A stretch of 64,000 nucleotides of DNA, from positions 51,457 through 115,456 of the forward strand of contig CAKZRR010000032.1 in NCBI GenBank assembly GCA_937146805.1, written 5' to 3'. The stretch comes from an uncultured Owenweeksia sp. (GTDB lineage: Bacteria; Bacteroidota; Bacteroidia; Flavobacteriales; Schleiferiaceae). A program made the translations under genes and the position numbers. Every line of letters begins with the position of its first letter. Within the stretch, counting starts at the first letter, position 1. Under the pieces are notes generated by a model. That model worked only from the letters and a program-made list of their open reading frames with translations, was not told the origin of the DNA and searched no databases. Positions 1 to 64,000 of this stretch are shown in pieces.

Positions 1-1761
1 GTGGCCACGTGTGCGGACAATTACCGGTGCTTTTTGGCGGCCTTTGGTACGATAATGTACCGTGGCTAAATCGTCACTCATTATTTGCAAGGCATACAAT
101 AGGTAGTCTAGGTACTGAATTTCAGCAATGGGGCGTAAGCCGCGCATGGCCATCCCAATTCCTTGGCCTAAAATAGTGGCTTCTCTAATACCGGTGTCAA
201 AAACACGGCCTTCGCCATGTTTGTCTTGTAAACCTTCTAATCCTTGATTTACATCTCCAATTTTACCACTGTCCTCACCAAAAATCAGGGTTTCGGGCTT
301 TTCGCCTAATAGGCGATCAAAATTTTCGCGCAAAATAATACGAGCATCTACCATTTCGGCATCACTATCAAACTCAGGTGCTACTTCATTAATCAAAAGC
401 GGGCTCCATTCAGATTGACTGTACAAATAGTCGTTATAGCTGTCTTTGCCAAGTGCTAAAGCCTGTTGTAACCAATTTTTAAGATCGCTTTTTACAGTGG
501 CATCAGCTTCCTTAAGCTGCCATAATGAGCGCCTTACGGCTGAAACGGCATCCTTTTTTAAGGGCTCGGTGTCGCTAGATAATTGTTGCGCCCAGCTTTG
601 TAGTTGATCTGGGTTTTCAGCATGAGGAGCCGCAGCTTCAATCCATTGGGCTACCTGTGCTACATCTTCTTTTATGGGATTTATAAAATCACTCCATGCC
701 GCAGCTTTACCTTGGCGAGCCATTTTCTTGGCTTCTTTTTCAGTTTCATCAATTTGGTCGGGCGTAGCAATACCTTCGCTTAGTATCCACTCCTTCATTT
801 TTTTTACACAATCAAATTCGCGTTCCCAATTTAGGCGTTGCTCATTCTTGTAGCGTTCATGCGATCCTGAGGTAGAGTGACCTTGGGGCTGGGTAATTTC
901 GTTTACGTGAATTAACACAGGGATGTGTTTTTTTCGGGCAATTTTTTCAGCTTTTTCGTAGGTAGCTACTAAGCTGCTGTAATCCCAACCTTTTACGCGT
1001 AAAATTTCGTAACCATTGCTGTCACCTTCTTTTTGAAAGCCAGCTAATATTTCTGAAATATTTTCTTTGGTTGTTTGGTATTTACTGTGTACCGAAATGC
1101 CATAATCGTCATCCCAAACAGAAATAACCATAGGTACTTGCAATACTCCAGCCGCATTAAAAGTCTCAAAAAATAAACCTTCGCTGGTAGAGGCATTGCC
1201 AATGGTTCCCCAGGCAATCTCATTTCCCTTATTCGAAAAATTACTAACGCCTTCCAGTCCTTTATTTTCACGATAAACTTTAGACGCCTCTGCCAAACCC
1301 AGTAAACGCGGCATTTGTCCTGCTGTAGGTGAAATATCAGCTGACGAGTTTTTTTGTTCTGTTAAATTTTTCCATGCTCCATTTTCATCCAAACTTTGAG
1401 TAGCAAAATGTCCATTCATTTGCCTTCCGGCAGAAGCGGGTTCGTTCTCGTGGTTGGTGTCGGCATAAAGGCTGGCAAAAAATTGTTGCGAAGTGAGTTG
1501 GCCAATAGCCATCATAAAAGTTTGATCGCGGTAATAACCTGATCTGAAATCACCATTTTTAAACACCTTGGCCCAAGCAATTTGCGCTACTTCTTTTCCA
1601 TCTCCAAAAATGCCAAACTTGGCTTTTCCAGTAAGCACTTCACGCCTTCCTATTAGGCTGGCTTCGCGGCTTTCAATGGCTAATTTGTAATCTTTTAATA
1701 CTTCGGCTTTAAATTCTTCAAGACTAATATTTTCGCTTGAGCGTGTTTGGGTATCACTCAT
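1..1761 (-). CDS. Fused 2-oxoacid dehydrogenase E1 (alpha+beta), 3' end missing
   Basis: This is the thiamine-diphosphate-dependent E1 of a 2-oxoacid dehydrogenase complex, which decarboxylates a 2-oxoacid and passes the acyl group to E2 lipoate in the cytoplasm. I translated the minus strand from ATG at 1761 to the window edge: 587 codons without a stop. The alpha half shows GDGKEVAQIAWAK, SAGRQMNGHFA and the GNASTSEGLFFETFN/WDDDYGIS thiamine region; the beta half begins near residue 470 and shows ETLIFGEDSG, GIREATILGQGIGMA and RTRGH at the edge. Alpha and beta fused in one chain is common in Bacteroidota. The substrate (pyruvate or branched-chain 2-oxoacid) cannot be told from this sequence. 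A promoter with good match lies just upstream. Roughly 200 C-terminal residues are expected outside the window. Confidence 0.88.
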   Translation of the reverse strand, partial: MSDTQTRSSENISLEEFKAEVLKDYKLAIESREASLIGRREVLTGKAKFGIFGDGKEVAQIAWAKVFKNGDFRSGYYRDQTFMMAIGQLTSQQFFASLYADTNHENEPASAGRQMNGHFATQSLDENGAWKNLTEQKNSSADISPTAGQMPRLLGLAEASKVYRENKGLEGVSNFSNKGNEIAWGTIGNASTSEGLFFETFNAAGVLQVPMVISVWDDDYGISVHSKYQTTKENISEILAGFQKEGDSNGYEILRVKGWDYSSLVATYEKAEKIARKKHIPVLIHVNEITQPQGHSTSGSHERYKNEQRLNWEREFDCVKKMKEWILSEGIATPDQIDETEKEAKKMARQGKAAAWSDFINPIKEDVAQVAQWIEAAAPHAENPDQLQSWAQQLSSDTEPLKKDAVSAVRRSLWQLKEADATVKSDLKNWLQQALALGKDSYNDYLYSQSEWSPLLINEVAPEFDSDAEMVDARIILRENFDRLLGEKPETLIFGEDSGKIGDVNQGLEGLQDKHGEGRVFDTGIREATILGQGIGMAMRGLRPIAEIQYLDYLLYALQIMSDDLATVHYRTKGRQKAPVIVRTRGH

Positions 1762-1786
1762 GATTATCGCATTTTTTTAAGAGGTG

Positions 1787-1816
1787 CAAAGGTAGCCAAT
1801 ATTGGGGCTAAAGCAA
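1787..1816 (-). promoter_or_regulatory. Bacteroidota-type promoter for the E1 gene
   Basis: On the minus strand TTG (1816-1814) is followed after 19 nt by TACCTTTG (1794-1787), an exact match to the known Bacteroidota -33/-7 pattern TTG/TAnnTTTG. Transcription would start about 7 nt later, leaving a leader of roughly 20 nt before ATG 1761. Confidence 0.6.
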
Positions 1817-1878
1817 GGTGCCAGTATGGCTGCCGCTAGCATGGTATCTATCAGGGTTTTAGATATACCTAGAGTTGT

Positions 1879-2895
1879 TTATAAAGTTTCTTGCGCTTTT
1901 ACAAAATCGGTAACGAGGTAGGCGATCGCTTTTCCAAGCATTTCTCTTTCGAGTGGGCTGGTGCTACGCTCAGGAGAGCCTTCGCAAAGGTGTAAATACG
2001 TGCAGGGCAGGAGGGAAGCTATGGCGCGTATAAAGCTGCGTAGTTCGTTTAGGTTAAAGCCTGATGGGTTTAAGGCGCTTACCGGAAATTTAGTGAGGCA
2101 ATCTAGGTCTATCTCCAAGCCAATGGGTTCTCCAACAAACGAATCGCAAAATTGCAGGAGCCGCTCCAAGCGTTCGCTATGGTTTAGAGGCAATAGGCTT
2201 TCGAAGGAAAGATATTGGAGTTGGGTATTTTTTTGAAACTGCTCTAAAATATCTTCTGAATTATAACTTTGGTGCAAGCCAAAAACTCCGTATTGGTTTA
2301 ACAGTTTTTCAGAATGTGCATAGCTAAATCCATTTCCGCTGTGGCGTCCTTCTAGGGTTCTAAAGTCGCTGTGTGGATCAATGTTAATCACCGAAAGAGC
2401 TTTGCCTAAGGCTTTAACACTACCCTTTATGTTGCCATAGGCATTGTTGTGGCCACCACCAATAATAATGGGTGTTTTGCCTTGCGATACAATGCTTTCA
2501 ATACTTTGCGCTACGGATTTATCAATAATGGCGGTGCTTTCTCGGAGTTGCTTTAGGTCATAGGGTTTTGTGTTATTGAGGGTCTTGGCTTCGTTTAATA
2601 AGTCAGGAAACTCTAGGGCGCCCGCCACACAAATGGAGTGTCCCGATAAAAAACGATTGCTCTGTACATTGAGCAATGCTTTTAAACTATAATCCCAGCA
2701 ATTGGTGGCACCACCTACTCCTAAGTTGGCACGTATGCCTATATCTTCTTTAATACCCATCACTACAAATTGCGCTTCGCTGTGCCTTAGTTCCTCCAGT
2801 CCTTCAATTTGTTTTATGGTTTCGCCTAATTTGGTTTCTCCGGGACGTAAATTGGTAAAGGCATTGCGTTGTTTGGTTGTGAATAATTTTAACAT
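1879..2895 (-). CDS. hutG: Formimidoylglutamase (arginase superfamily)
   Basis: Predicted to hydrolyse N-formimidoyl-glutamate to glutamate and formamide, the last step of cytoplasmic histidine degradation. The 338 residues carry the ureohydrolase metal ligands in order: GGGHNNAYG near residue 147, NIDPHSD near 171 and EIDLD near 261, which bind two Mn ions in this family. The family alone (arginase, agmatinase, HutG) would be ambiguous, but its start overlaps the end of hutI by 7 nt, so the two are co-transcribed and HutG is the best call. The hutH and hutU genes are not in the window. The ORF starts at ATG 2895. Confidence 0.85.
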   Translation of the reverse strand: MLKLFTTKQRNAFTNLRPGETKLGETIKQIEGLEELRHSEAQFVVMGIKEDIGIRANLGVGGATNCWDYSLKALLNVQSNRFLSGHSICVAGALEFPDLLNEAKTLNNTKPYDLKQLRESTAIIDKSVAQSIESIVSQGKTPIIIGGGHNNAYGNIKGSVKALGKALSVINIDPHSDFRTLEGRHSGNGFSYAHSEKLLNQYGVFGLHQSYNSEDILEQFQKNTQLQYLSFESLLPLNHSERLERLLQFCDSFVGEPIGLEIDLDCLTKFPVSALNPSGFNLNELRSFIRAIASLLPCTYLHLCEGSPERSTSPLEREMLGKAIAYLVTDFVKAQETL

Positions 2896-4127
2896 GGCAT
2901 ACTTTGTTTTATTCCGTTAAGGAATACATTTTTAATTAAATGATGACCAAAATTATAGGGTAGAAAAGAGGCGGATTGCAGCGGTTTAGTAAGAATGAGA
3001 TTGGCCTTTTTTCCTTTTTCAATACTTCCTAATTCACTACTTAATTCAATAGCGGCAGCTCCATTTAGGGTGGCGGCACTAATGGCTTGTTGAGGTGTCA
3101 TTTTCATTTTAATGGAGGCCAAAGACACCATCAAATTCATATTCCCGCTGGGAGCCGAGCCCGGATTAAAATCGGTAGCCAAGGCAATAATGGCATTTTC
3201 TGCAATTAATTTTTGGGCGGGTGCATAGGGTATTTCTAAAAAAAGTGAGCAGCCAGGTAGCAAGGTCGCTATGGTGTTCGATTGCCCTAAAATTTTAATA
3301 TCTTCGGCCGTCATTACTTCTAAATGATCAACTGACAATGCGTCAGCGGAACAGGCTTTTTTAATGGAACCCAGTGTGTTAAACTGATTTAGGTGAAGCT
3401 TTGTTTTAAGCTTATGTTTTTGAGCGGCCTCAATAATTTGCACCATGTCATCTACGCTAAAATAACCCTCTTCGCAAAAAACATCTACGTAATCGGCTAA
3501 GTTTTGGCTGGCCACTTCGGGCATCATTTCATTTATAATTTGGTGTAGGTAACCTGCATGGTCGTTGCTAAAATTTTCGGGAAAAGCGTGTGCGCCCAAA
3601 AAAGTAGTTTTTACAGGAAGAGGAAAATCTTCTCCCAGCTTTCGGGCTACTCGTAACATTTTTAACTCACTTTCGGGTGTTAAACCGTAGCCACTTTTTA
3701 TTTCAATGGCTCCGGTTCCTAAATGGATTAATTCGTACAAACGCGCGGCTGCACTTTCGTATAATTCTTCTTCGCTGGCCGCTCTCAATTTTTTGGCCGA
3801 ATTTAAAATTCCACCTCCTTGAGCCGCAATTTCAGCGTAGGTCATTCCGCTTAAGCGTTTGGCAAATTCATCTTCGCGAGTTCCGGCATATACTAGGTGC
3901 GTATGGCTATCTACCCAAGTAGGTAAAACCATTCCGCCTTGGGCGTTTATAGTTTCGTTGGCGCTAGGTGCTTCGCCTTGCCCCCAGCTTTCAATTTTGT
4001 CATTTTTAAGAGCTAGCCAAGCTTGTTCGGTTTCGGGAAAATGTCCTAAATCAAGCCCTCGTTTGTAGGGGCGATTTTGATCTTCGATGTGAAGAATTTT
4101 TGAAATATTGTAAATTACAGTATCCAT
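2889..4127 (-). CDS. hutI: Imidazolonepropionase
   Basis: Opens the ring of 4-imidazolone-5-propionate to give N-formimidoyl-glutamate, which hutG next to it uses. The 412-residue amidohydrolase-fold protein has the metal pair HTH at residues 75-77, KSGYGL, FLGAHAFPE, KLHLNQFNTLG, SVDHLEVM and the ATDFNPGSAPSGNM loop with the metal-binding Asp; length is normal for HutI. ATG 4127 is the first in-frame start. It is transcribed away from aroC across a 104-nt gap; no exact promoter match was found on this side. No regulator of the hut genes is nearby. Confidence 0.93.
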   Translation of the reverse strand: MDTVIYNISKILHIEDQNRPYKRGLDLGHFPETEQAWLALKNDKIESWGQGEAPSANETINAQGGMVLPTWVDSHTHLVYAGTREDEFAKRLSGMTYAEIAAQGGGILNSAKKLRAASEEELYESAAARLYELIHLGTGAIEIKSGYGLTPESELKMLRVARKLGEDFPLPVKTTFLGAHAFPENFSNDHAGYLHQIINEMMPEVASQNLADYVDVFCEEGYFSVDDMVQIIEAAQKHKLKTKLHLNQFNTLGSIKKACSADALSVDHLEVMTAEDIKILGQSNTIATLLPGCSLFLEIPYAPAQKLIAENAIIALATDFNPGSAPSGNMNLMVSLASIKMKMTPQQAISAATLNGAAAIELSSELGSIEKGKKANLILTKPLQSASFLPYNFGHHLIKNVFLNGIKQSMPC

Positions 4128-4231
4128 GTTTGTAAGGTAGCAATTTATGGTTTCACTAGGCTTCGAAACTAGTTTAAAAAACTTCTTTTTACACGCAATG
4201 GCATTGCCTTTTTATTAGTTTCTTTGTTGCT

Positions 4232-5293
4232 ATGTCAAACACTTGGGGGAAGCATTTTAGGCTAACAACTTTTGGCGAATCGCATGGTGCCAGCATTGGC
4301 GGTATTATTGACGGTTGCCCTGCGGGTTTGGCATTAAATCTAGCGGCCGTTCAGGAGGCGCTGGATAGACGTAAACCTGGGCAAAGTAAAATTACTACTC
4401 AGCGTAAAGAATTGGATGAGGTTCAAATACTATCTGGTGTTTTTGAAGGTGTTACCACCGGAACGCCTATAGGATTTAGTATTGCCAATCAAAATCAAAA
4501 AACAAAAGATTACAGCCATTTACAGGACACGTTCCGTCCTTCACATGCTGATTTTACGTACCAAGAAAAGTACGGTCATCGCGATTACAGAGGTGGCGGT
4601 AGAGCTTCGGCTAGAGAAACCGCTTGCCGCGTGGTAGGTGGGGCTATTGCCAAACAGCTGTTGCCACAAGTTAGGGTGCAAGCTTATGTTAGTAGCGTAG
4701 GGTTGGTAGAAGTAACCGAAATGTATCATCAACTGGATTTATCGCTTACGGAAAGTAATTTGGTACGATGCCCACATCCCGCGAAAGCGGAAAAAATGCA
4801 AGAGGCGATTGAAACCTGCCGTAAAAATGGAGACAGCTTAGGTGGTACTATTTGCTGCGTGGTAAGGGGTGTTCCTGCTGGGTGGGGCGAGCCCGTTTTT
4901 GAGAAATTACATGCACAGTTGGGTAGCGCCATGTTGGGTATTAATGCGGTAAAGGGTTTTGAGTATGGCAGCGGTTTTGCCGGAACGCAGATGAAGGGCT
5001 CGGAGCATAACGATATTTTTAAACCAGGTGGTGGTACCGAAGGTAATTTTTCGGGCGGCATCCAAGGCGGTGTAAGCAATGGCGAGGATATTTACTTTAA
5101 AGTAGCTTTTAAGCCAGTGGCAACCATTATGCAGGCTCAGGCTTCGGTAAATGAAAAGGGTGAGGCCGTGGTGTTGGAAGGTAAGGGAAGACACGATCCT
5201 TGTGTGTTGCCTAGAGCGGTACCTATTGTAGAGGCTATGACCAGCCTGGTTTTAGTGGATGCTTGGTTGGCATCAAGAACAAACAAAATTTAG
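4232..5293 (+). CDS. aroC: Chorismate synthase
   Basis: Converts 5-enolpyruvylshikimate-3-phosphate to chorismate with reduced FMN, the last common step of aromatic amino acid synthesis. Over 353 residues it shows the family signatures GESHG at 13-17, [29 protein letters not shown], the [13 protein letters not shown] segment and [18 protein letters not shown] near the C terminus. The start ATG 4232 sits just upstream of the conserved [15 protein letters not shown] palindrome-rich 23-bp repeat (4774-4796) is carried in frame and encodes HPAKAEKM. The symporter gene follows after 9 nt. Confidence 0.96.
4774..4796. repeat. REP-like palindromic repeat, copy 1 (inside aroC)
   Basis: Contains the core CCGCTTTCGCGG (as its reverse complement). 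The whole 23 bp is identical, in opposite orientation, to 30911-30933. It is read in frame within aroC. Confidence 0.55.
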
Positions 5294-5302
5294 AAATAGA
5301 AC

Positions 5303-6754
5303 ATGACAAAAGGGAATAAGGGTAAGTTGGCGCTTCATTGGAAGATAATTATTGGATTGGTATTGGGAGTGCTTTGGGCACTGTTATCCAGTACTTTAGG
5401 TTGGAGTCAATTTACCATTGATTGGATTAACCCTTTTGGCGATATTTTCATCAGCTTGTTAAAGCTGATTGCCGTACCGTTGGTATTGTTTTCTATTATT
5501 AGCGGAGTAGCAGGTTTAGGAGACCCGGCTAGTTTAGGGCGTATGGGTGGTAAAACCTTGCTATTTTATTTTAGCACCACGCTTTTGGCTGTGGCCTTGG
5601 GTTTGGTGTTGGTAAATTTGGTAAAACCCGGTAATTTTATTGATAAAGAAGCCCGGGTGGATAACCGTATTTCGTACGAGTTGTGGGCGCAAGAAACCAA
5701 CCAAGAGATTAAAGATGGACAGCATTATTTGGTAAAGCCTGAGTTAGCCGATAGAGTAAAGGTTGTAAAAGAAAATAAGGGTACGCCCGTAAATGAGAAA
5801 GTAGAATCGAAGTTGGCAACAGCTGCCAGTACTAAGGATGCAGGCCCTCTGCAAGCCTTGGTAGATTTAGTACCCCAAAATATTTTTGGAGCTTTAGGCG
5901 ATAACGGTGCTATGTTAAAAGTTATATTCTTCGCTTTGTTTTTTGGGGTTTCGCTACTGCTGATACCGCAAAGTAAGGCTAAGCCTGTAAAGGACTTTGT
6001 GGATGGCGCCATGGAGGTGTTTTTAAAAATGGTAGACTTGGTGATGCAGGCTTCGCCTTTTTTTGTGTTTGCTCTGTTAGCTGGTACGGTAAGTGAAATG
6101 GCCGGAGACAATGTTTCTAAGGTATTGGAAATATTTAAAGGTTTAAGTTGGTATAGTTTAGTAGTGTTTTTAGGTTTGGCCTTAATGATTTTTGCGGTGT
6201 ACCCATTCATTTTAAAAATGTTTGTAAAAGCTATTAGTTATACTTCCTTTTTTAAGGGAATTAGTCCCGCGCAAACCTTGGCTTTTTCAACCTCCTCTAG
6301 CGCAGCTACTTTGCCCGTTACTATGGAATGTGTAGAAGATAACTTAGGGGTAGATAAGAAAATAACCAGTTTTGTGTTACCTATTGGGGCTACCGTAAAT
6401 ATGGACGGTACCAGTTTGTATCAGGCGGTAGCCGTTGTGTTTTTAGCTCAAATGCATTTAATAGATTTGACTATGGGCCAGCAACTTACTATAGTGCTTA
6501 CGGCAACCTTGGCCTCTATTGGCTCGGCAGCGGTGCCCAGTGCTGGTTTAGTAATGTTAATTATTGTGTTGCAATCGGTTGGGTTAAATCCAGCTTGGAT
6601 AGGAATAATATTACCTGTAGATCGTATATTGGACATGTGTAGAACGGTAGTGAATGTTACCGGAGATGCCACAGTATCAACAGTTATTGCCAAAGGAGAG
6701 GGTTTATTACATTACGACCCTGTTCGAAAAACCGACAAAACTTTTAAACCTTAA
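5303..6754 (+). CDS. Dicarboxylate/amino acid:cation symporter (GltP/DctA family)
   Basis: Inner-membrane transporter that takes up acidic amino acids or C4-dicarboxylates with Na+ or H+. The 483 residues show the family's re-entrant and TM7-8 signatures: STSSSAATLPVTMECVE, PIGATVNMDGTSLYQAV, GSAAVPSAGLVML and LPVDRILDMCRTVVNVTGD. There is a hydrophilic insert of about 80 residues around positions 115-200 between the third and fourth membrane segments, common in Bacteroidota members but absent from the short classical proteins. It follows aroC by 9 nt, suggesting shared transcription without an obvious metabolic link. Substrate is not resolvable from sequence. Confidence 0.9.
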   Translation: MTKGNKGKLALHWKIIIGLVLGVLWALLSSTLGWSQFTIDWINPFGDIFISLLKLIAVPLVLFSIISGVAGLGDPASLGRMGGKTLLFYFSTTLLAVALGLVLVNLVKPGNFIDKEARVDNRISYELWAQETNQEIKDGQHYLVKPELADRVKVVKENKGTPVNEKVESKLATAASTKDAGPLQALVDLVPQNIFGALGDNGAMLKVIFFALFFGVSLLLIPQSKAKPVKDFVDGAMEVFLKMVDLVMQASPFFVFALLAGTVSEMAGDNVSKVLEIFKGLSWYSLVVFLGLALMIFAVYPFILKMFVKAISYTSFFKGISPAQTLAFSTSSSAATLPVTMECVEDNLGVDKKITSFVLPIGATVNMDGTSLYQAVAVVFLAQMHLIDLTMGQQLTIVLTATLASIGSAAVPSAGLVMLIIVLQSVGLNPAWIGIILPVDRILDMCRTVVNVTGDATVSTVIAKGEGLLHYDPVRKTDKTFKP

Positions 6755-6791
6755 GCAAAATAGTTTAAGCATTTAAAACCGATTAAAATTT

Positions 6792-9626
6792 ATGAAACGT
6801 CTATTAAAAATTTTTGGCGTGCTAGTAATTTTACTAGTAGCGGCCATTGTGGTTTTACCCATGGTATTTAAAGATGAAATACTAAGTAAAATTGAACAAG
6901 AAGCTGATAATTATTTAAACGCTGAAATTGGTATTGGTGATTTTGGCGTCAGTCTTTTTCGCTCCTTTCCCGATTTAACGGTTACCTTGGAAAACACCAC
7001 GGTAGATGGAGTAGATCATTTTGCAGGAACCCGTTTGGCGGAGGTGGGCTTACTGAGGGTAGATTTAAATCTATTTAGCGTAATGGCCGGTAGTCAGTTT
7101 GAAATTGAAAGCGTGGAGCTTAGCAATACACATTTTGATGTATGGGTAGATTCGGCTGGAAGAGCCAACTATGATATTATGAAAAGCACCGAGGAAGATA
7201 CCACTGCCGAGGAGGTGGATGATAGCAGCGATGAGCCATCCAGCTTTAAGCTAAGTTTAAAATCCTATGCCATTGATAATTTAAATATCCGGTACCGGGA
7301 TGAACCCGCAGGAATGCATGCCGATGTGGTTAATTTTAGTCATGATGGAAAAGGCGACTTCACCACCGAAACAGTGGCGTTAAATACCCAAACTACGGTG
7401 GAGGCCATTACTTTTGGAATGGATGGTATTAATTACCTGAGTAAAGCCAAGCTGGAAGCCGATTTAAACGTGGAGGTTTTTATGCCTGACTTACGTATAA
7501 CGTTTAAGGATAATGAGGTTTCGCTAAACGAGTTGGCGCTTAACTTTGATGGTTTTGTGGCCATGCCTGCCGATGATATTGATATGGATTTAAAGCTGAG
7601 TACGCCTAGCAATAGTTTCAAAAGTGTGCTGTCTTTAATTCCGGCTGTATATGCCAAAGATTTTGAAGGTGTAGAAACCACTGGAGAATTTTCGCTGGCT
7701 GGTTGGTTAAAGGGAACCTATGCTGAGGCTCCAGAGCAATATCCCACTTTTGGTTTTGATTTTTCGGTTAATAATGCCAGCTTTCATTATCCCGATTTAC
7801 CTGCCGGTGTAGAGAATATTAATGTACAGGCCAAAATTGAAAACAAGCAAACCAATTTAGATGGAATGGTGATAGACTTGAGCAGCGCCAAAGCCACTTT
7901 AGCGAGCAGTCCAATTGAGGCGCGTATGTTGCTTAAAACGCCTATGAGTGATCCTGATATTGCGGCCTACCTTAACACTCAATTTGATTTAGCTGATATT
8001 GCCAAAGTAGTGCCTGTAGAGGGAATGGATTACGCTGGTTTACTAACGGCCAATTTAGATTTAGCCACCAAAATGTCCTTTATTGATAATGAAGAATACG
8101 ATAAAGTAAAGGCAGATGGCCAGTTGAAAATTGAAAACATGGTGCTAAAAAGTGATAGCCTCCCGTATGATGTAGCCTTGCAGCAAATGGATTTACAGTT
8201 TTCGCCTCAAAACGTAAACTTAGCGGCCTTTAATGCCAAATTAGGTAAAACAGATTTGGCCGCTACCGGTGTAATTGACAATCTTTTATCTTATGCTTTA
8301 CGCGATGAAACATTACATGCACAGTTTACTATTAGCTCACAATTAATAGATGCCAATGAGTTGATGGGTAGCTCCGAAACGGGTGAAGTAGAAGAAACTC
8401 CATCCGAAACAGATACAGCTACCACAGCGATGGAAGTGGTGCGTATACCGTCTAATATTGATGCCACTCTTAAGGTGGATTTACAGCAATTGCTGTACAG
8501 TACTTTTGATATTAAAAATATGAAAGGGGAAGTGCTGGTAAAAGAAGCTAAAGCGGAGTTAAACGCAGTAAAGTTAAATATGTTGAGCGGAAGCATTGCA
8601 ATGGATGGAAGTTATAATAGCGCACCGCTTAAACCTGAAGTAGATTTTGATTTTGACTTAAAAAACTTTGGTTTTAAAAAAACTTTTGAAGCTTTTGAGA
8701 TGGTGCAAAAAATGGCGCCTATCATGAAAAATACAGAAGGCACTTATGCTACGCAACTTCATTTAGAAGGTAAGTTGTTGGGAGATATGATGCCGGATTT
8801 AGCCACTTTACTAGCACAAGGAAAGTTACAGGCTAAAAATATTACATCTACCACCAAAACAACCCAAGGCTTGGCCAAAGCGTTTAAAAACGAAAAGCTA
8901 GAAGTACTTAGTTTAAAGGATGTCAATTTAACGTACGCTATTAAGGATGGCCGATTAGACGTAGAGCCTTTTGATATTAAGGCAGGCAATTTAACGGCTG
9001 CTGTATCGGGTTCTTCAGGTTTAGATCAAACCTTAGATTATGACATGGATGTGCAAATACCTGCTTCGGAGTGGGGTGGTGCAGAGGCGCTAGCCGGGTT
9101 GGGTTTAACCGATAATGGAAAGCTTAAAGTAAAGGTAAATATTGGAGGTACCAATCAAAACCCTAAGGTAACTACTGATTTAGGAAACCTAGCCGGTAAT
9201 GCCGTTGATTTGGTAAAAAATAAGATTAACGATGAGGTAGATAAAGCCAAAAAGGAGGCGAAGGAAAAGGCCAATGCCGAATTAGCCAAGTTGGTAAAAC
9301 AAGCAGAGGATGCTGGCGATAAATTGGTGGCTGCAGCTGAAAGAAATGCGACCAAGTTAAAAGCAGAAGCCAAAAAGCAAGCAGACGGTATAAAAGCAGA
9401 AGCCCAAAAGCAAGCGGACAAGGCGATGGCAGAGGCAGGAACGAATCCCTTGAAAAAGGCTGCGGCCAAAAAATTGGGAGAAGGTTTGGTGAAGAAAGCT
9501 AATGAAACGGCTACGGGTGTGGAAAATAAAGCCAATACCGAAGCCAATAAACTGGTGAATGATGCGAAAGCGCAGCGCCAAAAGTTGATTGACGATGCCA
9601 AGGCGAAGGCCAAAATTGGGAATTAG
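6792..9626 (+). CDS. AsmA-family envelope protein with Ala/Lys-rich helical tail
   Basis: A 944-residue protein with one N-terminal membrane segment (residues ~5-27) and a long beta-rich periplasmic body typical of AsmA/DUF748-like proteins, which are thought to act in envelope biogenesis or lipid transfer between membranes. The body has the AsmA pattern in the first 100 residues (LNAEIGIGDFGVSLFRSFPDL, split here only by normal sequence) and repeated DxxLNLFxV/LxxKLGKTDLxATG stretches. Residues ~820-944 are an Ala/Lys/Glu-rich, probably coiled-coil tail (KAEAKKQADGIKAEAQKQAD), which is unusual among short AsmA proteins but seen in Bacteroidota. A terminator follows. Function is inferred from family only. 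Confidence 0.8.
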   Translation: MKRLLKIFGVLVILLVAAIVVLPMVFKDEILSKIEQEADNYLNAEIGIGDFGVSLFRSFPDLTVTLENTTVDGVDHFAGTRLAEVGLLRVDLNLFSVMAGSQFEIESVELSNTHFDVWVDSAGRANYDIMKSTEEDTTAEEVDDSSDEPSSFKLSLKSYAIDNLNIRYRDEPAGMHADVVNFSHDGKGDFTTETVALNTQTTVEAITFGMDGINYLSKAKLEADLNVEVFMPDLRITFKDNEVSLNELALNFDGFVAMPADDIDMDLKLSTPSNSFKSVLSLIPAVYAKDFEGVETTGEFSLAGWLKGTYAEAPEQYPTFGFDFSVNNASFHYPDLPAGVENINVQAKIENKQTNLDGMVIDLSSAKATLASSPIEARMLLKTPMSDPDIAAYLNTQFDLADIAKVVPVEGMDYAGLLTANLDLATKMSFIDNEEYDKVKADGQLKIENMVLKSDSLPYDVALQQMDLQFSPQNVNLAAFNAKLGKTDLAATGVIDNLLSYALRDETLHAQFTISSQLIDANELMGSSETGEVEETPSETDTATTAMEVVRIPSNIDATLKVDLQQLLYSTFDIKNMKGEVLVKEAKAELNAVKLNMLSGSIAMDGSYNSAPLKPEVDFDFDLKNFGFKKTFEAFEMVQKMAPIMKNTEGTYATQLHLEGKLLGDMMPDLATLLAQGKLQAKNITSTTKTTQGLAKAFKNEKLEVLSLKDVNLTYAIKDGRLDVEPFDIKAGNLTAAVSGSSGLDQTLDYDMDVQIPASEWGGAEALAGLGLTDNGKLKVKVNIGGTNQNPKVTTDLGNLAGNAVDLVKNKINDEVDKAKKEAKEKANAELAKLVKQAEDAGDKLVAAAERNATKLKAEAKKQADGIKAEAQKQADKAMAEAGTNPLKKAAAKKLGEGLVKKANETATGVENKANTEANKLVNDAKAQRQKLIDDAKAKAKIGN

Positions 9627-9645
9627 TAATTGATAGAATAAGTTG

Positions 9646-9678
9646 AAAACCTGCACCTATAACGTGCGGGTTTTTTTT
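9646..9678 (+). terminator. Rho-independent terminator after the AsmA-like gene
   Basis: Stem AACCTGCAC (9648-9656) pairs with GTGCGGGTT (9664-9672, one G-U) over a 7-nt loop, followed by a T run. Confidence 0.8.
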
Positions 9679-9686
9679 GGAAAATT

Positions 9687-9715
9687 TTGATAATCAATAC
9701 CAAATAGTAGATTTG
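9687..9715 (+). promoter_or_regulatory. Bacteroidota-type promoter for the OmpA-family gene
   Basis: TTG at 9687-9689, an 18-nt spacer, then TAGATTTG at 9708-9715, an exact TAnnTTTG -7 box. It lies directly after the previous gene's terminator and 30 nt before ATG 9745. Confidence 0.6.
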
Positions 9716-9744
9716 GTGGTTATTTTTTTAAGCAAACATTTGAC

Positions 9745-11697
9745 ATGGGAACGAGGAGGATTTTAGGAATAGTAGTTTTTGCGGTGCTTTGTAGCGTTAG
9801 CGCTTGGAGCCAGCCCGAGTTGGGTGAGTGCGATCAAACGGTAGATGAAATGGCGGCCAGCCAATTGCCAAAGGCACTTAAAAATTGGCGCGCCAAAAAT
9901 TACCGCGAAGCAGAGCGCTACCTCAAAAAGGCGGTAGATATGGATCCTAATTATGCCGATGCGCTTTACCTTTTGGGAGATTTGTATGTTAAAAAAGGCA
10001 TGATAGATAAGGCTGAAGGGTTATGGCTGAAGCTTTTAGAAGTATGCCCAGAGTACATGGCGGAGGTAAAGTATTATGTGGGTGTAATTTTGCTCGAAAA
10101 TGGGGAACGTGAACAAGCCATTGCTTTGTTTGAGTCCTTTTTAAAGGACCCCTCGCGAGACAGGGGGTATGATAAAGAATGTAGAGCAGCCTTGCGCGAG
10201 GCGCGTTTAAAAAATGATTTACTCACCAATCAGGTGGAGTTTAACCCCGTGCCCTTGCGCCCTTTGTGTACGCAAGAGGATGAATATTTAGCTACCATCT
10301 CACCCGATCAACAAACCATTTATTTTACCCGAAAAGCCAAAGAAGTAAACCTAAAAGATGGGCCAGCTGTGCGAATTAAGATGGTGGAACGATTTACTAA
10401 AAGCACGCGAAATGACAACGGTAGCTTTGGGGTAGGAGAATTGATGCCTTCGCCTTTTAATGAAAGCTTTAATGAGGGAGGCCCAAGTATTACAGGCGAT
10501 AATTGCGAATTGTATTTTACCGTTTGTACGGATATAAAGGGCTACACCAATTGCGATGTATATTATTGTGATAGAGATGCATACGGTTATTGGACAACCC
10601 CCAGAAGTGTGGGCGATCATATCAACTTAAGAGATGCTTGGGAAAGTCAACCTACGGTAAGTGCCAATGGCGATGAGTTGTATTTTGTAAGCAATCGGAA
10701 AGGCGGTATAGGTGGTTTAGATATTTATAAATGTACCCGTTTGCCTAATGGCAGATGGAGTAAACCGAAAAATTTAGGTAGGGATGTAAACACTCGCGAA
10801 AACGAAAAAACACCTTTTATTCACCCCGATGGTCAAAGCCTGTACATTGCCTCTAATGGTATAGAAGGCTTGGGGGAATATGATTTATGGATGTATCAAA
10901 AGGAAACTGACAGCACTTGGATGCCGCCTGAAAATGCTGGTTATCCCATGAATGACAATAAAAACAATATAGGCTTAATGGTGAGTCTTAATGGCCAAAA
11001 CGGCTATATGGCCTCCAAAAAATTTAAACCATTAAATGGTTACGATCTTTTCACCTTCCCGTTGCCCGAACGCATTAAACCACAGCCAGTGGTATTGGTT
11101 ACCGGGAGGTTGTTAAAAGATGATTTGAACCCAGCGGAAGGGGTAAAATTGGTACTTAAAAATTTATCCAGCGGAGGCATGGATACTTTGGGGGTAAACC
11201 AAGCTACCGGTAATTATGCGCGTGCCTTAGCTGCCAATGACAACGAGGAGTTTTTACTTTACTTGAGCCACCCTAACTATGCATTTAGCAGCGTGTATAT
11301 TACTAAAATGCAGGCAGATGAATACGGTGTGGTTGAGAGTAAAATACGTGCTTTGGAGCTGGGTATGGATAAATCTTTTGCGATAAACGATGTGGTTTTT
11401 GGCCCGGGACAAGCTTACTTAAATGCGGCTAGTGTAAGGGCATTAAATGCTTTTGCCACGTATTTAATTAAAAACCCCGATATGAAAATAGAGATAGAAA
11501 GCCATAGCAGTCCGAGCGAAGGGGGAGATGCGAAATCTATTTCAAAGGAGCGTGCAAAGTCGGTGTACAATCACTTGCAATCGGTGGGTGTACCATCATC
11601 TCAAATAACATTTAAGGGCTATGGAGCCAGCCGTCCTTTGGTGTTAAAAGAAGGCGAAGAAGGAAGTCAGCAGCGTATTTCGTATCGATTACGATAA
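9745..11697 (+). CDS. TPR / PD40-propeller / OmpA-like envelope protein
   Basis: A 650-residue exported protein with a signal peptide (residues 1-23, ending VSAWSQ), tetratricopeptide repeats at ~40-150 (NYADALYLLGDLYVKKG), a beta-propeller of WD40-like/PD40 repeats at ~175-445 (YFTRKAKE, ELYFVSNRKGGIGGLDIY, YIASNGIEGLGEYDLW), a carboxypeptidase-like beta domain at ~450-540 and a C-terminal OmpA peptidoglycan-binding domain at ~545-650 (IEIESHSSPSEGGDAKSISK, RAKSVYNHL). This architecture matches the PorE/OmpA-type envelope proteins of Bacteroidota, some of which belong to the T9SS. It anchors to peptidoglycan in the periplasm. Whether it is the T9SS component PorE is uncertain; several paralogues are usual in these genomes. 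Confidence 0.85.
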   Translation: MGTRRILGIVVFAVLCSVSAWSQPELGECDQTVDEMAASQLPKALKNWRAKNYREAERYLKKAVDMDPNYADALYLLGDLYVKKGMIDKAEGLWLKLLEVCPEYMAEVKYYVGVILLENGEREQAIALFESFLKDPSRDRGYDKECRAALREARLKNDLLTNQVEFNPVPLRPLCTQEDEYLATISPDQQTIYFTRKAKEVNLKDGPAVRIKMVERFTKSTRNDNGSFGVGELMPSPFNESFNEGGPSITGDNCELYFTVCTDIKGYTNCDVYYCDRDAYGYWTTPRSVGDHINLRDAWESQPTVSANGDELYFVSNRKGGIGGLDIYKCTRLPNGRWSKPKNLGRDVNTRENEKTPFIHPDGQSLYIASNGIEGLGEYDLWMYQKETDSTWMPPENAGYPMNDNKNNIGLMVSLNGQNGYMASKKFKPLNGYDLFTFPLPERIKPQPVVLVTGRLLKDDLNPAEGVKLVLKNLSSGGMDTLGVNQATGNYARALAANDNEEFLLYLSHPNYAFSSVYITKMQADEYGVVESKIRALELGMDKSFAINDVVFGPGQAYLNAASVRALNAFATYLIKNPDMKIEIESHSSPSEGGDAKSISKERAKSVYNHLQSVGVPSSQITFKGYGASRPLVLKEGEEGSQQRISYRLR

Positions 11698-11927
11698 GTA
11701 GAGCTTGGGCAGTATGCCTTTAGAAATGCCAATACGTTTGTAGCAAATGAGCGCCTCGGTTTTGGTGGTAGATTCTAGTTTTCGGTGGACTAGCAGAATT
11801 CCAAAAAAGTACTTATTTACGGTTACTACGTAGCGGTTACCGTTTTGCACGAAAACTTTAATGGAGTGGTGATTGGCTTTGGCTTTTTGCAAAATCACAA
11901 AGCCGCGAGGTAATTTAGGTTGAGTCA
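11689..11927 (-). CDS. Small basic hypothetical protein, doubtful
   Basis: A reading frame of 79 residues from ATG 11927 (a TTG would extend it to 11934), rich in Lys and aromatic residues (SIKVFVQNGNRYVVTVNKYFFG). I do not recognise it. It sits between two convergent features: its 3' end overlaps the end of the OmpA-family gene by 9 nt, and its start lies right at the T tract of the rplS terminator, so it would need read-through or its own unseen promoter. It fills the space between neighbours exactly, which argues mildly for being real. Confidence 0.4.
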
Positions 11928-11931
11928 TAGT

Positions 11932-11963
11932 CAAAAAAAAAAGTCGCTACAAATGAGCGACTT
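11932..11963 (-). terminator. Terminator after rplS
   Basis: On the minus strand AAGTCGCT pairs with AGCGACTT (11941-11948 with 11956-11963) over a 7-nt loop and is followed by a run of nine T. Confidence 0.85.
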
Positions 11964-11985
11964 CTTTATTATCCGAAAATGAACC

Positions 11986-12333
11986 TTACATTCTCCTTTC
12001 TTTAATTCTTGCGGCTTTACCGGTAAGCTCTCGCTGATAAAAGATACGTGCTCTACGCACTTTACCTTTTTTATTGATTTCAATTTTTTCGATTGCTGGC
12101 AAGTTTACTGGGAAAATACGCTCAACGCCTACGTTACCAGAAATTTTACGAATAGTAAAAGTTTCGGTAGGGCCTGAACCTCTTCTTTGCAATACTACAC
12201 CACGGAAAAACTGTGTACGTTCCTTAGTTCCTTCCTTAATTTTGTAATACACGGTAATAGTATCACCGGCACCAAATTCTGGAAATTCTTTGCGAGCTAC
12301 GTACTCTTCGTTTACAAATTTTAATAAATCCAT
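11986..12333 (-). CDS. rplS: 50S ribosomal protein L19
   Basis: Large-subunit ribosomal protein at the 30S-50S interface. The 115 residues match L19 in length and pattern: [50 protein letters not shown] and [22 protein letters not shown]. It is a single gene with its own terminator; the 210 nt upstream (12334-12543) hold no gene. In many bacteria rplS sits with trmD; that arrangement is absent here, as is usual in Bacteroidota. Confidence 0.97.
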
Positions 12334-12543
12334 CTTAAATAAAAATATAATTTGCCAAAAGCCAACATTCGCAATTTTTGCCAGAGGTTGAATTTCAGTT
12401 GCTTAGCTCTTAGTTTAATAAATAACTAAGCAGGCCGCAATATTACGCTAAATGTTTGGAACTTAGAATGCTTGAAAAGCAAATTTTAAAAATAGATCGC
12501 CTAAATTGAGTGTGGATCTTCATCAATCGGTTAATGTTGCCTT

Positions 12544-13371
12544 TTACAGCAGCTTAATACCGTCTTCCCCAATGCTAATCAGCTTTTGTTTAAACAAACC
12601 ACCAATGGCTTTTTTAAATGTTTTTTTGCTCATGCCTAACTGGGCAACAATGGCTTTAGGGTCGCTTTTATCATGAAGCGCTAAATGCCCGTCTTGCTCT
12701 TTTAGTTTATCTAAAATAATTTGGGCATTGGGCTCCACATTTGAGTAACCTTGCTTTTGAAGACTTACATCAATTTTATGGTCTTCTCTAATTTGCTTTA
12801 CAAAACCTTTAATCCGATCTCCGGGTGTTATAGTTTTAAAAACTTCATTTTCATAAATAAGCCCTAAGTAGGCATTATCAATAATTACATTAAAGCCTAG
12901 CGGTGTTTGGTTGCCCACCAGTAAATCTACTTCTTGGTTGTACTTTAAAGGAATGTCTTCTTTTTCAATCCAGTTTTCAATTTTAGAAGAAGCCGCAACA
13001 CGATCGGTCATTTCATCTAAATATACATATACCAAATAGGAGTGACCCGCTTCCAGCCTTCCGTTTTGCTCAATAAAGGGAACCAGTAAATCTTTCTCTA
13101 AACCCCAGTCCATAAAGGCACCTACAGCTGTTTGTTGCTTTACTTTTAAATAAGCAAACTCACCCACTTGGGCAAAGGGCTTGGTGGTGGTGGCAATTGG
13201 GCGTTCTTCACCATCTAGGTAGATAAACACTTCTAAGCTATCGCCCTCGTTAAGGCCTTTGGGCACCCATTTCATAGGTAGCAATACATCCTCACCCTCT
13301 GTGTTCTCTAAAAAGAGTCCCACGCTGGTGTATCTATTAGCGATAAGGGTGTTGTATTTTCCTAGTTCCAT
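12544..13371 (-). CDS. CvfB-like S1-domain RNA-binding protein
   Basis: A 275-residue protein of the CvfB family: tandem S1-like OB folds (residues ~1-60, ~65-135 with GAFMDWGLEKDLLVPF, ~145-215 with GFNVIIDNAYLGLIYENE) and a C-terminal winged helix (~220-275, AIVAQLGMSKKTFKKAIGGL). CvfB proteins bind RNA and influence expression post-transcriptionally in Firmicutes; the role in Bacteroidota is not established. ATG 13371 gives the expected N terminus. It borders the defence island on its downstream side of the map (13.5 kb). Confidence 0.85.
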   Translation of the reverse strand: MELGKYNTLIANRYTSVGLFLENTEGEDVLLPMKWVPKGLNEGDSLEVFIYLDGEERPIATTTKPFAQVGEFAYLKVKQQTAVGAFMDWGLEKDLLVPFIEQNGRLEAGHSYLVYVYLDEMTDRVAASSKIENWIEKEDIPLKYNQEVDLLVGNQTPLGFNVIIDNAYLGLIYENEVFKTITPGDRIKGFVKQIREDHKIDVSLQKQGYSNVEPNAQIILDKLKEQDGHLALHDKSDPKAIVAQLGMSKKTFKKAIGGLFKQKLISIGEDGIKLL

Positions 13372-13520
13372 TACGGTAGTTTTAAGCGAGCAAAGATGGA
13401 AAGAAAATGTGGGTGTGTGGTTTTGTTGATTGGTTATTTGTTGGTTTGGGAATGACGGTATTTTTGTTGCTTCTTCTCAGCGTTGCCGTAAGTGCACTTT
13501 TAAGTATCACTTGACTTGTG

Positions 13521-14177
13521 TTACCCAATATCATTGAATTTTTTCAAATCACTTTCTGCTTCTTTTAATTTTAGGTTTAGGTCCACTTTTTCATTGAACT
13601 GTTTACTTCTTAAAATTGCTGATTTAAGCCTGGCAACTTCCTTTTTCAATTGGTCTATTTCCTGTTGGTTCTGTAGGATTGAATCCATAGACTTTTTAGA
13701 CAAGTCAGGCTTTCCTGTAAGTTGAACACAGAGGTCTTTATACACTGCATCCAATGAGCTTTTAAGATTGAATTGAAAGGGTGTGTTTGCCATATCAAAC
13801 CAATCTGAGGTAAAAGCCCAATCAATAACCGAAACGTCTTCATTTGTGGGGTGAAGGTGCTTTGCTGCTGTACAAATATAGGCTTGATTCTGAAATTCAA
13901 CCCAAAATACTATGTGGTATGGAATGGACTTATTAATGATTTCAAGGATTTTAAGGATGCCGGACTGCTCTTTCAACTCTACCTTGAAAATCTGAATTTC
14001 CTCAATATCCTTAGCATCTAAATTTATTGTATCCGCAGAAAGCTTATGAGTCCATGTAATACGTTGAATACAATCAGTGAATAGCTTCTTTTGCTTGGTG
14101 TTGGTGTATTTATCAAATGCATTCTTCGGAACAACACGACCTACTTTGGTTCTGGAAGGTAAGTTGAAGAAGTCCAT
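13521..14177 (-). CDS. DUF4391 protein, last gene of the defence operon
   Basis: A 218-residue protein matching the DUF4391 pattern: N-terminal LPSRTKVGRVVPKNAF, a central IQIFKVELKE stretch, IPYHIVFWVEFQNQAYICTA and a C-terminal coiled coil (~165-212, rich in Lys, Glu and Leu). Its ATG follows the TAA of the helicase gene with no gap, so they are translated together. DUF4391 genes are repeatedly found beside helicases and restriction-type genes, which suggests a partner or adaptor of the PLD/SNF2 helicase; its biochemical activity is unknown to me. It ends the run of island genes. Confidence 0.8.
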   Translation of the reverse strand: MDFFNLPSRTKVGRVVPKNAFDKYTNTKQKKLFTDCIQRITWTHKLSADTINLDAKDIEEIQIFKVELKEQSGILKILEIINKSIPYHIVFWVEFQNQAYICTAAKHLHPTNEDVSVIDWAFTSDWFDMANTPFQFNLKSSLDAVYKDLCVQLTGKPDLSKKSMDSILQNQQEIDQLKKEVARLKSAILRSKQFNEKVDLNLKLKEAESDLKKFNDIG

Positions 14178-17100
14178 TTATCGCACGATTAAAAATGACA
14201 CTAATTTGAAGTCTTCAATTCCTTTTATCTTTTCTTGCAATGCGGTTGTACCGCCTGCTTTGAATAGACTTAGCACTTCTTTTTCTTCTTCTTTTTGAAG
14301 GATTGTACTAATGCTGTGCTTTAGTAAAGACGAATACTCATCCATTTCATGGTAGTCATCTGTTTGTTCGCTTAACTCCTTGCAAACTTCTTCTATCGGT
14401 TCTGTTTTTCCTTTGCAGAGCATACGCATCGCATCCAATATCTTTTTGGAATCTACATGATTAAGAATAAGTTCACCGCTCATTTTCATATACACTAAAT
14501 AGTAAGGGTGCAGCCTGTTCAGCTTATTGATATTGACACTTGAATTGACATTCTTCAGAACGAATATTACTCCGCTTTCGAGTATTGGTGTTGATTTGAC
14601 TACCGCATGCAGCCCTTCAGGAATATTCTTTAACTCTCCGTACTCTTTAATCATGTTAGATAGGTCCACCCTAAAGTCATTCAATCCAAGGTCGGTAATA
14701 CTTACACCTTCTCTCAAATCTTCCAAGTCAATTACTTCATCCTGTAATCTTTGGAGTTGAATTTTACGGTATTCTAAATCTTTCTCTTCGGTATTGAGAA
14801 TGTTGTCATCACCTGTGCTTGCCATGTTACTGATCAACATCTTATTCTCTACACGTTGTTTCAGGTTGATATAATTGTCGAGCGTTACATCAGGCCAAAA
14901 GTTGACCATAGTAATGCTGTCATTCTTTGAGCCAATTCTATCAATACGTCCAAAGCGTTGAATAATTCGCACTGGATTCCAATGAATATCGTAATTGATT
15001 AGTAAATCACAATCCTGAAGGTTTTGACCTTCTGAGATACAGTCTGTAGCTATCAATAAGTCAACTGAGTCGGATATTCTTGGATATAATTGAGCCTTGT
15101 CCTTAGACAATGGCGAAAAGCAGGTAAGAATTGCATTCAGGTCTGAAGGTATTTTCTTGGTGGTGCAAATCTTTCTTGAACCTGTAATAAGTGCTGTATT
15201 GATACCGTAATCGTCTTTGAGCTTTTCACTGATATTCTCAAAAAGATAATTGGCTGTATCGGCAAAAGCCGTAAATACAATTGCCTTCTTATTATTTGGG
15301 TTGAAAGGTTCTTGAACCTTGTTGTTCAGCAGTTCAATTAAACTTTGAAGTTTGGCATCATTTGCTCCTGTAATATCCACCACCTTGCCCCAAAGGTGAT
15401 TCAGTACTGTTAAATCTTCATTTAAGTCTTCCTGCCATTTGGTAGTGTCCATATCAGCGATATGCACCTTGATTTTCTTCCCGATTACCTGTTCTTCATC
15501 TGCCCAATTGGATTCAAAGTCGTAATTCTCATAAGTTTCTTTTGCTTCTAAGACCTTGTGTATGCCTTCATAGTCACCCAAGTCTCCCTTTTCAATGGTT
15601 TTAATGGCACTTTCAATCTGACCAATAATACCTTCTAAGGTGAGGCGAAATGAATCAACAGAACTCTCTAAACGCTTGAGTAAGTTGATACGCATCAATA
15701 TTCTCAAACTTATCTCTCTATCTACTTGACTTAATTTCCCTGAACCTGAACGTACTTCTTTGTCGTACAAATCAGCATAAGCTTGAACCTTGCTTGGTAG
15801 TATGTAATTCAATGGTGTATAAACAGATAAATTGAGTAACGTAAGCTTCTCAGCTATATCTACATAAGTTACATCGCCTGAATGTGTTAAAGGACTTTGA
15901 ATGGATACTGGCTTGTTACGTGTAGGAAATTTGCCAATGGCTGTGGTGTCGTAATAGGTAGTAATGTGCTTTCTTGACCTTGCTATGGTCAGTGAATCCA
16001 ATATCTCAAAGAAGTCAAAATCAAGCATATCTAGGAGCTTCTCAGTAGTTCTCTCATTTGTTTCGTACCTGCTCCAAATGTTAAATGCTTGTTGTGCCTT
16101 GCGGAAGATTTGATCTATTCCACTTTGAGTATCTAATTTGCCGTCAATGTTTTCTGATTCACCTTCATAAGCTAAAGCTAATTGGTTTCGTAAATCATTA
16201 AACCTGTTATTTACAGGGGTTGCAGAGAGCATGAGCACCTTAGTTTCAATGCCTTCTTGAATGACCTTACGCATCAATTTCTGGTAACGATTCTCTTTGC
16301 CTACTACTGTATTGTTGTTTCTAAAGTTGTGTGATTCATCAATGACAATTAAGCCATAATTCCCCCAATTGACTGACTCAAGGTTACGACCATTACTCGT
16401 TCCACTTTCACGACTTAAATCGGTATGAAATAACACGTCATACCTAAATCGGTCTGAGGCTAATATGTTGTTCTTATCGTTGTGGCGGTAGGTGTTCCAA
16501 TTCGCTTCTAATTTCTTGGGGCAAAGCACCAAGACATCTTTGTTCCGCATTTCGTAATACTTGATTACGCCTAATGCAGAGAAGGTCTTACCTAAACCTA
16601 CGGAGTCAGCTAAAATGCAGCCTTTGTACTTTTCCAATTTGTTGATAGCACCGATTACAGCATCCTGTTGGAAGTTGTAGAGCTTTTGCCATACTAAGGT
16701 GTCTTTAAATCCAATCTGCTCATTTGGTAAGTTGTCTAAAGAGAGGTCATCTAAGAAGTCGTTGAATATGTTGTAAAGGGTAATGAAGTAGATAAACTCT
16801 GGGCTGTTTTCCTTGTAGGCACTCTCAAAGTAGTCTTGTACTTTTTGGGTTACATCTTTTAAATCTTCTTCATTTTCCCAAACTTGATTGAAGTAATCCA
16901 AAAAAGCTATGCTTTCAGGATAATCTACTTTATTTATGAAAGTTGGGAATCCTTTTTTGTGCGTAATTCCCAAATCGGAAGTGGTGAAACCACTGACGTT
17001 AGAATAGGCTGAAGCTTCTTCTTTGCGTTTTGCAATGTGAATCATCCCATTTAGGGGTTGATTGTTGAGCTTGTTTGATTTGAAGGTGACTTTTTCCTTG

Positions 17101-17423
17101 ACCCAACGAGAACATTCTTTGGCTATGGCTCTTTGGTTGAGCTGGTTCATGAGTCTCAATTCAAACTCACCACCACATAGCTCAGATTCCCTATAAATAT
17201 GCGGAATGTAGAACCTGCGACTTTCCTTTTGAAACTTCTCTTCTATAAAGGTAGGGGAGCTAAAAATGAAGCGTAACTCATCCACCTGACCCAATTCTTT
17301 TTTGAGAGCTTCAAAGGCATAAATTGAAAAGGTAGAAGCGGCAATACTGAGTTTGCTACCTTTACGAATCGTTTCCTTTAAATCATCGCCTAAGCGCGTG
17401 TTTACGTTATCAATTAGCTTCAT
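14178..17423 (-). CDS. SNF2-like helicase with N-terminal PLD-type domain
   Basis: A 1081-residue superfamily 2 DNA translocase. Residues ~1-135 look like a phospholipase-D-type fold (SKLSIAASTFSIYAFEAL, LRFIFSSPTFIEEKF) without a clear HKD motif. The helicase core has motif I SVGLGKT (~264-270), motif II IDESHNFR (~364), motif III LMLSATPVNNR, and in the second lobe ATDCISEGQNLQDCDLLINY and RIIQRFGRIDRIGSKN (motifs V-VI). The C-terminal ~250 residues are unassigned. It starts 13 nt after the Res gene and abuts the DUF4391 gene. Related helicases sit in DISARM-like and other defence loci; no DISARM drmA/drmB genes are present here. Likely a DNA remodelling partner of the type III system, by inference. 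Confidence 0.85.
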   Translation of the reverse strand: MKLIDNVNTRLGDDLKETIRKGSKLSIAASTFSIYAFEALKKELGQVDELRFIFSSPTFIEEKFQKESRRFYIPHIYRESELCGGEFELRLMNQLNQRAIAKECSRWVKEKVTFKSNKLNNQPLNGMIHIAKRKEEASAYSNVSGFTTSDLGITHKKGFPTFINKVDYPESIAFLDYFNQVWENEEDLKDVTQKVQDYFESAYKENSPEFIYFITLYNIFNDFLDDLSLDNLPNEQIGFKDTLVWQKLYNFQQDAVIGAINKLEKYKGCILADSVGLGKTFSALGVIKYYEMRNKDVLVLCPKKLEANWNTYRHNDKNNILASDRFRYDVLFHTDLSRESGTSNGRNLESVNWGNYGLIVIDESHNFRNNNTVVGKENRYQKLMRKVIQEGIETKVLMLSATPVNNRFNDLRNQLALAYEGESENIDGKLDTQSGIDQIFRKAQQAFNIWSRYETNERTTEKLLDMLDFDFFEILDSLTIARSRKHITTYYDTTAIGKFPTRNKPVSIQSPLTHSGDVTYVDIAEKLTLLNLSVYTPLNYILPSKVQAYADLYDKEVRSGSGKLSQVDREISLRILMRINLLKRLESSVDSFRLTLEGIIGQIESAIKTIEKGDLGDYEGIHKVLEAKETYENYDFESNWADEEQVIGKKIKVHIADMDTTKWQEDLNEDLTVLNHLWGKVVDITGANDAKLQSLIELLNNKVQEPFNPNNKKAIVFTAFADTANYLFENISEKLKDDYGINTALITGSRKICTTKKIPSDLNAILTCFSPLSKDKAQLYPRISDSVDLLIATDCISEGQNLQDCDLLINYDIHWNPVRIIQRFGRIDRIGSKNDSITMVNFWPDVTLDNYINLKQRVENKMLISNMASTGDDNILNTEEKDLEYRKIQLQRLQDEVIDLEDLREGVSITDLGLNDFRVDLSNMIKEYGELKNIPEGLHAVVKSTPILESGVIFVLKNVNSSVNINKLNRLHPYYLVYMKMSGELILNHVDSKKILDAMRMLCKGKTEPIEEVCKELSEQTDDYHEMDEYSSLLKHSISTILQKEEEKEVLSLFKAGGTTALQEKIKGIEDFKLVSFLIVR

Positions 17424-17436
17424 ATATCCCTATCCA

Positions 17437-20400
17437 TTACTCAACTGGCTCTAACATTTCTCTGAGTGTTTCATAACTCGCCACTTTTTTGAACTGTACT
17501 TCTTTACCGCCAATAGAATCGAAGTGTTGTTCTGCACAGTGGATTTTCAACTTCTCAATCTCTCTTAATTCCATATCAGAATCAGATCCCTTGGTCTCTG
17601 CTACGAAATAGATATGGCGTATTTTATCTTTATCGAATACGATTGCCCAATCAGGGCTGTAGTTGGCCACTGGCGTAGACACATAGAAACTCTTTGGAAG
17701 CTTGGCGTAAACCACTACTTCGGTGCTGTTTTCTAAGGCAGTGGCAAAGTCTGATTCAATCTTAGAGTCTGAGGTAAGGAAGTCGTAAATGTGCTTCTTT
17801 AGTAATTCAGATTTGCGCAAGGCGAATTTATCATTGGTAAATACGGTCTTGGCATCATGCCTTTCTTCGGTTTTGTGATAGACAATGTTGTTGATTATGA
17901 GGCTTGCCTTTGCTTCATTAATCAGCTTGCTACACTTGGCAATAAACTCTTCAGGGTTCTTACGAATCAATAAGAACTTCTCTTGCTTTATCTTTTTGAG
18001 AATCTCTACTATGGTTTTTCTGGTAAGGTTGGTTTTTACTTCAATTTCACCAACAACATCATAGACCGTATTGGAGTAGAGGTCGTTTTTCAGCTTTAAG
18101 TATTGGCGTTTGGATTCTCGCACCAAACTGCCTTCTTTCATCTCTTCAGCTGTACCATCTTCTAATTCTCCTGTCTTTACTTCATATACACGGTCACCAA
18201 TGTTGAGTTGTGCATCTATTTTAATTTTGGCATCTTGAATGAGCTGGTCTGTATCAAACTGTACCTCGTAAATGGTTTTGAGGTTAATCTTCTCCCAAAG
18301 TGCCTGAAATTCTTTCTTAGCGAAGTTCTTGTTGGTGTTGAGCACAACTGTCTGACGTTCGTCTTCTGGCTTGAACTCTGCACCTGTATAAATGGTTTGC
18401 AGTAGTTTACAGACAGATTCTTTGAAAGGTTCAAGCTTTTCGGGTAAAGGAACTTTACCTTGCTCAATGAGTTCTTTTCCCTTTGGTGTGATCTTGTAGT
18501 CTTCATCAATAACTTCACCAACAATAAGTTTGAATTGAAGCTTCTTGGCATCATCTTCTGTGAGGCGTAATTCTTCACCTTGCTCATTGATAATGACCTT
18601 GCTTACGAAGTAATCTACTTCTGCTTTTTGTGGACGGTCTTTAAGTGTATCGGTTATCTCGCGTTGTAGCCCTTTTGCAAAGGCTTCATAGCTCTCAGAA
18701 GCAATTACAGTAAGCTTATTCAACTCATGTACCTGGTCGCCAACTAACTCAAAATCTTGACGGACTCCACGCTTATCAACACACAAACGCATTCCACGAC
18801 CTACTTCCTGTCTACGTCTGGTTAAACTGCCGCTTTCAGCATGTTTTAAGGCACAAATCTGAAATACATTCGGGTTATCCCAACCTTCTTTCAAGGCAGA
18901 GTGCGAGAAGATAAATCGTGTAGGTTCTTCAAAACTCAATAACCTTTCCTTGTTTTTCATGATCAGGTCGTAGGCAGAAACATCTTCAGATTCTTCCTTA
19001 CCCCGTTTTACTGTAGGGTCTACGGTTTTACCTTTCTTGTCTATTGAGAAATAGCCATTGTGTACTTGGGCTGCATCATCTCTTTTGAGGTATTCACCAA
19101 AGTTAGTAGGCATATAGCCTTTATGCACTTTGCTTGGGTCTGTATCTTTTAAGAAGTCGTTGTACTCCTGCTGAAATAGGTCTAAGAACTCATTCTTGAC
19201 CTTATCGTACTCTTCTTCAAATATCTGAGCGTATTCGCCTAATGCTTGCTCTCCTAATTCATCATACACACGGTATTTCTCTACGGTATCAATGAAGAAC
19301 AATGACAATACTTTAATGCCTTGACCAAAAAGCTGCTTTTCCTTTTGCAGGTGTGAGAGGATACATTCTCTAATCTGTACCCTGCGGAAGGCATGCTCAT
19401 CATTATCATTGAGTATGTCGCCTGGGTAAATATCCTGACCACCAACAACCACTTTATTGAGGTAGCCGTTAATCTCCGTAACTGTTTGGTTTTTGTAAGC
19501 TGGCATATTGCCTGATTGCTCATAGAGGTTATAGCCTTCTGCAACTTTTACACGCTTTTTGGAAACCGTACCTGCATTGCTTCTTTTTTCATGTTCAATC
19601 CATGCAAAAGGTGGTTTGGAGGTACTTAGACTAATGCTTTCTAAATACATATAACCCGTAGTGCCTGTTGAGCCTTTTAGGTTGATTCCTTTTACCTGTA
19701 TTTTCTTAACCAACCGCTTGTTGTAGGCATCCAAAGCATCTAAACGATAGACCTTATTGTATTCTTCGCCTTTGGCATGAGTTGCAGAATATCTTATTGT
19801 GAAAAGTGGATTAAAACTTTGCATACTATCCAAAGTCTTTGACCCTTGCTTGCCTACAGATTGAGGTTCATCAATGATAAGAATAGGATTTGTAGAGGCG
19901 ATAATGTCAATTGGTCTTCTCGTTCCAAACTGGTCAAGTTCACGATAGATTCTATTCCCTACTTGATTCTTTAATTCCCCCGTTTTCTTATCAACCTTAG
20001 GCGAAGAAAATGCCTGGGTATTGATAATCATCACGCTAATACGGCTATCAGAAGCGAAGTTCTCAATATCCTGTGGACGACCAGAGTTATAAATGAATGG
20101 ATTGATCTTGTGCCCGTAAAGTTCCTGAAAGTGGTCTTGTGTTACCTGAAAAGACTTATAAACTCCTTCACGAATGGCAATGCTGGGTACAATAACAATG
20201 AATTTGCTCCAACCGTACTTTTTATGCAGCTCGTACATGCTGCGGATATAGGTATAGGTTTTACCTGTACCTGTTTCCATTTCTATGGTGAGGTTGTAGC
20301 CCAACTTTACACCTTTAGGGCGTTCAATCTGTTGGCTTTCATGCAGGTCGTTTTTCTTTTGGACTTCCTGAATGTTTTTGAGCAGCTGAGGCTCTAATAT

Positions 20401-20610
20401 CTGTATGGCAGAATTACGGTAGCCAATTTCTTCTTCTATCTCAAACTCTATGGTTTGAACCCCTGTAGCTGCTTGCTTTGCCTTCTTTATGAGTTCTTTG
20501 CTTCGCTCTAAGGTGAAGCGATTTGTTTTGAGAGGTTGTCCTTCAAAACAATCTACTACAGCTTTTACAGCCTGTACCTGAAAGTCTTGTTCTTTAAATT
20601 GTAATTTCAT
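17437..20610 (-). CDS. res: Type III restriction enzyme Res subunit (helicase-nuclease)
   Basis: The translocating and cutting subunit of a type III restriction-modification system; it needs Mod to recognise DNA. The 1057 residues start with a linker, then helicase motif I METGTGKT (111-118), motif II IIDEPQSVG, the motif VI region RRRQEVGRGMRL, and end in a PD-(D/E)XK nuclease: PDW near residue 985 and ETKG near 1002 supply the catalytic Asp, Glu and Lys. All expected catalytic residues appear intact. Its ATG overlaps the TGA of the AlbA_2 gene by 4 nt (ATGA), giving coupled translation. Classical systems have mod-res directly adjacent; here two genes are inserted between them. Confidence 0.9.
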   Translation of the reverse strand: MKLQFKEQDFQVQAVKAVVDCFEGQPLKTNRFTLERSKELIKKAKQAATGVQTIEFEIEEEIGYRNSAIQILEPQLLKNIQEVQKKNDLHESQQIERPKGVKLGYNLTIEMETGTGKTYTYIRSMYELHKKYGWSKFIVIVPSIAIREGVYKSFQVTQDHFQELYGHKINPFIYNSGRPQDIENFASDSRISVMIINTQAFSSPKVDKKTGELKNQVGNRIYRELDQFGTRRPIDIIASTNPILIIDEPQSVGKQGSKTLDSMQSFNPLFTIRYSATHAKGEEYNKVYRLDALDAYNKRLVKKIQVKGINLKGSTGTTGYMYLESISLSTSKPPFAWIEHEKRSNAGTVSKKRVKVAEGYNLYEQSGNMPAYKNQTVTEINGYLNKVVVGGQDIYPGDILNDNDEHAFRRVQIRECILSHLQKEKQLFGQGIKVLSLFFIDTVEKYRVYDELGEQALGEYAQIFEEEYDKVKNEFLDLFQQEYNDFLKDTDPSKVHKGYMPTNFGEYLKRDDAAQVHNGYFSIDKKGKTVDPTVKRGKEESEDVSAYDLIMKNKERLLSFEEPTRFIFSHSALKEGWDNPNVFQICALKHAESGSLTRRRQEVGRGMRLCVDKRGVRQDFELVGDQVHELNKLTVIASESYEAFAKGLQREITDTLKDRPQKAEVDYFVSKVIINEQGEELRLTEDDAKKLQFKLIVGEVIDEDYKITPKGKELIEQGKVPLPEKLEPFKESVCKLLQTIYTGAEFKPEDERQTVVLNTNKNFAKKEFQALWEKINLKTIYEVQFDTDQLIQDAKIKIDAQLNIGDRVYEVKTGELEDGTAEEMKEGSLVRESKRQYLKLKNDLYSNTVYDVVGEIEVKTNLTRKTIVEILKKIKQEKFLLIRKNPEEFIAKCSKLINEAKASLIINNIVYHKTEERHDAKTVFTNDKFALRKSELLKKHIYDFLTSDSKIESDFATALENSTEVVVYAKLPKSFYVSTPVANYSPDWAIVFDKDKIRHIYFVAETKGSDSDMELREIEKLKIHCAEQHFDSIGGKEVQFKKVASYETLREMLEPVE

Positions 20611-22451
20611 GACTTTGAAGTTTTATAGGCTTGTTGAGGATGGTTTGGCATATCGGGTATCGTGTATTCTATTTTACCTTCTTCTCGCATGGGTTTTATA
20701 AAATTGTGCAACAAGTACTTCTCTTGTTTGGTGAGTATTGTTGAAAGCTGTTTTACTGATAGTTCTCTAACAGAGCACAATTCACAGATAAACTCTTTAA
20801 GACGCTCCTTGTCTGTAGTTCTTCCTGTAAATTCAGTCAGTTTTTCTTTTATACCTGTGGCGAACTGGTTCACTAAGTCTTCTCGAACTGGTTCACTTTC
20901 TAAGTGAACTGGTTCACTAAGGTCATGAGGTGGTGTACTAAGGTTATGAGGTGGTGTACTAAGATCTTGAGGTGGTGCACTAAGGTTTTTTCCAGGCACA
21001 TAATAGGTCGCTCTTCCTTTTCCTTTGGGAGACAATAAATCCTTTTTACTTAAATCTCTTAACTCGGCACTTGCTTTAAGTGTTTCAAGATTGTTGGTTT
21101 GGCGATACGTAGAATTATCTACAGCTCCCATTTCCTTTACGAGTATCAAGCCTCGTTTTTGGTTTTCATTTAAATCAAATGCATCAAAACCACTAAGCCA
21201 TTTCAAATCTTCAGAGCCCAGGAAGTGGTGTAGCAACAAACGCGCTGTAAAGGTGTTTCTGCCATGGTCGCTTTCAAAAGTAGGAGGGAGCAGATTTGCC
21301 ATTTCCATGAGCTTGCGCATAGTATTGATACCCGAACCTTTGGTTTCAGCCAAATTTGTTTCGTGAAAAACGGCTGCAATATTGGGGTTACGATTTTTAG
21401 AACCTGGCTCGCCTAAATGGTCTTCGGGTTTTAAGGAGAACCCCGGGTTTTTTATTTCTAAGCGGTTGCCATAGCGGATGATTTGTATGGGCTGGTGTTC
21501 GCGGTAACTTCTATGAATCAGTGCATTTACAATTGCCTCACGAAGCACCCTACTTGGCAGACCTACGCTTTCGGCTTGTAGCTCTCCTTCGGGCAACAAA
21601 AAGCCTTTGGGTAAGTCATCTGTTATTTGGCTAAAAACCCGTTGCACCATTTCTAATAAAGAGCCACGCATGTCAATGGTGGTAAATCTGTTTTCAGGAT
21701 CTTCTACCCACTCATTGCCCGGTACTCTAATATAATCTACCCGAACCATGGGCAACAGCCTGCGGTGTGCCATACGGCTACCAAACAGTAATAAACCAGC
21801 ATAGGTGGGCAAGTATGCGCCTTCTACTTTTTTAGCACAACCCAAACTATACAACAGGTCTTCGTTGCTGTATTGCAGCTCTTCTGCAAAGGGGTTTACA
21901 TTGCTACGTAACTTTCGGTAGAGCTCAATAGCATCTTCACTAATATCTTCCCAAGAAGATTCTTGTACAAGGGTGCCATCTAAGGTTTCTTCTTTGTTAT
22001 AAAAAACAAGAAGGTCATCATCTGTACAGCGCTGGTCGCTGCTGCCAATTCTGCGGTATGCGCCCCTTGGTAAACCTTCATTTTTAAAATAAACGGGCTT
22101 TATACCTGCTGCCGCTTCGGGTATAAAAACCTTAATAATAGTAGCATTGCCTATGCGTTCTATTTCTATTTGTGGGCGTATGGCAACATTAAACATACCC
22201 GCACATTGGCTGCTAATATCTAACTGTAATTTATCTGGGTTTTCTACACCTGCTGTGGTATATGATGGGAAAAGTGATTGGGTTTCTTCTTCTATACCCA
22301 ATAAAATATACCCACCACCTAAGCCAGGCTCGTTGCTAAAGGCACAAACCGTTTCCATAATAGACCGGTCAATGGCAGAACCTTTTTTAGCCTCGATGTA
22401 GTTGCACTCATCAGAATGATTGAGTTGATCTATTAATTCTTTTAAATCCAT
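20607..22451 (-). CDS. AlbA_2 / Schlafen-type ATP-binding protein with repeat linker
   Basis: A 614-residue protein with an N-terminal AlbA_2 (divergent AAA_4) domain (ECNYIEAKKGSAIDRSIMET, CAFSNEPGLGGGYILLGIEE), a GHKL-like ATPase-type C-terminal helicase-associated region at ~285-400 (LREAIVNALIHRSYREHQPIQI, NRLEIKNPGFS, GSGINTMRKLM), winged-helix segments and a flexible repeat linker (SAPPQDL, STPPHNL, STPPHDL, SEPVHLE, SEPVRED) at ~490-525. Such proteins are annotated as transcriptional regulators or RNA-cleaving Schlafen relatives and are frequent in defence islands. Here it is locked into the operon by a 4-nt overlap with res, so it likely modulates or assists the R-M system. Role is inference. 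Confidence 0.82.
   Translation of the reverse strand: MDLKELIDQLNHSDECNYIEAKKGSAIDRSIMETVCAFSNEPGLGGGYILLGIEEETQSLFPSYTTAGVENPDKLQLDISSQCAGMFNVAIRPQIEIERIGNATIIKVFIPEAAAGIKPVYFKNEGLPRGAYRRIGSSDQRCTDDDLLVFYNKEETLDGTLVQESSWEDISEDAIELYRKLRSNVNPFAEELQYSNEDLLYSLGCAKKVEGAYLPTYAGLLLFGSRMAHRRLLPMVRVDYIRVPGNEWVEDPENRFTTIDMRGSLLEMVQRVFSQITDDLPKGFLLPEGELQAESVGLPSRVLREAIVNALIHRSYREHQPIQIIRYGNRLEIKNPGFSLKPEDHLGEPGSKNRNPNIAAVFHETNLAETKGSGINTMRKLMEMANLLPPTFESDHGRNTFTARLLLHHFLGSEDLKWLSGFDAFDLNENQKRGLILVKEMGAVDNSTYRQTNNLETLKASAELRDLSKKDLLSPKGKGRATYYVPGKNLSAPPQDLSTPPHNLSTPPHDLSEPVHLESEPVREDLVNQFATGIKEKLTEFTGRTTDKERLKEFICELCSVRELSVKQLSTILTKQEKYLLHNFIKPMREEGKIEYTIPDMPNHPQQAYKTSKS
20862..20985. repeat. 21-bp minisatellite inside the AlbA_2 gene
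   Basis: Near-identical 21-bp units occur head to tail at 20916-20936, 20937-20957 and 20958-20978 (shared core GAGGTGGTG followed by CACTAAG or TACTAAG), with a related GAACTGGTTCACT unit three times between about 20862 and 20915. Unit length is a multiple of three, so each unit adds seven residues to the linker. Confidence 0.85.
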
Positions 22452-22454
22452 TTA

Positions 22455-22490
22455 TTTCAATGCTCAATGGTTAATTATCAATGTTTAATG
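22455..22490. repeat. AT-rich flanking repeat, copy A
   Basis: Contains TCAATGGTTAATTATCAATG. It lies just after the end of the four-helix-bundle gene and is in the opposite orientation to copies B (22838-22875) and C (24811-24845). Confidence 0.5.
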
Positions 22491-22837
22491 CCTTTTGAGG
22501 ACTTTATAATTGACGTAATTAGTTTGATTAATTCTTGAGCATCCGCATACAAACTTTCAAATGCTTCTTTTTCTAAATAGTCCGTAGCTGATAATAGCTC
22601 TAACCAATACAAGGTCTCGTTGCACTCTTTCTGTGCAATGGCCATTTTATGAATAAAATCTTTTTTTGATTCTCCCTGTTCTGCTTCACGATACAATGCG
22701 CCAACTGCTGTCCCCGAACGAAGCAATTGCTTACTCATTACATACTCGTTCTTTTGAGCAGCCAAGAACTTATAAGCCTTCACAACTCGAACCGCAAAAG
22801 CAAAACTCTTATCCTTTATAGCATTCACTTTACCCAT
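22478..22837 (-). CDS. Four-helix-bundle (S23-type) protein
   Basis: A 119-residue all-helical protein matching the four helix bundle/23S-intervening-sequence (S23) family: DKSFAFAVRVVKAYKFL, SKQLLRSGTAVGALYREAEQG, FIHKMAIAQKECNETLYWLELL, and a final ELIKLITSIIKSSK. Function of the family is not known; in Bacteroidota such genes occur in many scattered copies. Here it breaks the mod-res operon, standing between Mod and the AlbA_2 gene, and is bordered by AT-rich repeats in inverted orientation (copies A and B), which suggests it moved in as a small cassette. ATG 22837 sits directly on repeat B. Confidence 0.82.
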   Translation of the reverse strand: MGKVNAIKDKSFAFAVRVVKAYKFLAAQKNEYVMSKQLLRSGTAVGALYREAEQGESKKDFIHKMAIAQKECNETLYWLELLSATDYLEKEAFESLYADAQELIKLITSIIKSSKGIKH

Positions 22838-22875
22838 AATTGACCATTAACCATTTACAATTGACCATTGATTTA
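22838..22875. repeat. AT-rich flanking repeat, copy B
   Basis: On the minus strand it ends in AATGGTTAATGGTCAATT, 17 of 18 positions identical to the end of copy C. It overlaps the stop codon of the Mod gene and reaches the start codon of the four-helix-bundle gene. Confidence 0.65.
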
Positions 22876-24795
22876 GATTACTTTCATCTCCGTCTCCGGA
22901 CTCAATTGCTTCAACAATTGCTTCACATTGGTTTTGGCAGTATCATTCTTAAAACCACTGTCTTTAAACACAATACGCAAGGGTTCTTCTTTGGCTATGG
23001 CTTTAGCAAAGGCCTCATCTATACCACTATCAAAACAAGCATACAAGGAATTTTCCGCTACCTTGAATACCTGTTTATCCGCTACCAAGGCGGACTCAAT
23101 TTTGAGCGATAAGGGTAAACCCCAATCTAACATGACTTGTGCCAATAAATCATCTGCAGTACGGTCTGACTTTACATTGTCTCCAAAGAGGTCTAAGTTG
23201 TTTTGGTCATAATCCTGCGGCTTATAATAGACATCTTGCATATTGCTACTGTCAAGGCGGTAAGCTCGAAATCCATAATCTATATCTGCCCCTGAATCTT
23301 CCTTTACTTTGCTAGCAGCTCTTCTAATACGCTCTTTACCTATTTGAGGTATTGTTCTGAACCCCTTTTTGTATGCTTTATCAGATTCATCAATACTCTC
23401 AGGAACTTGAACCATTATAAACCTTCTATTACCACCATCTTTTGCATTTAATTCTAAGGTAGAATGAGCTGTAGTTCCTGAACCTGAAAAGAAATCTAAT
23501 ACGATAGCGTTTTCATCTGGTGCACAGGTGTATTCAATCAAATCATTCAAGAAGTCAACCGACTTGGGATTGGTAAAGTCAATATCTCCCATTATCTGAC
23601 GGTACTTCTTTGTCGCACCATCCGTGGAATAGGCAGCACCTGCCATCACAGATTTTGGTTTAATTCTTTTTAAAGCTCCTTCTTGTTCGAGATAGTCCTT
23701 TTCATAGATATTATACTTGTCACCTGATTGTACTTCACGACCTAATAGGCTCTTTAAGCGGAGCTTTGCAGTATCTTTTCCCCATCTCCATCGACCTTCC
23801 ACACCATTTGATTTTATTGGAAGCGCTTCTACACTATAAGTATCATCTTGTTCCAATGATACTTCACCGTTTTCAGGGTTAACAAAGAATGGATAAAACA
23901 TATTGGGACGTTCTGCTCTTGTATCAGGTCCACCACGCTTTCTAAGTTCAATTAGACGGTATTTACCTTCATCATCTTCTTCCTTGTAATCAGATAGTTT
24001 TTCTTCTGGAAGTGACAATCCATACTCTTGAAACTCATCTGTTTTCACATACATCAACAATCTCTCATTAGCTGTGGCAATGTATTTTTTATCGTTTCTA
24101 CCTTTTAGATTACTAACTACTACTAAGTCAGCTATGAAATTCGTTTCACCGAATACATCATCTAAGAGTTTCTTTAAATTATGAGCTTCATGGTCGTCAA
24201 TTGAAGCAAAAATCACCCCATTCTTGTTAAGAAGATTTCTGGCTAATTTCAATCTTGGGTACATCATACTTAACCAATTTGAGTGGTAACGACCTGCTGT
24301 TTCTTGATTAGCTACCAACCGTTGGTTGTACTCGTCCTTCTGTCCGCTCTCAATCAGTTCTTCTTGGGCATCCTTGCTAAAGTTGTCTTTGTACACAAAG
24401 TCCTTCCCTGTGTTATAAGGCGGGTCTATGTAGATCATTTTAATCTTTCCCAAATAGCTTTCTTGCAGTAGCTTCAGCACTTCTAAGTTGTCGCCTTCTA
24501 TGTAGAGGTTTTCGGTATTGTCAAAATCTACAGAGTCTTCCCGTACAGGTCGTAGGGTTTTGGTAGTGGGTAGGTTGGCGGTTACTATGGCTTCTCGTTT
24601 CCCTGGCCACTCCAATCGGTAGCGTTCTTTGTTGCCTTCTACCACAGCATGGCTTAGTTCCTGTTTTAGCAGATCAAAGTCTATGGCTTTGCCATCTGCA
24701 CCTTCTGTAACGCAGTTAGGAAAAAGGGCTGCTAACTTTTCAAAGTTTTCGCTGGCAAGGTCAGGGCTTTTCATGTCAAGATTATCGGTACTCAT
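22873..24795 (-). CDS. mod: Type III DNA adenine methyltransferase Mod subunit
   Basis: Methylates adenine at the recognition site and supplies specificity to the Res subunit. From ATG 24795 the protein is 640 residues: catalytic motif IV IDPPYNTGKDF at ~122-132, a target-recognition region in the middle, and the SAM-binding motif I DFFSGSGTTAHS near 435. The order DPPY then FxGxG marks the beta class, as in type III Mods. A TTG at 24840 would add 15 residues read out of the AT-rich repeat; I prefer 24795 because MSTDNLDMKSPDL is a usual Mod N terminus and it overlaps an upstream ORF's TGA (ATGA). Genes downstream on the strand include res, so the system seems complete. Confidence 0.92.
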   Translation of the reverse strand: MSTDNLDMKSPDLASENFEKLAALFPNCVTEGADGKAIDFDLLKQELSHAVVEGNKERYRLEWPGKREAIVTANLPTTKTLRPVREDSVDFDNTENLYIEGDNLEVLKLLQESYLGKIKMIYIDPPYNTGKDFVYKDNFSKDAQEELIESGQKDEYNQRLVANQETAGRYHSNWLSMMYPRLKLARNLLNKNGVIFASIDDHEAHNLKKLLDDVFGETNFIADLVVVSNLKGRNDKKYIATANERLLMYVKTDEFQEYGLSLPEEKLSDYKEEDDEGKYRLIELRKRGGPDTRAERPNMFYPFFVNPENGEVSLEQDDTYSVEALPIKSNGVEGRWRWGKDTAKLRLKSLLGREVQSGDKYNIYEKDYLEQEGALKRIKPKSVMAGAAYSTDGATKKYRQIMGDIDFTNPKSVDFLNDLIEYTCAPDENAIVLDFFSGSGTTAHSTLELNAKDGGNRRFIMVQVPESIDESDKAYKKGFRTIPQIGKERIRRAASKVKEDSGADIDYGFRAYRLDSSNMQDVYYKPQDYDQNNLDLFGDNVKSDRTADDLLAQVMLDWGLPLSLKIESALVADKQVFKVAENSLYACFDSGIDEAFAKAIAKEEPLRIVFKDSGFKNDTAKTNVKQLLKQLSPETEMKVI

Positions 24796-24884
24796 TGGGC
24801 GTGTATTTTTAATTGACCATTCACCATTATCCATTGACAATTATTCAAGTCGGGTGATTTAAGGTCTAATTTATCTGTATCCAT
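24792..24884 (-). CDS. 30-residue leader ORF, apparent duplicate of the Mod N terminus
   Basis: From ATG 24884 the frame reads MDTDKLDLKSPDLN and then continues into the AT-rich repeat, ending with TGA that overlaps the Mod start (ATGA). The first 13 residues parallel Mod's own MSTDNLDMKSPDL, but the DNA is clearly diverged. It may be the remnant 5' end of a different mod allele, or a leader that couples translation into mod. No function is claimed. Confidence 0.5.
   Translation of the reverse strand: MDTDKLDLKSPDLNNCQWIMVNGQLKIHAQ
24811..24845. repeat. AT-rich flanking repeat, copy C
   Basis: On the minus strand it ends in AATGGTGAATGGTCAATT, nearly identical to copy B. It separates the leader ORF's Mod-like start from the actual Mod start. 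Confidence 0.65.
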
Positions 24885-24901
24885 CGTCTGTGGCTCTGTG
24901 T

Positions 24902-25177
24902 TTACTTCAATGTTTTTAGGGCAAGCTCTAAGGCTTGTTTTTTATGCTCTTCGTTTTCTATGGTTTTTAGCACCTTATCGGCTAACCAAAGTGTAAGCAG
25001 GTCTTTTTGTGGCTGCTTGAATATTTTGGATAGGGCAACTATGTCTTCCTTCCTAAAATAGCGGTCGCCACGCTCCATTTTGCTAAGCATGGCAGTGTCC
25101 ATCTCCAAGGTTGCAGCCAACTGGCGTAGCAGGATATTGTTTGCTTCTCGTAGCTCTCTAATCTTATCACCAATCAT
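24902..25177 (-). CDS. XRE-family HTH regulator
   Basis: A 91-residue DNA-binding protein with a Cro/CI-type helix-turn-helix at ~5-60 (IRELREANNILLRQLAATLEMD, split across helices 1-2; MLSKMERGDRYFRKEDIVALSK). It is the first gene of the R-M operon, 17 nt before the leader ORF, and resembles controller proteins that delay restriction until methylation is established; that role is inferred from position and size. A short palindromic AAGT-G-ACTT lies 15-25 nt upstream and could be its operator, but this is weak. Confidence 0.82.
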   Translation of the reverse strand: MIGDKIRELREANNILLRQLAATLEMDTAMLSKMERGDRYFRKEDIVALSKIFKQPQKDLLTLWLADKVLKTIENEEHKKQALELALKTLK

Positions 25178-25588
25178 GTTTGTCTATTCTTTAAGTGACT
25201 TGACAAATTTTGGACAATATAGAGAAATGCCACGGGATTATAATATTACAGAGTAATAAAGTTTAAATATTTAAGTAGAGAAGATAAGTAGGGCTAAATG
25301 CACAGTTAGTTTACGAGGTTGAATAGCAGGAGAGGCTAAATAAACTACTATTTAAGCACACATGGAGGTTTACCAAGTTGCGTAAATGTGTGGTAAAACA
25401 AAACATAATAACCCTAGCTATTGAAACCGTTAATGGCTATATTACAAAGCCCGCGTTTAGGGTTTAGTAGCTCTAAAAAACGGGAATTAATTATTGGGGT
25501 TTTAAGTAGTATTTCTAATGGTGAACAGTTAGACTAACCTCTTGCGCTGTAAATACCCAGTTTACCTATAACCGCACTTTTCGTAAGA
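25178..25588. other. 411-nt intergenic region upstream of the R-M operon
   Basis: No gene seen. Next to the XRE start is AAGTGACTT (a 4+1+4 palindrome) that may be an operator. A longer imperfect hairpin, CACACAT (25357-25363) with ATGTGTG (25386-25392) plus TTTAC/GTAAA inside, may help end transcription of the FG-GAP gene, whose 3' end faces this region. The remainder is AT-rich and unassigned. Confidence 0.5.
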
Positions 25589-27685
25589 TTATAGATGAAT
25601 CAATCTTCTTTTTTCAATATACCCATCTTGCTCTAGTTGGATGTGGTAAACCCCGGCAGGTAGCTGGCTTATATCAAGTGTTGACTTTGTTTCGGAAATA
25701 GGTTGGTACATCAATGTTTTGCCGGTAATATCTATGATTTTTAGCGAGCAGTTTTGGCTGTTGAGGTTATCCCATTCTACAAACAATTTGTGTTTTGCGG
25801 GGTTCGGGTACACCTTGGCATTTAGGCTGTAATCTTCTAATCCAAAACCAACGTATTGCAAGCAAGCTGAGGTATCTAAACAACGACCTATCATTACAAT
25901 GCAGGCATAAGCACCATCAATTGTGGGAATAAAAAATGGGTTAGTAGCTCCGCTAACAATAGTGTTTGAGTCGCAATTAAACCATTGGTAGGTAGCATTG
26001 GTTAGTGGTGCCAACAGCAGGCTGTCATTACTTTGGTTAATGGGTGCTTTTGGGTTTAACACTTCCAAGCTCAACCATACTACACTATCACAACCCTGCA
26101 TGTTTTGCAAAGTTTCTTGATATACCCCGGTAGATGTTTGCAATGTAGCACCAAAAAATATGCCCTCTCCTTCGCAAATAGTATCCGAAATATAGGATAC
26201 ATCCGGAGATAAAGTATCTACAGTTATGGTAACAATACTGTCGCAAAAATTGGCGGTAGTTAATGTGTCTATATAAACACCTGGTGTTTTTCGCCATACG
26301 CCACCCAAGTAAAGGCTATCGCTAGAGCACATCATAACGGTATCAATACCTGTTTGTTGGCACGAAAAGAAATAAGCCGCACCCGAATAATTATTAAAGG
26401 GTACTTGAAGGTTTTCGCCATAAGCACCAATCATAGCCGATCCATTTTTCAACTTTACATCACAGCCAAAAAGGTCGGCATCATCTTGGTCGGAAGCCAC
26501 CATTTTTTGAATAATATTCCAGTTTCCTTGCCCATTAGATTCATACAGGTAAATGGCCCCACTGGCTGGATGATAAACCGAGGCTACTAGGTTAGAGTCT
26601 TCTTCCATGGCGCCAACCAAGGCTCTTGAACCTGATATATCCACGGCATTACCAAAATGCCCATAAGAACCACGATGTACGGATACTAGCTTATCCACTT
26701 CATTCCATTTTCCAGCCGAGTTGTGTTGAAACACATAAGCCGCTCCAGCTTGGTATATCGAGTCTTGTCCAAAAGCATTAAAGCTATTACCGGTAGCGCT
26801 TACAATAATAGCCGAATCTGAGATAGCCACAGCGTTACCAAATTTATTACTAGCCCTTCGATCAGAGTTCACAATTTTTTGCGTTTGCACCCAATTGTTA
26901 CCGCTATTTCGTTTAAAAATATAAGCAGCGCCAGCTTCAGGCATTGATGCTAAGCCAGAGGTGTCATGGTATTCGCCATATGCACCTACTATTAATTCAT
27001 CGCCATTAATATCTACCGCACAACCAAAATTTTGCCCTTGATCCATATCCGAAGCCGTTAGGTGCGCCACCTGTGTCCAAGTGTTGGCAATTGTTTGTTC
27101 AAATACATAAGCCGCTCCAGGGTTGTTTGGCACATAGGGAGTAAAAGAATCAAAATGTAGGTCACCCACCAAAATGCGAGTTCCGGAAATTGCAACAGAC
27201 CAACCAAAGTCTCCATAATCAACATTTGTAGAACCTTCAATTCTTTGAATCTGTGTCCAAGTATCTGTTACTGCATTTCTTTTAAAGATATACGCTGCAC
27301 CCCCTTGATAGAGGGTTGTGGAGGAGTAGTTTATAGCACCTACTACAGCAATATCGCCATTTATGGCTACGTCATAGCCAAACAGCTCGGCCGTTTGCCT
27401 TACACTGGCGGTTAGTTTTTGATGTACCACCCAGCTACCAGTGCTATCTTTTTTATAGATGTAGGCAGCACCAGATTGGGTGTGGATAAGTGTTGTCCCA
27501 TTTACGGAGTCTTCATAGGCAGATCCTGCGATGGCGTAATCGCCAGAATAATCGATGGCCGCACCGAAATTATTAGAAACTTGACGGTTAGGAGCCGTAA
27601 ATTTTTGAATTTCGGTGTAGGCCTGTGCCACACTTTGGTTACTAAATAGGGATAAGGTTAAAAGGAATAAAAGGGGGCGTATCAT
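25589..27685 (-). CDS. FG-GAP-repeat secreted protein with T9SS sorting domain
   Basis: A 698-residue extracellular or cell-surface protein. Residues 1-20 are a signal peptide (LTLSLFSNQSVAQA). About seven beta-propeller-like repeats of ~55 residues follow (~25-430), each with a form of FGxAVDISGDxAxVGA and AGAAYIFKRN, matching bacterial FG-GAP (integrin-alpha-like) repeats. Then comes an Ig-like/cysteine-containing region (~440-610) and a C-terminal type A T9SS domain (~625-698: VYPNPAKHKLFVEW, SLKIIDITGKTL, LPAGVYHIQL, KRRLIHL), which directs it through the type IX system. Role is probably adhesion or surface interaction; no enzyme motif seen. Confidence 0.88.
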   Translation of the reverse strand: MIRPLLFLLTLSLFSNQSVAQAYTEIQKFTAPNRQVSNNFGAAIDYSGDYAIAGSAYEDSVNGTTLIHTQSGAAYIYKKDSTGSWVVHQKLTASVRQTAELFGYDVAINGDIAVVGAINYSSTTLYQGGAAYIFKRNAVTDTWTQIQRIEGSTNVDYGDFGWSVAISGTRILVGDLHFDSFTPYVPNNPGAAYVFEQTIANTWTQVAHLTASDMDQGQNFGCAVDINGDELIVGAYGEYHDTSGLASMPEAGAAYIFKRNSGNNWVQTQKIVNSDRRASNKFGNAVAISDSAIIVSATGNSFNAFGQDSIYQAGAAYVFQHNSAGKWNEVDKLVSVHRGSYGHFGNAVDISGSRALVGAMEEDSNLVASVYHPASGAIYLYESNGQGNWNIIQKMVASDQDDADLFGCDVKLKNGSAMIGAYGENLQVPFNNYSGAAYFFSCQQTGIDTVMMCSSDSLYLGGVWRKTPGVYIDTLTTANFCDSIVTITVDTLSPDVSYISDTICEGEGIFFGATLQTSTGVYQETLQNMQGCDSVVWLSLEVLNPKAPINQSNDSLLLAPLTNATYQWFNCDSNTIVSGATNPFFIPTIDGAYACIVMIGRCLDTSACLQYVGFGLEDYSLNAKVYPNPAKHKLFVEWDNLNSQNCSLKIIDITGKTLMYQPISETKSTLDISQLPAGVYHIQLEQDGYIEKRRLIHL

Positions 27686-27705
27686 CAGGTGAGTCTTGGT
27701 TGGGA

Positions 27706-27713
27706 CAAAAGTA
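27706..27713 (-). promoter_or_regulatory. -7 box for the FG-GAP protein gene
   Basis: TACTTTTG on the minus strand matches TAnnTTTG, 20 nt before ATG 27685; no TTG was found at the usual -33 distance. Confidence 0.4.
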
Positions 27714-27752
27714 AATATTACTTAAAAATGATATGGTGTAAAAAACGGAAGT

Positions 27753-28562
27753 CTAGTACAATTTGAAGTAATTATCGTGTCGTTTTTGTTCTTCTTTTAA
27801 TAAAGATGTTGGTTTGGCTCCTGTAAATTTTTTAAACTCTTTAACCATGTGAGAAAGGTCGAAGTAGCCCATGTCAAAAGCAAGTTCATCTAAAGGTTTG
27901 GCAGGTGAATATTGCAATTGGTAATATAGTTTTCTAAATCGGGAAATAGACAAAAGGTTTTTGGGTGAGATACCCACGTGTTCATTAAAAACGTTTCGCA
28001 GTTGTCTATCGCTAATATTTAGATAATGGCTTAATGCCGTAACATTGGACGCGCTATTGTGCAAAACTGAGTTTACAGCAGCCGAACATTTTGTTAGTTG
28101 ATTATTGGTTGTAAACCGCCCATTTTCAAGGAAAAACTCATCCAACACTTTGGCATAATGTGGCATTCCTTTTTTATCTCGAATTTTGCTAAGCAATGTT
28201 TCACTTTCTTGTGGGAAAATGTCTTCTAAATTGATGGCCGTATCGGTAAATTCATGCATCGGTATTCCCAGTAGCTCCGATAATCCAGTAACCTGAAAAT
28301 CAATACCTACGTAGGTATTAACACCTTTAAATCCAACGCTTATTTGATTGCCTTTTGTTTGCCCGTTAATAGAAATCATGGGAGCCGTAACTAAACCCAA
28401 ATGGGGAATTTTAACAACGGGTGGCGCATCCACACAAATGGTCATAAAACACACACCTTTAGGTAGGTAGGTTATAAACTGGTACTGCTCCTCAAAATTG
28501 GTAGAAACCATCCAGTAGTTTCTAATGTATTTTTGTAAATGAGGATGAGGTAGTTGCACCAT
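27753..28562 (-). CDS. AraC-family transcriptional regulator
   Basis: A 269-residue regulator. The C-terminal ~100 residues hold the two AraC helix-turn-helix units (NVTALSHYLNISDRQLRNVFN; split by the second, DELAFDMGYFDLSHMVKEFKKFTG), ending GAKPTSLL. The N-terminal ~150 residues resemble the DUF6597 sensor-type domain of Bacteroidota regulators (HPHLQKYIRNYWMV). The ligand is unknown. It stands alone between the FG-GAP gene and 3-hydroxybutyryl-CoA dehydrogenase. Two direct TGTACAC repeats just upstream may be its own operator. Confidence 0.88.
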   Translation of the reverse strand: MVQLPHPHLQKYIRNYWMVSTNFEEQYQFITYLPKGVCFMTICVDAPPVVKIPHLGLVTAPMISINGQTKGNQISVGFKGVNTYVGIDFQVTGLSELLGIPMHEFTDTAINLEDIFPQESETLLSKIRDKKGMPHYAKVLDEFFLENGRFTTNNQLTKCSAAVNSVLHNSASNVTALSHYLNISDRQLRNVFNEHVGISPKNLLSISRFRKLYYQLQYSPAKPLDELAFDMGYFDLSHMVKEFKKFTGAKPTSLLKEEQKRHDNYFKLY

Positions 28563-28570
28563 TGGCTAAA

Positions 28571-28588
28571 TGTACACCTTTTGTACAC
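28571..28588. promoter_or_regulatory. Candidate AraC operator: two TGTACAC repeats
   Basis: TGTACAC occurs at 28571-28577 and 28582-28588, spaced 11 bp (one helical turn), 9 nt upstream of the regulator's start. Spacing fits side-by-side binding by an AraC protein; binding itself is inference. Confidence 0.4.
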
Positions 28589-28750
28589 ACGGGTTGGAGT
28601 TGTTTAGTGCTAAACCTTTCCAAATTAGTGAGCAGCCATTCCTTTCTAGTGGAAACGATCTAACCAGTAATTAAAGATATTTAAGAACTACCACCAAAGG
28701 TTTGTAAACGATCTATTACCGCCTTTAAACTATCAACTACAAACTATCGT

Positions 28751-29638
28751 CTAAACAAAACTCCCTGCTACTTTCGCATTTTTAGGGCCTTCCGAGTAAT
28801 CGTAAAAACCCTCTCCCGATTTAGCACCTAGCTTACCCGCCATTACCATATTTACTAGTAGGGGGCAGGGGGCGTATTTGGGATTACCAAGTCCATCGTG
28901 TAAAACGTTTAATATAGAAAGGCATACATCCAAACCAATAAAATCGGCTAGTTGTAAAGGCCCCATTGGGTGAGCCATACCTAGCTTCATAATAGTATCA
29001 ATTTCCGCTACACCTGCTACGCCTTCGTGCAACGAAATAATAGCCTCATTAATCATAGGCATTAAAATACGATTGGCTATAAAACCGGGATAATCGTTAC
29101 ACTCTACTGGTACTTTGCCTAAATTTTGGCTCATGCTTACCACCGCTTCGGTAGTGGCGTTACTGGTAGCGTAACCTCTAATAATTTCCACTAATTTCAT
29201 AATAGGCACAGGGTTCATAAAGTGCATGCCAATTACTTTATCGGGCCTTTTAGTGGCTGCGGCAATTTTGGTAATAGAAATAGAGGACGTATTACTGGAT
29301 AGGATGGTTTTTTCCGGACAAACGGCATCCAACTGGCTAAATATTTTAAGCTTTAAATCAACATTTTCGGTAGCGGCTTCTACCACTAAATCGGCCTCTT
29401 TTACGCCAGCAGCCATATCGGTATAGGTGGTAATATTGGCAAGCGTTTGGTTCTTTTTGGCTTCATCAATTTTTTCTTTGGCTACCATTCTGTCCAAGTT
29501 TTTGGTAATGGTTGCCACTCCTCTGTTAAGGCTTTCTTCTTTTACATCAATAAGGCTTACGCTGTAATTGTTTTGAGCAAAAACGTGTGCTATTCCATTG
29601 CCCATAGTTCCGGCACCTATTACTGCAATATTCTTCAT
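28751..29638 (-). CDS. 3-hydroxybutyryl-CoA dehydrogenase
   Basis: NAD(P)-dependent oxidation or reduction of 3-hydroxyacyl-CoA in short-chain fatty acid metabolism. The 295 residues match the stand-alone HBD family: Rossmann motif GAGTMGNGIAHVFA at 7-20, SSNTSSISITKIAA, the catalytic-His region GMHFMNPVPIMKLVEI, and NRILMPMINEAI, GMAHPMGPLQLADFIGLD in the C-terminal helical domain. It follows the thioredoxin-like gene by 27 nt on the same strand. Often named hbd or paaH; the exact pathway (fatty acid, phenylacetate or butyrate) is not shown. Confidence 0.93.
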   Translation of the reverse strand: MKNIAVIGAGTMGNGIAHVFAQNNYSVSLIDVKEESLNRGVATITKNLDRMVAKEKIDEAKKNQTLANITTYTDMAAGVKEADLVVEAATENVDLKLKIFSQLDAVCPEKTILSSNTSSISITKIAAATKRPDKVIGMHFMNPVPIMKLVEIIRGYATSNATTEAVVSMSQNLGKVPVECNDYPGFIANRILMPMINEAIISLHEGVAGVAEIDTIMKLGMAHPMGPLQLADFIGLDVCLSILNVLHDGLGNPKYAPCPLLVNMVMAGKLGAKSGEGFYDYSEGPKNAKVAGSFV

Positions 29639-29665
29639 GATAAAATTCTGTTGATTGTTAGCTAA

Positions 29666-30901
29666 TTAATTCTGAAGCATTTCTTGTATAGTAGCTTCAT
29701 TTTCGCGCACAAATGTATCAAACAAGGGCGTACCAGGACCTGCAAATCCGGTGTGAATTTTACGAATACTTTTATCGCGATTTAAATAAATAGACGTGGG
29801 GTAACTCATTACATGATTAAGCATGGGTAATAGCTCAGCCGCTTTGTCATCTCGCGTAATTCCTGCCAACAAAATGGGGTAGGGAATTTCTAAATCATTA
29901 ATCATTTTGTGGGTTCTTTTTCGGGCACTTTCTACATCGCGACCGCGTTCAAAATTTAAACCAACTACTTCTAAACCTTGATTTTGGTACTCGGCATAAA
30001 CGTCTTTTAAATAGCGCGTTTCGTCCATGCAATTGGGGCACCAGCTACCCATTATTTGTACAATAAGCGCTTTGTCTTTAAAGCGGTCGTCACTTAACGA
30101 AACCAAGTTACCCTCTACATCATTAAAGCTAAAATCAAAAGTATCGTAACCCTCTTTTAAAAAGGTGAGGGAGTCGGCATTGCGTAGTTCAAAATCATCA
30201 TCGCGGTAGGCTAACCAAGAGCGTAAACCACCGCGGCCAGAGTAATGCAAGCCATCTGTTATTTGCCCATTATTCACTTGTGCGGTAAAATAATACAGGT
30301 GGGTTCCATCAAAGCTAGAGAGTTGCAGGTGGTTGCCAAACAAGTTTCCTTGAAGGTAACGGTAATCACCAGTTTCGGTTACAAAAGTGCCTGTAACCTG
30401 TTGGTTTTGTTGCTTAAAGTAGGCAATAGCCATTTTTTCATTTTCGGCTCCTGGTCTAAATTTTACCGCCCATTTTTCAGCAATATCGCAGCAGTTTTTA
30501 GCACTGCCTTCAAATCGATCCTCATTACCATAAGAGGCTTTAAACGGCAATTTGTAATTTTCGCCATCTGGGTTTATGTACCACCCGTTCATGGTTTTAG
30601 CGCCTTTTTGTAATACCAAATAGTTTACAAAAACGGGCATTTGCACGCGTAAACTGTCACCTAAATCTTCAATTTCGTTTACAGTAATGCGCTCCTCTGC
30701 ATTGTGTATTATCAAGCTATAGCTACTATCCTTTTTTTGAAGCTCAAAATTAAAAGGAAGTAAGGTGCTGTCATTCAAGGTAATGGTGGCGCGCCACATG
30801 CCAGACTCTGGGTTTGTGTCGGTCGTAATTTCTTTTTTTACTTCTACATTTTGGCAACTAAATACTAAGGCAAGTAACCCTAAAGCAGCTATTTTTTTCA
30901 T
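29666..30901 (-). CDS. Thioredoxin-like (TlpA-type) lipoprotein
   Basis: A 411-residue predicted lipoprotein (lipobox LVFSC at 12-16). The N-terminal ~235 residues are beta-rich and unassigned (resembling the DUF4369-like N-terminal parts of such proteins). The C-terminal domain (~250-411) is a TlpA/AhpC-TSA thioredoxin fold with the active-site WCPNC and the cis-Pro region near MSYPTSIYLNRD. It likely acts in the periplasm on disulfides or in redox sensing. It lies 31 nt after the ArnT-like gene, with a REP-like repeat between. Confidence 0.85.
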   Translation of the reverse strand: MKKIAALGLLALVFSCQNVEVKKEITTDTNPESGMWRATITLNDSTLLPFNFELQKKDSSYSLIIHNAEERITVNEIEDLGDSLRVQMPVFVNYLVLQKGAKTMNGWYINPDGENYKLPFKASYGNEDRFEGSAKNCCDIAEKWAVKFRPGAENEKMAIAYFKQQNQQVTGTFVTETGDYRYLQGNLFGNHLQLSSFDGTHLYYFTAQVNNGQITDGLHYSGRGGLRSWLAYRDDDFELRNADSLTFLKEGYDTFDFSFNDVEGNLVSLSDDRFKDKALIVQIMGSWCPNCMDETRYLKDVYAEYQNQGLEVVGLNFERGRDVESARKRTHKMINDLEIPYPILLAGITRDDKAAELLPMLNHVMSYPTSIYLNRDKSIRKIHTGFAGPGTPLFDTFVRENEATIQEMLQN

Positions 30902-30910
30902 CTTAATCGT

Positions 30911-30933
30911 TTTTTTCCGCTTTCGCGGGATGT
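30911..30933. repeat. REP-like palindromic repeat, copy 2 (intergenic)
   Basis: Holds CCGCTTTCGCGGGATGT and is identical over 23 bp to the copy in aroC in reverse orientation. It touches the stop codon of the ArnT-like gene. The hairpin CCGC-TTTC-GCGG is preceded by seven T. Confidence 0.55.
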
Positions 30934-32624
30934 TATTTGCGTCCTATAACCTTTACTAAGTAGGTAGGTTTTAATCGCTCCGGCCGGGTGGCGGGGTTCA
31001 AAAATTTAATGTGCAACAAAGTAACCGAATGGCTGCCAAACTCATGTACTGTCTGCACGACATATTGCTCCTTTAACTTTTCGTAATAAGGCGCACGAGT
31101 TACTAGATATACATCCTTGTCATCGTTTAGTAATTGCTCTATTTCAGGGTTATGCGCCTGCGGAACCACCTTTTGCAAACCGAAGCTTAAACTATAGGCG
31201 GTAAAATGATAGCGGTACACATCATCCGGATTAATATCGTTTTCATCTACCGCACGACTTAACACCGTGCCCGTTTGGTAGTTCATTAAATTGGGGTAAA
31301 ACCAACCATTCATGGTAAAGTTTACCGCCAACGAAATAAGTACCGATGTAACCAAGTACTTAGCGACTGGAGTTTCTTGCTTGCTAAAAGCAGCTATAGC
31401 CAAAGCAAGTAAACCAAACGAAACGGCTAATTTCCAAATGGGGTAGTCCGGAAAAAACCAAACGTATATCATACCGATAAGTCCGGTGCTTATTAAAAAA
31501 ACCAAACCTTGGGTGCCTATAGCAGATCGCTTTACGGCTTTGTTTTCCAGGGCTTTTCCTAGCCAAGAGGCCAAAAGAATAGCCGCCAATGGGTACAGCA
31601 CAAAAATATAATGGGGCAATTTAAATTTGGAAGTACTCAAAACTAAAAAGGGCAGTATAAAACCGCCTAAGGTGAGCCATTCGGGCTGTGCTTGCTTTTG
31701 CATAAAAGCGATGACCACACTTCGCAATCGCGCAAATAGCGCCACAAAAAACAAAGGTGCCCAAGGTAAAAACGACCATAAAAAATTATGCACAAAGTAA
31801 AAGGGACCGGAGCTGTCCTTCCATACATTTTCTCCGGTAATACGCCCAAAACTTTGGGTCCATAAATAGAACTTTACGCCCTTAACGTTGGTTTCGGGTT
31901 GTATGCCCTGTGGGGTAACCATACCTACCATTTTTTCGGGGTGCTGATCGAATTGTTGGTACAAGCCCCAAAGCATGGGGCTAATAAGCAGACCAACGCC
32001 CAGCAACAAAAGCAGGTATTGCCAGTGAAGGAAATCGCGCCAGCGAGATTGCCCCACCAAGTAACTGCCCACCGCTAATACAGGCACCATTAAACCAATA
32101 GGACCTTTGGCTAACATGGCACAGCCAATGGCTAAAGTGGCGCCCAGTAAGTGTTTCCAAAGTTTGGTGTTGAGCCAAGCCACCAGCTGCCAAATAGCCC
32201 AAATAATGGTAGCCGTAAGAATGGTGTCGGTGCGTAAATCGTTGTTAAACAAAAAGTAGGCTTGGCAGGTAAGCAACATTAAGGCAGCCCATTGCCCTAC
32301 TTTTTTGGAATACAGCAAAGTACCTAAGCGCAAGGTGCTGTAAACACCCAACAGCGTAAACAAAAAGGCACCTATCTTAAAACTCCAATTACCAATGCCA
32401 AACAGCTTAAAGAAAAAGGCCGTTACCCAAAACAAAAGGGGTGGCTTGTCTAAATAATCCTTACCGCCATTATACACCTGTAGGTAGCTGCCGCTATCGG
32501 CCATTTCGCGGCTAATACTTGCGTATTGAGCTGAGTCCACATCCATTACATCTACGCCAAAACCAATAGCGTACACGGCCAATGCGCCCAGTCCCAATCC
32601 CCAATAAGTGGTTTTGCTCAACAC
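30933..32624 (-). CDS. ArnT-like (PMT_2) membrane glycosyltransferase
   Basis: A 563-residue integral-membrane GT-C enzyme that transfers a sugar from a polyprenyl-phosphate donor to an envelope acceptor. The first loop carries the catalytic DxD-type acid pair (FGVDVMDVDSAQYASISREM), followed by KDYLDKPPLLFWVTAFFF and AKGPIGLMVPV, typical of the PMT_2/ArnT family. About 11-12 membrane segments are visible, then a soluble C-terminal region (~450-563). It starts with GTG at 32624, 6 nt after the phosphohexomutase gene, so the two form an operon. Acceptor and sugar are unknown. Confidence 0.87.
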   Translation of the reverse strand: MLSKTTYWGLGLGALAVYAIGFGVDVMDVDSAQYASISREMADSGSYLQVYNGGKDYLDKPPLLFWVTAFFFKLFGIGNWSFKIGAFLFTLLGVYSTLRLGTLLYSKKVGQWAALMLLTCQAYFLFNNDLRTDTILTATIIWAIWQLVAWLNTKLWKHLLGATLAIGCAMLAKGPIGLMVPVLAVGSYLVGQSRWRDFLHWQYLLLLLGVGLLISPMLWGLYQQFDQHPEKMVGMVTPQGIQPETNVKGVKFYLWTQSFGRITGENVWKDSSGPFYFVHNFLWSFLPWAPLFFVALFARLRSVVIAFMQKQAQPEWLTLGGFILPFLVLSTSKFKLPHYIFVLYPLAAILLASWLGKALENKAVKRSAIGTQGLVFLISTGLIGMIYVWFFPDYPIWKLAVSFGLLALAIAAFSKQETPVAKYLVTSVLISLAVNFTMNGWFYPNLMNYQTGTVLSRAVDENDINPDDVYRYHFTAYSLSFGLQKVVPQAHNPEIEQLLNDDKDVYLVTRAPYYEKLKEQYVVQTVHEFGSHSVTLLHIKFLNPATRPERLKPTYLVKVIGRK

Positions 32625-32630
32625 GTTTAT

Positions 32631-34346
32631 TTATAACCCTAAAGCTCCTTTAATGGCACCAATTCTATCTTGAAGTTCCTGTTTGGTACTTTCAAAATCT
32701 TCGGTTTGGGCCAAGGGGCTGTTTACACTTATGTAAAATTTAATTTTAGGTTCGGTACCGGATGGACGTGCCGTAATTTTACTGTCTTTATCTGTGATAA
32801 ACTGCACCACATTACTTTTAGGTAAATTGATGGAGCTGGTGGTACCTGTTAGTATATTTTTTGCAATTTGGCTGTCGTAATCCAGTACGTCTACAATTTT
32901 TTCACCCGCTATTTCGGCAGGGGTGTTTTTACGGAAATCGGTCATCATCTGTGCAATTTCTTCACTTCCCGATTTTCCTTTCTTGGTCATTGATACCAAA
33001 TCTTCCAAGTAAAAACCAAACTTGTGATATACCTCAATTAGCATTTCGTAAAAAGAAGAGCCACGGCTCTTGGCCCATGCGGCTGCTTCCGCTAGCATTA
33101 CACCACTGCAAATGGCGTCTTTATCGCGCACAAAATCACTAATCATATAACCATAGCTTTCCTCGCCACCTCCAATAAATTGCATATCGGGGCGCTTGCG
33201 AATAAGATCGGCAATCCATTTGAACCCTGTAAGGCAGTTGGGGCAATCTAAACCGTAAGCCTCGGCCATCTTATCAATTAGGTTAGTAGTTACAATGGTT
33301 TTGCCCACAAATTGCTTTCCGTTTAGTTTGCCAGCTGCTTTCCATTGTTCTAACAAGTAGTAAATAAGCACGGATGCAGCTTGGTTTCCATTGATAAGTA
33401 CCATTTCGCCAAACAAATCGCGCACAGCAAGGCCAACGCGGTCGGCATCAGGGTCTGTGCCGATAACCATATCGGCTTCTATTTCTACGGCTTTTTCAAC
33501 TGCCATTTTAAGTGCAGCTGCTTCCTCAGGGTTCGGGGAAACTACCGTAGGGAAATTGCCATTGGGCTCGGCTTGTTCTTCTACAATATGAAAATCGGTA
33601 AAACCGCAAAGGGCCATAGCCTCGGGCATACCTTTAATACTGGTGCCGTGTATGCTGGTAAATACAATTTTAAGATCGTCTTTTCCGGCATCGCTAAAAC
33701 TCTGCTTTTTTACCTCGGCCCAATAGGCTTCATCAATCTCCTTTCCAATAACTTCTATTAAATCACTTTCGCCCGAAAACTGTACATCCTGTGGTTGTAC
33801 TTTTCGTACTTCATCAATTACTGCTGTATCGTGCGGAGGCACTAGTTGGCCACCATCACTCCAATATACTTTGTAGCCGTTGTACTCGGGTGGGTTGTGC
33901 GAGGCCGTAATTACAATGCCGCTTTTGCAGCCTAAATGCCTAATGGCGAAGGACAATTCTGGGGTAGGGCGTAAATCTTCAAAAACATACACCTTAATTT
34001 GGTTGGCCGCAAAAACTTGGGCTACCTGCTGCGTAAATTCTTTTGAATTGTTACGACTGTCATGGGCTATCGCCACACTAATTTCTTCGTTGGGAAACTG
34101 TGCTTTTAGGTAGTTGGAAAGGCCTTGAGTAGCCATACCCATGGTGTATTTGTTAATGCGATTGGTGCCCGCGCCCATTACTCCGCGCAGGCCTCCGGTG
34201 CCAAAATCCAGATCTTTATAAAAAGCATCGGTAAGGGCTTCGCCTCCTTCGCTTATTAGTTTTTGTACTTCTTGTTGAGTGAGTAGGTCGTAGGTTTCTG
34301 TGGTCCACGCCTGGGCTCTTTGCAATACTTCTTGCTCTAAGCTCAT
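32631..34346 (-). CDS. Phospho-sugar mutase (phosphoglucomutase/phosphomannomutase)
   Basis: Interconverts hexose 1- and 6-phosphates in the cytoplasm. The 571 residues contain all four family signatures: the phosphoserine loop TASHNPPEYNGYKV, the Mg-binding GTDPDADRVG, the sugar-specificity loop GGGEESYGYM, and the phosphate-binding RPSGTEPKIKFY. Length matches the long PGM2/PMM group common in Bacteroidota. Its product could feed the neighbouring ArnT-like pathway through nucleotide sugars; that link is inference. Confidence 0.94.
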   Translation of the reverse strand: MSLEQEVLQRAQAWTTETYDLLTQQEVQKLISEGGEALTDAFYKDLDFGTGGLRGVMGAGTNRINKYTMGMATQGLSNYLKAQFPNEEISVAIAHDSRNNSKEFTQQVAQVFAANQIKVYVFEDLRPTPELSFAIRHLGCKSGIVITASHNPPEYNGYKVYWSDGGQLVPPHDTAVIDEVRKVQPQDVQFSGESDLIEVIGKEIDEAYWAEVKKQSFSDAGKDDLKIVFTSIHGTSIKGMPEAMALCGFTDFHIVEEQAEPNGNFPTVVSPNPEEAAALKMAVEKAVEIEADMVIGTDPDADRVGLAVRDLFGEMVLINGNQAASVLIYYLLEQWKAAGKLNGKQFVGKTIVTTNLIDKMAEAYGLDCPNCLTGFKWIADLIRKRPDMQFIGGGEESYGYMISDFVRDKDAICSGVMLAEAAAWAKSRGSSFYEMLIEVYHKFGFYLEDLVSMTKKGKSGSEEIAQMMTDFRKNTPAEIAGEKIVDVLDYDSQIAKNILTGTTSSINLPKSNVVQFITDKDSKITARPSGTEPKIKFYISVNSPLAQTEDFESTKQELQDRIGAIKGALGL

Positions 34347-34391
34347 ATTTGTTTGTTGTTTTATGTTGTTGAAAAAAAAAGGAGAGTCTGG

Positions 34392-35090
34392 CTATAGAGC
34401 CTTTACCGAAGAGGCGCCCGCCATATTTTGAGTTAACTTTTTGGGTTTGCCTGCATAATACACATCTACGGCACCAGCGGCATCAATATCCAGCTCTTTG
34501 GTGGCGTGTACTTTAGCTTCGCCAGAGCCCGCCATATCTACATGGCAAATTTGGGTAATTAGGTTTTCGGCATTTATCGTACTTGCTCCAGCACCGTCAA
34601 AAGAGGCCTCGGTAGCGGTGCCGCTTAAATTAGCTTCGCAAGCACCGGCCATTTCTACACTTAAATCTTCACATGCTATGGCCAGGCTAAGCTCAATAGC
34701 CCCAGCCAATTCAATGTCCATTTCATCGCTGCTAAAGGTTCCTTTGCTTTTTAAATCGCAGGCTCCGGCTAGTTCTATACCTTCTAAGTCTTTTACGGTA
34801 ATGTACAGCTCCAAGGCTTGGTAATCGTTAAAGTTTTTATTGCTTTCCACTACCAGCTCGCCACCTTCTACATAGGTTACAATATGCTCCATAAAATTGT
34901 CATCGGCCTTAATTTTTAGCGAGCTGTAGTTGTCAGGGCTTAAAAAAATGCGGTAACTACCTTTAATATCAATACTGTGAAAAGGAGCGGTTTCGCGGAT
35001 TTCTTCTGCTACAATGCCACTGCCCACAATACCTGTTTGGCAAGATGCCATTAGCGCAGAGGCTAATAAAACAAACAATAAATTTTTCAT
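34392..35090 (-). CDS. DUF2807 (GIN-type) lipoprotein
   Basis: A 232-residue predicted lipoprotein (LMASC at 13-17) made almost wholly of the DUF2807 head domain: repeated short beta-strand turns such as IELAGACDL, IELAGAIELS, VEMAGACEANLSG and VDMAGSGEA that build a right-handed beta-helix-like fold. It was named for putative auto-transporter adhesin heads; the real role is not known. Located between the mutase gene (45 nt downstream) and htpG. Confidence 0.85.
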   Translation of the reverse strand: MKNLLFVLLASALMASCQTGIVGSGIVAEEIRETAPFHSIDIKGSYRIFLSPDNYSSLKIKADDNFMEHIVTYVEGGELVVESNKNFNDYQALELYITVKDLEGIELAGACDLKSKGTFSSDEMDIELAGAIELSLAIACEDLSVEMAGACEANLSGTATEASFDGAGASTINAENLITQICHVDMAGSGEAKVHATKELDIDAAGAVDVYYAGKPKKLTQNMAGASSVKAL

Positions 35091-35164
35091 GGTTGGAGTT
35101 TTAAGAGGCTAAAAATAAGAATTAAAGAGCTGTGTTTAAGAGCGTTTTTTGGGGAGTTTTAACC

Positions 35165-35198
35165 AATAAAAAAGCCCCACGCCTAAGGCGTAGGGCTT
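35165..35198 (-). terminator. Terminator after htpG
   Basis: On the minus strand AAGCCCTACGCC (35198-35187) pairs with GGCGTGGGGCTT (35183-35172) over TTA, one mismatch, followed by a T run. Confidence 0.8.
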
Positions 35199-35218
35199 TA
35201 CCTAAAAAAGGTGTATTT

Positions 35219-37117
35219 TTAATTATCGCTTAAGCGCGAAAAACCACTTTGAACAAAGTTAGTTAGCGCTTCTCCATGTAGTAGGTTTTGCGATAAAAGC
35301 GCCAAATTGGTGCCTTGGGCAATCAATTCCTTTTGCTTTTCTGCATCACTCTCGTTCATAATTTTGCTCACTAAACCACTGTTGGTGTTTACCACTAGGT
35401 TATACATTTCAGGCAAATCGCCCATGCCCATCATACCGCCACCGGTGGCGCTCATTTCTTTCATTCTGCGCATAAATTCAGGCACGGTAATGATAAAAGG
35501 TGTTTCATCACTATTCAAGTTTTCCATTTGCACGGTAAACTTGCTTTTTTCAACGGCTCCTTCAATAATAGGCTTTAGCGTTTCAATTTCCTCAGCACTT
35601 AAAAGACTGGGCTGCTCTTCGTCTTTGGCAATCAATTTCTCAATGTGATCGGCATCAACACGGGCAAAAGACAAGTTTTCGTTGCTGGTTTCTAACTTTT
35701 GCAACAGGTGACTTACTAAGGGGCTATCTAGCAATAGCACATCGTAACCTTTGGCTTCGGCACGTTGAATAAAGCTGTGTTGATTTTCGGCATTAGCCGT
35801 GTACAACATGATATGTTTGCCTTCCTTATCCGTATGTAAATCTTTGGTTTTGGCCTTGTACTCTTCAAACGTAAAGTACTCGCCTTGTACGTTTTTGTAA
35901 AGCGCAAATTTTTGAGCGCGTTCAAAAAACTTCTCATCGCTGAGCATGCCGTACTCAATAATCATTTTAATATCATCCCACTTAGATTCAAAATCTTTGC
36001 GGTCTTTCTTAAACAGTTCTTCCAGCTTATCGGCTACTTTTTTGCTAATGTGGCTGCTTATTTTTTTAACGGCACCATCACTTTGTAAATAGCTACGCGA
36101 AACGTTTAATGGAATATCCTTCGAATCGATAACCCCATGCAATAGCGTTAAAAAGTCCGGAACAATACCCTCTAAGTTATCGGTAACAAACACTTGGTTT
36201 TGATACAGTTGAATCTTGTTTTTCTGTAAGTCCATGTTGGGCTTAATACGTGGAAAAAACAAAATACCAGTAAGGTCAAATGGGTAATCTACATTTAAGT
36301 GAATGTGGAACAAAGGCTCCTCAAAAGTGTGCGGGTACAACTCGCGGTAAAAACTTTTATAGTCTTCGCCTTGTAAGCTGCTAGGGGTTTTGGTCCAAGC
36401 CGGAGTGGGGTTGTTGATGATATCGTCAACCGTAGTTTTTATCTCTTTGGCATCGTCTCCTTCACCTTCCTTTTCGGTAAGCTCTTTGGTGCCAAATTTA
36501 ATGGGGATGGGTAAAAATTTACAGTACTTGGTAAGTAGCTCGCGTATTTTCCACTCTTCCAAAAAGTCGGTAGAGTCATCGGCAATGTGTAATACAATGT
36601 CTGTTCCTCGGTTTTCTTTTTCGGTTTCGGTCAATGTAAAGTCAGGGTCGCCTTCGCAAGTCCAATGAGCGGCAGCGGCTTCGGCCACATGGCTTTTAGT
36701 AAATATTTCTACTTTTTTGGCTACCATAAAAGCGGAGTAAAAACCCAAACCAAAGTGACCAATAATGGCAGCACTATCGCTTTGATCTTCGTATTTTTTT
36801 ACAAACTCCTCGGCACCCGAAAAGGCCACCTGGTTGATGTATTTCTCCACTTCTTCGGCCGACATCCCTAAACCATTATCGCTCACCGTTAAAGTTTTGG
36901 CCTCTTTGTCAATGGTAATTTCAATTTGAAGGTCGCCTAATTCGGCTTTCGATTCACCTAAGCGGCTAAGCGTTTGCAGCTTTAGCGAGGCATCTACTGC
37001 ATTGGAAATAAGCTCACGCAAGAAAATTTCGTGATCGGAGTATAAGAACTTTTTAATGATGGGAAAAATGTTATCTGCTGTAACATTAATTTTTCCATTT
37101 GCCATGGTATGTTGCAA
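35219..37117 (-). CDS. htpG: Chaperone HtpG (Hsp90)
   Basis: Cytoplasmic ATP-dependent chaperone. The 632 residues start with ANGKINVTADNIFPIIKKFLYSD, then the GHKL ATP pocket FLRELISNAVDAS, SDNGLGMSAEEV and GHFGLGFYSAFMVA, the middle domain with GILFFPR, VFVTDN, VPDFLTLLHGVIDSKDIPLNVSR, and a C-terminal dimerisation domain (last ~120 residues). Single gene with its own terminator. The 481-nt region upstream holds no gene; no exact heat-shock or -7 element was recognised. Confidence 0.97.
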   Translation of the reverse strand: MQHTMANGKINVTADNIFPIIKKFLYSDHEIFLRELISNAVDASLKLQTLSRLGESKAELGDLQIEITIDKEAKTLTVSDNGLGMSAEEVEKYINQVAFSGAEEFVKKYEDQSDSAAIIGHFGLGFYSAFMVAKKVEIFTKSHVAEAAAAHWTCEGDPDFTLTETEKENRGTDIVLHIADDSTDFLEEWKIRELLTKYCKFLPIPIKFGTKELTEKEGEGDDAKEIKTTVDDIINNPTPAWTKTPSSLQGEDYKSFYRELYPHTFEEPLFHIHLNVDYPFDLTGILFFPRIKPNMDLQKNKIQLYQNQVFVTDNLEGIVPDFLTLLHGVIDSKDIPLNVSRSYLQSDGAVKKISSHISKKVADKLEELFKKDRKDFESKWDDIKMIIEYGMLSDEKFFERAQKFALYKNVQGEYFTFEEYKAKTKDLHTDKEGKHIMLYTANAENQHSFIQRAEAKGYDVLLLDSPLVSHLLQKLETSNENLSFARVDADHIEKLIAKDEEQPSLLSAEEIETLKPIIEGAVEKSKFTVQMENLNSDETPFIITVPEFMRRMKEMSATGGGMMGMGDLPEMYNLVVNTNSGLVSKIMNESDAEKQKELIAQGTNLALLSQNLLHGEALTNFVQSGFSRLSDN

Positions 37118-37358
37118 TTTAGATTGTTATAGATTACTGCTGGCTGCTCATTATAGTAAGCAAAAGCCACTTTGCTTTAAACAAGTGCTGTGCCGTTTGC
37201 CTAAGCGGTGACAAATTGACAAGGTGGGGGAATGGTAAGAAAAAAAGGTATTGAATTTTGACCTAAAATCCTTTCGTAAAAACAAAGATATGTAAGAATA
37301 ACTTTCTATATTGCTGCATGAGCGAAAAGACTGTAATGGAGTGGGCTAGGGTATAAAA

Positions 37359-37389
37359 AAAGCGACCACACTTTTGGTGTGGCCGCTTT
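37359..37389. terminator. Terminator-like hairpin between htpG and the unknown lipoprotein
   Basis: AAAGCG-A-CCACAC (37359-37371) pairs with GTGTGG-C-CGCTTT (37377-37389) with a 5-nt loop. A six-base A run on the left and TTT on the right make it potentially usable in both directions, better on the minus strand. Confidence 0.65.
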
Positions 37390-37425
37390 GAATGTTTTCA
37401 CAACGTATTTCTATCTCTTTACTAA

Positions 37426-37572
37426 TACCGCTCAATTGCGTCCGACCAAGTTAAAGAACAATTTGAAAGCGATTCACAACGGCTTACGAGATTAGTAAAG
37501 GACGAAGAGGAGTTTCAAAGAACCATCTTAAATATCAAATCACAACGGTTAGTATTATTGCGATTACTTTAG
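37426..37572 (+). pseudogene. Possible gene remnant without a start codon
   Basis: A 48-codon frame opens just after TAA (37423-37425), lacks ATG/GTG/TTG near its start and ends in TAG at 37570-37572. The translation is protein-like and helical (QVKEQFESDSQRL, LVKDEEEFQRTILNIKSQRL). I do not recognise the family. It looks like the last part of a gene whose front is lost. It may also be chance. Confidence 0.35.
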
Positions 37573-37598
37573 GTTTAGTTTTAAAGAATTGAGATGAA

Positions 37599-38153
37599 TC
37601 ACAAGGGCAATGACTCTGCCATCATAATAGTATAGCGCCCGTTTATCATTGGCAACCATTTTCCTGTGAAGGATTCAATCATGGAGCATTGAAAGGATCC
37701 TACTAATGCAAATTTAAGAACTCCGTCATCTGTATAGCCAGCAGGAATTACATCTTCTACCAGGAAAAAGCTATCGCCTGTTGCGGGCATTTCACACATT
37801 GAGAATGACCCATCTTCGCTCCAAGTAATTCGAACTTGATCTTTATTAAGCCCAAAGCTTAAGTTTTTTCCTTTTAAAGCCAAAATAGCCGCTTTGTCAT
37901 ATTTTGCAACTTCACCAATAAAAATGTGGCAAACTCCAGGTTTGTTGTTAAGGTATTGCCTGTAACCTAATCCAAAATCCAGCCGATGACACTCCGGTTC
38001 TGATGTACGCGTTTCTACATCTTGCCAATTAAGCCTAGCACTAATAAAGTAAACAGAGGGTCCATCAAAGGAAGCTTCGCCTTGTTTTTTATCACACGAT
38101 ACAAAAGAGAGAATGGTTAATGATACTAACCAAAGGCATAGTGTTTTTTTCAT
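37599..38153 (-). CDS. Hypothetical lipoprotein
   Basis: A 184-residue predicted lipoprotein: signal segment with lipobox ILSFVSC at 15-21, followed by a beta-rich body with six further Cys residues scattered in pairs (ECHRLDFG, VCHIFIG, SMCEM, SFQCSMIE). I do not recognise a family. It is a single gene between htpG and the carbonic anhydrase gene, with intergenic space on both sides. Confidence 0.75.
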   Translation of the reverse strand: MKKTLCLWLVSLTILSFVSCDKKQGEASFDGPSVYFISARLNWQDVETRTSEPECHRLDFGLGYRQYLNNKPGVCHIFIGEVAKYDKAAILALKGKNLSFGLNKDQVRITWSEDGSFSMCEMPATGDSFFLVEDVIPAGYTDDGVLKFALVGSFQCSMIESFTGKWLPMINGRYTIMMAESLPL

Positions 38154-38305
38154 GGCGGTCTTTTATTAATAGTGCATGCAATTTAACATAAAATGGTCTT
38201 TGAAAATTTTCATTCTAAATGGTTTGGTTTAAATTAGAAATGAAGCTTAGGAGAGAGAAGCACTACAGAATATACAATATTGACATACTGCACTATTAAA
38301 AAGGG

Positions 38306-38349
38306 AGAGGTCTTAGATGCACGCTCATTCACATTCATCAAAGACCTCT
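38306..38349 (-). terminator. Possible terminator after carbonic anhydrase
   Basis: AGAGGTCTT (38306-38314) and AAGACCTCT (38341-38349) are perfect inverted repeats with a 26-nt loop; on the minus strand CCCTTTTTAA follows. The long loop makes this less certain. Confidence 0.45.
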
Positions 38350-38390
38350 TAAATAACTAACCACCTAAGTGGTATTAAAGTAGGGTTGGC

Positions 38391-39014
38391 TTAGGCCTCC
38401 CAAAAATCTACTTTTCCACTGCTTACGTCATACACGGCACCTACTAGTGCAATGTTTCCTGCGTCTAGCATTTCTTTAAGTACAGGACTTTTTTCACGTA
38501 CATTGGTTAGGGTAAGGGCAACGTTTTTTTCTACTACCTGCTGTACAAAATCGGCATTAGCCGAAGAGCGATCCTCAAAACCTTGAACACCATCTACGGC
38601 TGGTTTAATTTTATCGAGTAAGCCGGTAAGGTTTCCAAATTGTACATCATCGCAGGCTCCTTTTACAGCACCACAGCCTGTATGACCTAGCACTACAATA
38701 AGTTTTGACCCTGCTGCTTTGCAGGCATACTCAATACTGCCTAATAAATCTTCGTTGGCAATGTTTCCCGCTACGCGGGCGCTAAAAACATCTCCTATAC
38801 CTTGGTCAAAAACAATCTCTACGGGTACCCTAGAGTCGATACAGCTTAAAATAGCCGTAAAGGGATATTGTCCACCGCTGGTTTCGTTTACCTGCTGCAA
38901 TAAGTCACGATTAACTTGTTTTTTATTTACAAATCGTGCATTTCCTTCCTTCAATATTTCTAAAGCCGCTTGGGGGCTTAGCGCTTGTTGTGTTTCTTTA
39001 GTTTGTGCTTTCAT
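38391..39014 (-). CDS. Beta-class carbonic anhydrase
   Basis: Interconverts CO2 and bicarbonate. The 207 residues carry the zinc-binding set CIDSR (Cys, Asp-Arg dyad) at ~58-62 and HTGCGAV at ~116-122, plus FDQGIGDVFSARVAGN, matching beta carbonic anhydrases. It follows the SulP transporter gene by 25 nt on the same strand, so the pair probably handles bicarbonate uptake and hydration; this functional link is inferred. No signal peptide, so cytoplasmic. Confidence 0.94.
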   Translation of the reverse strand: MKAQTKETQQALSPQAALEILKEGNARFVNKKQVNRDLLQQVNETSGGQYPFTAILSCIDSRVPVEIVFDQGIGDVFSARVAGNIANEDLLGSIEYACKAAGSKLIVVLGHTGCGAVKGACDDVQFGNLTGLLDKIKPAVDGVQGFEDRSSANADFVQQVVEKNVALTLTNVREKSPVLKEMLDAGNIALVGAVYDVSSGKVDFWEA

Positions 39015-39039
39015 AGTGAATAAAATTAATAATGTTTGT

Positions 39040-40674
39040 TTAGTTATACAATTTCACTTCCTTTTCAATCTTTTTCCCGTTGTGATTGAAACTAACGGTT
39101 ATATGCTCTGGTAATTGAGCCTCTCTTTCTAGGTCTCGGTCAATTTTGCTAAGCTTAATACCACGCTCTTTGGCATTTATCGAAAAATCTTCTAAAATTT
39201 CTTGAATATCGTAATGCATATACTGCGTTTTACTTGTGTCAATTTCTACAATAGAATCATTGGGGATTTGATACAAGGTTTTAAGGATACTTGCTTTATT
39301 CAAGAAAGTGACTTCTTGAGCCAACTCTATCTTGATGTTTTGGATCCCATCAGATTTAAGCTCTTTAACCTTAAAAGGAATTCTGAAATTTTGGTAGAGT
39401 ATAATTAAAACGGCCACGGCTAACCCAATGGCTAATCCCATTAAAAGATCAGTAAACACAATAGCTACGATGGTAAATAAGAAGGGAAGCAATTGACCTT
39501 TGCCCTGAGCATACATCTTTTTAAACAATTTGGGATTTGCCAATTTATAACCCACCAAAAGTAAAATACTAGCGAGGGTAGCTAAAGGAATCATGTTTAA
39601 AATGACCGGAATGCTTACAATACTTATCAATATTAAAATTCCATGACCTATAGTGGCTGCTTTGGTTCGTCCACCAGATTGAACATTGGCTGAACTTCGT
39701 ACTATAACTTGAGTAACAGGAAGCCCTCCAATTAGGCCAGCAATAATATTGCCCACCCCTTGTGCCTTTAATTCTCGATTAGTAGGGGTCACACGTTTAA
39801 AAGGATCCAGCTTATCAGCGGCTTCTACACTCAAAAGTGTTTCGAGGCTTGCTACTACTGCAATGATTAGAGCTGTAAGGTACACCTGCGGGTTACCTAA
39901 TGCGCTCCAGTCGGGCCGTTTAAAATTGTCTAAGAATCCAGAAACAGAATCAGAAATTGGGATTTGTACAAGATGATCAGCTGCGAGTGTCATACTAGGT
40001 ATTCCTTGGAAAACAGAATTAAGAATTACTCCTGAAGCCACCGCTACTAGTGGCCCAGGTACAATTTTCATTGCTTGACTACTTTTTGCCCATTTACTTT
40101 CCCAAATCAATAAAATAGCTAAAGATACAGCAGTGATAATTAATGCTGAAGGACTTATAAATTGCAGCATATTAAGCAATTCACTAAAGGTGTTTTGATG
40201 ATCCATTTGAAAAAATTCAAAATCACCAATGGGGTCACCATCATAACCAAAGGCATGAGGCAGTTGCTTTAAGAATATAATAATACCAATACCCGCTAGC
40301 ATACCCATAATTACGGATGAAGGGAAGTAATAGGCAATAATACCTCCGTTGGCAAAGCCTATAATTAGTTGAATGATTCCCGCTAAAATTACTGCCACTA
40401 GGAAAAGCTCGAAGCTTCCTAAATCACTAATAGCGGAAAGCACAATTACGGCTAAACCAGCCGCTGGCCCACTCACGCCAAGTGAAGATCCGCTAAGAGA
40501 GCCCACAACTATGCCCCCGATGATTCCTGAGATTAAACCAGAAAATAGTGGTGCGCCTGAGGCTAAGGCAATCCCCAGACATAGTGGAACCGCAACTAGG
40601 AAAACCACCAAGCTGGAAGGGATATCGAATTTTAAGTTTTTTAAGGGATGAAATTTATTTTTTGAACTAGTCAT
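39040..40674 (-). CDS. SulP-family anion (probably bicarbonate) transporter
   Basis: An inner-membrane anion transporter of the SLC26/SulP family. From ATG 40674 it is 544 residues: DIPSSLVVFLVAVPLCLGIALASGAPLFSGL, SGPAAGLAVIV, the middle transport helices with ASLETLLSVEAADKLDP and GLIGGLPVTQVIVRSSANVQSGG, then a C-terminal cytoplasmic STAS-like region (~440-544). A GTG at 40704 would add ten residues; ATG fits the family start better. SulP proteins move sulfate, bicarbonate or chloride; pairing with a carbonic anhydrase favours bicarbonate, by inference. Confidence 0.9.
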   Translation of the reverse strand: MTSSKNKFHPLKNLKFDIPSSLVVFLVAVPLCLGIALASGAPLFSGLISGIIGGIVVGSLSGSSLGVSGPAAGLAVIVLSAISDLGSFELFLVAVILAGIIQLIIGFANGGIIAYYFPSSVIMGMLAGIGIIIFLKQLPHAFGYDGDPIGDFEFFQMDHQNTFSELLNMLQFISPSALIITAVSLAILLIWESKWAKSSQAMKIVPGPLVAVASGVILNSVFQGIPSMTLAADHLVQIPISDSVSGFLDNFKRPDWSALGNPQVYLTALIIAVVASLETLLSVEAADKLDPFKRVTPTNRELKAQGVGNIIAGLIGGLPVTQVIVRSSANVQSGGRTKAATIGHGILILISIVSIPVILNMIPLATLASILLLVGYKLANPKLFKKMYAQGKGQLLPFLFTIVAIVFTDLLMGLAIGLAVAVLIILYQNFRIPFKVKELKSDGIQNIKIELAQEVTFLNKASILKTLYQIPNDSIVEIDTSKTQYMHYDIQEILEDFSINAKERGIKLSKIDRDLEREAQLPEHITVSFNHNGKKIEKEVKLYN

Positions 40675-40809
40675 TATTTTGTTAATACTTTGAATAGGTA
40701 TCACAGCGCATAGCTGTAACTACGTTAATACTTATGAAAACAAATAGCATGAAAAACAGCCGGACTGTTTTTCTTAAAATGCATTTGAAAAAAAATGGGA
40801 ATGAAAGTA

Positions 40810-41118
40810 TTAAGCTAACTCGGGAGGCGAGTAGGGTACATCAAAATAGATGTTTTCTTGAACAGAAAACTGGTGATGATCAAAGTATTGAGCATCACAA
40901 TTGGAACAGGTAAGGAGGTTAACTCCATTAACCCGCAGTTGCTGATTAACTTTATTATCGTTAATAGACTTCTCGCTGTGCTCTTCAGGCATTGAATTAA
41001 TATCTTCAACATCAGCTCCAGCATTTAGTATTTCAAGGTAGGATTGGAAATCCAGTGAAATGCTAGTGATAAATCCACTAAAAACAGTGAGTAGTATATA
41101 TGCCTTTAATCGGTTCAC
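40810..41118 (-). CDS. Small exported/membrane hypothetical protein
   Basis: A 102-residue protein with GTG start (41118), an N-terminal hydrophobic segment (~5-22), an acidic middle and a C-terminal region with CSNC and FDHHQFS, ending in PYSPPELA. The CxxC and His cluster could bind metal or form a disulfide. I do not recognise a named family; proteins of this size and pattern are common beside transporters in Bacteroidota. A near-match -7 box (TATCTTCG) ends about 10 nt before the start. Confidence 0.6.
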   Translation of the reverse strand: MNRLKAYILLTVFSGFITSISLDFQSYLEILNAGADVEDINSMPEEHSEKSINDNKVNQQLRVNGVNLLTCSNCDAQYFDHHQFSVQENIYFDVPYSPPELA

Positions 41119-41179
41119 GGCCGCGAAGATAAGTAATATTAAAAGACACAGAGTTTGATTATTTTAAGAGCCCCTTGCC

Positions 41180-41232
41180 TTTTTTGTTTTACTGCGGTTT
41201 AAGCGCAAGCGCTGACCCCGTAAAACAAAAAA
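41180..41232. terminator. Long inverted repeat beside the tRNA terminator
   Basis: TTTTTTGTTTTAC (41180-41192) pairs perfectly with GTAAAACAAAAAA (41220-41232), with a smaller AGCGC-AA-GCGCT hairpin inside. It shares five bases with the neighbouring terminator hairpin, so both cannot form at once. Confidence 0.5.
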
Positions 41233-41258
41233 GCCAAGCATAAAATGCTTGGCTTTTT
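41228..41258 (-). terminator. Terminator after tRNA-Arg
   Basis: AAAAAGCCAAGCAT (41228-41241) pairs perfectly with ATGCTTGGCTTTTT (41245-41258) over three bases. It begins 9 nt past the tRNA 3' end and has A/T runs on both sides, so it may work in both directions. Confidence 0.85.
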
Positions 41259-41267
41259 GCCTCTTAG

Positions 41268-41341
41268 TGACCTCGGAAGGATTCAAACCTTCAACCTTCT
41301 GAGCCGTAATCAGATGCGCTATTCAGTTGCGCCACGAGGCC
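41268..41341 (-). tRNA. tRNA-Arg (anticodon ACG)
   Basis: Folded by eye as a 74-nt cloverleaf on the minus strand: acceptor GGCCTCG/CGAGGTC (one G-U), D stem GCGC/GCGC, anticodon stem TCTGA/TCAGA with loop TTACGGC giving ACG, T stem GAAGG/CCTTC with TTTGAAT loop, discriminator A and no encoded CCA. A34 would be read as inosine for CGN codons. Confidence 0.92.
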
Positions 41342-41385
41342 TATTGTTTTGGGGCTGCAAATATAATATTAATTGTTTAAAACCA

Positions 41386-41664
41386 TCAATAAATTTCGGC
41401 ACTTAATCCTCTTTCTAGTAAATTTTTACAACGGGGCTCTAATTCCTTAAAAGTTCCGCTTTTTACGCTGCATTTTCCTTTGTAATGAATAATAATACTA
41501 CACTGCTCGGCTTGCTCTGCTGAGTGTTCGCAAACATCTACCAAGCTTTCAATTACCCAATCAAAAGTATTTACGTCATCGTTATACAATACAATTTCTT
41601 GCAAACGCTCTTGTTGGCGCTTTACGCTGATTTTTTCGAGGGTTTCGGTGTGTTCTAGCTTCAC
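41386..41664 (-). CDS. clpS: ATP-dependent Clp protease adaptor ClpS
   Basis: Delivers N-degron substrates to ClpAP/ClpCP. The 92 residues match ClpS: the substrate-binding LYNDDVNTFDWVIESLVDVC (NDD motif), a helix EHSAEQAEQCSIIIHYKGKCSVKSG, and the C-terminal LLERGLSAEIY. Its start overlaps the stop of plsY by 4 nt, so it is the last gene of purL-plsY-clpS. The first ~20 residues are charged and less conserved. Confidence 0.94.
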   Translation of the reverse strand: MKLEHTETLEKISVKRQQERLQEIVLYNDDVNTFDWVIESLVDVCEHSAEQAEQCSIIIHYKGKCSVKSGTFKELEPRCKNLLERGLSAEIY

Positions 41665-42278
41665 GTTTTTCTGTTTTTTTTGAGTAGGCGTACTCGGTTT
41701 TCTTCTCGGTTTAGCAGTCGCTCTAAGTTTTTTTGGTGGGTTAGTAGCACCATCATTACTAAAGCAAAACTAAAAATAATGAGAATATTGGAATTTTCGT
41801 GGTACCTAAAAATAAGCCAAATAGGGAAGGAGAGACTGGCTAAAATGGAGCTTACAGAAACAATGCGAACGCTTAAAAACACTACTGCAAAAGTGGCCAT
41901 GGCCATTAAGGCAGATGGTGTATGGATCGCCATTATCATCCCCAATAGGGTGGCAATACCTTTGCCGCCTCTAAACTGCGCAAATACCGGAAATACATGG
42001 CCTATTACTGCGCAAATTCCTAGTAGTACCATTACCTCTACATCTCCCGCAAAACGGGCAAACAGCAACGATACTTTTACAGCGGCAACTCCTTTAAGGG
42101 CATCTAAGATTAAAACGGCTACCCCAGGTTTAATACCCAGCACTCTAAATGTATTGGTGGCTCCGGCATTACCACTGCCAAAATCGCGCACATCTTTTTG
42201 GTAAAACAAGCGTCCTATCCAAACCGAAGAAGGGATAGAACCCAATAAATAAGCTATAATACAGGCTAGTACTAGCAT
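41661..42278 (-). CDS. plsY: Glycerol-3-phosphate acyltransferase PlsY
   Basis: Membrane enzyme that moves an acyl group from acyl-phosphate to glycerol-3-phosphate, the first step of phospholipid synthesis. The 205 residues show its three signature loops: GSIPSSVWIGRLF, DFGSGNAGATNTFRVLG, and GHVFPVFAQFRGGKGIATLLG, with five membrane segments and a basic C terminus. It lies 25 nt after purL on the same strand and overlaps clpS. Confidence 0.94.
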   Translation of the reverse strand: MLVLACIIAYLLGSIPSSVWIGRLFYQKDVRDFGSGNAGATNTFRVLGIKPGVAVLILDALKGVAAVKVSLLFARFAGDVEVMVLLGICAVIGHVFPVFAQFRGGKGIATLLGMIMAIHTPSALMAMATFAVVFLSVRIVSVSSILASLSFPIWLIFRYHENSNILIIFSFALVMMVLLTHQKNLERLLNREENRVRLLKKNRKT

Positions 42279-42303
42279 TTAGTGTTTTTAGTTCAACAAT
42301 AAT

Positions 42304-44541
42304 TTACAGCTGCATTTCAATAGCAGTATCGTAAATTTCTTTGTAATCGGCCACATCACCCCAACTTACATCATCAATTCTAACAGCTCCTTTGGTTACA
42401 TGTCCTAGTAGATCAAACTCTACTCCATTAAGCATCATCAAATCTATAAAAGCATCTTCGTTTTCAGGGTTTACACTTACCACTACTCTACTTTGGCTTT
42501 CGCCAAAAAGGTAAGCATCACTTCGTATAGCCGAATCGGAAGTAATGTCAAATCCAAGGCCGCTGCTCATTGATTTCTCCATTAGCGCAACAAACAAACC
42601 ACCTTCGGTTACATCGTGTGCCGAAGCCAACAAACCTTTACGGATGGTCATCTTTAATTGCTCTTGTAAGGTATACTCTTCCTCTAAACTAAAATAGGGT
42701 GCAGACGAATTTTCTACACCATGAATGTTAACTAAGTACTGCGAAGAAGAAATGTCGTTTCGATTTTCGCCCAGCATATAAATTAAATCGCCTTTACTTT
42801 TAAAAGGAATACTGGTGATGTGCTTTTTGTCTTCTACAATACCAATCATACCAATGGTAGGCGTAGGGAAAACGGGCTCTGTACTATCTTTAATTACCGT
42901 TTGATTATAGAAGCTTACGTTACCACCTGTTACCGGAGTTTCAAATTTGGTACACGCTTCGCTCATTCCTTTAATGGCATTTACAAATTGCCAATATACC
43001 TCCGGCTCATAAGGGTTTCCAAAGTTTAAGCAGTTGGTTACGGCACTGGGCACACCACCCGAAACCACAATGTTACGAGCTGCTTCCGAAACGGCAATCA
43101 TGGTACCCACTTTAGGGTCTACATGTACATAACGCGAGTTACAATCAACGGTCATGGCCAAGGCGCGGTTGGTACCTTTAATATTTACAATAGACGCATC
43201 CGTAGGGTTGTTGGTACTCATGTTTACTGTACCCACCATACTATCGTACTGGTTATACACAAAGCGTTTCGAAGCAATATTTGGGTGCGCCATCAATTTT
43301 TTGGCCGTAGCCTGAAGGTCACTAGGAACGATAATACTATTAATGTCAAATTCTTTGTATTGCTTAAAGTAAGCAGGTTCGCGGTGTTCGCGGTAATACA
43401 CTGGTGCACCACCACCTAGTACTAAAGGTTGAGCGGGTGTTTGAGCACAAAGCTCTCCATGCCAGTAATACTCTAAATTATCTTCGGCAATTACTTCACC
43501 AATTTGTTCGCAGCTCAAATCCCATTTATCAAAAATGGCTTTTACTTCTGCTTCGCGGCCTTTTTCTACTACCGCTAGCATACGTTCTTGGCTCTCCGAA
43601 AGCAATATTTCCCAAGGCTTCATGTCGGCCTGGCGAGTAGGTACTTTATCTAGGTGTATGCGCATTCCTAAATCTCCGGCAGCACTCATTTCGGAGGTGG
43701 AGCAGGTGATACCGGCAGCGCCCATATCTTGCATGCCTACAATGGCACCCGTTTTAGCTAGCTCTAGGGTAGCTTCTAACAATAATTTTTCTTGAAAAGG
43801 GTCGCCTACCTGTACCGATGGAATGTCTTCGGCAGAGGCTTCCGTTAAATCTTTAGAGGCAAAAGCAGCACCTGCAATTCCATCTTTTCCGGTAAACGAA
43901 CCAATAATAAAAACGGGGTTTCCGGGCCCACCCGATTTAGCCGAAATCATTTTATCGGTTTCCATATTTAAAATGCCAGCCGAAAAAGCATTTACCAATG
44001 GATTTTGCTCGTAGCAAGCATCAAAATATACTTCGCCACCCACTGTAGGTATGCCAAAAGCATTGCCGTAATCACCAATACCTTTAGTTACACCTTTTAG
44101 TAACCATTGGGTGCGTTTGCTTTCTAATTTACCAAAGCGCAAAGAGTTTAGCTGCGCAATAGGGCGGGCACCCATGGTAAAAATATCGCGGTTTATACCG
44201 CCCACACCTGTGGCAGCACCTTGGTAAGGCTCTAATGCTGATGGGTGATTGTGTGATTCAATTTTAAACGCACAAGCTAAACCATCCCCTATATCAACCA
44301 AGCCAGCATTTTCTTCACCGGCTTTTACCAGCATGTGTGGACCATCTTTAGGCAACGTTTTTAGCCATACAATAGAGTTTTTGTACGAGCAGTGTTCACT
44401 CCACATTACCGAGTAAATACTCAACTCGTTAAAGTTGGGCTCACGGCCTAAAATCTCTACTATTTTTTGATATTCTTCGGCTAACAAGCCTAATTCTTTG
44501 GCGGTTTCTACACCCGATGCAGTGGCGGCAATTTCGCTCAT
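42304..44541 (-). CDS. purL: Phosphoribosylformylglycinamidine synthase, PurL subunit
   Basis: ATP-dependent amination of FGAR to FGAM in purine synthesis, in the cytoplasm. From ATG 44541 it has 745 residues, the usual length for the small PurL that works with PurQ and PurS. Seen are [49 protein letters not shown] (HNHPS), [10 protein letters not shown], and a second AIR-synthase-like half with [11 protein letters not shown] and [20 protein letters not shown] at 44565 would add eight residues, but the exact -7 box at 44565-44572 puts transcription start downstream of that GTG, so ATG 44541 is preferred. Confidence 0.95.
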
Positions 44542-44564
44542 GGTTTGCGTTTTTCTTGAGGCCA

Positions 44565-44572
44565 CAAAGATA
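44565..44572 (-). promoter_or_regulatory. -7 box for purL-plsY-clpS
   Basis: TATCTTTG on the minus strand is an exact TAnnTTTG match, 24 nt before ATG 44541; no clear -33 TTG. Confidence 0.5.
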
Positions 44573-44659
44573 CTAGTATTTGCTTTTATAAACCACTCAT
44601 GTAAGTGCCTAATGTTGAGCAGTAACGCAAAAACTAAGGTGTTTTAAATACGTGTTTTT

Positions 44660-45565
44660 TTACCCATTAAAATACTTTGCTTTAATGGCTTTAGCTAACA
44701 AAGGGGCTGCTTGCGAATGGCGCCTAAACCACAGCTCGGGCTCAATTACTTCCAGCTCGGCCAAGGCCAGCTTATTTTCGGCATCCCAAAGCACATCAAC
44801 GCGGGCATAACTGGGTTGTGGTTGGCAAGCGGCCAGTACCTTTTCTACAAAAGCAATTTCTTCTGCATTAGCCGTGTATGTGTGTAAACTACCGCCAAAA
44901 TCATCTTGCACTCTAAAGTCGCCTGGTTTGGCTTTTTTTAACACCGAGTGACTGTACACCCCACCAAATACCATGTGAGAAACTTCGCCACGGCTTAATA
45001 CGCTTTCTATAAAGGGTTGTATGAGCCACGCTTCTTCCTGTAAAAGTTTTTTAAAAATGGCTTCATGTTCGTCAAGGTTTTTGGAGTTTAAAACATAGGT
45101 ATGTCGCGCGCCACCGGCTATGGCTGGTTTTAGCACCGCTTTCGCGGAATGTACTTGGTGGTACCAATAATGTAATGGTTCGCTACGGCCTTTTTCAATA
45201 AATACGGTAGGTACAATGGGTATAGTATGCGTTGCTAAATCGGCCAAGTAGTGTTTGTCAATATTCCATTGTATGGTTTCGGCCGGATTGATCAGAATGG
45301 TTTGTTTTTGCACTTTGGCCAGCCATTTACTAAATTCAGGATAGCGATCAAAGTAATCCCAAATAGCTCTAAAAATAACCACTTTGGTTTGACTAAAGTC
45401 AAAATTGGGGTGGTCCCAATTTATTCGACTTACGGTAAGCCCTTCTTTTTGTAATGCTTGTGTAAGTAGTTTATCCTCAAGCAGCACGTTGTTGCTAAAC
45501 TCGTTATTAACCGTGGGGTTTACATACTCTTTTTGGCATAATAAAACGATATCGAACTTTTTCAA
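44660..45565 (-). CDS. ATP-grasp family protein
   Basis: A 301-residue ATP-grasp ligase-like protein, closest in pattern to the glutathione-synthetase/RimK-like group that includes cycloserine ligase DcsG: AVLKPAIAGGARHTY (nucleotide loop), LIQPFIESVLSRGEVSHMVFGG, FRVQDDFGGS and LAELEVIEPELWFR (metal-binding acidic cluster). It would join a carboxylate to an amine or amino acid using ATP; substrates cannot be told. Single gene, 59 nt from the DUF1853 gene on the same strand. A third REP-like palindrome lies in frame at 45136-45152. Confidence 0.82.
   Translation of the reverse strand: MKKFDIVLLCQKEYVNPTVNNEFSNNVLLEDKLLTQALQKEGLTVSRINWDHPNFDFSQTKVVIFRAIWDYFDRYPEFSKWLAKVQKQTILINPAETIQWNIDKHYLADLATHTIPIVPTVFIEKGRSEPLHYWYHQVHSAKAVLKPAIAGGARHTYVLNSKNLDEHEAIFKKLLQEEAWLIQPFIESVLSRGEVSHMVFGGVYSHSVLKKAKPGDFRVQDDFGGSLHTYTANAEEIAFVEKVLAACQPQPSYARVDVLWDAENKLALAELEVIEPELWFRRHSQAAPLLAKAIKAKYFNG
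45136..45152. repeat. REP-like palindromic repeat, copy 3 (inside ATP-grasp gene)
   Basis: CCGCTTTCGCGGAATGT differs from the other two copies by one base over the shared 17 bp. It is read in frame as HSAKAV. Confidence 0.45.
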
Positions 45566-45624
45566 AACAAAATATTTGGTGCTGCCTAAAGTAAGTCTTG
45601 CCGATTAAAACAATCCAGTAAATT

Positions 45625-46440
45625 TCAATCTTTTATAACAAAAAACCTTTCAAGGCTGCCGTTTTTTTGTTGCAACCAACACATAGGAGCTTTATGATTT
45701 TGGAGATGGAATTTCACCAATATTTTAGCCTCTTTTTCACTAATCCAACTTGTTGCAGCATGCGGTGTGTGTAGCCATTCTTTTTTAGGGGGTAAATAAA
45801 AGGAGGCTCCTTTAAAATCAGTTTGATCAAATTGGTCGTTGCTTAACCAGTATCCCGCCAAAGCGTTTGGGTTAAGTGTGTTAAATGGGTAGTTAAAGCC
45901 AAAGGGTAAAAAAAGCAACCCAGGCATGTATAATTGTTGACTTATTTTATTGGCTTTAAGGCCGTATTTTTTTAAAACTACCTCGCATGCAGGGTGGTGT
46001 AAAAGAGGAAATTGTTTTTCCCGTAAATGATTCAGTTTTCGTGCTAAACTATCTTTTCCATTGGGCCCGATCCATCCTTCCAGCGTATCATTTTTAGCAC
46101 TGGGTTTATATACATAAAACTTGCAGGCCATTTCAATGTGAAGGTGTTTTTTAGAAGTCAAGTCTTCTACCAAAAAATCAAGCTCTCCAAGCGTAATTTT
46201 GTTTTCTCTTATAGCTACATTTTTAGCTATAATATTATAATTAGGGTGTACCTCTAAATATTGTCCAAAATAATGTTCCATTTGTTTACCAAAAACTTGA
46301 TTTTCAACAGGTAGTATGTCTGGTGTATTCGACTTTGCATAGTTTGTTTTTGCTGCAAAAATTTCAAAATGAATGTTATTGAGTAATAACTGTGGGCTGT
46401 TAATTAGAGCCTTAGTATTTTGATTTTTTTCAGTAAGCAT
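45625..46440 (-). CDS. DUF1853 family protein
   Basis: A 271-residue protein matching DUF1853: GKQMEHYFGQYLEV, LGELDFLVEDLTSKKHLHIEMACKFYVYKP, WIGPNGKDSLARKLNHLREKQFPLL, and PGLLFLPFGFNYPFN. The Asp in ELDFL followed by HIEMACKFY gives a D...ExxxK-like pattern reminiscent of PD-(D/E)XK nucleases; whether it cuts nucleic acid is unknown. The start ATG 46440 has an exact -7 box 36 nt upstream. Single or with the ATP-grasp gene (59 nt). Confidence 0.82.
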   Translation of the reverse strand: MLTEKNQNTKALINSPQLLLNNIHFEIFAAKTNYAKSNTPDILPVENQVFGKQMEHYFGQYLEVHPNYNIIAKNVAIRENKITLGELDFLVEDLTSKKHLHIEMACKFYVYKPSAKNDTLEGWIGPNGKDSLARKLNHLREKQFPLLHHPACEVVLKKYGLKANKISQQLYMPGLLFLPFGFNYPFNTLNPNALAGYWLSNDQFDQTDFKGASFYLPPKKEWLHTPHAATSWISEKEAKILVKFHLQNHKAPMCWLQQKNGSLERFFVIKD

Positions 46441-46475
46441 TTTTTAATCAAGCGGTGTTTATATTGATGATACTT

Positions 46476-46483
46476 CAAAGCTA
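46476..46483 (-). promoter_or_regulatory. -7 box for the DUF1853 gene
   Basis: TAGCTTTG on the minus strand matches TAnnTTTG exactly, 35 nt upstream of ATG 46440; no -33 TTG seen at the normal distance. Confidence 0.42.
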
Positions 46484-46586
46484 GAATAAGTTGGTAGCAT
46501 GGTTTTTTTATTTTTTAAATGATATTAACAATTAGACTGATTCTTAATTCATCCTGTACTATATTGCTGAAAATTAACCCTATATA

Positions 46587-49500
46587 ATGAGATTAAACCT
46601 ACACTTTTTAGCGGTAATACTTTTGTTTTCTGTTACAAGTATTGCTCAAATAGACAGCGCCACTTATGTTTTAGGCGATGTTTCTACAGAATTTAATAAT
46701 AATGTACAACTTGCGAGTGAGACTTTTGGTTGTGGCGATACACTTACCGTAAATATTGGAACCGGTAGATATGTTACTGGTATAGATGTGTATTATAGTA
46801 TGGAAGCGGATTCATTAGCCAATGCATGGGTTTCTGAGCAGCGGTCGTATTTAGAATTTGTAAATACCAACACCAAAGAAAATGCAATAGCGGCTGGCGA
46901 CCCTAATTGGGACAGCGCTGGTGTTTTAAGTTACAACAGGACTAATTTAAATATTGCCAATGGCTTACAAGCCACAGGTCAATTACAGTTCTTTTTACAT
47001 GCTTTTAGAACTTTTGGTAATAACCCATTTTGTGGTACTAACTTCCAAAATATTGTAGATAGTACTTGGAAAATAGTGGTGCATCACATTCCTGCACCTA
47101 CTTGCCCAGCGCCTACTGCTTTGGCAAGTGCCACTTACACTACTAATAGTATAGATTTAAATTGGACAACTGGAGGAGCCACTAATTGGCAAGTAGGTTA
47201 TCGCATAGCTGGCAGTACGGGAGCGTATACATTGGCAGCAACGACCACTAATCCTTTTACTTTAACGGGATTAACAGCGGGAATGCAATACGAAATTGGG
47301 GTTAGAGATAGCTGTGGATTGGCAGATGTAAGTTTTTGGACAGGAAGTATTCAAGCTCAGACAGCTTGTAACCCTATTGCGGCTCCTTGGTTAGAAAATT
47401 TTGATGGAGCCGGCTGGACAAGTGGTACTGGAGCGGGTAACGTGGGTAACGCTATTAATCTTTGTTGGAGCCGCCCTAATGGGAACCCTAATTTTGGTAC
47501 ACGCACAGGTCCTACTACTTCGGGTGCTTCAGGTCCATCGGCCGACTTTAGTGGAACAGGAAATTATATTTATACCGAGGCCAGTAATGGCGCCACTGGT
47601 GCGGGAGAAATTATTTCGCCCAGTGTTATTGTTTCAGGCAGTATTGCCAAACCACAGTTGCGATTTAGATCACATCTTTATGGAAATAATATTACTAGCT
47701 TAGAAGTTCAGGTGGATAATGGCAGCGGTTTTGGCGCCAGCTTGTTATCTATAGCTGGGCAGCAACAAACTGGAAATGCCGATGCGTGGTCTGAAGATAC
47801 TTTAGGTCTGTCCGCTTTTAGCGGAGATACTATCCGTATAAAGTTTATTGGTACTAATGCCGGTTTTAATGGTGATATTTCTATTGATGAGGTAGAAATT
47901 AGAGAGGCGCCAACCTGCTTTGAGCCTGATACGCTTTGGGCAAACTCGGCAAGTAGCACAGGTATTGACTTAGGTTGGCTTACAGGAGGAGCTAGCAATT
48001 GGCAAATAGGTTACCGGGTAAGTGGCAGTACGGGTGCTTTTACTTTGGTATCGGCCAATAGCAACCCTTTTTCTTTATCGGGTTTAAGCCCCGCCACTAT
48101 TTATGAAATTGTGGTAAAAGACAGTTGCGGAACAGGTAATTCCAGCGTTTGGTCTTTACCAATTACGGTAGGAACCTTGTGTAATCCTGCGGTTGCACCT
48201 TGGTCTGAAAATTTTGATGGTACTAACTGGACTTCAGGTGCTGGAGCCGCCAATGCAGGAAATTTAATTGATTATTGCTGGAGTCGTCCAGATGGCAATC
48301 CTCCTAACTTTGGAGTGCGTACAGCTGGTACAAACTCCGGTGCAACTGGTCCATCGACTGATGTTTCAGGTACAGGGAACTACTTATACACGGAGGCTTC
48401 CAATGGTTTGGGAACCGGAGAGGTTAGTACCGCTTGGGTAGTGGTTTCGAGCTCTATTGTAAATCCAACCTTAGAGTTTTCGTACCACATGTTTGGAAAC
48501 AACATTACCGATTTACAAATACAGGTAGATAATGGAACGGGTTTTGGCACTACTTTAAAAACCATCTCAGGCGCACAACAAACTGCCAGTACTGATGCAT
48601 GGAAAAAAGATACCTTGGATTTAACGGCTTTTAGTGGAGATACTATTCGCATCAAGTTTTTAGGAACCAACACTGGTTTTAATGGAGATATTGCCATTGA
48701 TGAAATTTCGATTGACGTGCCTCCTCCGTGTGTGGATCCACAAAACCTAACCTTGGATTTTGCTTGGATTAATACGGCATCGGTTGCTTGGACAACTGGA
48801 GGGGCAGCCAATTGGCAGTTAGAGTTTGGCACAACGGGATTTGTTGTTGGAGCCGGAACGCGAGTGGGAGTAAGTACTAATCCTGCCATTTTTAATGGAC
48901 TTTTACCAGCCACCACCTACGATGTGTATGTTCGTGATAGCTGCGGTGTAGGAGTAACTTCGGCCTGGGTAGGGCCTTTAACTTTTACAACGCTTTGCGC
49001 ACCTTATGCTACACCTTTTTCTGAAAACTTTGACAGTACCACCATTTGGACAACAGGTGCTAATAATGTGGCGCTTGGAACCATAGATAATTGCTGGAAT
49101 CGCTATCCAACAAATCAGTTTGCTTGGAAAACAGGACCAGCACCGCAGCAATCTACATTTGCAGGAACAGGGGTAGACCATACTACCGGCACAGGTCAAT
49201 TTATTTATTCCGAAAGAGTAGCCAATCCGGTAAACGGAATTGTGGAAGCCTTTATGGAAACACCACCTGTTTATATTAATGGACTTACCAACCCGCAACT
49301 TACTTTTTGGTACCATATGTATGGTAATTCCTTGGTAGGCTTAGAGGTAGAAATTAATACGGGCAGCGGCTGGACGAATATTTACACACGTAATGGTCAA
49401 CAACAAACTTCGGGCACCGACCCTTGGAAAGAAGCTGTTGTAAATTTATCGAGCTACAATGGTGATACGGTAGTGGTTCGCTTTATGAGTACCATTAATA

Positions 49501-52500
49501 ATGGGGGAACTAATAATGATGTTTCTATTGACGATGTTTCAATAGATGACGCACCTAGTTGTCCTAAACCACAAGATTTGGCGGTGATAGGTAATACTAA
49601 TAATACGGTTACATTAGGTTGGACATCAGGTGGTGCTACCACTTGGAATATTGAGTATGGAACCCCGGGCTTTACAGTGGGTACTGGAACCTACGTAACT
49701 GCTACTAGCAATCCATTTACTATTTCTGGTTTAATCGCGAATACACCTTATGAGTTTTATGTGAGAGATAGTTGCGGAGTAGCCGATGTTTCTCCTTGGG
49801 TAGGTTCAGATAGTGCTACTACCGATTGCAACCCGGTAGCAGCACCACTAGTAGCTAACTTTGATGGAACAGGTTGGACATTAGGAGTTGGGGGGAACCC
49901 CGGAAACTTGGATGCTTGTTGGAGGAGATTTCCGGAGGATAGTTATGTTTTTGAGCCAGGAACCAACGGTACGCCAACTAATGGAACAGGACCTTTAGGC
50001 GATAACACTTCCGGTACCGGTAAGTACTTGTACTCTGAAACGTATTTCAACTTTGGCGCGTTTAACCCGAATGAAGCCAGTGTGGTAAGCCCACTGGTAG
50101 ATGTGAGTGGTTTAATTAATCCCGAACTGGTTTTCTTTTATCACTTTTTTGGAAATGAAATTAACACGGTTGAGGTAAATGTATTTGACGGCAGCGCTTG
50201 GACGAACGTGCGAACTTACACGGGTCAGCAACAATTGGCCAGCGGAGATGCTTGGAAAGAAGAACGTATTGATCTTTTGGCTTTTGCCAATGATACTATT
50301 AAGGTAGAGATAAAAGCTATAAAGCAATTAGGTAACACCACTTTGGCTGATATGGCTATAGATGATTTCTCGATTGCTGAAATGCCGCTATGTCCAAAAC
50401 CAGATAGTTTAATGACGAGCAATGCCACTACTACAAGCATTGATTTGAATTGGATTAGTGGAGGGGCTAGCAACTGGGTAATCGAGTATGGTCCTGTTGG
50501 TTTTGCTCCTGGTACAGGAAGCAAGGTGTATGTAAATACCAACCCCTATACGGTATCGGGTTTAAACCCATCTACTACGTATGATTTTTATGTGCAGGAT
50601 AGCTGCGGTGTAGCAGTATTAAGTGATTCTATTGGGCCAGTATATGGCACCACAGTATGTGCTACTATTTCGGCTCCCTATTTTGAGCATTTTGATGGGC
50701 CTACGTTTAGTCCAGGCCCGCAAGGTTTTGGTGTAACAGGGTTTATGGATACTTGTTGGTCTAGGTTTCCTTATGGTACTTATTTTTGGAAACCAGGACC
50801 GTCCTTACCTCAAACTAACGGTACAGGTTCAACCATTGGAGATCATACCACAGGTAATGGTGGTTATGTATTTACAGAGTCGGGAGGTTTTGTAGGACCA
50901 CCACTTTCCGCTTGGTTGTTATCTCCCCCCATAAGTTTATCGCCTCTTACAACACCTGAGATGAGCTATTGGTACCATATGTTTGGGCCAAATGTCAATG
51001 ATTTATATGTAGAGATTTCCAATAATGGTGGAACTTCTTTTACGGCTGTAGATACTTTGAGTGGTAATCAACAGACAAGTCAAGCGGATGCTTGGAAAGA
51101 AGCGGTTATTGATATTTCGACTTATGCCAATGATACTATTTTGGTGCGCTTTAGAGCGGAGAAAACTTCGAATGGAAATCAGAGTGATATTTCGATTGAT
51201 GACTTGAGTATTCACGAGGCGCCATCTTGTCCTAAGCCAAATAATTTGGTAAGTACAGGAGCGGCTTCCAATAGCATTACCTTAAGCTGGACAAGTGGTG
51301 GAGCGAGCAATTGGAACATTGAGTATGGCCCAGTAGGTTTTACCCAAGGAAATGGTACGATTGTAAACGCAGCAAGCAATCCATTTACAGTTACAGGCTT
51401 AGCACCAAAAACGGGTTACTGTTTTTATGTGCGTGATAGCTGCGCGGTTGGTGATGTGAGTGAATGGTCTTTGGAGGCCTGTGATACCACCGATTGTGGT
51501 GTGTTTACTGCACCTTGGTCCGAAGGATTTGATGGAGCCGATTGGCAAACAGGTGCGGGAGCGCAAAATGCCAACCACCAAGTCTCCTCTTGTTGGAGTC
51601 GCCCATCCAATGCCAATCCTAATTTCAGCACCCGCTCGGGGGGCACAGGTTCGAATAATACGGGTCCTTCGGCTGATGTTTCGGGAACAGGTAACTATCT
51701 TTTTACCGAAGCCAGTGGAGGTGCACAGGGAACGGGTGAAATAACAAGCCCTCAAATATTTATTCCTTTAACTATCGGTAACCCTCGAATCACTTTTGCT
51801 TACCACATGTTTGGTACAGGTATCGATTCGTTAGAAGTACGCGTGAGTGTAAATGGAGGTGCTTTTAGCCGCATTGGTGGATTAGTTGGGGCGCAACAAA
51901 GTGCCAGTACAGATGCTTGGTTGCATGAGGATATTAGCATTTCGGGTAACTCAGGAGATACCATTCAAATACGCTTTTTAGGAACCAATAATGCCTTTGC
52001 AGGTGATATAGCTATTGATAGCGTGGTGGTAGAACAAGCACCAAATTGCCCTAATCCACAACAGTTATTAGTTACCAATGTAACAGCAACCACAGCAACT
52101 TTGGGATGGATAACTGGAGGAGCTACAAATTGGCAAATAGAATACGGTCCAGTGGGCTTTACTAATGGTACGGGAACTATTGTAGCGGCAGCTACAAACC
52201 CTTTTACCATTACCGGATTAAGCCCACAGACAGGTTATGATTTTTATGTACGAGATAGTTGCGGGGTAGCCGATGTAAGTATTTGGAGTGGTTTAGCGAG
52301 TGATACCACTAGATGTGGAGTTACCGCAGCTCCTTATTTCGAAAATTTTGACGGAAATACTTTTGTAGTAGGTGGCGCTTTTGGTAACCCTGGAAGTATT
52401 GATGCTTGTTGGGAAAGAACCTTTGCCACTAGCTATTTTTGGGCGGTAGAGCAAAACGGTACGGTGAGTGCTAATACAGGGCCTTCAAACGATCATACCA

Positions 52501-55187
52501 CGGGGGCAGGTAAATTTATGTTTACCGATGGAAATCAAACGGCTCAAAATACCGAGCTGATTTCACCTGATGTAGATCTAGCTCCTCTAACCAATCCGCA
52601 GTTGCGCTTTTGGTACCACATGTATGGTAATAGTATTGATAAGTTGGAAGTTGATGTTTGGGATGGTACGGCTTGGAACAATGTATGGATCCAAAATGGA
52701 CAGCAGCACAACGCTAGTAATGATCCATGGACAGAAGCAGTTGTAAGTCTTTCTGCCTTTACTGGCGATACCGTAAGGGTGCGAATGAATGGGTTTAGAG
52801 CAGGGTTTCAAACGTCTAATGATATGGCGATTGATGATTTTTGGATTGGCGATTCCACTTCGTGTGCTCGTCCTGATTCGTTGTTGTTAGTTTCTGCTAC
52901 GCAAACCTCATTAACGCTTTCTTGGAATAGTACTTCGGGCTTGGGTAGTGTGTTAAAGTATCGCCCGGCAGGGAGCGCTTCACCTTTTAGTTTTGCTTCT
53001 GTTTTGGGTAGCAGCACTACATTAAATGGTTTAACACCCTCTACCACCTACGAAATATTTGTGCGAGATAGTTGTGGTGCTACCGATGTGAGTTTATATA
53101 CATCAGGCGAGTTGTTTTCTACGCTTTGTGGTGTAGTGGTGGCTCCTTACTCGGAGAGTTTTAATGGAGCGGGCTGGGTGCCAGGTAATGGAAACACTAA
53201 TGTGGGTGATGAAATTCACACTTGTTGGATACGACCCACCAATACGGGTGTGCGTTTTACTACAGGTACAGGAACCACTCCTTCAAACGGAACCGGACCC
53301 ACCGGAGATGCTACTGGTGGTGGTCAATACCTCTATACAGAGGCCAGTATTGGGGCTGGTACTTCTGAAATAGAGAGTCCCATGATTGTGGTTTCTAGCT
53401 TTTTAGCCAATCCAGTTTTGGAGTTCTCATACCATATGTTTGGAAATGCTATTACCTCGCTAGCGGTGGAAATTGACAACGGAAGTGGGTATCAAAATGT
53501 GAAGACCATTACAGGTCAGCAGCAAACGGCCAATGCGGCACCTTGGTTAAGTGATACAGTTGATTTAACAAGTTATTTGGGAGATACAATACAAGTTAAG
53601 TTTATTGGTATTAATACCGCTTTTGGAGGTGATATTGCCATTGACGAAGTATCAGTAGATGGACAAGTGGTTAATTGTAGCCCACCCTCCAATATTGGTA
53701 TTACCGGTATTACTAGTACGGCCGCTCAGGTTTCTTGGACCAGTAATTCCAATAACTCAATTTTGGAAGTAGTGCCGGTAGGTCAAGCACAAGGAACCGG
53801 ATTGTTTTTTAGAGGAGTCACCTCACCATATAATGTGGGTCCATTGTTGCCAAACACCAATTACCGCGTGTATATAGCCGATAGCTGTGGTACAACACGT
53901 AGTACATGGATTGACACCACCTTTATGACCACTAACTGTTTGCCTTTAGCAGGCGGTATATCTTTTTCTAATGCAACGGCATCTAGCGTTACACTTACAT
54001 GGAATAGTAACTCTAATGTTTCCGAAATTGAAGCCGTACCTTTTGGTCAGGCGCAAGGAACCGGTATTTTATATACACCGGTGGTTTCACCACATGTAGC
54101 CGGAGGTTTAAGTACCAAAACACTCTACACTTTTTATGTGCGTGATTTGTGCGGATCTAATAGCAGTTCATGGATTTCGGATACGGCCTCTACAACAAGT
54201 TGTCCAGCGGTGGTGGCAGTTTTTACAGGTACGCCTAACCTGCTTACCATTGGCTTTAGCCGATCGGGAACAACAGGTGCTGATACCTTGAGCTGGGATT
54301 TCGGAGATGGAAATAGCACCATTGGTAATAACCCAAGTCATACTTATGGTGCAGCGGGTACCTATAAAGTAACTTTAACGGCTACTAATGCCTGCGGTAA
54401 TTGGGATACTACCAGTGCATACTTTACCATTTGTGATTCGCTAATTGCGGACTTTACCTTTACCGGAAGCAACAAGCAATATACGTTTGATGCTTCAGGT
54501 TCGGTTGGTGCAACTTCCTATCGATGGGATTTTGCTAGCCAGCACGACACTACAGGGGTTAATGTAGTGTACGAGTTTCCAACGGTGGGTACTAAACCCG
54601 TAACCTTATGGGTGTATAACTCTTGTGGAGATAGTACATCTGTCACTAAAAATGTAACGGTATGTTTAGCGCCTATTGCCGATTGGACTTATAATGTGGT
54701 AAGTACTACCAGTCAAGGTATGTTGGTACAATTTGATGGAACGGCTTCGCAAAATGCGGTGAATTATGATTGGGACTTTGGAGATGGAAATACTTCTACG
54801 GGTTCGGCCACACCTCAAAACTTGTATTTAACACCAGGCTTGTTTTACACGGTGCGTTTAACGGTAACCAACTCTTGTGGAGACAAAAATTCCAAAACAT
54901 TTAGGTTGGATCAAATTGGTCTTGAAGAGCTAGAGTTAGCCAATTATTTCAAATTGTACCCAAGTCCAGCTAGTAAGGTTGTAAATATTAGTTGGAGCTT
55001 GCCTAATGTGCAAATTCAAAAACTAGAGGTGAGAGACGTAAGCGGAAGATTATTGTTAGTGAAAGATAATTTTGCAGAACAAGATTTGGAAGTACAACTT
55101 AACGTAGAAAACTTGGCACAAGGTTTTTATTCAATAAAAGTGTTTAGCAATAAAGGAGTAATTACCAAGGAGTTTATAAGAGAATAA
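46587..55187 (+). CDS. Giant modular surface protein (FN3, MAM-like, PKD, T9SS domain)
   Basis: A 2866-residue secreted protein. Signal peptide at 1-20 (LLFSVTSIAQ), a unique domain to ~170, then a repeating pair of FN3 (~85 residues, with SWTSGGASNW, YEFYVRDSCG) and MAM-like domain (~170 residues: APWSENFDG, CWSRP, YLYTEASNG, FSYHMFGN, GDIAIDEV). I count eight MAM-like units starting near 262, 533, 804, 1081, 1358, 1640, 1911 and 2183, and ten FN3 units, the last two back to back (~2365, ~2448). Three PKD domains follow (~2538-2785, WDFGDGN), then a T9SS sorting domain (2785-2866: LYPSPASKVVNISW, ITKEFIRE). Probably an adhesin or matrix protein exported by the type IX system. No catalytic domain seen. 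A terminator follows. Confidence 0.93.
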   Translation: MRLNLHFLAVILLFSVTSIAQIDSATYVLGDVSTEFNNNVQLASETFGCGDTLTVNIGTGRYVTGIDVYYSMEADSLANAWVSEQRSYLEFVNTNTKENAIAAGDPNWDSAGVLSYNRTNLNIANGLQATGQLQFFLHAFRTFGNNPFCGTNFQNIVDSTWKIVVHHIPAPTCPAPTALASATYTTNSIDLNWTTGGATNWQVGYRIAGSTGAYTLAATTTNPFTLTGLTAGMQYEIGVRDSCGLADVSFWTGSIQAQTACNPIAAPWLENFDGAGWTSGTGAGNVGNAINLCWSRPNGNPNFGTRTGPTTSGASGPSADFSGTGNYIYTEASNGATGAGEIISPSVIVSGSIAKPQLRFRSHLYGNNITSLEVQVDNGSGFGASLLSIAGQQQTGNADAWSEDTLGLSAFSGDTIRIKFIGTNAGFNGDISIDEVEIREAPTCFEPDTLWANSASSTGIDLGWLTGGASNWQIGYRVSGSTGAFTLVSANSNPFSLSGLSPATIYEIVVKDSCGTGNSSVWSLPITVGTLCNPAVAPWSENFDGTNWTSGAGAANAGNLIDYCWSRPDGNPPNFGVRTAGTNSGATGPSTDVSGTGNYLYTEASNGLGTGEVSTAWVVVSSSIVNPTLEFSYHMFGNNITDLQIQVDNGTGFGTTLKTISGAQQTASTDAWKKDTLDLTAFSGDTIRIKFLGTNTGFNGDIAIDEISIDVPPPCVDPQNLTLDFAWINTASVAWTTGGAANWQLEFGTTGFVVGAGTRVGVSTNPAIFNGLLPATTYDVYVRDSCGVGVTSAWVGPLTFTTLCAPYATPFSENFDSTTIWTTGANNVALGTIDNCWNRYPTNQFAWKTGPAPQQSTFAGTGVDHTTGTGQFIYSERVANPVNGIVEAFMETPPVYINGLTNPQLTFWYHMYGNSLVGLEVEINTGSGWTNIYTRNGQQQTSGTDPWKEAVVNLSSYNGDTVVVRFMSTINNGGTNNDVSIDDVSIDDAPSCPKPQDLAVIGNTNNTVTLGWTSGGATTWNIEYGTPGFTVGTGTYVTATSNPFTISGLIANTPYEFYVRDSCGVADVSPWVGSDSATTDCNPVAAPLVANFDGTGWTLGVGGNPGNLDACWRRFPEDSYVFEPGTNGTPTNGTGPLGDNTSGTGKYLYSETYFNFGAFNPNEASVVSPLVDVSGLINPELVFFYHFFGNEINTVEVNVFDGSAWTNVRTYTGQQQLASGDAWKEERIDLLAFANDTIKVEIKAIKQLGNTTLADMAIDDFSIAEMPLCPKPDSLMTSNATTTSIDLNWISGGASNWVIEYGPVGFAPGTGSKVYVNTNPYTVSGLNPSTTYDFYVQDSCGVAVLSDSIGPVYGTTVCATISAPYFEHFDGPTFSPGPQGFGVTGFMDTCWSRFPYGTYFWKPGPSLPQTNGTGSTIGDHTTGNGGYVFTESGGFVGPPLSAWLLSPPISLSPLTTPEMSYWYHMFGPNVNDLYVEISNNGGTSFTAVDTLSGNQQTSQADAWKEAVIDISTYANDTILVRFRAEKTSNGNQSDISIDDLSIHEAPSCPKPNNLVSTGAASNSITLSWTSGGASNWNIEYGPVGFTQGNGTIVNAASNPFTVTGLAPKTGYCFYVRDSCAVGDVSEWSLEACDTTDCGVFTAPWSEGFDGADWQTGAGAQNANHQVSSCWSRPSNANPNFSTRSGGTGSNNTGPSADVSGTGNYLFTEASGGAQGTGEITSPQIFIPLTIGNPRITFAYHMFGTGIDSLEVRVSVNGGAFSRIGGLVGAQQSASTDAWLHEDISISGNSGDTIQIRFLGTNNAFAGDIAIDSVVVEQAPNCPNPQQLLVTNVTATTATLGWITGGATNWQIEYGPVGFTNGTGTIVAAATNPFTITGLSPQTGYDFYVRDSCGVADVSIWSGLASDTTRCGVTAAPYFENFDGNTFVVGGAFGNPGSIDACWERTFATSYFWAVEQNGTVSANTGPSNDHTTGAGKFMFTDGNQTAQNTELISPDVDLAPLTNPQLRFWYHMYGNSIDKLEVDVWDGTAWNNVWIQNGQQHNASNDPWTEAVVSLSAFTGDTVRVRMNGFRAGFQTSNDMAIDDFWIGDSTSCARPDSLLLVSATQTSLTLSWNSTSGLGSVLKYRPAGSASPFSFASVLGSSTTLNGLTPSTTYEIFVRDSCGATDVSLYTSGELFSTLCGVVVAPYSESFNGAGWVPGNGNTNVGDEIHTCWIRPTNTGVRFTTGTGTTPSNGTGPTGDATGGGQYLYTEASIGAGTSEIESPMIVVSSFLANPVLEFSYHMFGNAITSLAVEIDNGSGYQNVKTITGQQQTANAAPWLSDTVDLTSYLGDTIQVKFIGINTAFGGDIAIDEVSVDGQVVNCSPPSNIGITGITSTAAQVSWTSNSNNSILEVVPVGQAQGTGLFFRGVTSPYNVGPLLPNTNYRVYIADSCGTTRSTWIDTTFMTTNCLPLAGGISFSNATASSVTLTWNSNSNVSEIEAVPFGQAQGTGILYTPVVSPHVAGGLSTKTLYTFYVRDLCGSNSSSWISDTASTTSCPAVVAVFTGTPNLLTIGFSRSGTTGADTLSWDFGDGNSTIGNNPSHTYGAAGTYKVTLTATNACGNWDTTSAYFTICDSLIADFTFTGSNKQYTFDASGSVGATSYRWDFASQHDTTGVNVVYEFPTVGTKPVTLWVYNSCGDSTSVTKNVTVCLAPIADWTYNVVSTTSQGMLVQFDGTASQNAVNYDWDFGDGNTSTGSATPQNLYLTPGLFYTVRLTVTNSCGDKNSKTFRLDQIGLEELELANYFKLYPSPASKVVNISWSLPNVQIQKLEVRDVSGRLLLVKDNFAEQDLEVQLNVENLAQGFYSIKVFSNKGVITKEFIRE

Positions 55188-55208
55188 ACAAGGTGAACCT
55201 TAAAATTG

Positions 55209-55243
55209 AAAGGCCTTCTTGAAATTTCAAGAAGGCCTTTTTT
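55209..55243 (+). terminator. Terminator after the giant surface protein
   Basis: A perfect 32-bp palindrome (55209-55240; half-site AAAGGCCTTCTTGAAA) followed by further T. It separates the surface-protein gene from the six-gene operon. Confidence 0.88.
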
Positions 55244-55400
55244 GTAGGTTAATGCTCAGATTTATTGTGGTGCTATTATGCGCGCTTAATTATTTTAGTA
55301 GCTTCACGGTTCACTAGAAGCAACTGTAAAATAAGTGTTTTGGTGAAAGTATTTGAAATTGAGATTCAATATAATAGCCTTAGAATAAGTTTAGTAGTTT

Positions 55401-56675
55401 ATGTCAAACAAATCAATACAACCCACCAAGCTTAGTAAGGAGATAGATAAGCTGAATATAATTGAGAAATATTCGGAACAGGTTGAGGAGCGGACTAATA
55501 ATTTTACGGACAATCAGGAAGGCTTCAATAAAGACCAAGGACGTGAGGGTGCCAAGCAACGCATTTCCTTCTTAAAAAAAATGAAGATAGAAACACCCCA
55601 TGTAAGTGGTGGGGCGGAATCGCTCAAGTTTGAGGAGTTGAACGGAAATATTGAAAACTTTATTGGAATGGCACAAGTGCCCATAGGCTTAGCAGGGCCT
55701 TTAAAAGTAAAAGGGCCGCAAACCAACGAGGATTTTTTTGTTCCACTGGCTACCACCGAAGGAGCGCTGGTAGCATCGTATAATAGAGGAATGAAAGCTT
55801 GTTTTGCAAGTGGAGGTGTAACATCGGTATGTTTGATTGAAAACATGCAACGTTGTCCGTTTTTTAAGTTTAGCGACATCTTAGAAGTAGGTCGATTTAT
55901 AAAATGGGTTCATCAAAATATGGAGCGGTTTAGGTCTATAGTTTCTGAATCTAGTCGTTTTGCGGAGCTTATCGAAATCCGATCTAACATTGAAGGTAAC
56001 AGTGTTATTTTAACATTTGAGTTCTCAACCGGTGATGCCGCTGGACAAAATATGGTGACCATTTGTACCGATAAAGTTTGCAAGTATATTTTAGAAAACT
56101 TTAGTATTAAGCCTGTTGAGTGGTATATCGAGAGTAACTATGCTGGCGATAAAAAGGCCACGGCTCTTTCTTTTTCCAGCGCACGCGGAAAAAAGGTTAC
56201 CTCTGAAATAATACTGCCAGAAAAAGTATTGGGAACAGTTTTGAAAACCAGCGCACAAAAAATGGCGAAATACTGGCAAGCGGCCACTTTATCGGTGATA
56301 CAAAGTGGTGCCATTGGAGCTCAAGGCCATGTTGCCAATGGTTTAACTGCTCTTTTTGTAGCATGTGGGCAGGATGTTGCGTGCATTGCAGAGTCTGCGG
56401 TGGGGCTTACCCGTATGGAAGTTGTTAATGATGGTGATTTGTATGTGTCGGTTACATTGCCCTCATTGGTGGTGGGTACCATTGGTGGTGGTACAGGATT
56501 GTCAACCCAAAAAGAGTGTTTAGAAATGTTGGGCTGCTATGGGGTGGGTAAAGTTGAAAAATTTGCTGAAATAGCCACAGCACTGGTACTTGCAGGTGAG
56601 GTGTCAATCGCAGCAGCCATGTCTGTTGATCATTTTACCAAGGCACATGAAAACTTAGGAAGAAAGAATGGATAA
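55401..56675 (+). CDS. Class I HMG-CoA reductase-like enzyme
   Basis: Homologue of class I 3-hydroxy-3-methylglutaryl-CoA reductase, which makes mevalonate with NADPH. The 424 residues keep the core motifs: ENFIGMAQVPIGLAGPL, ATTEGALVASYNRG with catalytic Glu120, GDAAGQNMVT, NYAGDKKATA with Lys251, ACGQD with Asp315, GTIGGGTGLSTQKECLEMLG and the C-terminal His416 in FTKAH. All four catalytic residues are thus present. It differs from housekeeping HMGRs in segments such as GAIGAQGHVANG and has no membrane anchor. It starts a six-gene operon; the next gene overlaps by 8 nt. Either it makes mevalonate for a dedicated isoprenoid or acts on a related thioester. Confidence 0.88.
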   Translation: MSNKSIQPTKLSKEIDKLNIIEKYSEQVEERTNNFTDNQEGFNKDQGREGAKQRISFLKKMKIETPHVSGGAESLKFEELNGNIENFIGMAQVPIGLAGPLKVKGPQTNEDFFVPLATTEGALVASYNRGMKACFASGGVTSVCLIENMQRCPFFKFSDILEVGRFIKWVHQNMERFRSIVSESSRFAELIEIRSNIEGNSVILTFEFSTGDAAGQNMVTICTDKVCKYILENFSIKPVEWYIESNYAGDKKATALSFSSARGKKVTSEIILPEKVLGTVLKTSAQKMAKYWQAATLSVIQSGAIGAQGHVANGLTALFVACGQDVACIAESAVGLTRMEVVNDGDLYVSVTLPSLVVGTIGGGTGLSTQKECLEMLGCYGVGKVEKFAEIATALVLAGEVSIAAAMSVDHFTKAHENLGRKNG

Positions 56676-57609
56676 GAATGAGGAAAATAGTCGCTCCTTT
56701 TTAGCTCGCTTTTTAATTTATCAAAAAGAAAGATTTCCGGTGCTAGCACACGGCATAATGATTTTAGCCTTTACATTTTCGGCTGTGTCTTATTCCCGTA
56801 TTTGCAGAGGTCAAACAGGTTTTATTGATGGTTTTGATTTTGCCATCGGTGTGTTTGCCACTATAACCCTCTTTTTTTTGGTTCGCATTTTTGATGAATT
56901 TAAAGACAAAGAAGACGATGCCAAATACCGATCTTATTTACCGGTTCCAAGAGGGCTAATAAGTTTAAAGGAGTTGCAAATTACTGGTTGGGTTGTGATA
57001 ATTCTACAACTACTTGTTTTGGCGGTATTTCAAGGGGCCATGCTGTATTTATACTTAGTGGTATTGGCTTATTTGCTGTTAATGCGGGTCGAATTTTTTG
57101 TTCCTACTTGGCTAAAAAAAAGACAGTTAGCATATATATTGTCTCATATGCTAATCATTCCATTGGTAGATATGTATGCCAGTGGTTTAGATTGGTTGCT
57201 TGATGGAGCCGAACCGCATTGGGGCTTAGTTTGGTTTTTTGCAGTTTCGTATGTAAACGGTTTGGTGCTTGAGTTTGGCCGAAAAATGAAGGCGCCAGGT
57301 TTTGAGGAGGTAGGAGTGGTGTCTTATACCGGTTTATACGGTAGCCGAGGTGGCCCTATTATTTGGATAGTTTTGTTGTTGTTCACCATGCTTTTGGCGA
57401 TGGGTGCTTCTGTTTACACCAACTACGGATGGATGGCTCACTTAGTTTTTGCCCTCTTTTTTGTTTTATGTTCTTTACCCGGCTGGATGTTTTTGATAAA
57501 ACCAACTGTTAAAAAGGCCAAGTTGATGGAATATGCTTCTGTGATTTGGACTGCACTTATGTATTTAGCTTTGGGCGGAATACCCATGCTTACTAATTTA
57601 CTATTTTGA
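56668..57609 (+). CDS. UbiA-family prenyltransferase-like membrane protein
   Basis: A 313-residue protein with about eight or nine membrane segments. It has the first UbiA Asp-rich motif, FDEFKDKEDD (Asp76, Asp80, Asp83/84), followed by SYLPVPRGLISL, as in enzymes that move a prenyl group from its diphosphate to an acceptor. The second motif, normally DxxxD, reads LEFGRKMKAPGFEEVGVVSY, so the metal site may be altered. Overlaps the HMGR-like gene by 8 nt and the phosphotransferase gene by 4. Acceptor unknown. Confidence 0.8.
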   Translation: MDKNEENSRSFLARFLIYQKERFPVLAHGIMILAFTFSAVSYSRICRGQTGFIDGFDFAIGVFATITLFFLVRIFDEFKDKEDDAKYRSYLPVPRGLISLKELQITGWVVIILQLLVLAVFQGAMLYLYLVVLAYLLLMRVEFFVPTWLKKRQLAYILSHMLIIPLVDMYASGLDWLLDGAEPHWGLVWFFAVSYVNGLVLEFGRKMKAPGFEEVGVVSYTGLYGSRGGPIIWIVLLLFTMLLAMGASVYTNYGWMAHLVFALFFVLCSLPGWMFLIKPTVKKAKLMEYASVIWTALMYLALGGIPMLTNLLF

Positions 57610-60176
57610 AATATTTATTATCACCAAAAGACATTAACCTCCAAACCAATGTTGGTGGTAAGGCAGCCAACCTTAAAAAGCTTGTAGCCCTAGGTTACAA
57701 GGTGCCAAAATGGGTGGTGCTTTCGCAAGATTTTTTAAGTGAGGAGGTTAAGGATAAAGTTTTGCCAGAATATAGAGTTGAGGTGCCGCAAGAAATACTG
57801 GGTGAGCTGTCAGAGTATTTTGGGAATTCGGCCAAAGAAAAAACTTTTGCTGTACGTTCATCGGCAGTGCAAGAAGATGGTGAGCAACACTCATTTGCTG
57901 GCCAGTTTGAAAGTTTTTTACACGTACCATTTAATCAGATTAGAGAAAAAATAAAAGCCGTTTGGTTATCGGCAAACTCAGATAGAGTGAAAGCCTATCG
58001 CACCGAAAAAGGTTTGGCAGCTGAAAATGGTATGGCTGTATTAATACAAGAAATGGTAGAGGGCGATGTTTCGGGGGTAGCCTTTGGGGTTGATCCGGTA
58101 TTATACAACACTGATAAAAAGGTTGTTAGTGCTGTATTTGGCTTGGGTGAAGGCTTGGTGTCTGGCGATTTAAATGCAGATACGTTTACAGTTTCTAAAA
58201 ACGGAATAGATCAAAACATTGTTCAAAAGACTCATGCTTTTGTAAAAGACTCATCTCAAGAAGGTTGTGTAAAGCAGGTGGTGCCTATTGAGGATCAACA
58301 AAAGCCATCTCTTGTCAAAGAGCAAATTGAGGCTGTTTGCCAAATTTTGGACGAGTTGGAGAAATCCTTGGGGGAGCCCCAAGATGTTGAGTTTACCTAT
58401 GCTAAGGGTGAATTATACTTGCTGCAAACAAGACCCATAACTACAAAGGCTACCACTAAACAAGGTGAATATATTTTATGGGATAATAGCAATATAATAG
58501 AGTCCTACCCTGGAATAACAACACCACTAACGTTCTCTTTTATCTTAAAAATGTATGAGCAGGTATATCGGCAGTTTAGTCGAATAATGGGCGTACGTCA
58601 AAAGGATATTGAGACCCATGCCTCGGTTTTTGCAAATACCTTGGGTTTGGTTAGAGGCCGTGTATATTACAACTTGCTCAATTGGTACAAAATGTTGGCG
58701 ATGCTACCAGGCTACTCCATAAACGCAGAGAATATGGAGCGAATGATGGGTGTGAAGGAGCGTTTTGAGCTAAAGGAAGACTATCAAATGAGCAAAGGCT
58801 TGGCATGGTTTAGAACCTTTAGCATGTTAGTTAACATGCTAAGAATGCAAGTGAGGCTTCCGCGTGATCGTAAAAAGTTTGTGCGTCACTTAAACAAGGT
58901 GATGGATGAATACAACGCATTAAACTTTGGTGATTTAAAACCTAAAATAATAATTGAACATTACCAGAGTTTTGAGCAAAATCTATTGCTACAGTGGAAA
59001 GCGCCCTTGGTAAATGATTTTTTTGCCATGATTTGGTTTGGTATGTTGCAAAAACAAACCACTAAATATGCTGCTCAGCATCCAAATATTCATAATGATT
59101 TGCTTTGCGGAAGTCAAGATATAATCTCCACACAACCAATACATCGGTCTATAGAACTGGCTGCACTGGTGGTCAAGCATAAAGAGGCACATAAACTTTT
59201 TGAAAGTGAATTAGCCAACAAGGTGTGGGATGAGCTAAAAGAAGGCGCTTTTCCGGAGATAAAAGGAAAGATCGATGAGTACATCAATAGTTTTGGGGAA
59301 CGCTGTGTGGGTGAACTCAAGCTCGAAACGGTTTCGTATTCGCAAAACCCTGCTCTGTTTGTTAGGGTAATACAAGCCTATGTAAGTCAAGGGATTACAA
59401 AAAGTAAGTCGCATAATAACATTGAGGATGAAATTAGGTTAAAAGCTGAAAAACATCTTAGCCAAAGCTTTAAGCGTAAACCTATTAAAAGATGGTGGTT
59501 TAATGTGATTTTAAACAAAACCCGTGATTTGGTGAGTAACCGCGAAAATCTCCGGTACCAACGTACTCGTGGTTTTGGTATGGTGCGTAACATGTTTAAT
59601 GCCATAGGTATGGCTTGGTTTAAAGAGGGTTTGTTAGATTCGGCTGCGGATGTTTTTTATTTGGAATTGCCGGAAATTGTAGAGGCAGCAGAAAAAGGTT
59701 TTAACCACAGTTATTACGATAAAATACAAATGCGTAAGCAGGAGTTTGGAGCCTATAGAGAACAGTTACCACCTATGGAGCGTTTTTTTACATACGGCAA
59801 TAGTTTTACCGATGATTATATCTATTCGCTTGAAAAAGTGGAGGGTAAAGAAATGGATTTAGAGGGCATTGGTTGTTGCCCTGGAGTGGTGCAGGGCAAA
59901 GTTTGCGTAGTTACAAACCCAGGAGAAATAAGCTCCCTGAATGGTGATATTCTGGTAACAAGCAGCACGGATCCGGGTTGGGTAACTTTGTTTCCTACGG
60001 CTGGGGCCATTTTGGTTGAAAGAGGAAGTTTGCTGAGTCATTCGGCTATTGTTTCTCGAGAAATGGGTATTCCTTGTATTGTAGGCGTATCAGGCTTATT
60101 GCGAAGCTTAAAAACTGGAGATAAAATACTGATGGATGGGAGTACAGGAAAAATAAGTGTATTAGAGTATGCCTAG
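57606..60176 (+). CDS. Rifampin-phosphotransferase/PEP-synthase-like phosphotransferase
   Basis: An 856-residue three-part enzyme. N-terminal PEP/pyruvate-binding ATP-grasp domain (~10-290: VGGKAANLKKL, AVRSSAVQEDG, QEMVEGDVSGVAFGVDP, PQDVEFTYAKGELYLLQTRP); a long helical middle (~295-745, opening with ILWDNSNIIESYPG); and a C-terminal swivelling His domain with catalytic His812 in GSLLSHSAIVSREMGIPCIVG. Length and layout match rifampin phosphotransferase, which moves the ATP beta-phosphate through the His to a small molecule, rather than PEP synthase itself, as the C-terminal PEP/pyruvate barrel is missing. Starts with TTG in a TTGA overlap with the UbiA stop. In this cluster a lipid or prenol acceptor is plausible, by inference. 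Confidence 0.85.
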   Translation: MKYLLSPKDINLQTNVGGKAANLKKLVALGYKVPKWVVLSQDFLSEEVKDKVLPEYRVEVPQEILGELSEYFGNSAKEKTFAVRSSAVQEDGEQHSFAGQFESFLHVPFNQIREKIKAVWLSANSDRVKAYRTEKGLAAENGMAVLIQEMVEGDVSGVAFGVDPVLYNTDKKVVSAVFGLGEGLVSGDLNADTFTVSKNGIDQNIVQKTHAFVKDSSQEGCVKQVVPIEDQQKPSLVKEQIEAVCQILDELEKSLGEPQDVEFTYAKGELYLLQTRPITTKATTKQGEYILWDNSNIIESYPGITTPLTFSFILKMYEQVYRQFSRIMGVRQKDIETHASVFANTLGLVRGRVYYNLLNWYKMLAMLPGYSINAENMERMMGVKERFELKEDYQMSKGLAWFRTFSMLVNMLRMQVRLPRDRKKFVRHLNKVMDEYNALNFGDLKPKIIIEHYQSFEQNLLLQWKAPLVNDFFAMIWFGMLQKQTTKYAAQHPNIHNDLLCGSQDIISTQPIHRSIELAALVVKHKEAHKLFESELANKVWDELKEGAFPEIKGKIDEYINSFGERCVGELKLETVSYSQNPALFVRVIQAYVSQGITKSKSHNNIEDEIRLKAEKHLSQSFKRKPIKRWWFNVILNKTRDLVSNRENLRYQRTRGFGMVRNMFNAIGMAWFKEGLLDSAADVFYLELPEIVEAAEKGFNHSYYDKIQMRKQEFGAYREQLPPMERFFTYGNSFTDDYIYSLEKVEGKEMDLEGIGCCPGVVQGKVCVVTNPGEISSLNGDILVTSSTDPGWVTLFPTAGAILVERGSLLSHSAIVSREMGIPCIVGVSGLLRSLKTGDKILMDGSTGKISVLEYA

Positions 60177-61266
60177 CCAACTAAAAAAAGTAGCACACAA
60201 TTATTTAAGGTATGCCAACTGCTGGGAAGATGCTGATGTGCTTATAAAAGCGTTAAACATTGAGCCAGATGATGAGGTGTTGTCCATCGCATCGGCTGGA
60301 GATAATACGTTTTCAATTTTGGCACAAGCACCTAAAAAAGTGGTGGCGGTAGATGTTAATGTAGCGCAACTAAAGTTGGTAGAACTTAAAAAAGCTGCTT
60401 TTGAACAATTGAATTACTCTGAGTTTTTACAGTTTTTGGGTTTTACCGAGAGTGAAAGTCGGTTGGTGTTTTTTGAAAAGGTAAAACTGGGTTTATCCAA
60501 AAGTGCGGTGCAATATTGGAGTAGTCGAAGGCCGCAAATTCAAGCAGGTATTATTTATCAGGGTAAATTTGAAAAATACTTTAACACTTTTAGAAAGAGG
60601 GTATTGCCTCTTATTCATTCGCGTAAGCATATAGATAAATTATTTAGCTCAAAAGGTGAGAAAGAACAGTTTGCTTTTTACAATAAAACATGGAATAGCT
60701 GGCGTTGGAGAGCTCTTTTTAAGTTTTTTTTTAGCGAGTGGCTAATGGGTAGATTGGGGCGCGACCCGCAGTTTTTAAAAGAGGTAGAGGTACCTGTTGC
60801 TGATTTTATTTTGGAAAAGTCACGTGTTCACCTGAGTAGTGTTTTGTGCCAAAAAAATTACTTTTTACACTTTATACTTAAAGGGAGTTTCGGCAATAGC
60901 TTGCCGCACTATGCTCGTGCCGAAAACTTTGATAAGATTAAGAACAACATAGGGAGACTGGAGCTTTATGAGGGATTTGCGGAAAGTGCGATGCATAAGC
61001 ATAAGAGCATTTCCAAGTTTAACTTGTCAAACATATTTGAGTACATGCCTTCACTTGTGTTTGATGAAATATCGGCTAAACTGGTTTTACAGAGTGCTCC
61101 AAAGGCGCACTTTGTGTATTGGAATTTAATGGTTCCAAGAAGAATGTCGGTAAACACTACTGGCTTGGAGCAATTACCAGGTTTGGCGCAGGACTTGCAT
61201 CGGGTGGACAAGGGTTTTTTTTACGGAAATTTAATCATTGAAAATAAAGTTCAATCGAAAATTTAA
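60169..61266 (+). CDS. BtaA/DUF3419-like aminocarboxypropyl transferase
   Basis: A 365-residue cytoplasmic or membrane-attached protein of the DUF3419 family, whose studied member BtaA transfers the 3-amino-3-carboxypropyl group of S-adenosylmethionine to diacylglycerol in betaine-lipid synthesis. The signature YANCWEDADVLIKAL, the SAM-site VLSIASAGDNTFSIL and VVAVDVNVAQLKLVELKKAAFE near the N terminus are conserved. No btaB-type methyltransferase lies beside it. The gene overlaps the phosphotransferase gene by 8 nt. With a prenol kinase and a GNAT gene next door, the acceptor could be an isoprenoid rather than diacylglycerol; this is inference. Confidence 0.82.
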   Translation: MPSQLKKVAHNYLRYANCWEDADVLIKALNIEPDDEVLSIASAGDNTFSILAQAPKKVVAVDVNVAQLKLVELKKAAFEQLNYSEFLQFLGFTESESRLVFFEKVKLGLSKSAVQYWSSRRPQIQAGIIYQGKFEKYFNTFRKRVLPLIHSRKHIDKLFSSKGEKEQFAFYNKTWNSWRWRALFKFFFSEWLMGRLGRDPQFLKEVEVPVADFILEKSRVHLSSVLCQKNYFLHFILKGSFGNSLPHYARAENFDKIKNNIGRLELYEGFAESAMHKHKSISKFNLSNIFEYMPSLVFDEISAKLVLQSAPKAHFVYWNLMVPRRMSVNTTGLEQLPGLAQDLHRVDKGFFYGNLIIENKVQSKI

Positions 61267-61322
61267 ACAATAGCGTATATCTGGCGATAGCTTTTTTAGT
61301 ACTATTTGCTAGTGCCGAATGG

Positions 61323-61916
61323 TTGTATCATAAAGGTACAAGGGTAGAGCTAACGCGAAAATATGTGCATGTTGTAACAGGCTTGTTGGCATTGCTTTTT
61401 CCGGTTTTGTTGAGCAATCACTGGTGGGTTTTGGGCTTGTGTTCAAGCTTTTTGGTTTTGTTGGCGGTTTCAATTTGGTTAAAAAAATTGCCGTCAATTA
61501 ATAATGTGGCTCGAAAAACAAGTGGTAGTATTTTGTACCCCGTGGTGGTATATGGGTGTTTTTTGGTATTTGTAAAGTACACGGCTATGGAGATGTACTA
61601 CGTGCCCATTTTAATATTAGCAATTTGCGACCCTTTAGCAGCTTTGTTTGGTAAAAAGTGGCCTGTTATGCCGTATAAAACATTTGGTTATTCAAAAACA
61701 GGAGTAGGGTCTTTGGCATTTTTTAGCAGTGCTTTTTGCTTGTCTTTTTTATTATTGTTGTTTTTTAAACCTTCACTGCCTTTCGGTGTTTTATTGGTTT
61801 CGTTGCAAGTAGCTACTGTTACTACGTTGGCAGAAGCTATAACCCATAAGGGATTTGATAACTTAACTATTCCGCTTAGTGCTTTGTTGGTTTTAACTTT
61901 AAATATTGCCTGGTAA
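61323..61916 (+). CDS. Dolichol/phytol-kinase-family membrane protein
   Basis: Shown from the TTG at 61323 (197 residues), but the true start is probably earlier: the frame stays open to 61254, adding a membrane helix (YLAIAFLVLFASAEWLY), and an ATC at 61254 would overlap the preceding stop as in the rest of the operon. Family marks are RKYVHVVTGL (His in the first helix pair), AICDPLAALFGKKW, YKTFGYSKTGVGSLAFF and AEAITHKGFDNLTIPL, all typical of CTP-dependent dolichol and phytol kinases (SEC59, VTE5). It would phosphorylate a prenol at the membrane. Next gene overlaps by one nt (TAATG). Confidence 0.82.
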   Translation: MYHKGTRVELTRKYVHVVTGLLALLFPVLLSNHWWVLGLCSSFLVLLAVSIWLKKLPSINNVARKTSGSILYPVVVYGCFLVFVKYTAMEMYYVPILILAICDPLAALFGKKWPVMPYKTFGYSKTGVGSLAFFSSAFCLSFLLLLFFKPSLPFGVLLVSLQVATVTTLAEAITHKGFDNLTIPLSALLVLTLNIAW

Positions 61917-62929
61917 TGGAAGGAGTTAGTTGGGTAAAAACATTTCCGGGAGCAAACAATTTTTCGCTGTTCGAAAGCTTGCCGTCAAAAATTTATCCAC
62001 CAAGCAGCCCCTATTTCAAATCCCTTAATACACCTCAGTTCACTTTTTTAGAAGGATGCTATGTGATGCTTTTAAAAGAGGTGCCTGTAGGACGTTTTGC
62101 GTTGTATCAAAATCCTTATTTAAAACATAAGGGCCAGCCTGCTATAGCGTTGGGTAGTTATGAGTGTATTGATAATCATAGTGTTGCTGAGGTATTGCTG
62201 GCTTATGCAAAAACTAATGCAAGTAAAATGGGTTGTTCATGGCTTTTGGGTCCCATGGAAGGGAGTACTTTTAATAATTATCGGTTTAGTAAAAGCTGGG
62301 AGCGCCCTTTGTTTTTTATGGAGCCGTATCACCATTTATACTACAACCAACAGTTTGTAAAGGCTGGCTTTAAAGAGTTAGCGTCTTATTACTCTGCCGA
62401 AAATACCGAGCCAGATTACAATGCTGAAAAATTAGCCAAGTTTGAGCAATACTTTGTAGAAAAGGGAGCAGTTTTTAGAAATATAAACCTCAAAAACTTA
62501 CGAGATGATTTATTGAAAATTGCCCAGTTTAATGAGGTCGTATTTTCTAAAAACAAGTATTATACGCCTATTCCAATTCAGGCTTTTGCAGATAAGTACG
62601 CAAGAATGGAATCGTACCTTAATCCTGATTTAATTTGGATTTTGGAAGATAAGCATGAAGAGATGCATGCTTTCGCATTTGCCATTCCTGATTATTTTGA
62701 TGTTAAAGAAGAAACAGTGATTGTAAAATCCGTGGCTTGCAAGGGAGGTTCGCCATTTAAAGGGGCGGGTAGCTTTTTAAGCGGTAAAATAAACCAAGTG
62801 GCCCTACAAAGCGGCTATAAAAAGTTGATTCATGCGTTTATGCTCAAAAGTAATGAGTCAACCCGTATTTCCAATAAGTATGGTGGAAACACTATTAGGG
62901 AGTATGCTCTTTATGGGAAAAAACTATAA
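61916..62929 (+). CDS. GNAT-like acyltransferase
   Basis: A 337-residue protein of the GNAT-superfamily type: an N-terminal half with SWLLGPMEGSTFNNYRF and FFMEPYHHLYYNQQFVKAGF, the pattern of a large uncharacterised GNAT family (GPM-G-ST--YR then EPY--YY), and a C-terminal half with HAFAFAIPDYF, IVKSVACKGG and HAFMLKSNESTRISNKYGG. A role in N-acylating an amine is inferred from the family. It is the sixth gene of the operon, one nt overlap with the kinase gene. A seventh start (ATGCTAAAAAGATTTTTC, 62931) follows directly, then the contig changes character. Confidence 0.78.
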   Translation: MEGVSWVKTFPGANNFSLFESLPSKIYPPSSPYFKSLNTPQFTFLEGCYVMLLKEVPVGRFALYQNPYLKHKGQPAIALGSYECIDNHSVAEVLLAYAKTNASKMGCSWLLGPMEGSTFNNYRFSKSWERPLFFMEPYHHLYYNQQFVKAGFKELASYYSAENTEPDYNAEKLAKFEQYFVEKGAVFRNINLKNLRDDLLKIAQFNEVVFSKNKYYTPIPIQAFADKYARMESYLNPDLIWILEDKHEEMHAFAFAIPDYFDVKEETVIVKSVACKGGSPFKGAGSFLSGKINQVALQSGYKKLIHAFMLKSNESTRISNKYGGNTIREYALYGKKL

Positions 62930-62933
62930 AATG

Positions 62934-64000
62934 CTAAAAAGATTTTTCAAAATAGTTTTGGTTCCGAGAAAGATGATAAATACTATCGCTACTCACACGC
63001 AAAAGCTCCCCCACTTGCACAGCATTCAAGAGCGGATATTTTGCTCGAACTAAACCAGCCACACCTGCTACGACAGGTGCTGCCATAGACGAACCTGTTG
63101 CTTCAGAATAATTAGAGCTTGAAAATGTCGTGTAAATTGAACCTCCAGGGGCAAGTAAATCAATGTTTGTATTGTATGTGGCTTTTGCACCACAAGAGCC
63201 ACAATTAACGGTTTGCCCTGACTTATCCGAATGCGTAACAGAAGTAACATATTTGTACGATGCTGGATAATAATCATGTTCGTAACCATCATTTCCTGCG
63301 GCAGCTACAACCAAAACATTCTTTTCTAATGTAACATACTCAATAATATCTTGTTCCCACTGTAATGGAATCCCAGGATTTCCTAAAGACATATTAATAA
63401 TACTTGCTCCATTTTCCGCTGCATACAAAATTGCTTCATAGACCTTGACAGAAACAAGTGAGTTATTAAAAACCTTGAGTGGCATTACTCTACAATTAAA
63501 ACCAGTCGAGGTAATACGTACAGATACCTCGGGATTTGCGGGATCTGTATTGTCTACCTTTTTCTCTACCAAAACATAGGCACACCCTGAATCAAGAAAA
63601 GGTCTACCAAATACAATTCCAGGTACTTCTTGAGCTTCAGATGCGTAACGAAAAACAAATGAATCAGTATAGTTGTCACCTCCTGTTCTAACATTCAAAC
63701 GCTCAGCTCTTGGGTTACCTGCACCACAACGCATTCCAGGGCTGCTGTACGAAGAAGGTTGACCGGCTGGAAAATAAGTCGTCTCCGGTGCTGGAATATG
63801 AGCAGACACATCGTAAAACAATGCACATTCAAGCGCCGAATCAGCCGCATAGAATGCCACCTGTGATTCACGTGCATATGAAGATAGTACCAGCTGTTTC
63901 TGAACAAGATTATACACCCCACCAGAAATTAACAACATCAACGAAGAAACCAGCATTGCAAATAAAATTACAAAACCTTTTTTTGAATGTATGTATTTTT
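62934..64000 (-). CDS. Chimeric frame: prepilin-like protein joined to subtilase fragment, runs off the window
   Basis: One open frame from the window edge (ATG at 63956 is internal) to TAG at 62934-62936. The upstream part (64000 to about 63495) reads KKGFVILFAMLVSSLML with a G|F prepilin-type cleavage site, then SSYARESQVAFYAADSALECALF and VSVRITSTGFN, the pattern of PilX/pilin-like proteins of Patescibacteria. The rest is an S8 subtilase segment: MPLKVF, AAENGASIINMSLGNPG, VLVVAAAGNDG, SVTHSDKSG, NIDLLAPGGSIYTTFSS and catalytic Ser in ATGSSMAAPVVAGVAGL; the Asp and His regions are missing. It ends abruptly at NQNYFEK where subtilases go on. The joined product is unlikely to be a natural protein. 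Confidence 0.6.
   Translation of the reverse strand, partial: KYIHSKKGFVILFAMLVSSLMLLISGGVYNLVQKQLVLSSYARESQVAFYAADSALECALFYDVSAHIPAPETTYFPAGQPSSYSSPGMRCGAGNPRAERLNVRTGGDNYTDSFVFRYASEAQEVPGIVFGRPFLDSGCAYVLVEKKVDNTDPANPEVSVRITSTGFNCRVMPLKVFNNSLVSVKVYEAILYAAENGASIINMSLGNPGIPLQWEQDIIEYVTLEKNVLVVAAAGNDGYEHDYYPASYKYVTSVTHSDKSGQTVNCGSCGAKATYNTNIDLLAPGGSIYTTFSSSNYSEATGSSMAAPVVAGVAGLVRAKYPLLNAVQVGELLRVSSDSIYHLSRNQNYFEKSF
62937..62955. other. Suspected chimeric junction 1
   Basis: Host-like sequence (sixth gene stop and a new MLKRFFKI start at 62931) passes into the C-terminal part of a subtilase on the other strand. The A/T-rich overlap makes the exact point uncertain. Confidence 0.5.
63486..63500. 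other. Suspected chimeric junction 2
   Basis: On the minus strand the pilin-like ITSTGFN passes directly into subtilase NCRVMPLKVF; both families could supply the shared Asn-Cys, so micro-homology may have joined them. Confidence 0.5.

Follow-up and report, generated by a model that had tools for sequence, protein, structure and literature searches.

What is made by a run of six overlapping genes that includes relatives of HMG-CoA reductase, UbiA prenyltransferases and the betaine-lipid enzyme BtaA? We analyzed such a locus, with genes g1 to g6, in a 64,000-nucleotide stretch of DNA (the window) from an uncultured Owenweeksia species. The first-pass annotation had read it as a six-gene operon for a new amino-lipid, and the ORF coordinates confirm that the six genes share one strand and overlap by 8, 4, 8, about 0 and 1 nt (Table 1). 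The value of about 0 between g4 and g5 is fair because the g5 frame is open from 61248, spanning the end of g4, and the g5 relatives displayed start at roughly the equivalent position; the first in-frame ATG, GTG or TTG codon is the TTG at 61323. A seventh gene (g7) is invisible within the window because the window stops at the end of its contig, with g7 beyond it. Our main reading, to which we assign a probability of roughly 0.45, is that these are the first six genes of a seven-gene pathway making a membrane amino-lipid with a head group derived from S-adenosylmethionine (SAM).

Table 1. Features of the locus in window coordinates
Feature	Coordinates	Strand	Assignment	Evidence
Palindrome then T run, upstream of g1	55210..55243	+	Possible terminator of the preceding gene	Visible in the sequence; absent from the output of a consensus scan
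g1	55401..56675	+	HMG-CoA reductase-like; Glu244 where the human enzyme has Ser684	Pfam HMG-CoA_red (PF00368), 387 bits; pocket residues
g2	56668..57609	+	UbiA-like membrane protein; first Asp motif present, second replaced by ExGRK..EE	Pfam UbiA (PF01040), 31.9 bits (cut-off 34.2); motifs; closest solved match
g3	57606..60176	+	PEP-synthase/RPH-like phosphotransferase; swivelling-domain His812	PPDK_N (PF01326) and PEP-utilizers (PF00391); PRK06241-type NCBIfam models, below cut-off; conserved His
g4	60169..61266	+	DUF3419 (BtaA-like) protein	PF11899 (DUF3419), 228.5 bits (cut-off 28.2); tree and neighbours
g5	61248..61916	+	Small membrane protein, likely lipid or prenol kinase	Open frame and relatives; CTP_transf_1 in 1 of 17 relatives; YegS-type kinases substitute in variant loci
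g6	61916..62929	+	GNAT-like acyltransferase	PF00583 precomputed on some relatives; conserved GPMxGSTWxxYRFS block

Conservation and extent of the cluster

Collecting 80 canonical loci with g6 as bait, so that its presence in them is by design, we found the first six genes in a single order and strand in 51 of the 80, and all seven in 50. An identical gene order is present on a plasmid of Roseinatronobacter, an alphaproteobacterium and hence a member of another phylum. The genes are thus neighbours in many related genomes, and the 50 loci with all seven genes co-ordered rule out a chance neighbourhood. The six genes of the originally described operon therefore hold together, but its extent has to be revised, with the seventh gene, encoding an AMP ligase, belonging to the unit in those 50 loci. 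Among the exceptions, g1 is missing in L071, L074 and L083, and g6 stands alone or with one other cluster gene in L045, L058, L089, L098 and L112. Since the carriers include named isolates (Dyadobacter fermentans, Parapedobacter defluvii and Sphingobacterium gobiense among them), the product can be sought directly. The literature covered, mainly titles and the beginnings of abstracts and including parts of PMC4796936 and PMC10685587, yielded no description of the seven-gene cluster.

The g7 protein resembles OleC-type AMP ligases in its RHxxKI motif and in its matches to the PRK09274 model (342 bits) and, for the L033 copy, the NCBIfam OleC model (179.5 bits), but differs from them in scoring under both cut-offs (478 and 900 bits, respectively). 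No OleA, OleB or OleD gene was recognized among those conserved neighbour families that were identified.

Relationships of the encoded proteins

Like class I HMG-CoA reductases, g1 has their fold and their catalytic Glu, Lys, Asp and His, which are kept in all 51 g1 copies and in 13 further copies, but it departs from them in the HMG pocket. The position of Ser684, occupied by Ser in the five solved HMG-CoA reductases displayed, is Glu in 64 of 64 g1 copies, and the column of Lys735, a second pocket residue, has no Lys in the aligned copies and a gap nearby. In 21 of the 51 copies this apparent loss of Lys735 could be an alignment effect, because a Lys or Arg lies two residues earlier at position 293, as it also does in 6 of the 13 further copies. 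The genomic setting differs as well: 31 of the 48 genomes searched have ispG and no strong match to TIGR01240, the mevalonate-diphosphate decarboxylase model, this enzyme being found in 17 of the 48. HMG-CoA synthase is uninformative as a pathway marker, given that it was matched in 3 of 48 genomes as against 17 for the decarboxylase. In the window organism itself we found a second HMG-CoA reductase and a TIGR01240 match, so that g1 is not the sole HMG-CoA reductase of its genome, and this, together with the 31 genomes, rules out g1 as the housekeeping HMG-CoA reductase. The mevalonate formation first ascribed to g1 is not supported, given the altered substrate pocket and the genomes without a clear decarboxylase. 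Instead g1 is likely a repurposed cousin of HMG-CoA reductase; if so, the fold has a role beyond mevalonate metabolism, and we know of no such role.

UbiA prenyltransferases use allylic diphosphates and carry a second DxxxD motif. The g2 protein scores just under the Pfam UbiA cut-off and the plasmid copy above it (43.9 bits); its first Asp-rich motif (D76xxxD80xxxD84) is conserved, and the position of the second holds a conserved ExGRK..EE block instead. A g2 profile has as its best solved match digeranylgeranylglyceryl phosphate synthase, an ether-lipid prenyltransferase of the UbiA superfamily (E 5.6e-9), from which it is set apart by this replacement. With the rifampin phosphotransferase (RPH)/PEP synthase family, g3 shares the ATP-binding domain and the swivelling domain with its conserved His, and PRK06241-type models align over nearly its whole length, but it scores far below what the curated models require, with 285 bits against 999 for RPH and 766 against 883 for the closest PEP-synthase model. 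The automatic names ‘HMG-CoA reductase’ and ‘PEP synthase’ are likely misleading for these cluster genes.

The DUF3419 family of g4 includes BtaA (PMC10685587). As in the BtaA/BtaB pathway to the betaine lipid DGTS, a SAM-derived four-carbon head group would be expected, but the cluster has no adjacent BtaB, a separate DUF3419 clade and six more enzymes. A BtaB gene lies beside the DUF3419 gene in 16 of 19 control loci, for which the flanks span only about 1.5 kb on either side, and in none of 30 variant loci with cluster-like DUF3419 genes; in the 80 canonical loci none is adjacent, the one weak match being about 6 kb from g6 in L054. In a tree rooted on one chosen rhizobial BtaA, and with weak deeper nodes, the DUF3419 proteins of cluster types I to III form one clade (0.975) and the BtaB-linked proteins of Bacteroidota another (0.999). 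Members of the cluster clade are usually accompanied by g6. Tree and neighbours together rule out g4 as a BtaA partnered with BtaB, and a search by sequence returned no solved relative. By family resemblance, g4 may transfer an aminocarboxypropyl (homoserine) group. If the amino-lipid reading holds, the DUF3419 (BtaA) family has a further use, linked to a GNAT protein.

No Pfam family matches g5 from the window, 1 of 17 relatives matches CTP_transf_1 (E 4.4e-5), and NCBIfam and PDB sequence searches gave nothing relevant; family resemblance makes it likely a lipid or prenol kinase, and YegS-type kinases occupy its place in variant loci. For g6, the sole Pfam match is sub-threshold and to an irrelevant family, PF00583 (GNAT) being unmatched by the window protein and precomputed for a minority of relatives (E 0.097 for the plasmid copy), and no solved relative scores better than E 0.09 by sequence. 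Its predicted N-acylation activity follows the family resemblance.

Variant loci around g4-like genes

We took 30 variant loci around cluster-like DUF3419 genes and found a g6-like gene in 23 and a g5-like or YegS-like kinase in 24. HMG-CoA reductase is present in 12 of the 30, and a thioester reductase in 2 among the 28 loci listed; all 14 loci with either reductase also contain g3, and L192 and L196 have no reductase nearby. In six loci of the f52 type (L165, L167, L168, L189, L191 and L198) g7 adjoins g1. Other genes swapped in encode phosphatidylserine decarboxylase, a lipid kinase, a PEMT phospholipid N-methyltransferase, and MMPL or ABC exporters, and these point to a lipid product. In type III loci, g4 and g6 are accompanied by a methyltransferase and by a PLP decarboxylase of the soluble type, and 2 of 3 type II loci carry the thioester reductase plus a decarboxylase. 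Each variant type thus includes one candidate for handling a carboxylate, whether an AMP ligase or one of the two decarboxylases, phosphatidylserine or PLP.

Proposed pathway and alternatives

In the amino-lipid pathway that we propose, whose chemical steps, step order and product we infer, one module would build an alcohol and the other a head group. An acid, probably activated by g7, would be reduced by g1 as a CoA thioester other than HMG-CoA; the resulting alcohol would be phosphorylated by g5 and g3 and transferred by the UbiA-like g2 to an acceptor, possibly glycerol. In the head-group module, g4 would move the 3-amino-3-carboxypropyl group of SAM to the hydroxyl of a lipid, and the product would then be acylated by g6; the third member of this module is a lipid kinase, either g5 or, in some loci, a YegS-type kinase. 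We favour the amino-lipid reading because gene order is conserved even in another phylum, g6-like and kinase genes recur in the variant loci, and these bring in lipid enzymes and exporters; because 6 of the 80 canonical loci have a CDP-alcohol phosphotransferase-like gene and 5 a CdsA-like gene; because a reductase is always accompanied by g3 and g7 adjoins g1 in the f52-type loci; and because g1 keeps its catalytic residues but has Glu at the Ser684 position in every copy, and the top solved match of g2 is an ether-lipid prenyltransferase. The amino-lipid idea of the first-pass annotation is thus partly supported, by the conserved neighbourhood, by the second HMG-CoA reductase of the genome and by the lipid head-group enzymes that join the DUF3419/GNAT-like pair, but its mevalonate step is not. 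Counting against our own reading are the exceptional loci, both those without a reductase and those canonical loci lacking g1 or most of the cluster, and the weak matches behind the kinase identity of g5. The g2 step counts against it too, since an ordinary alkyl alcohol would not yield the allylic diphosphates that UbiA enzymes need, and N-acylation by g6 fits poorly with its pairing in type III loci. Many Bacteroidota are described as having unidentified aminolipids, for which the cluster is a testable source. A fuller version of the amino-lipid reading is doubtful: a mobile pathway for ether amino-lipids, a class not described before, in which an HMG-CoA reductase-derived enzyme makes the alcohol, two phosphotransfers and UbiA yield a glyceryl ether, and the BtaA cousin and the GNAT protein add and acylate the SAM-derived head group.

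That g1 does make mevalonate, either to be built into the product or to add to the isoprenoid supply, appears very unlikely. Its PF00368 score, catalytic residues and largely preserved fold would suit this, as would the basic residue ahead of the Lys735 column, but the invariant Glu and the many ispG genomes without a clear decarboxylase argue against it. That same Glu, at a position that in HMG-CoA reductase faces the substrate carboxylate, lends itself to a different scheme, in which g7 activates the amino-acid head made by g4 and g1 reduces its carboxyl to an amino alcohol, with Glu244 binding the amino group, giving a sphingoid-like head from SAM. The carboxylate-handling candidates of each variant type agree with this scheme, which we still regard as unlikely, the type II reductase probably having another substrate because 2 of 3 such loci also hold a decarboxylase. 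SAM aminocarboxypropyl transfer also yields soluble metallophores, and OleC-like ligases are found in natural-product clusters, both consistent with a soluble or secreted small molecule (a metallophore or signal) in place of a membrane lipid. Of 12 genomes from the same family, 3 (the window organism's own included) have a true g6, and this patchy spread suits such a product, as does the plasmid copy. A soluble product is nevertheless improbable, given the likeness of g2 and g5 to membrane enzymes that act in lipid metabolism and the presence of lipid-metabolism enzymes and amphiphile-type exporters in the variants.

The operon and its seventh gene

All six genes of the first-pass annotation are where it had placed them, on the plus strand with overlaps of 8, 4, 8 and 1 nt. 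When the window proteins were compared with Pfam, HMG-CoA_red matched the HMG-CoA reductase (HMGR)-like g1 with 387 bits and DUF3419 matched the BtaA-like g4 with 228.5 bits, the phosphotransferase-like g3 contained PPDK_N and PEP-utilizers domains, UbiA scored 31.9 bits on g2 against a cut-off of 34.2, and no useful family was returned for the small membrane protein g5 or the GNAT-like g6. Relatives of g5 begin close to the g4 stop.

Features of the operon, its surroundings and the compared loci
Feature	Location	Coordinates	Remarks
2866-aa repeat protein	window	46587-55187	signal-like start; directly before the operon
Palindrome and T run	window	55210-55243	between g1 and the preceding gene; seen in the sequence, unlisted by a consensus scan
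Operon g1-g6	window	55401-62929 (+)	
g5 frame	window	open from 61248	first usual start codon TTG at 61323
Odd open frame	window, contig end	62934-64000 (-)	PilX_N-like start (weak, E 0.025), subtilase end
Contig start	own genome, C2 (L125)	1-564	perfect palindrome, SRPBCC-like gene without usual start, then g7
g7	own genome, C2	560-2035	directly after the SRPBCC-like gene
DUF3419 gene	Rhizobium plasmid (L202)	3983-5056	after ketoacyl-ACP synthase III and CoF synthetase
DUF3419 gene	Deefgea plasmid (L203)	3911-4993	before speD

A g6-based alignment of 35 relatives led to 126 confirmed loci, of which the best 80 were named and compared; g6, as the bait, is present in them by design. These genes are neighbours in related genomes, as the six-gene proposal supposed: 50 of the 80 loci keep all seven, including an OleC-like AMP ligase (g7), in a single order on a single strand, 51 keep the first six in this way, and none of the 80 has a different order or strand. 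Many of the shorter gene sets were cut by contig ends. Reductions not owed to contig ends leave g5 and g6 only (L045), g6 and g7 only (L058), g4 to g7 (L077), no g5 (L061) or no g1 nearby (L071, L074 and L083); g6 stands alone in L089 and L112, and lies near a contig end without g7 in L098. Gaps of 60 nt or less separate g1-g2 in 42/49 cases, g2-g3 in 50/55, g3-g4 in 55/63, g4-g5 in 65/68, g5-g6 in 66/68 and g6-g7 in 53/72 (with the g6-g7 gap above 300 nt in 16/72), overlaps being overcounted here because starts are those of the longest open frames. Within Schleiferiaceae, the organism's own family, true g6 and true g7 occur in the same 3 of 12 genomes, own genome counted. One whole cluster, flanked by two AMP ligases, is in a record titled Candidatus Gastranaerophilales (L107), an assignment that is perhaps a binning error.

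The annotated unit is therefore real, with one gene missing from its list: g7 is present in 74 of the 80 loci. Its nearest models are PRK09274 and OleC, with scores under both cut-offs. In the own genome g7 lies outside the window, on contig C2. Because this copy follows an SRPBCC-like gene, the kind of gene that follows g6 in L033, and because the window stops at the end of its contig, C32, the unit probably continues from C32 into C2. No shared sequence joining the two contigs was found. SRPBCC-like genes are present in 12 of the 80 canonical loci. The odd open frame at the end of C32, sited where the cluster should continue, is perhaps a misjoin or an insertion.

The HMGR-like protein and the mevalonate step

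Searching PF00368 in 48 genome handles, two of them repeats (G113 and G140 give matches identical to those for G067 and G074, respectively), we found a match in 47. With completeness stated for only a minority of these genomes, mevalonate-diphosphate decarboxylase was matched at E <1e-40 in 17 (nine more had only weak matches of 20-24 bits) and IspG in 33. In 31 genomes IspG occurs without a strong match to the decarboxylase, in 15 the decarboxylase occurs without IspG, and two (G132 and G138) have both. A second, weaker HMGR match (291-310 bits) is found in exactly the 17 decarboxylase genomes, and the own genome's second HMGR, the sole one of these scanned, meets the class II model TIGR00532. 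The 31 IspG-only genomes have one HMGR copy in 29 cases, two in G109 and none in G125. HMG-CoA synthase was matched in 3 of 48 genomes, in a search that was uninformative.

All 51 cluster HMGR copies retain the catalytic Glu, Lys, Asp and His. The pocket of human HMGR, as listed in PMC7503714, comprises Ser684, Asp690, Lys691, Lys692 and Asp767, with Glu559, Lys735, Asn755, Leu853 and His866. In five solved HMGRs that we compared, residues 684 and 735 are Ser and Lys, respectively. At the Ser684 column, Glu is found in 51/51 cluster copies and in 13/13 further copies, one of them plasmid-borne. No cluster copy has Lys at the Lys735 column (position 295 of the HMMER alignment), but there is a gap close by, and at position 293 Lys or Arg is found in 21/51 and 6/13 copies. 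Mevalonate formation, the role first given to g1, is disfavoured by the Ser684 replacement and by the 31 of 48 genomes in which IspG is present but the decarboxylase has no strong match. G109, the uncultured Microscilla genome that also holds L093, has a second HMGR (L199) that is likewise of the Glu type, with no cluster in the 5.3 kb fetched.

The DUF3419 protein, variant loci and the product

DUF3419 was matched at E 1e-10 or better in 44 of 395 genomes of the phylum. BtaA, according to PMC10685587, converts diacylglycerol and SAM to diacylglycerol-O-homoserine. In a tree of 60 sequences, for which a Rhizobium leguminosarum DUF3419 protein adjoining a SAM methyltransferase was chosen as root, the proteins of cluster types I to III form one clade (0.975) and BtaB-linked Bacteroidota proteins a separate one (0.999), with deeper nodes weak. 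Neighbours differ likewise: within flanks of roughly 1.5 kb, the DUF3419 genes of other loci (L146-L164) adjoin a BtaB-like gene in 16 of 19 cases and a g6-like gene in none, whereas 23 of 30 loci fetched around cluster-like DUF3419 genes have a g6-like gene and none has BtaB. Of the seven without a g6-like gene (L172, L180, L188, L190, L193, L194 and L195), some lie on contigs that are very short. In the 80 canonical loci, the BtaB search gave a single weak match, about 6 kb off, in L054. Bacteroidota of family f38 and others (L147-L164) likely have betaine lipids, since their DUF3419 gene adjoins a BtaB-like gene.

The variant loci can be sorted into three types. In type I, HMGR and AMP ligase are both present and the gene order varies, one example being g6-g7-g1-g2-g3-g4-g5; L192 and L196 are similar, with no reductase visible. 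Type II (L166, L170 and L179) combines phosphatidylserine decarboxylase and g3 with a g6-like gene and either a lipid kinase or g5; two of the three add UbiA and a PF07993 thioester reductase. Type III, four full loci (L171, L183, L185 and L186) and two partial ones (L184 and L187), has a g6-like gene; the full loci also contain a PLP decarboxylase and a lipid kinase of the YegS type. Both loci scanned (L171 and L185) encode a PEMT domain together with a class II aldolase-like protein, and L185 an ABC exporter as well. HMGR, UbiA, g3 and AMP ligase were not recognised in type III. Overall, HMGR is present in 12 of 30 loci and thioester reductase in 2 of 28 displayed, g3 accompanies one or the other in 14 of 14, and 24 of 30 have a g5-like or YegS-like kinase. 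MMPL-type proteins adjoin L170, L190 and L197. In the DUF3419 tree, type II L170 is nested within type I, a position that fits module exchange.

In g2 the first Asp motif is intact; in place of the second, type I has ExGRK..EE and type II almost the same block. Among solved structures, g2 matches digeranylgeranylglyceryl phosphate synthase best (E 5.6e-9). The swivelling His of g3 is kept. CTP_transf_1 matched 1 of 17 g5 relatives. We call g5 a putative lipid kinase because of its presumed resemblance to prenol kinases and because YegS kinases take its place in some variants.

The lipid kinase, phosphatidylserine decarboxylase and PEMT genes of the variants, together with CDP-alcohol phosphotransferase-like genes in 6 and CdsA-like genes in 5 of the 80 canonical loci, and the exporter genes, are our main ground for regarding the product as a lipid. 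This wider evidence favours the lipid with a SAM-derived head group that had been proposed from the operon.

A plasmid of Roseinatronobacter sp. S2, from another phylum, carries UbiA, PEP/pyruvate-binding, DUF3419, g5-like, g6-like and AMP-binding genes in this order, with an HMGR-like gene spanning the record start ahead of UbiA. Its proteins share 30-48% identity with those of the cluster (the AMP-binding one over 174 residues only), and the g5-like protein carries an additional membrane part.
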